Virus record (IMG/VR): IMGVR_UViG_3300037963_002654
Span: 1 to 21,683 of that record
From: a virus
DNA: 21,683 nucleotides
Strand: one strand, 5' to 3'
Shown here one piece after another: positions 1-21,683 of this stretch. A program made the position numbers and the translations under genes. The notes beneath the pieces were generated by a model. The model ran no database searches and was not told the origin of the DNA. It saw only the letters and a list, made by a program, of their open reading frames with translations. The stretch's first letter is position 1. Each line of letters starts with the position of its first letter.

Positions 1-828
1 CCACCATTCTTTAGTCCACTTATAATAAGCGACACCTAGTGTTACAGATAGTTCTTTTTGTAGCCCCAGCTTTTCTAGTTCACTATCATTGAAGTCATCT
101 ATGGCGTTACCAAAATGGTACTCCATAAACTCTCCTGTTGTGTGAGCCACTTGTACTGAGTCTCCACCAGACACATCAAACCAATCATAATTCACGTAGT
201 TCCCCTGCATCCATTGTTCGCTTACATAACCAAAATCTTCTGCTATAGCTGTAAATGGTGTTACCGCGGGGTCCCAAAACTCATATATTGGTAAAAAGCC
301 GTATGCTGGGTGTATTCTAAATGCTCCTCCTAGTGTAAAATCCCAATTACCCACGTTTTTGCGCCATTTAAGCTCAGATAATACATATTTAAGGTCTACC
401 CTTTGGTTGTCTACAAATTGTGCTTTAAAAACGTACGAATCACTCAAATAACGTAAGAAGAAATCCTGATTTATGTACTCTTCGCCTCTATCTCGTATTA
501 ATGATATATTTGCCAAGTACTCAAAGCCCTTAGCATTCCCTATAGGCGCCTTATTAGACATAGTAGACTCTGTTCCGTCATAAAAGGACTTTATTTTGCC
601 CTCATAGTCAAAACGAGCCACTTTGCGCCAACCCAATGTTATATTATAATCATATGGATTAATTTCTGTTATATCTATAAGTTGTTTGTTTTCTATTTTA
701 AACATGCCGTCTTCTAAGGTAGAAGAACCTATTGTTGAAGACGCATAAAAAGTAGAATACTTAAAGAAGTTTTGAGAGCTACAAACCGTAGCCAATAATA
801 CAAAAAATAATAATATCTTTTTCATCAT
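1..828 (-). CDS. Signal-peptide-bearing beta-rich protein, 3' end missing
   Basis: Translating the minus strand from the ATG at 828 gives 276 codons with no stop before the left edge, so the C-terminus lies outside the window. The protein begins Met-Met-Lys-Lys, followed by a hydrophobic stretch (ILLFFVLLATVC) and a Ser-Ser-Gln-Asn region, a typical Sec signal peptide. Cleavage near SSQ is plausible. There is no good lipobox, because Val precedes the Cys. The mature part is rich in Tyr, Trp, Phe and Asp with alternating polar and apolar residues, as in outer-membrane barrels or secreted beta proteins. A second in-frame ATG at 825 could be the true start. A TATATTTG box lies at 830-837, almost touching the start. 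I do not recognise a named family. It could modify the host envelope, exclude other phages, or be a virion protein carrying a signal-like N-terminus. Confidence 0.8.
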   Translation of the reverse strand, partial: MMKKILLFFVLLATVCSSQNFFKYSTFYASSTIGSSTLEDGMFKIENKQLIDITEINPYDYNITLGWRKVARFDYEGKIKSFYDGTESTMSNKAPIGNAKGFEYLANISLIRDRGEEYINQDFFLRYLSDSYVFKAQFVDNQRVDLKYVLSELKWRKNVGNWDFTLGGAFRIHPAYGFLPIYEFWDPAVTPFTAIAEDFGYVSEQWMQGNYVNYDWFDVSGGDSVQVAHTTGEFMEYHFGNAIDDFNDSELEKLGLQKELSVTLGVAYYKWTKEWW

Positions 829-829
829 A

Positions 830-837
830 CAAATATA
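830..837 (-). promoter_or_regulatory. Promoter-like TATATTTG box before the signal-peptide gene
   Basis: The minus strand reads TATATTTG, which fits the TAnnTTTG -7 consensus known for Bacteroidota housekeeping promoters. It sits in the 20-base gap between the 335-aa gene and the signal-peptide gene. No clear TTTG -33 box is visible at the usual distance. If it works as a promoter, transcription would start at or next to the ATG at 828 or 825, giving a nearly leaderless message. The surrounding 17 bases match the element at 4435-4442 with one mismatch. Confidence 0.35.
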
Positions 838-848
838 CAAATTAAAAT

Positions 849-1856
849 TTAGTTAATATTCCTGATATAACCATACTTTCTGCGAAGATAATGCAGTACA
901 TGTTTCCATGTGTCTCTATCGAATTCTGAGTCCATGCCTTCAAACCCCCCAGATAAACTTTTTCTAAATACCATTATTTCATAAATTCTCCCTTTAAACA
1001 AATCAAAGCTACTAGGAGATGTTCCTGCAGACGCAGGCCCCTTTTTACAACCTATACCATAAAATATATTAGAACTTACATTGTCAAATTCCATTGTGCT
1101 TGTTTGTGTAGCGCTAGTATCAACTGTTGAATAAACACCGCCACCATACCATAATCCATCAGAGCCCATTATACCATGATTAGTATTGGCGGCAAATGAA
1201 GGTAAACAATTTATATAATGGTAATGAAATTCTCCATCGTCTGCATCAGGATGAGTTATTTTTTCTATTGGAATACCTGCGAATACATCAATACCCTGAA
1301 ACTCTAAAACGTGTGAAGAATTATAAGACCAATTTAAAGTTTGAGTTCCAGATTTAGGATACAAAGTAAACAAAGTCATTGTTGAAGAAGTTGAAATGTC
1401 TTTTTTTACTACAGCCACAATAGCTAAATCATTCATAGGTATAGAGGTTGATGACACTATTCCTGTTGCCGTTCCTGTTGTTGCTCCACCAAAAAGAGCA
1501 TTTCCTGTTCCATCAAAAGTTACATATCCTCTTTCCGTGTCTGTTGGAGCCGTCCAATACGGTGCCCATGTAAATGATGGCGCCAAAATATGACTTCCTA
1601 AAGCAGCAGTTTGGGTGGCAGTTCCACCAAGTGGACGCCAACACGCATTATACATAAGACCTATTCTTTCGCCATCTTCTACTAAATCAACAAATCCGCT
1701 TTCAATAGAAAATGCGTTTGAATTATCACTAAAATCATACCAAGCTACTAATAAAGGATTATTAACAATGTCATCATTAAACCTTTCGCCTGCTATTTCA
1801 AATGGACTAAGAACGCGAGGACATTTACTTCGTTTAGCCCCTGCTAAACCCATCAT
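849..1856 (-). CDS. LamG/concanavalin-like virion protein, probable fibre or decoration protein
   Basis: This 335-aa protein shows the layout of a LamG-like jelly-roll domain. An opening strand LVAWYDFSD lies at residues 36-44, followed by a YVTFDGTGNALFG segment. A closing GRIYEIMVF strand lies at 289-297, followed by a short Trp-containing helix that ends in YLRRKYG near 323-329. Many phage fibre and surface proteins end this way, and the fold commonly binds glycans or proteins. Receptor binding or capsid/tail decoration is therefore a reasonable inference, not shown. No signal peptide is seen. The start overlaps the stop of the 245-aa gene (ATGA, four bases), which suggests translational coupling. 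A second ATG directly follows at 1853. It is the last gene of the small-protein cluster. Confidence 0.7.
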   Translation of the reverse strand: MMGLAGAKRSKCPRVLSPFEIAGERFNDDIVNNPLLVAWYDFSDNSNAFSIESGFVDLVEDGERIGLMYNACWRPLGGTATQTAALGSHILAPSFTWAPYWTAPTDTERGYVTFDGTGNALFGGATTGTATGIVSSTSIPMNDLAIVAVVKKDISTSSTMTLFTLYPKSGTQTLNWSYNSSHVLEFQGIDVFAGIPIEKITHPDADDGEFHYHYINCLPSFAANTNHGIMGSDGLWYGGGVYSTVDTSATQTSTMEFDNVSSNIFYGIGCKKGPASAGTSPSSFDLFKGRIYEIMVFRKSLSGGFEGMDSEFDRDTWKHVLHYLRRKYGYIRNIN

Positions 1857-2590
1857 ATTATTTTAGGTATTAAATATAGAATTGCATTTACCCTTGCTCC
1901 AACTCTTACAAAGTTCCATCTGCCATATAAAACAGAGCCTTCTATAATATTATCTCCTGAAGCAAAAATAGGATTATCACAATTTAAAACATCTCCGTCT
2001 GCAGCAAGCTCTATTTTATTTGTAGTTTGTGGCTCTAATGCTGGCAAAGTTAAAGCTCTTAAATTACCAACACTAATATCTGTTTGTGAATTAAGGCTAA
2101 TAGGCGAACCACCAACAGAGGTAGCTAATTGAATTGTTTTGTCCCCATCATTTTTATTAATAATGTAATATTTTACTGCAGTTGTAGGTGCAGTACTTGC
2201 TGTTATTGTTACAGCACTAAGTCCCAAACTAGAATCTGCCTGCCCTCTACTCCAATAATTAACGCTATTACCATCTCTTATCATATTCCAGTCAACAGAG
2301 TTTCTAATCTTAATAGTGTTGTTTGTAGCGTCAATATCTATTCCACGAAATTGAAGAGTAATAGAACCGCCATAACTTGTTCCATAAAACATAGGGTTTA
2401 TATCTGCAGCGTTTAAATAAACAAATGAATTATCTGCAGAAGTAAGTTCTCTATTGCTTGTTACTTGAATGGCTCCTATTAAATATTTAGCAGAACCCAA
2501 TAAGGAAAATTGCTGCCCAGCTGCGCCTCCACTTACGAAAACCGAACCATACTGACCCAGTGAAAACTTATACAGGTCACTTACGTTCAT
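1853..2590 (-). CDS. Beta-rich probable virion surface protein with C-terminal GRW motif
   Basis: The 245-aa product is rich in Ser, Thr, Asn, Val and Ile, has no signal peptide or membrane helix, and looks beta-structured. Near its C-terminus it has the pattern GSVLYGRW, then V-x-V, then NAILYLIP. A closely similar pattern ends the 203-aa protein encoded just upstream, so the two share a terminal module. Phage head or tail decoration proteins often have such small beta domains, but I cannot assign a family. Three bases separate it from the 203-aa gene, and its stop overlaps the next start. A structural role is inferred from composition and neighbours. Confidence 0.65.
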   Translation of the reverse strand: MNVSDLYKFSLGQYGSVFVSGGAAGQQFSLLGSAKYLIGAIQVTSNRELTSADNSFVYLNAADINPMFYGTSYGGSITLQFRGIDIDATNNTIKIRNSVDWNMIRDGNSVNYWSRGQADSSLGLSAVTITASTAPTTAVKYYIINKNDGDKTIQLATSVGGSPISLNSQTDISVGNLRALTLPALEPQTTNKIELAADGDVLNCDNPIFASGDNIIEGSVLYGRWNFVRVGARVNAILYLIPKII

Positions 2591-2593
2591 AGT

Positions 2594-3205
2594 TTAAAAT
2601 GTTTGAGAAGTAGCTGTTTTTAAATATAAAATAGCAGTTCCAACTGAAACAGATACCTTTTTCCATCTTCCTTCAAACATAGTTCCTGAAGGCAAATCTA
2701 ATCCAGTATCTAAAACACCTTCTATTTCTGCACCAGCCCCAAATTTTGTTATATGGTCATCATGGTCAACCCAAGCTGCACCATTAGGAGCAAGTGTTCC
2801 AAAATAATCTGTTGTAGAAGGAATTAATATATCAATATTTGTTGTGCTTAAGTTTCCACCCGTACCAGTTCCTAAAGGCATAATACCTACTATTTCATAT
2901 TTAGGAGCCAGTTCTAAAGTGTCATTGTCTACTAAAGTGTGTTTAATTCCTTTTTTAAAATCAACGCCATTAACAGTGGGGCGGTCAACTATTCCAACAG
3001 CTCTTCCTGTTAATCCACTAACTACTTTATCTCCTCTAGAAAACCCTTCTCCTGACACTCCATCTACATTAACCGTTATGCTACCAGCAGAATGTTCTCC
3101 GTTAACATCAATCCCAATAACAGCAGTTACACCTCTAAGGTCTAAAAAGTCACCACCCTGTAAAACTAATGACGCATCATATAAACTTGTCTTATGTATA
3201 GGCAT
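2594..3205 (-). CDS. Beta-rich probable virion protein, shares C-terminal module with its neighbour
   Basis: This 203-aa protein is Gly, Val, Thr and Asp rich, without a signal peptide or transmembrane segment. Its C-terminal part reads GTMFEGRW, then V-x-V, then GTAILYLK, matching the end of the 245-aa protein encoded directly downstream. Its N-terminal 100 residues contain repeated short strands (IGIDVNGE, ITVNVDGV, AVGIVDRP) that suggest a beta sandwich. The sequence before ATG 3205 is A/T-rich with no Shine-Dalgarno motif, as is usual in Bacteroidota. It may be a capsid or tail decoration protein. The function is unproven and no family is recognised. Confidence 0.65.
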   Translation of the reverse strand: MPIHKTSLYDASLVLQGGDFLDLRGVTAVIGIDVNGEHSAGSITVNVDGVSGEGFSRGDKVVSGLTGRAVGIVDRPTVNGVDFKKGIKHTLVDNDTLELAPKYEIVGIMPLGTGTGGNLSTTNIDILIPSTTDYFGTLAPNGAAWVDHDDHITKFGAGAEIEGVLDTGLDLPSGTMFEGRWKKVSVSVGTAILYLKTATSQTF

Positions 3206-3216
3206 ATCTTATATTT

Positions 3217-3462
3217 TTATGGTCTTCTACCTGGTATTCTTGGTGGTGTTTTTTCTTTATCTTTACCAGGTGCAGGTTTAACTTTACCTGGTAGTTTTTT
3301 GCCAGCTTTTGCCACAGGTTTAACAGCTTTAGAAGGAGCTTTTCTTACTTTTTTTACATATTTTTTAGGTCCCTTTTTAGGTGATTTAGTTTTACCAGGA
3401 GTAGAAGATGATTCTCCACTTCCTGTTTGGGCAGGGCCTATTTGGTCTAATATACTTGCCAT
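3217..3462 (-). CDS. Small very basic Lys/Pro-rich protein, histone-tail-like
   Basis: The 81-aa product has about 19 Lys and 4 Arg against 4 acidic residues, plus 13 Pro. After a short N-terminus (MASILDQIGPAQ) it is low-complexity, with SPKK at residues 27-30, GPKK at 31-34, then KKVRKAPSKAVKP-type units and an Arg-rich end. SPKK-type motifs are known from histone H1 tails, where they contact the minor groove of AT-rich DNA. A DNA-binding or DNA-compacting role inside the virion is therefore possible here, but this is inference. It lies in the same direction and spacing as its neighbours (18 bases from the 141-aa gene, 11 from the 203-aa gene), which supports a real gene despite its composition. 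The overlapping plus-strand frame is hydrophobic only as a by-product of the Lys and Pro codons. Confidence 0.65.
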   Translation of the reverse strand: MASILDQIGPAQTGSGESSSTPGKTKSPKKGPKKYVKKVRKAPSKAVKPVAKAGKKLPGKVKPAPGKDKEKTPPRIPGRRP

Positions 3463-3480
3463 TTTACTATTTTTTAATTA

Positions 3481-3906
3481 TTAATGTGTTGTATCTTCAT
3501 AAATGTGAAGAAATTCATATTCTTGTGTTGCACTACTCCCAGTAGTTGTTTTAAAATCATTATCTGCCTGATAAGGAATTAATGCTGCTGCACCTGGAGG
3601 AATATTTCCTACTACAGTTGAGCCTAATGTTACTATTAGCTCTTCACCAGCAGTTGTTGACAGGTTTTTTAAATAAACAAAACCATTTAATGTATCTGTA
3701 ACATTAGCGTGTGTTATAATTGTTGTAGCGGCTGTTTGTCCATTAGATATTCTTTGCACACCGCTTGATATGTTTAGATTTTCAGTTAGTGAGCCTCTTT
3801 TTCTCATTGTAAAACTGCAATATACATTTATATTTGCACTAGATATTGTAGAACTAGTTACACTTACGTTTGCATTTACAACTGGAGACGATTCATTAAA
3901 AGCCAT
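3481..3906 (-). CDS. Small probable virion protein, paralogue of the 161-aa neighbour
   Basis: The 141-aa protein has a Ser/Thr/Val/Asn-rich N-terminus (residues 1-50), a central strand FVYLKNLSTT at 76-85, and an aromatic C-terminal YEFLHIYE at 130-137. The 161-aa protein encoded immediately upstream has the same order of elements (AYLYVKNPNT and LEYMVIYE), so the two probably arose by tandem duplication. No catalytic motif, signal peptide or membrane segment is visible. The position just after the giant gene, together with the beta-rich composition, suggests a structural or decoration role. The start at 3906 follows an A/T-only leader. Confidence 0.65.
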   Translation of the reverse strand: MAFNESSPVVNANVSVTSSTISSANINVYCSFTMRKRGSLTENLNISSGVQRISNGQTAATTIITHANVTDTLNGFVYLKNLSTTAGEELIVTLGSTVVGNIPPGAAALIPYQADNDFKTTTGSSATQEYEFLHIYEDTTH

Positions 3907-3924
3907 TTCTTATTATTTTAATTA

Positions 3925-4410
3925 TTATAATTCTTGTCCTGGTATATATCCTGCATCTGCACCTTCATATATAACCATATATTCTAAAGGGTGCGTGTCA
4001 TCAGTTCCCAAAACAGTTATGTCACAACCATCATGTGCCGTTACAGGTAGAAATAAAAAATCACCTTCAAACAACTCACATATCATATTTTGGTCTTTGT
4101 CTGTTTCAAATACTTGAAACTTTCTAGTTCCTTTTGTAGTTGTGTTTGGGTTTTTAACATAAAGATAAGCTCTACCTCTAGTACCAGCTGCACTAGCAGC
4201 ACTATATGATGACGTATCAAATATTAAAAGACCAGCACCACTATTATTTGTACCAACAACTCTTTTTAATCCTGTACTTCTTTTACAGCCAGCTGCATGA
4301 GTGATATCATGCAAAGACATACTACTAGAAATAGCAACGTCAGAAGACGTATAGCCTGATTGACTTATAGTTAAACTAGCCGAAGCTGATGGTGTTGATG
4401 AATATGCCAT
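3925..4410 (-). CDS. Small probable virion protein, first gene of the small-protein cluster
   Basis: This 161-aa protein begins with about 30 residues rich in Ser, Ala and Thr. It has a GLKRVVGTNNSGAG segment at 47-60, AYLYVKNPNT at 81-90, and LEYMVIYE at 142-149. The last two elements align with the 141-aa protein that follows, marking a paralogous pair. The 47-base gap before it is the largest in the window and contains a promoter-like TATATTTG box, so it may start a transcription unit running to the 335-aa gene. No enzyme motif is seen. A virion surface or neck role is inferred from context only. Confidence 0.65.
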   Translation of the reverse strand: MAYSSTPSASASLTISQSGYTSSDVAISSSMSLHDITHAAGCKRSTGLKRVVGTNNSGAGLLIFDTSSYSAASAAGTRGRAYLYVKNPNTTTKGTRKFQVFETDKDQNMICELFEGDFLFLPVTAHDGCDITVLGTDDTHPLEYMVIYEGADAGYIPGQEL

Positions 4411-4434
4411 TTTATTTTCTTTTTATAGATTATA

Positions 4435-4442
4435 CAAATATA
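4435..4442 (-). promoter_or_regulatory. Promoter-like TATATTTG box before the small-protein cluster
   Basis: The minus strand reads TATATTTG inside the 47-base gap between the giant gene and the 161-aa gene, 24 bases before the ATG at 4410. It fits the Bacteroidota -7 consensus TAnnTTTG and would leave a short leader of about 20 bases. A clear -33 TTTG box is not visible. The wider 17-base element recurs before the gene at 828 with one mismatch. It could be read by the host polymerase or by a phage polymerase. Confidence 0.4.
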
Positions 4443-4457
4443 CTAATTTAATTTTAA

Positions 4458-7400
4458 TTACTTTGCCATGGTTGTTGACGTCTCCTTTCTTTTAACCAAA
4501 TCTTTAATAAACTGAGGCATTAGCTTAATAAAGTTACCCTTGTATTTAGGTTGTCCTTTTTCAAAATATGTTGTATCTCTTTGATACTTAGAGTTTGAAA
4601 AAAAGTTTTGCACAGTGTCAGTAACGTTTTTACCTGTAGCTAACATAGGTGGAGCAGCCATATAATGTAATCTTTTTGGGTTACCTAACAAGAATAAATC
4701 TCCTAATAATTGTTTTGCTTTCATCAACATAAACCCATCGTTATCATCATCGCCATCAAAACCTCCGCTTAACACCATAAATGCTAGTATAATTAAAGTA
4801 GCCTTACCGCCTCTTACAGCTCTTTTAAGGGCTTCTTGCTGATATTCTGGTAAGTTTTCAAATCTTTTACCCTCATAGTTAAGAGCTCTCATAATTTCTC
4901 TTAAATCAAAATCACCATCTTGCCACATTTCATTTAAAAAAGTTCCAGTCATTCTTAAAGAACCAATTTGCTTTTTACCAAATCTATCCACTCTTTCTCC
5001 GCCTAATCTATCCATAACAAATGTGGGAAACCATCTTTTAAACTGCAACAGACCATTTATAATAAAATAGTTTTGCATTAACCTTTGGTCTGTAGCTGTA
5101 TAACCTCTACCTTGCACACTGTATACATTATCTTTCATTTGTTGTGCGTCTTTTTCTATAGAAGCAAAATCAGCCTCTCGTCCTTCTATTACTTTTATCT
5201 CTCCATTTTCCATAGTAAAAGACTCCCATTGCTTTTGTGTTAATTGTGAAATAAAAGCTGTTCTTTGTATGTAATCCTCAGAACCAGTCATAAAGAAGAA
5301 TAAAAAGTTTCCTATTGGACCAGTAAATAATCCCTCTGTAGTTTGAGCTGAAGAGTCTGCCAACAAACCATAGTAATTAGTTATACCCCACACTTTATTA
5401 TTTCTAGTTCCTTTAGACCTTTTCATTTCTCCCCAAAATCTTCCTTCACCTATTTTCATGGTTGTAAAACCAGCCCTTCTATATTCATTTATCTTACCTA
5501 TTGCTATATTAGACACAGCAACAGCAGGTTTAAGCGCTAAGCCAACAAACATTGTCCATTTCATTAGCATTTCTGCAGCCATATCAGCATAACTTTTTCC
5601 CTCTCCTTCTTTTGCTACTAAAGAACGTTTGCCCTTTTGGAACAACCAAGTGTCTTTATATAATTCCTTAACCCATCTTTTAGCTAATGGATTGTTTTTA
5701 AAAGAACTATAAGCTATAACACCATCTATAAGAGGTAATAACTCCATAGCGCCTTTAAATGAATATCCTTTTGCATTACCATACTTACTATCTAAACCAT
5801 GTGCAAATAAATTCTTTTCAATGTATTTGTTTAAGTTAGTATGTATATCATATGAAGCTAAGAACTCTGAGTTACTAGAACGACCAGCTAAATATCTATT
5901 TATATTTTCTCCTGTGCTTAAGTTTTCTACATTTTCTACTTTAAAAGCAGTCTTACCTTTAGCGTCTATTCCTGTTTTTAAATGACCTTGTGCTTTTCTT
6001 TGTAAAGCTTTTATTTCATTTTTCATTCTATAGTCAGACATAGACAACCCTTTGCCCTTTTGGGCTATCATATAATCATTAATGAATTGACCTAATGGTT
6101 TGGTTTCGTTTTGACCTGACAACGGATTAGTTCCATTTACATTTATACCTCTTAGTGTAGAGTCGTAATTAAAACCTATAAATGTAGCCGTCATATTTCT
6201 AGCCAACATAGTTTCAAGGTATCCACCTGCACGATTAGGTATATACATTCTGTCTCTCTTTTCTTTTAGAACTCTTTGTCCATCAGTTCCTGTTTTATTG
6301 TACATATGGTCAGCAAACATTCCTGTTGTGTCCACATACATTCTGTAATAGTCTTGTTCCGCTTGAGAAAGTTCAGCGTTATCCATTTTAGATTGGCTAA
6401 CTGTTCCGTCTTCATTTAAAAAGTCTTTCATTTTTAAAACCCTATAGTAAACCCCATCCTTATCTGTCTCAACCTCACTCATAAGATTACCAAATATATG
6501 TTTGTTCATTATTTTAAAATGTCTTACATATGGTATAGCTTGATAAGCAAATTTAGTAATCCACCAAGGTATTATTTTGCCACCAAACTTTTCTTTTAAT
6601 AAGCCATCAAAAGCCTGTTCAGTTTTGTTTTGTATTTTAGCAAGGTCTCTTCTGTATAATGTTTCTGCCTCTTCTATTTTTCTTAACATACCAGCTATCT
6701 CTTGTCTTTCTTGTGTTGACACATCAGGAGATAACCATAGGTTAGCATAGGTGATGTCTTTAAAGCCCTTATAACCACTTTTTATTTTCTTTCTGTCTTG
6801 TTTTATCTTTTCTATTTCTTCCACAGTTAAACCTGGATTAGACTTAACAATCTCATCTATAGATAACACAGATACTTTTACAGCTAAAACTTTAACTAAG
6901 TTGTTGTATAGTTTTCTTCTAGCCACTTCATCTAGGGGGTAGATTTTGTTTTTTATTATTTTATATATATCAGAAACTTTATACTTTCCCTTTTCTATTT
7001 CTACACCGCCCATTTTGTCTGGCTTTAAGTACATGTTTTCTAATCTTCTTACATCGTACCAATCATCTTCATACTTCTTGTATTCTTCTTTTACCTTAAC
7101 TCTATCCTTATCAGATAGTTTATTGTGGTCAGCGCCATTGTATTTAGTTCTTACATAATCACCAAAAGCAAGCTTCTGCATATTAGAATTAAACTGGTCT
7201 TCTTCTTCTACTAATTGATACATCTCTGTAGAACCAAACCTACCATCAGTGTCAACTATCTCTCTTCCATCTTTAGTTTTACCTAATACTTTATTCATTT
7301 CTGTTTCCTGCATAGAAGTATCTTCTAGCATAAACATTTTACCCTTAGTTCTACTGTCTCTTACAGGAGCTTCATTGCTAGGTATAGTTTTATCTCTTAA

Positions 7401-10400
7401 CACAGAGTTGTCTATAGGGGTTAGCATTATAGCTCCTGGCGTCTTTTCAACCATAGAGGTGTTATATAAAACAGAAGCCATATTACCACTTGAACTTGGT
7501 AAATTTACTTTTACTACAGAATTGTAAGGAAGACTTTGGTTTGTCATCACTATAGTTTTGCCGTCTTTTTGCACACTCATGTTTTGTCTAATTCCAGCAA
7601 GCCTAATGTTTTCTGTTGCATCAAAAATATATTCTTTATTATTTATTAAAGCATCATTAGCTAATTGCTCTACAGAAACTTTAGATAAAGCTCCAGAATC
7701 TAAATCTGACTTAGAATTTAATACGTTTTGTCTTGTTGCTTTTGTAACAGCTTTTCTCATATCACCATGTAAGTATGGTCTTAGTGTAGCTGGACCAGAA
7801 TGATTGTTCTTTATTAAATCATATAGATATAAAAACTCTTGAACATCTTTGGGTAGCTTATTAAACTCAGCAGCTATATCTTGTGGCCTCATTGTTTTTA
7901 GAAGCTCTGCATTAGGAGAAACAACATATTCTGTTCCTGTTTTGTGTGAAACATTTTCTAGCACAGGTTGTCCGTCTTTTATTTTAATAGCAGAAACATC
8001 TCCCTCACCTTTATATGTAAAGTATCCTTGTGGATTAGCTACTTTTTTAATATGTAAAAACTTAATAAACTCATATCCACTTTCATTTCTTAAAGAATAA
8101 ATGTGTTCTAACACCCTGTTCATTGTGTAAACCAATGGCATTGAATTGTCGTGAACATCAGTCTTTTTTGATTCCTCTTTTACTTGTGCTTCATTTTTAG
8201 CATCTACAACTTGTGTGTTTAAAATATTACTTAACATCTGTGATGGGTTAATATTTTTATATGCATCAGATTGCATAAGTCTAGATGTCCTTACTCTGCT
8301 TTCTATACTTTTAAGACCTTCTACCATTTTCTTTAAAGGAACGCCTTTTAGAAGCTTAGAATTATATATAGAATTAAGTGGGAATATTTTATTAATTACT
8401 TGATAATAACTACCTGTGTATGCAGGGTCTATTTTTCTTTGGTTGTCTACTGCTTTTAGTAGTGTTTCAAAGTTTCTTTGTAACATTGGGTTTGTAAATG
8501 TTACATTGTTTTTAATAAAGTTTACATCTCCTGTGTAAAGTTTTTCTTTTAATGTTTTTAAATCTGACTCTGTAGATATAATTTCACTTACATTTACACC
8601 ATCTTCTCCTATTTTTTCTAATGAAGCTACCCTATCACCCTGAGGCTTATCTCTCATTTTTCTAGCTCCTGTAGCCAAAGTAATAAGGCTGTCAATCATT
8701 TCCACACCTTCTACTGCTGTTTCTTTAAGATTAGTATCTAAACTAGCCAACTCTCTTATAGCGTCTAAACTTTGCTTAGATGCAAAATCATTTGTTTTTA
8801 ATATTAAACGAGCAGCATCTACCTCATTGTTTATACTTGTTAAGTTTCTGTTAATAAAATCTTTATAGCTTGCATTTTCTCCTAAATCATCTCTTAAATT
8901 ATCTATTACAGTTTCTCTTGCTATAGCAGTAATGCTTGAACCAGATAGTTGAGCTTGTTTTACTAAAGCTTTTACAGATGGATTATTAATAGTCTTTATA
9001 ACATCTGTTAAAGAAACGTTTCTTGATATCAGCTCTGAAGCTAAACCAAATGTATGCTCGTTTAAATTAAGCATAGTAGCATAGCCTTTATTAGCGTTGT
9101 CTAAGAACATGTTTAAAACATACGCTAGATTAAGCCAAGCGTTACCAGAGTCTTTATAAGAACGGCCAACCTTTTTGCCAAACAAAGTTAAATTAAGTTC
9201 ATGTCCCGCCGCGTTACCTGCGCTAAGTATTTTGTGACCATTATTATATGTAGCAGAAACACCTATCATAGCACCACTACCTATATTAGATATAAACGTA
9301 TCTCTATTGCCTAAAAGAGACAAATCATTCAAAGAAGACTCTTTAATATTTAGATTTTTTATTACGGTTTCTAACTCATTAATACCTGCCTCTGTGTATT
9401 TTTTGTTTCTACCATCTTTTAAAAACTTTGTCATATTTTCAAAAGCATCATTCCAAAGCTGTTTTTCCGCACTTACCTTACCAGTTCTGTCTTTAGGGTG
9501 TCTACCTATAATATGTAGCGCATCACCATCTAAGTCAGAACCTAGTATATCAGATGTAACAGAAGATATAGCAGCCATAGTTCCCATACCTCTAGTTATT
9601 TGTTGCACTGTACAAACAACTCCATCACCTAGTTTAGATGTTGGTATTCTTTGCACAATTACCTCGTCATTAACCTTAAGCTTTAATCTTCTTGCTGTAG
9701 AAGCATCTAATACTATGTCTGCGTTTTGTTCTACATCACCTGTTTCTTCATTTCTTTTATAATGGTTTAATCCATCTACACTTCTTCCTTCTATTCTTAT
9801 ACCATAATCTGTAGATTGTACGCCTAATCCACCTGGACCTCTAGTTTTTATAGCCTCTCTTATAATATTGCTTTTAACTATATTTCTAAGAGCGCCAAGA
9901 GTTCCGCTGTCTAAACTACCGCTTTTAAGTAAATCAATAACAGAAGAACCATAAGTATCTATATCAGCTTTATCAAATACATTTTCTAATATACTAGTTA
10001 AGCTTTCATCATTAAGATGTCTTCTAGTAGAGCCAAACTTAGAAAAAACAGCTTTTGTTTTTTTCTCATATGCAGAAATCAAAGATTCCATTATGTTATT
10101 AGCTTGGTCTATTAGTTCAGGGTTAGAGTAAAACATAAAGTTTAACTGTTTAGACACAGAAGCATCATCTGCTCTTTTATCTAATTCAGTTTGTATACCT
10201 AAATTGCTACCATCTAAACCGTATTGTAAATTGCCATTGGTATCTTCAAAAGCAAATAACTCATCTTGAAACTCATTAAATGTATCATTGTCCATCATGC
10301 TTTGCAACTCCTCTACACTTTTAAGCTTACTGTCTATTCCTGTTTCCTTAGAACCAAGAACTTTATTAGCAGACCTAAACACAATCATAGGTAGAGTTTT

Positions 10401-13400
10401 TTTAGCACTACCTTGTGTAGCAACTTCTCTTACTCTTAATGCGTCCCTAAGTGTTGCAAACTTTGGGTTGTCTTCAACAAACTTATCCGTTAAAACAAAT
10501 GTGTTAGTCTTTAAATAAAAAGGATGTCTTGACCCCACTTGACTTTCAAATGTAGTGTTGTCTAAGTTTTGACCATAGTATACAAACTTAAAGTGCTTAC
10601 CTACATTTCTAGCTTCACCATACTTTTCTCTTATCATCTCTGCATTTTCTGGTAAAATAAATGAAGCAGCATCAGTCATATTTATTTTTACATCTTTTCC
10701 GTCTACCTTAATTGTTTGTTCTACATCTTTTAACATTATAGGCTCAAGTCTTACATCACTGCCTATACCTACAGACATAGCTACAGAACCAGCAGCTCTT
10801 TTAATGTAGTCAGAAAACCCTGGCTTATAATATTTTTTTGGCCCTATAAATAAGTCTTTGGCATAGTATTTGTTTATTGCATAGTTTAGAGCTATTTGTT
10901 CTATTTGAGGACCAGATAAATTTTCAAGCTCTTTATACTTTCCAGCAAGCTCACGAGTAATTAAATTAATTGCGTCTTTAGCAAACTTATTAGCATCGCC
11001 TTTAAATAGTTTTTTGGCCACTCTTTGTGCTTGTGTAAGATTATATAGCGGTGCATTGTTTAAATGTAAATCAATACTCTTATCACTAAAAATAGATATA
11101 GATTGACTATATGTTTGTTTACCACCCTTTATAGCAGAAAGTATTTCTCCTATTTGTAAGGCTGCCATTTCATTTGCAGTGGCACCATTGCTATCAAAAC
11201 CTTTTCTTACGCCATCAATATATATATTCCCACCAATAACTTGTCTTATATCTGGTTTAGTTCCATTCATTAACAATCTTTTAATAATATGATTATCTGG
11301 GAATAAAGCTTTTAGTCTTTCCTTTCCTCCAGGCGTATCATATAGATTGTCTATCTGTTTAATCAATGTGTCTATCTGATGTGTTTTAGATATATTAGCT
11401 GTCATTTCTCCTCCTGGCATTTTTACCATAGAATCAAATTGACCAAAAGCTAAAGCTTGTGTTACACTTTTTGCAACAGAGTTTAGTGTAGGCAAAAACC
11501 CTCCAATCTTTTTTACATCTATTTTATCTGCTCTTTGTGTACGTCCATCTTTAAGTGTGACTGCGCCATATCTTTGTAGTTTTGTATCTCTATCTAAGGA
11601 CTTTTGCCCCAATCCTTTTAGTTTCTTTAAACGGTTTTTATATTTATTAAAAGCACCGTCTACTCTAAACAGCGACGTTTCTTGTATAAGTTTTAATGCA
11701 TTATCTTCTACAATATTAGTAACTGCATCCGTGTCCATTAAATCAACCGCTTCTATATTTTCTTTTACTATATCGCTAGTAAGATTGTCGTATATAAAGT
11801 TTGCTACAAGTTCGCGTTTTTGTCTATTGTTGTTTGTGTTTTTCAAAGCTTGCTCTAAAGCAACTATGTCTTTTAAATAAGTATTAAATCTTACGCTATC
11901 TTTAAATTCATTTTGGAATACATTTTCTATGTCTTTTCTTCTAGATTCTTCTGATTTAGAATACGCTTCTCCCAAAACAACTTGAGCACCTTTGTGTGGA
12001 TTAAGTGAAGATTTGCCATTTTCATTCATGTAGTAAGACAACCAATTAATTCTTTTGTATCCACTTATCTCATGGTGTAGGTGTGCTAATACACGAGACA
12101 TGTTATCTCCTGTTTCCCAGTTGTTGTTTTTATATGTTTGTTCAACAAACTTTAAATAACGAACCAACACTTCCTCAGAAATCTTTCTGTCTTTTCTAAA
12201 TTGCTCAGCCCCTTTAGTGTCAAACTCTTTAATTAAAATTTGTGCGTTTTCTATAAACTGATTTTTATTAGCAACGCTATCTTTAATATGTATAGATGTC
12301 CACAAAGCTCTTCTTGCTTCTCTTTCCAAATTCTTTACACCATCTATTACGGGGGCTAGTCTAGCAAACTCTTTAGCCCATTTAGATAGTTTCTCGTTTT
12401 CTTTATTACGAGTTTCTAAATACATATCCACTACATTAAACTCTTCTCCCAGCATTTCTTCATCCACTTTTTCTGCTTCTCTAGCGCCTAGCTTTTCAAA
12501 CACTATCTCATTAAAATATTGTCTTCTGTTTCCTTTAGACTCATAGTTAGACATTTGGTATTGGTCTATGGCTTTATTTGCGCCACTAGCATCCCCGTTA
12601 TATAAAGCATCCATTCTTTCGTCAATATTTTTCATATTGTCTTTTACCCACTGTATATATCTTTTTTTAGTTGCAGCAAGCGGTTTACCATGTAGCTCTA
12701 TTTCAGAATCTATTTCTTGTTGAAAACCCTCTTCTCTCCATAAACTACCTAGCTCTTGTTTAACTATACTAGCCACACCGTTATCATAATTCATAAATTG
12801 TTCTTCACCTATGTGAGCCATCTTTCCATCTAACCCTTCTCTATCTCTTCTAAACTCAAACTTTCCATCCTTACCTTCTAACTGAGCATTGTAATCATTT
12901 AAAACATCTTGAAGTATTTGCTTATTGTTAACAAGTTGTTCATTACCAGTTTCTTTTAATATTTTTTCAGAGTCTTCTTTTGTTAATCTACCTTTAGCTT
13001 TTCTCCAAAACTTTTTAAGATTGTTTTTTACTCTAGTAGATTTAGATGTATCTATTAAAGAGTTCAAGTCCTGGTCTGTTTTAGATTTAGCTATTAAAGC
13101 AACTACAGACTCTTCTAGTATAACTCTTTGTTCTGCATCAGGCAAGACCTCTAATCCTTTCTTTTCTGCTTCTTTAATTACATAGTCAATGTAATCACTT
13201 TTAGTTTTATTAGGGTTCTTTTTTAAATATGCTTTATCTGTTAATATGTTGTCGCTTTCAAAGACTATATCTCCAAGATTTTTACCACCCTTAAACATTA
13301 TCTTATGTCTATATAATTCTTTTGCCTGTTTAAATACAGGTTGATTAAGAACTATTTTTTTCAATGCTTTTACAGAAGGGCTATCCCAAAACTCCATCAA

Positions 13401-16229
13401 ATACACGTGAGCTAATTCATGAAAGTAAGTTTCTTGTGTAGCCTTATCTGCATTAAGATAAATAGATAATCCTTGTGACAATCCCCAATACCTCATTCCA
13501 TTTTTAGTTTTAGCAAAGTGACTATACACCATAAGGTTTATACCCTTCTTTTTTAATCTTTCTCTAAAGATTGCTTCTATACCATAGTTACGCTTGGTGT
13601 TAATAACTTCGCCATTAACTTTTAATTGATATGTGTCTTCTGTAGTTTTAGACTCTTGCTTAGAGTCTTCATTTAAAGAGTGCATTTTATCCTGCCTTCT
13701 TTTTTTAGTAGCTTCTTTCTTTTGTTTCCAATTAGACTTACGTTTCTTTTTCTTTTGTTCTCTTTGCTGTATAGTTTTTAACTCTTTCTTTCTTTTTTTA
13801 TTAGCTTTGTTTTCTTCTTTTTGAGCTTGTTTTAAAGCTGTTAATTCAGACTGCACTTCAGGTAACTCTACTTCACTTTCTTCTATTTGCTTTTCTAATT
13901 CTTTTATTTTTTGTTTTCTATTTTTAGTGTCAAGTTTTCTTGATTCAACAAGTCTTTCTTCATTTCTTGCATCCTCCATGTCTTGTTCCTCAAGTTGAGC
14001 ACTTAAATCATCTTGTTGTTTGTCATCTTTCTTTTGTTGATTCTTTGCGTCAATAGCATCTGACTGCTCTTGTAAATCATTCAAAGCGTCTTTCCTAACT
14101 TGTTTTATTCCTTCTTGATAACTTTCTATAGTTGCGCTTGTTGCCTCTTGTGCTGTTTGTTGTTCAGCTTTTATCTTTTCTATCTCTACCTTCTTATCTG
14201 CTTCCTTTCTAGTGTTATCATTTTTTACGGCTTCTATTTGTGATTCAAAAGTTTGATTAACTTCTGTGGCTACCTTTTTTTCCATAGCTATATTATAAGC
14301 AAGCCTAGCAACTTCTTTTCTATATTTAGTAGGCATACCTTTTAAATTAGCATTTTGAAATGACTCATAAGACTCAGCCATATCGTCCATTAGCTTAATG
14401 GCTGCATCTCCCTCTTGTCTTGTAAGTTTTTCTTTTTGTACTAAATGTTCTATTCTTTCTTTGCCAAGCTGAACATCTCCGTTTACAACTGAACCAAGTA
14501 TGGCGTTTTCAATAACCTTGTGTTTTTTATTAATAGTTATTTCTTCTTGTGAATACGGACCTTCTCCTGTTTTTTCTTGATTCTTTAATTTTTCTAATGC
14601 CTCTACAAAAAACAATCCAGAACCCCCCTCGTCAAATCCAGAAGCTTCTATTTTTTCATCTATAATGTTTGCTGTAACGGCTGCGTCACTAACAACACTT
14701 TTTACCACACCAAAAGAACCCATACCAAAACCCATACCAAAAGATACAAGTCTAGTTTCTGCGTGCTTGGGGTCGTGGTAATAATCCCAATAGCCTTGTG
14801 GTTCCTCTCCCTTCATTAAGGCAAGATTACTTTGAACTCTCCAGTCTTGATATATTTCTTGAAACTCTTCCATTTTACCAGAAGCAACAGCTTGACCACT
14901 ACCCACCATAAAACTTGCCAAAGAGTTTTTAAACGTCACCCCTGTTCCCAACTTCATTTTAGAAGCCTTTCTCATTCCCGCAGGTATCATTCCTAATCCC
15001 TTATCAAAAATTGAGTATTGAATGGCATCAATCATCATATATTTTGCGTTGTCCCTCATAACTTGTAAGCCAACAATAGCAGCTTGGTCTGAAGTTAACC
15101 CCTGTTCTAAAGCTTGCTTGTGAGCGTCTCCTGCAAGAACTGCCCCTTCTGATAGGTTTGCCCCTAAACCTTGTCCAAAAAACCTAGCAGCCTTTTGTCC
15201 AGTAAACTTAGAACCTAAAACTTTTTTACCTACTGCTAAAGCTCCTTTTGCTAAATGCGTTTTCCCTATTACTGAGCCAACTCTAGTAGTAGTGGCCGCT
15301 GCTGCTGCTGCGCCCCCCAGTCCACCTGTAAGAGCAAACATTGCCATGTTGGGAATTTGTTTTGCCACCTTAGTAAGCCAAAAATCTGCAACTAATAATT
15401 GTGAGTAGTCTACTTTAGGGTTACCTTCTTCATCAAATTTAACAAAATTACCTCCATGTTCATCTTTAAATTGTTCTTCTATATCATCATCTACTGTTTC
15501 TAACGCATTCCCTACGCTTCGTAAAACATCTGTAAAAGAAGAAAGCATATCTATTCCTGTAAAATACTCAAACGCATTAGCTGCAATCATAGCTGGATTA
15601 GCTCCTGAAGCAAAGTCCTCTCCTCTTTGATAAGGAGTGCCATCAGGATTAGCTTCGTCATAAATACTTCTACCTTGGTCTTCAACCCCTGTAGCCATAT
15701 GACCCACACTATCTATCCAATCAACAACATCTGCAGTAGCAGTAAACAGTTGAGAACCAACTCCAGCAACAATACTTCTTGTTAGCTTTCCTACAGCAGA
15801 ATAGTTTTTGTCAGATGAAAAATCTGAGTTTGCTGCAGCTAATTTAGTTGCTTGCGAATGATAATCGCCCACTCCTAATAAATCAAAGTTATTACCAACA
15901 TTACCCTGCATTATTGCAGCTTGCATAGCAGCTTCTCCACTGTCGTATCCCACTGGAGACTCATACCCCTCCATAATATCTATTGGGTCAAATGTGTCTT
16001 GTTCTATAAAGCCATACTTACCGTCTTCTGGTTTAACTTGTGATTCTGGTTGTGTAGGTGTTACGGGCATTCTTGTAGAAGATGCCGTTGTAGAAGCAGG
16101 AGCTTTAAAGATTTTTTCGTAAGATGGGGACATGTCATTAATTGCCTGAGCAGGCGTTTTCCCTTTGTCGTATTCTGCAACGCCCTCTTTTGAAGGTATT
16201 GCTCCTTTAAAAAAATTAATATCTGCCAT
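4458..16229 (-). CDS. Giant 3923-aa multidomain phage protein with RNAP-like DxDGD loop and HExxH motif
   Basis: One uninterrupted frame encodes 3923 residues. Visible parts in order: an Ala/Gly-rich hydrophobic region around residues 290-540; a charged coiled coil at about 650-865 ending in a very basic stretch (about 809-847); HELAH at 937-941 with Glu pairs at 1039-1040, as in zinc metallopeptidases; and QRIPT (Arg 2194) followed 38 residues later by DLDGD (Asp 2232, 2234, 2236). That last layout resembles the R-x-P-T to NADFDGD segment of the RNA polymerase beta-prime double-psi barrel, and the DxDGD loop of crAss-like phage and QDE-1-type polymerases. NNGHK (about 2330) and DNANKGY (from 2377) follow. 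Near the C-terminus are hydrophobic segments (about 3550-3580, 3634-3650, 3809-3824) and an acidic DGDDDNDG loop at 3825. The gene follows the 611-aa gene by five bases. It may be a large polyvalent or virion RNA polymerase protein that is ejected into the host. Polymerase activity is inferred, not shown. Confidence 0.8.
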   Translation of the reverse strand: MADINFFKGAIPSKEGVAEYDKGKTPAQAINDMSPSYEKIFKAPASTTASSTRMPVTPTQPESQVKPEDGKYGFIEQDTFDPIDIMEGYESPVGYDSGEAAMQAAIMQGNVGNNFDLLGVGDYHSQATKLAAANSDFSSDKNYSAVGKLTRSIVAGVGSQLFTATADVVDWIDSVGHMATGVEDQGRSIYDEANPDGTPYQRGEDFASGANPAMIAANAFEYFTGIDMLSSFTDVLRSVGNALETVDDDIEEQFKDEHGGNFVKFDEEGNPKVDYSQLLVADFWLTKVAKQIPNMAMFALTGGLGGAAAAAATTTRVGSVIGKTHLAKGALAVGKKVLGSKFTGQKAARFFGQGLGANLSEGAVLAGDAHKQALEQGLTSDQAAIVGLQVMRDNAKYMMIDAIQYSIFDKGLGMIPAGMRKASKMKLGTGVTFKNSLASFMVGSGQAVASGKMEEFQEIYQDWRVQSNLALMKGEEPQGYWDYYHDPKHAETRLVSFGMGFGMGSFGVVKSVVSDAAVTANIIDEKIEASGFDEGGSGLFFVEALEKLKNQEKTGEGPYSQEEITINKKHKVIENAILGSVVNGDVQLGKERIEHLVQKEKLTRQEGDAAIKLMDDMAESYESFQNANLKGMPTKYRKEVARLAYNIAMEKKVATEVNQTFESQIEAVKNDNTRKEADKKVEIEKIKAEQQTAQEATSATIESYQEGIKQVRKDALNDLQEQSDAIDAKNQQKKDDKQQDDLSAQLEEQDMEDARNEERLVESRKLDTKNRKQKIKELEKQIEESEVELPEVQSELTALKQAQKEENKANKKRKKELKTIQQREQKKKKRKSNWKQKKEATKKRRQDKMHSLNEDSKQESKTTEDTYQLKVNGEVINTKRNYGIEAIFRERLKKKGINLMVYSHFAKTKNGMRYWGLSQGLSIYLNADKATQETYFHELAHVYLMEFWDSPSVKALKKIVLNQPVFKQAKELYRHKIMFKGGKNLGDIVFESDNILTDKAYLKKNPNKTKSDYIDYVIKEAEKKGLEVLPDAEQRVILEESVVALIAKSKTDQDLNSLIDTSKSTRVKNNLKKFWRKAKGRLTKEDSEKILKETGNEQLVNNKQILQDVLNDYNAQLEGKDGKFEFRRDREGLDGKMAHIGEEQFMNYDNGVASIVKQELGSLWREEGFQQEIDSEIELHGKPLAATKKRYIQWVKDNMKNIDERMDALYNGDASGANKAIDQYQMSNYESKGNRRQYFNEIVFEKLGAREAEKVDEEMLGEEFNVVDMYLETRNKENEKLSKWAKEFARLAPVIDGVKNLEREARRALWTSIHIKDSVANKNQFIENAQILIKEFDTKGAEQFRKDRKISEEVLVRYLKFVEQTYKNNNWETGDNMSRVLAHLHHEISGYKRINWLSYYMNENGKSSLNPHKGAQVVLGEAYSKSEESRRKDIENVFQNEFKDSVRFNTYLKDIVALEQALKNTNNNRQKRELVANFIYDNLTSDIVKENIEAVDLMDTDAVTNIVEDNALKLIQETSLFRVDGAFNKYKNRLKKLKGLGQKSLDRDTKLQRYGAVTLKDGRTQRADKIDVKKIGGFLPTLNSVAKSVTQALAFGQFDSMVKMPGGEMTANISKTHQIDTLIKQIDNLYDTPGGKERLKALFPDNHIIKRLLMNGTKPDIRQVIGGNIYIDGVRKGFDSNGATANEMAALQIGEILSAIKGGKQTYSQSISIFSDKSIDLHLNNAPLYNLTQAQRVAKKLFKGDANKFAKDAINLITRELAGKYKELENLSGPQIEQIALNYAINKYYAKDLFIGPKKYYKPGFSDYIKRAAGSVAMSVGIGSDVRLEPIMLKDVEQTIKVDGKDVKINMTDAASFILPENAEMIREKYGEARNVGKHFKFVYYGQNLDNTTFESQVGSRHPFYLKTNTFVLTDKFVEDNPKFATLRDALRVREVATQGSAKKTLPMIVFRSANKVLGSKETGIDSKLKSVEELQSMMDNDTFNEFQDELFAFEDTNGNLQYGLDGSNLGIQTELDKRADDASVSKQLNFMFYSNPELIDQANNIMESLISAYEKKTKAVFSKFGSTRRHLNDESLTSILENVFDKADIDTYGSSVIDLLKSGSLDSGTLGALRNIVKSNIIREAIKTRGPGGLGVQSTDYGIRIEGRSVDGLNHYKRNEETGDVEQNADIVLDASTARRLKLKVNDEVIVQRIPTSKLGDGVVCTVQQITRGMGTMAAISSVTSDILGSDLDGDALHIIGRHPKDRTGKVSAEKQLWNDAFENMTKFLKDGRNKKYTEAGINELETVIKNLNIKESSLNDLSLLGNRDTFISNIGSGAMIGVSATYNNGHKILSAGNAAGHELNLTLFGKKVGRSYKDSGNAWLNLAYVLNMFLDNANKGYATMLNLNEHTFGLASELISRNVSLTDVIKTINNPSVKALVKQAQLSGSSITAIARETVIDNLRDDLGENASYKDFINRNLTSINNEVDAARLILKTNDFASKQSLDAIRELASLDTNLKETAVEGVEMIDSLITLATGARKMRDKPQGDRVASLEKIGEDGVNVSEIISTESDLKTLKEKLYTGDVNFIKNNVTFTNPMLQRNFETLLKAVDNQRKIDPAYTGSYYQVINKIFPLNSIYNSKLLKGVPLKKMVEGLKSIESRVRTSRLMQSDAYKNINPSQMLSNILNTQVVDAKNEAQVKEESKKTDVHDNSMPLVYTMNRVLEHIYSLRNESGYEFIKFLHIKKVANPQGYFTYKGEGDVSAIKIKDGQPVLENVSHKTGTEYVVSPNAELLKTMRPQDIAAEFNKLPKDVQEFLYLYDLIKNNHSGPATLRPYLHGDMRKAVTKATRQNVLNSKSDLDSGALSKVSVEQLANDALINNKEYIFDATENIRLAGIRQNMSVQKDGKTIVMTNQSLPYNSVVKVNLPSSSGNMASVLYNTSMVEKTPGAIMLTPIDNSVLRDKTIPSNEAPVRDSRTKGKMFMLEDTSMQETEMNKVLGKTKDGREIVDTDGRFGSTEMYQLVEEEDQFNSNMQKLAFGDYVRTKYNGADHNKLSDKDRVKVKEEYKKYEDDWYDVRRLENMYLKPDKMGGVEIEKGKYKVSDIYKIIKNKIYPLDEVARRKLYNNLVKVLAVKVSVLSIDEIVKSNPGLTVEEIEKIKQDRKKIKSGYKGFKDITYANLWLSPDVSTQERQEIAGMLRKIEEAETLYRRDLAKIQNKTEQAFDGLLKEKFGGKIIPWWITKFAYQAIPYVRHFKIMNKHIFGNLMSEVETDKDGVYYRVLKMKDFLNEDGTVSQSKMDNAELSQAEQDYYRMYVDTTGMFADHMYNKTGTDGQRVLKEKRDRMYIPNRAGGYLETMLARNMTATFIGFNYDSTLRGINVNGTNPLSGQNETKPLGQFINDYMIAQKGKGLSMSDYRMKNEIKALQRKAQGHLKTGIDAKGKTAFKVENVENLSTGENINRYLAGRSSNSEFLASYDIHTNLNKYIEKNLFAHGLDSKYGNAKGYSFKGAMELLPLIDGVIAYSSFKNNPLAKRWVKELYKDTWLFQKGKRSLVAKEGEGKSYADMAAEMLMKWTMFVGLALKPAVAVSNIAIGKINEYRRAGFTTMKIGEGRFWGEMKRSKGTRNNKVWGITNYYGLLADSSAQTTEGLFTGPIGNFLFFFMTGSEDYIQRTAFISQLTQKQWESFTMENGEIKVIEGREADFASIEKDAQQMKDNVYSVQGRGYTATDQRLMQNYFIINGLLQFKRWFPTFVMDRLGGERVDRFGKKQIGSLRMTGTFLNEMWQDGDFDLREIMRALNYEGKRFENLPEYQQEALKRAVRGGKATLIILAFMVLSGGFDGDDDNDGFMLMKAKQLLGDLFLLGNPKRLHYMAAPPMLATGKNVTDTVQNFFSNSKYQRDTTYFEKGQPKYKGNFIKLMPQFIKDLVKRKETSTTMAK

Positions 16230-16234
16230 GCTTA

Positions 16235-18070
16235 TTATTCTTCATAAAGATTACTTAGCGTTTGATAGCCATCTATAATTGCAAGTAAATCTCTTTGTAA
16301 TTTGTTTGCCTCTTTTTTAGACATTTTGTTATTATTTTTAAACACATTAATATATCCAGAAACATCTCCTTCTTTTAATTCGTTTAAAGCCTCTTTCATT
16401 ATTGGGTCTTGAGACGTTGTCAAAGCTTGAATAAATTCTTGTGGAGCAACTTCATCTTGAGTCATGCTTAATGAATGAGCCATTACTGTAGAATAAACTA
16501 ATGGGTCAAAGGTTGTTATGCCCACAGATTTTAACGAGGTTTGTAAACCATTATGTAACGTAGTTATAGCTTGTTTTGGTCTATCCCCTGTAAAAGAAAA
16601 CTTTTCTCCAGGATTATACACGTATTGCCCTGGCGAAGTTTCTGCTACAGCTTTAGACCTATACTCCATTTCACCAACTGCTTTGTCTAGTTTTTGTGCC
16701 ATGTATGGATTATTAATATCAATTTCCAAATATACAAAATCATCTTTACCTCCTAAACTAACACCTCTATCTTTATCTCTCATTGTTATAATAACAGTAC
16801 CGTCTTTAGATTTGTTTTTATATAATTCAGAACCATCACCTTCAGCAGACACGTCATCATATGTTAATAACTTTTTCTTTCCAGTATCGTGGTCGGTTGT
16901 TACTTTAAACCCATACTGTATTCCCATTACATCTAGGTCGTCTCCATAAGACCAATTAAATTGTTCACCTTGTGACAAAGCATTACCATCTGTATCATAA
17001 GCTTTTACAGTTCCTCTTTGTATAAGTGCATTAATATTGTCTCTATTTATTTTACCATTGTAATCCTTTTTTTGCATATCAAACAAACTAGAGATAACTT
17101 CTGATTCTTGCCCCACAAACATATTACCAGCATATACTTGTTGTTCACCCTGTTGAGCAAATGTGGTTAATCCTGTTCTTTGGTTTAAATTATATAAAGC
17201 ATTTTTATTTAAATCATCTTCCCAAAAACTATTCCAATCGCCTGTAAAACCTCTATTAATATTATCTCCAACTATAAGTAGCTGGTCAGATGCTTTTTTA
17301 GAATTATTCATATGGCCACTAACTTGCTGCTGAAAGTCAACAGGAGTGGCAGAAGGTTGTTGAGTTTGATTTACATAATTTATTAACTGGTCTGTGTTAA
17401 TTTCACTATAAGTTAGATTTTGATTTGTGTCTATATTATAGTTATATAAAGCTGTGTCTAAATTTTTCTGAGCATTCTTTCCGCTAAATAAAGCGTGAGC
17501 ATAACTAGGTTGCCCTTGAAGTTCTTCTGGGCTAGGTTGTTCATATTGTTGTAAATTACCATGAAACACAAATGCATTATGCTCCCCAGTTTTCCACTTT
17601 TCAAAACCCTCTCTATCTATGTTAGAAACTAGGTGTGGTTTATTTTTTGTTAAATCTAAATACTTAGCTATATTAGCGTGATTACTTCTTATTGTTTGAG
17701 CTTCTTCACTCATTAAAACAGCATCTCTATATTGCCTTAAATGATTCATTCCCCCGCCTTTCATAAAAGCAGTTATATCGTCTCCATAAAACTTAAGTTG
17801 TTCTTTAATAGTATCTTCAGCGTTTGCTGCCACTACTCTCATTTTTTCCAAATCCTCTGGTCTATAATGTCTGGATAACTCTTCAGCTTCATTTATTGAT
17901 AATTGCAAAACCTGGTCTGCTGCTTCTGCATTTGCCTGTTCAATTTGACTAGCCTTATTGTTAGCCTCTAGAATTTTAAGTTCAGTATTAATTGCGTTTT
18001 TAGCCCTATTACGACCTTCTTGTGCCGCTGAAGACCATCCGCCTATAATGTTATTCCAATTTACTGCCAT
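16235..18070 (-). CDS. Probable internal virion (ejection) protein of unknown family
   Basis: The 611-aa protein has no recognised family. Residues 1-130 are predicted helical and rich in Ala, Glu, Asn and Gln (for example KNAINTELKILEANNKASQ). The middle is Gln/Asn-rich (about 170-340), and a more beta-like region with many Asp, Gly and Tyr follows (about 350-480). The C-terminus is again helical, ending near NLYEE. No signal peptide, membrane segment or catalytic motif is seen. It is set between a lysozyme-domain protein (12-base gap) and the giant protein (5-base gap). In podoviruses and crAss-like phages, large proteins in this position are internal core or cargo proteins ejected with the DNA, so a similar role is inferred here. 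Confidence 0.6.
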   Translation of the reverse strand: MAVNWNNIIGGWSSAAQEGRNRAKNAINTELKILEANNKASQIEQANAEAADQVLQLSINEAEELSRHYRPEDLEKMRVVAANAEDTIKEQLKFYGDDITAFMKGGGMNHLRQYRDAVLMSEEAQTIRSNHANIAKYLDLTKNKPHLVSNIDREGFEKWKTGEHNAFVFHGNLQQYEQPSPEELQGQPSYAHALFSGKNAQKNLDTALYNYNIDTNQNLTYSEINTDQLINYVNQTQQPSATPVDFQQQVSGHMNNSKKASDQLLIVGDNINRGFTGDWNSFWEDDLNKNALYNLNQRTGLTTFAQQGEQQVYAGNMFVGQESEVISSLFDMQKKDYNGKINRDNINALIQRGTVKAYDTDGNALSQGEQFNWSYGDDLDVMGIQYGFKVTTDHDTGKKKLLTYDDVSAEGDGSELYKNKSKDGTVIITMRDKDRGVSLGGKDDFVYLEIDINNPYMAQKLDKAVGEMEYRSKAVAETSPGQYVYNPGEKFSFTGDRPKQAITTLHNGLQTSLKSVGITTFDPLVYSTVMAHSLSMTQDEVAPQEFIQALTTSQDPIMKEALNELKEGDVSGYINVFKNNNKMSKKEANKLQRDLLAIIDGYQTLSNLYEE

Positions 18071-18082
18071 AGTTGTTTAATT

Positions 18083-21000
18083 TTATCCTCCTGCATTGTT
18101 AGTATTTTGCTGTGCATTTGTTATGTTTTGTTGTAATTGTTTGTTAGTAGCTTGAGCTTCTTCTAACATTCTAGTTAAGCCAGAAGAAATATTTTGCTGT
18201 TCTAACATTCTTTGAAAAGCTGCCATTTGTCCCGCGTTATTAGCTTTTTCAGTTGCATAAGTAATTTCACCTAAAGCGTGTTTAATATACTCATTTCCTA
18301 AAGAACCATGTAAGGCAGATTTTCTCTCCGCTTCAGAATAAGCCATTTTTCTATCTATTTCTCCAACCATTCTTCCATGTTCATTTTGATATTGTACAGC
18401 TGTTCCTAAGGCTTTTAAATTGTCTTGTTGCATTTTAGCGTCCATAGCATTAAGCTTTAATAGACCTTTAATTCTATTTGCATTTAACACTCCCGCATTA
18501 GCTAAAAACATAGCTCTATTTCCACCTGAAGCTCTTGCTACATTTTTAACGCCTAAATTATAAGCTGTAGATAAATCACTTTGGGCAGCAGCTTTTTGTT
18601 CTGCGCTCATACCTGATTGAGCAGCCTCTCTCATTTTAGCCATATACCCTTTCCAAGCAGCGTCTAATTGACGACCTTCTTCTACTGGTATATCTTTCAT
18701 TGCCTCCTTAACATGTTTTCTCCCCTGTGACAAAGCTAATAAACCCATTGCTGTATTTGCTAATCCTCTAACTCCTCCTAAAGCTCCAAGAACCTTACCT
18801 GTTGTAGTATCAGCAAATCCTTTTTTTAATGGAACATCTCCACTTCCATCTCCACCTCCATCTACTACTGATGTTTTTGGCGCACCCAATTCTTCTTCTC
18901 TAGCGTCAATCGCTGCTATTCTATCATCTATAAGTTGCTTTTGCCAAGGAAGCATATAGGTCATATCTTGTGAAGATATTTGATTTCTATATGCATCAAA
19001 CTGCGCAGTATCATCACTTTGTAAAACCTTTCTGTAAGATGCATCAGCATCTGCTCTTGATTTATTTTCTCTTGTTACATCTGCAAGCATTGTTTTTTGC
19101 TCTTGAAGAGCATTAGCATATTCATCTCCCTCTAAACCCGACTCTCCTGATTCAAGTCTTTTTATTTCATTTTGAGCAGCAGTCATTTCTGAAACAAGCT
19201 GTTCATTTGTTAATGCAGATAAATCTGTAATTGGTTTAACCTCATTGCCCTGTTCATCTGTAATAACTCCAGATTTAGCATCAATAACTTTATTTGAGCC
19301 AGTAATACTTTCAATAATATCAGATATACTTTGGTCTGGACTTGTTCTAAATTGATTTGCAACTACTGATAATTCTTGTTGAATTAAATTATCAAATTCT
19401 ACAGGGTCTTTGGCAAGAAACTCTTCTGTAAAATTACCATTTTTGTCAACAAATTTTTTTAAAATAGGATTTTCAGATATAAGTTTTTTATATTTCTCTC
19501 TTTGTTCGGTTTCTTTATCCCCCATGAAAAACATCCTACCTGTAGACATGTTAAAGTTTGAGTCTTGTAACATGTTTTTAAAACTAGTATCAAATAGTTT
19601 TTTGAATTCACTTTTATCACCAAGGTCTTCTCCCGTAACAAGATTAGCATAATCGTTAGCTGAATCTCCACTTACAGTATTTATAAAGTGAGCAACAACA
19701 CCTCTACCAAGCCACATGTCCTCAACATTATTTGACATATTGTTTAGACTAAATGTTTCGCCATCATCAGTTGTGTAGCTAAGATAATTCCCTTCTTTTA
19801 AAAATTTAAAATAATTTTCTCTTGCTTTGTCGTCGTCTTTAAAAAACCCCTTTACTCTACTTTCATCTTTACCGTATTTTTCATAATATAATTTACTCCC
19901 CTTTAATATATTAGCCTCTAAACTTTCTCTTTCTTTTTTAGAAATTTTAGTATCAAACCACACTTCTTCACCTTTAGCAACCACCTTGCCAGCTATGTCA
20001 TATTTTGTGTTTTGATTAGAATCTTTTGCATATTTAGGGAAAAGATTTTTGTAATCTTCTATTATTTGATATGCATTTATTATAGAACTTTTATCATCTA
20101 TTATACCACCCTCTTCTAAATACTTTGTGTTATATTTTTCTGAAACAGAACTAGGATTGTTTAAGCTTATCATATCATCAGAAACATAATCAGAGTCTTC
20201 ATCTCCCACTGACAACATAGAGTTTCTGGCTATAAATCTTTTTTTTGTTGGCTTGTCTTCTGTAACTTCCTCTTCATCTCCCCCCGCTTGTCTAATTAAA
20301 TTAGCTCCAGTGTTGTTTTCAATTTTACTTAAAAGTATAGGTTCTAATTTTACAGGGTCTTCTTTAACTTTTACTTGGTCACCAGAAGCAGTAACCAAAT
20401 AACCAGGATAAGGCTTTCCTGTTGCAGGGTCTATCATGCTTTCAGGAACCTCATTTAAATCTATATTACCGCTTTCATTGCTTGTTGCTGTTCCCGTTTG
20501 GTTATTATCAACTTCAGTTTCTGGAAAGTTTAACCTTCTCATTTCATCAAAATCTACAGAAGCATCTCCCGTCTTTTTTAACCTTCTCATTTCATAAGTG
20601 TCTGTTCCAAGCTCTTTTTTTTGAGGAGTTTGAAGATTTTCTAAATTTAAAGTGTCTTTATATAGATTTAAACTATCAGAATTATTATGTAGCTCATATT
20701 TTTGATTTAATCTATTCTTTAATACAGAACTTGAGTCAGGATTTTCACCTGGATTAATATAGGTGCTTCTAAGATTTTCAGCAGTAGTATTGTTAAGCAC
20801 TTCTGACGTTAACTTATCTCCTTCTTTATATTTTTTATAATACAATAAAGAAAACTCTACACCAAAATCATAATCATTTTTAACTTTATTTAATAGCTCT
20901 TGAGGGTCCATTCCATTAAAGTCCTCTTTGGCCATTTTTGTAATTATTTGGTCAAAGTTTTGCAACCCTCCGTAATTAGCAGAAGTTACCTGTAAAGCTC

Positions 21001-21340
21001 CATATCCCCCCGCAGAAGTGGCTTTTTCATCACCTTGATACAAAACTCCATTGCTTTCTTGAACACTTAGTTTATCCCAAATAGCTTTTGCTTCTGGACC
21101 ATATGGGTTATCTATATTGTGTTTTATTTGAAACCATTTAGCAAGGTTTTTGTTCATACTTCTTAAATTACCCTTTCTGTTTTCAAGGGTTTTAAGAGTG
21201 TATTTATTTTCTGTAGTATGTTTAAAGTCGGTTTCAATGTCAAAATTAGCCATTAAAGCCGCAACACCATTTTCATTAATGTCAGGATAATGTTTTTGAA
21301 TTAACTTAACTATTTGTTGTTTTCTATCTTTACTAGCCAT
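18083..21340 (-). CDS. Virion protein with N-terminal lysozyme-like domain
   Basis: The 1085-aa protein starts with a domain resembling phage tail lysozymes and related lytic hydrolases. A helix GVAALMANFDIETDF (residues 25-39) holds a candidate catalytic Glu36, and GGYGALQVTS at 111-120 matches the usual GYG-x-xQ-x-T substrate-cleft segment. Such a domain would open peptidoglycan during DNA entry. The middle is long, acidic and poorly conserved in appearance, with two EMRRL motifs at 250-254 and 266-270. A helical part lies at about 715-780 and a Gly-rich linker near 825-838. The C-terminal 240 residues are helical, Ala/Gln-rich and end in an Asn/Gln-rich tail, as in internal virion proteins. 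Its ATG overlaps the preceding stop by eight bases. This resembles the T7 gp16 principle (lysozyme on an ejected core protein), but the homology is not established. Confidence 0.7.
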   Translation of the reverse strand: MASKDRKQQIVKLIQKHYPDINENGVAALMANFDIETDFKHTTENKYTLKTLENRKGNLRSMNKNLAKWFQIKHNIDNPYGPEAKAIWDKLSVQESNGVLYQGDEKATSAGGYGALQVTSANYGGLQNFDQIITKMAKEDFNGMDPQELLNKVKNDYDFGVEFSLLYYKKYKEGDKLTSEVLNNTTAENLRSTYINPGENPDSSSVLKNRLNQKYELHNNSDSLNLYKDTLNLENLQTPQKKELGTDTYEMRRLKKTGDASVDFDEMRRLNFPETEVDNNQTGTATSNESGNIDLNEVPESMIDPATGKPYPGYLVTASGDQVKVKEDPVKLEPILLSKIENNTGANLIRQAGGDEEEVTEDKPTKKRFIARNSMLSVGDEDSDYVSDDMISLNNPSSVSEKYNTKYLEEGGIIDDKSSIINAYQIIEDYKNLFPKYAKDSNQNTKYDIAGKVVAKGEEVWFDTKISKKERESLEANILKGSKLYYEKYGKDESRVKGFFKDDDKARENYFKFLKEGNYLSYTTDDGETFSLNNMSNNVEDMWLGRGVVAHFINTVSGDSANDYANLVTGEDLGDKSEFKKLFDTSFKNMLQDSNFNMSTGRMFFMGDKETEQREKYKKLISENPILKKFVDKNGNFTEEFLAKDPVEFDNLIQQELSVVANQFRTSPDQSISDIIESITGSNKVIDAKSGVITDEQGNEVKPITDLSALTNEQLVSEMTAAQNEIKRLESGESGLEGDEYANALQEQKTMLADVTRENKSRADADASYRKVLQSDDTAQFDAYRNQISSQDMTYMLPWQKQLIDDRIAAIDAREEELGAPKTSVVDGGGDGSGDVPLKKGFADTTTGKVLGALGGVRGLANTAMGLLALSQGRKHVKEAMKDIPVEEGRQLDAAWKGYMAKMREAAQSGMSAEQKAAAQSDLSTAYNLGVKNVARASGGNRAMFLANAGVLNANRIKGLLKLNAMDAKMQQDNLKALGTAVQYQNEHGRMVGEIDRKMAYSEAERKSALHGSLGNEYIKHALGEITYATEKANNAGQMAAFQRMLEQQNISSGLTRMLEEAQATNKQLQQNITNAQQNTNNAGG
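20529..20595 (-). repeat. In-frame 19-base direct repeat encoding two EMRRL motifs
   Basis: The plus strand shows TTTAACCTTCTCATTTCAT at 20529-20547 and again at 20577-20595, offset by 48 bases (16 codons). Both copies are in the reading frame of the lysozyme-domain protein and give EMRRL at residues 250-254 and 266-270. Identity at the DNA level, including third positions, suggests recent duplication of a short segment rather than independent convergence. Confidence 0.75.
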
Positions 21341-21683
21341 AATATTCTTTTAATCTTGCTCCATGTTCAGCTGTTCCAGCATCAACCCATGAATCCATTT
21401 CATTAAACACTAATTTACCAGCTTTACTATAATCTTTATTTTGCTTATACTTGTCAAGCATAGTCATAGCCTTTTGGTCAAACACCCCTTCTCCTCCAGT
21501 AAGTTCCATACCTGTATCTTGTCCATTTTTATCTACAACTGTTAAAGGATTGTTGTCGTGAGAAAATTCTCCTTGTGTCATACCTCCTGTTTTATACTCT
21601 TCAACCATACCCCCTTTAATAAAGTTTTTATAATTATCAGTTAAATAGTCTTCTACATCATAACTAATTTTTCCACCTTTATT
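21333..21683 (-). CDS. Unrecognised phage protein, 5' end missing
   Basis: The frame is open from the right edge to the stop at 21333, giving 116 visible residues. A Met at 21608 exists, but 25 further in-frame codons upstream of it are also open and protein-like (ISYDVEDYLTDNYKNF). The real start is therefore probably outside the window. The visible part has a GGM...HDNNPLTVVDKNGQDTGMELTGGEGVFD segment, Gly-rich with conserved-looking turns, then a helical KAMTMLDKYKQNKDYSKAGK stretch. TGGEG-V-F-type segments occur in several phage structural proteins that precede internal virion proteins, but I cannot name the family. Its stop overlaps the start of the lysozyme-domain gene by eight bases, suggesting coupled translation. 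Confidence 0.65.
   Translation of the reverse strand, partial: NKGGKISYDVEDYLTDNYKNFIKGGMVEEYKTGGMTQGEFSHDNNPLTVVDKNGQDTGMELTGGEGVFDQKAMTMLDKYKQNKDYSKAGKLVFNEMDSWVDAGTAEHGARLKEYYG

Follow-up and report, generated by a model that had tools for sequence, protein, structure and literature searches.

The window, that is, the whole stretch of 21,683 nucleotides of viral DNA analysed here, contains one giant open reading frame (ORF) that very probably encodes a crAss-like virion RNA polymerase, with packaging into the particle judged from homology to phage phi14:2. Phages of the crAss-like group carry a two-barrel RNA polymerase in their particles, which is used for reading their own first genes. 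The ORF (4458..16229, minus strand) codes for a single chain of 3923 aa comprising an HExxH segment, the RNA polymerase and a gp65-like C-terminus. The preliminary description had envisaged a very large single-chain polymerase in what it took to be a flavobacterial phage. The single chain was borne out, but giant size is not new among two-barrel phage polymerases (crAss-like phages, P23-45), and the protein of the window is a divergent variant of this known kind. In crAss-like phages, virion polymerases fused to large proteins have been noted before (PMC10770324), and a DxDxD motif in their large proteins has also been described (PMC7886860).

Catalytic motif of the giant ORF

The two motifs pointed out in the preliminary description, QRIPTS with Arg2194 and SDLDGD with its Asp triad 38 residues further on (Arg2194 to D2232), were located at these positions in the single ORF. 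R2194-I-P2196 lies at 9642..9650 on the minus strand (Arg2194 codon 9648-9650), and D2232-L-D2234-G-D2236, the predicted metal-binding catalytic loop, is encoded at 9522..9536 on the same strand. Each of these active-site residues has its counterpart in phi14:2 gp66, namely R1322, P1324, D1361, D1363 and D1365. DxDGD occurs only once in the 3923-aa protein, and shuffled versions of the protein contained 0.08 DxDGD per sequence. The complete pattern, RxP followed after 30-45 residues by DxDGD, appeared at a rate of 0.00095 per shuffled protein, or about 1 in 1000.

Homologues and conservation

The window belongs to a virus record of 51,078 bases. Single-sequence searches with the polymerase protein against phage records (including tblastn), PHROGs, Pfam and the PDB gave nothing useful, and two viral scans with this protein alone were unproductive, probably owing to too few shared exact peptides. 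Relatives were reached via the portal protein instead. The portal query led to 48 related viral contigs, and a relative of the polymerase region was encoded in 11 of the 25 records searched; a profile search then raised the number of such relatives to 28 loci. After removal of near-duplicates, the alignment comprised 24 sequences, i.e. the window and 23 homologues, the complete or nearly complete of which are 3712-4637 aa long. Because the single-sequence searches were empty, identification of the polymerase rests on this 24-sequence profile and on the structural model. A motif-based scan of genome contigs detected no cellular or prophage copy. Polymerase relatives with R-x-P and then GSDLDGDMLH were also observed at L095, L096, L100, L104 and L105; the three contigs tested (those behind L095, L096 and L104) had no portal match and possibly represent a second lineage or incomplete contigs.

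Conservation of the Asp residues in homologues had been named beforehand as a check that could refute the polymerase reading. D2232, D2234 and D2236 were identical in all 24 sequences, as were R2194, P2196, G2230, S2231 and G2235, and likewise K1787, K1810, R1811, D1853, K1881, K1907, K1956 and Q2028. Meanwhile, identity to the window over the polymerase region fell to 19% in this alignment. The portals of six distant phages of the same set are 52-56% identical to the portal of the window, and between phages with portals of this similarity the polymerases are only about 20-25% identical. Thus, the polymerase has diverged far more rapidly than the portal while keeping its active site unchanged.

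The loop itself reads D[L/M/K]DGD in the lineage of the window, versus D[F/Y]D[I/V]D in the named phages where it was found; in cr126_1 it was not found by pattern. Leu in DLDGD had been considered unusual, which does not hold, as relatives carry Leu, Met or Lys at this position and Arabidopsis RDR2 also has 830-DLDGD-834 (PMC8713982). The statement that crAss-like polymerases share a DxDGD loop had to be dropped as well, since the crAss-like phages compared mostly have DFDID or DFDVD.

Profile and fold of the polymerase core

The modelled RNA polymerase core covers residues 1590-2620 (8370..11462, minus strand). When the 24-sequence profile was used in hmmsearch, 6vr4 (phi14:2 gp66) was matched with E=5e-20. 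P23-45 gp96, whose loop is DFDGD (PMC10770324), came next with a weak match (0.02-0.06) aligned at this loop; with an earlier 11-sequence profile, the P23-45 tape-measure polymerase had already been the top match. Alignment of the core to gp66 by hhalign gave a probability of 98.

The AlphaFold2 model of the core reached a pLDDT of 83.6 and a pTM of 0.81. In Foldseek against the PDB, 6vr4 was again the top match (E=7.5e-23, TM-score 0.64 over the query), followed by RDR2, QDE-1, P23-45 gp96 and P32 gp64. The rmsd to 6vr4 amounted to 13.9 A over 1532 columns, a high value to which the much greater length of gp66 may contribute. Isolated double-psi barrels were matched as well, and against predicted viral proteins the matches were mainly large crAss-like phage proteins, while the T7/N4-type palm-fingers-thumb fold was absent among the fold matches listed. 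Profile and fold thus agree with the original reading of the motif as an RNA polymerase catalytic loop. The preliminary description had further set the presence of an upstream barrel as a test, and the Foldseek matches to 6vr4, RDR2, QDE-1 and P23-45 indicate that this barrel is present in the AlphaFold2 model. Hence, the model supports the placement of both double-psi barrels in one chain, unlike cellular beta and beta-prime, which are separate subunits.

The first, beta-type barrel would span approximately residues 1815-2035 (10125..10787, minus strand) and includes the invariant K1881, K1907, K1956 and Q2028; its boundaries, taken from predicted strands and the alignment to gp66, are approximate. 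The second, beta-prime-type barrel would extend over approximately residues 2129-2245 (9495..9845, minus strand), likewise with approximate boundaries. A trigger-loop region was assigned to residues 2369-2390 (9060..9125, minus strand) by alignment to phi14:2 Lys1615, the trigger-loop Lys of gp66 (PMC8713982). N2373 and D2377 are invariant in this region, and a Lys is found at 2380 or 2381 in all 24 sequences, i.e. at the same position as Lys1615 or one past it.

Other segments of the chain

Ahead of the polymerase, a zincin-like metallopeptidase is predicted at residues 885-1060 (13050..13577, minus strand), with HELAH at residues 937-941 (13407-13421) and Glu1040. H937, E938, H941, Q1034 and E1040 are invariant in 23 sequences, and E1040 is likely the third ligand of the HExxH segment. 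The model of this segment (pLDDT 69, pTM 0.39, no PDB match) is too poor to name a fold.

The C-terminus, residues 3446-3880 (4590..5894, minus strand), is homologous to the C-terminal part of phi14:2 gp65, with hmmsearch E=7e-13 and an hhalign probability of 96.5 (E=1e-9). gp65 of phi14:2 is annotated as an RNA-polymerase-associated protein.

Near the other end, a hydrophobic segment at residues 274-331 (15237..15410, minus strand) is weakly and tentatively similar to residues 154-208 of phi14:2 gp67 (hhalign E=1.3e-4, probability 53%; hmmsearch E=8e-5 over 35 aa). A full gp67+gp66+gp65 fusion is not claimed: the gp66 and gp65 parts are clear, and the gp67 part is a weak match of 55 residues.

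Genome context and lineage

The terminase, portal and capsid genes of the record belong to crAss-like families; the terminase matches PHROG 6681, and the portal shares about 27% identity with portals of Crassvirales (150 records). The genes are arranged in the order terminase, portal, capsid, tail, large tail-tip-like protein, cargo and polymerase, which resembles phi14:2. Two proteins next to the polymerase were assigned by position only and have no family match, namely a 611-aa likely cargo or ejection protein (16235..18070, minus strand) and a 1085-aa likely internal or cargo protein (18083..21340, minus strand). A SAGGYGALQ stretch in the latter is reminiscent of lysozyme-like transglycosylases. 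IHF and genes 74/75 are a genomic signature of Crassvirales; the 141-aa gene at the IHF position matches only phrog_12177 (function not assigned).

Several further observations were made along the record. At window positions 1-840, an ORF that runs off the record starts with the signal-peptide-like MKKILLFFVLLATVCSSQ and perhaps encodes an exported protein. A 2057-aa protein at L001:3375-9548, in the muzzle/tail-tip position, matches crAss-like virion structural families. At L002:8583-10861 (record 48583-50861), a glutamine amidotransferase gene adjoins an amidoligase gene, as in phi14:2. Runs of unknown bases, which are assembly gaps, occur at L001:653-2281 and about 3375.

In a tree of portal proteins, the window grouped with 19 relatives in a separate clade (support 100/100), which lies apart from the Steigviridae, Suoliviridae and Intestiviridae sampled for this tree; Crevaviridae and the epsilon and zeta groups had no members in it. 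As the branches between families are long, the sister group of the clade is uncertain. Genomes of the lineage are about 65-71 kb. The close relative IMGVR_UViG_3300030330_004628 (L117; 70,840 bases) has a direct terminal repeat of 113 bases, and its genome, of about 70.7 kb, is therefore probably complete. It carries one giant polymerase ORF only, and in size it falls below most of the crAss-like phages listed in the portal comparison, which have roughly 92-104 kb.

Comparison with known two-barrel polymerases

The closest known system is gp66 of phi14:2 (PDB 6vr4; Crassvirales, Steigviridae), which is likewise a single-chain two-barrel polymerase with a trigger-loop Lys and with R-I-P separated by 38-39 residues from the Asp triad. 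It occupies the same place in the virion gene block, and the next gene, gp65, is homologous to the C-terminus of the window's protein; both gp66 and gp65 were annotated from virion proteomics. However, gp66 has 2180 aa rather than 3923 aa and DFDID rather than DLDGD, and gp65 is a separate gene that contains the HExxH, which gp66 lacks.

The window encodes HExxH, polymerase and gp65-like part in one ORF, whereas the named crAss-like phages examined use two or three genes. In Steigviridae, separate genes are used. Intestiviridae (Carjivirus MW067002, crAss002 gp33) have proteins of 4090-4250 aa in which the polymerase is also fused to a gp65-like C-terminus, but the HExxH protein is a separate upstream gene and the loop is DFDVD or DFDID. 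In Suoliviridae (cr55_1, cr118_1, cr10_1), the proteins of 4460-4950 aa carry HExxH ahead of the polymerase as in the window, but the gp65-like part, where found (cr55_1, cr118_1), is a separate downstream ORF, and the loop is again DFDVD or DFDID. gp33 of Flavobacterium phage Fpv1 (4401 aa) is also a giant virion protein with HExxH in the same chain, and its polymerase motif falls in the region that phi14:2 gp66 matches in the sister phage Fpv2. Its loop is DYDID, and HExxH follows the polymerase. Because neither the A2 nor the A4 profile matched Fpv1 gp33, we treated it as a more distant relative.

Outside the crAss-like phages, gp96 of Thermus phage P23-45 (5002 aa) is another giant virion protein with a two-barrel polymerase and a metallopeptidase domain; unlike the protein of the window, it is a siphovirus tail tape measure with a clampless polymerase, and the similarity is much weaker. 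Arabidopsis RDR2 and Neurospora QDE-1 share the single-chain two-barrel fold, but are cellular RNA-dependent enzymes of RNA interference, with Foldseek E of about 1e-6 only.

Discussion

In the reading that we favour, residues of about 1590-2620 would make up a DNA-dependent RNA polymerase whose two double-psi barrels lie in a single chain, and the beta-prime-type barrel would carry D2232, D2234 and D2236 for binding of the catalytic Mg2+. Homology and synteny with phi14:2 suggest that the protein is packaged in the capsid. By the same homology, its ejection would precede or accompany that of the DNA, and it would transcribe the first genes of the phage, presumably from promoters. The HExxH segment is metallopeptidase-like and may act as a peptidase.

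A polymerase of the same fold could also be a non-virion enzyme, like YonO or P23-45 gp64, which would be produced in the infected cell to transcribe middle or late genes. Non-virion polymerases of the P23-45 gp64 type are indeed among the fold matches, but the virion enzyme 6vr4 is the best match by far, the C-terminus matches the virion partner gp65, and the gene directly follows cargo and tail genes, an arrangement shared with phi14:2, whose gp66 is a virion protein; we thus regard this explanation as unlikely. Loss of activity is still less probable. The very fast divergence noted above would suit a polymerase-derived structural protein serving only packaging or ejection, yet the three Asp, the Arg-x-Pro, the invariant Lys and the trigger-loop Lys were all kept in 24 of 24 sequences despite this divergence. 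As long as a single sequence without a family match was at hand, a chance motif in an unrelated large structural protein might have been suspected. The profile and fold matches already refute this explanation, and together with the invariance in 24 sequences and the low rate in shuffled proteins they leave it a negligible probability.

For the favoured reading of a virion polymerase, we tentatively propose, at somewhat less than even confidence, that the whole transcription cargo (metallopeptidase, polymerase and gp65-like partner) became one polypeptide of about 4000 residues in this crAss-like lineage, and that it is either ejected whole or processed by the peptidase that it contains. The D-x-DGD loop of this chain would have kept the Gly of cellular enzymes, versus Ile or Val in the other crAss-like phages compared.

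The finding extends the crAss-like virion RNA polymerases to a divergent lineage, in which the polymerase is invisible to ordinary sequence searches. Such a compact one-chain version could reveal how polymerase, peptidase and partner work jointly in ejection. As its loop at the active site is closer to the cellular form than the loops of the other crAss-like phages compared, this polymerase also bears on the kinship of single-chain phage polymerases with cellular RNA polymerases and with the polymerases of RNA interference.
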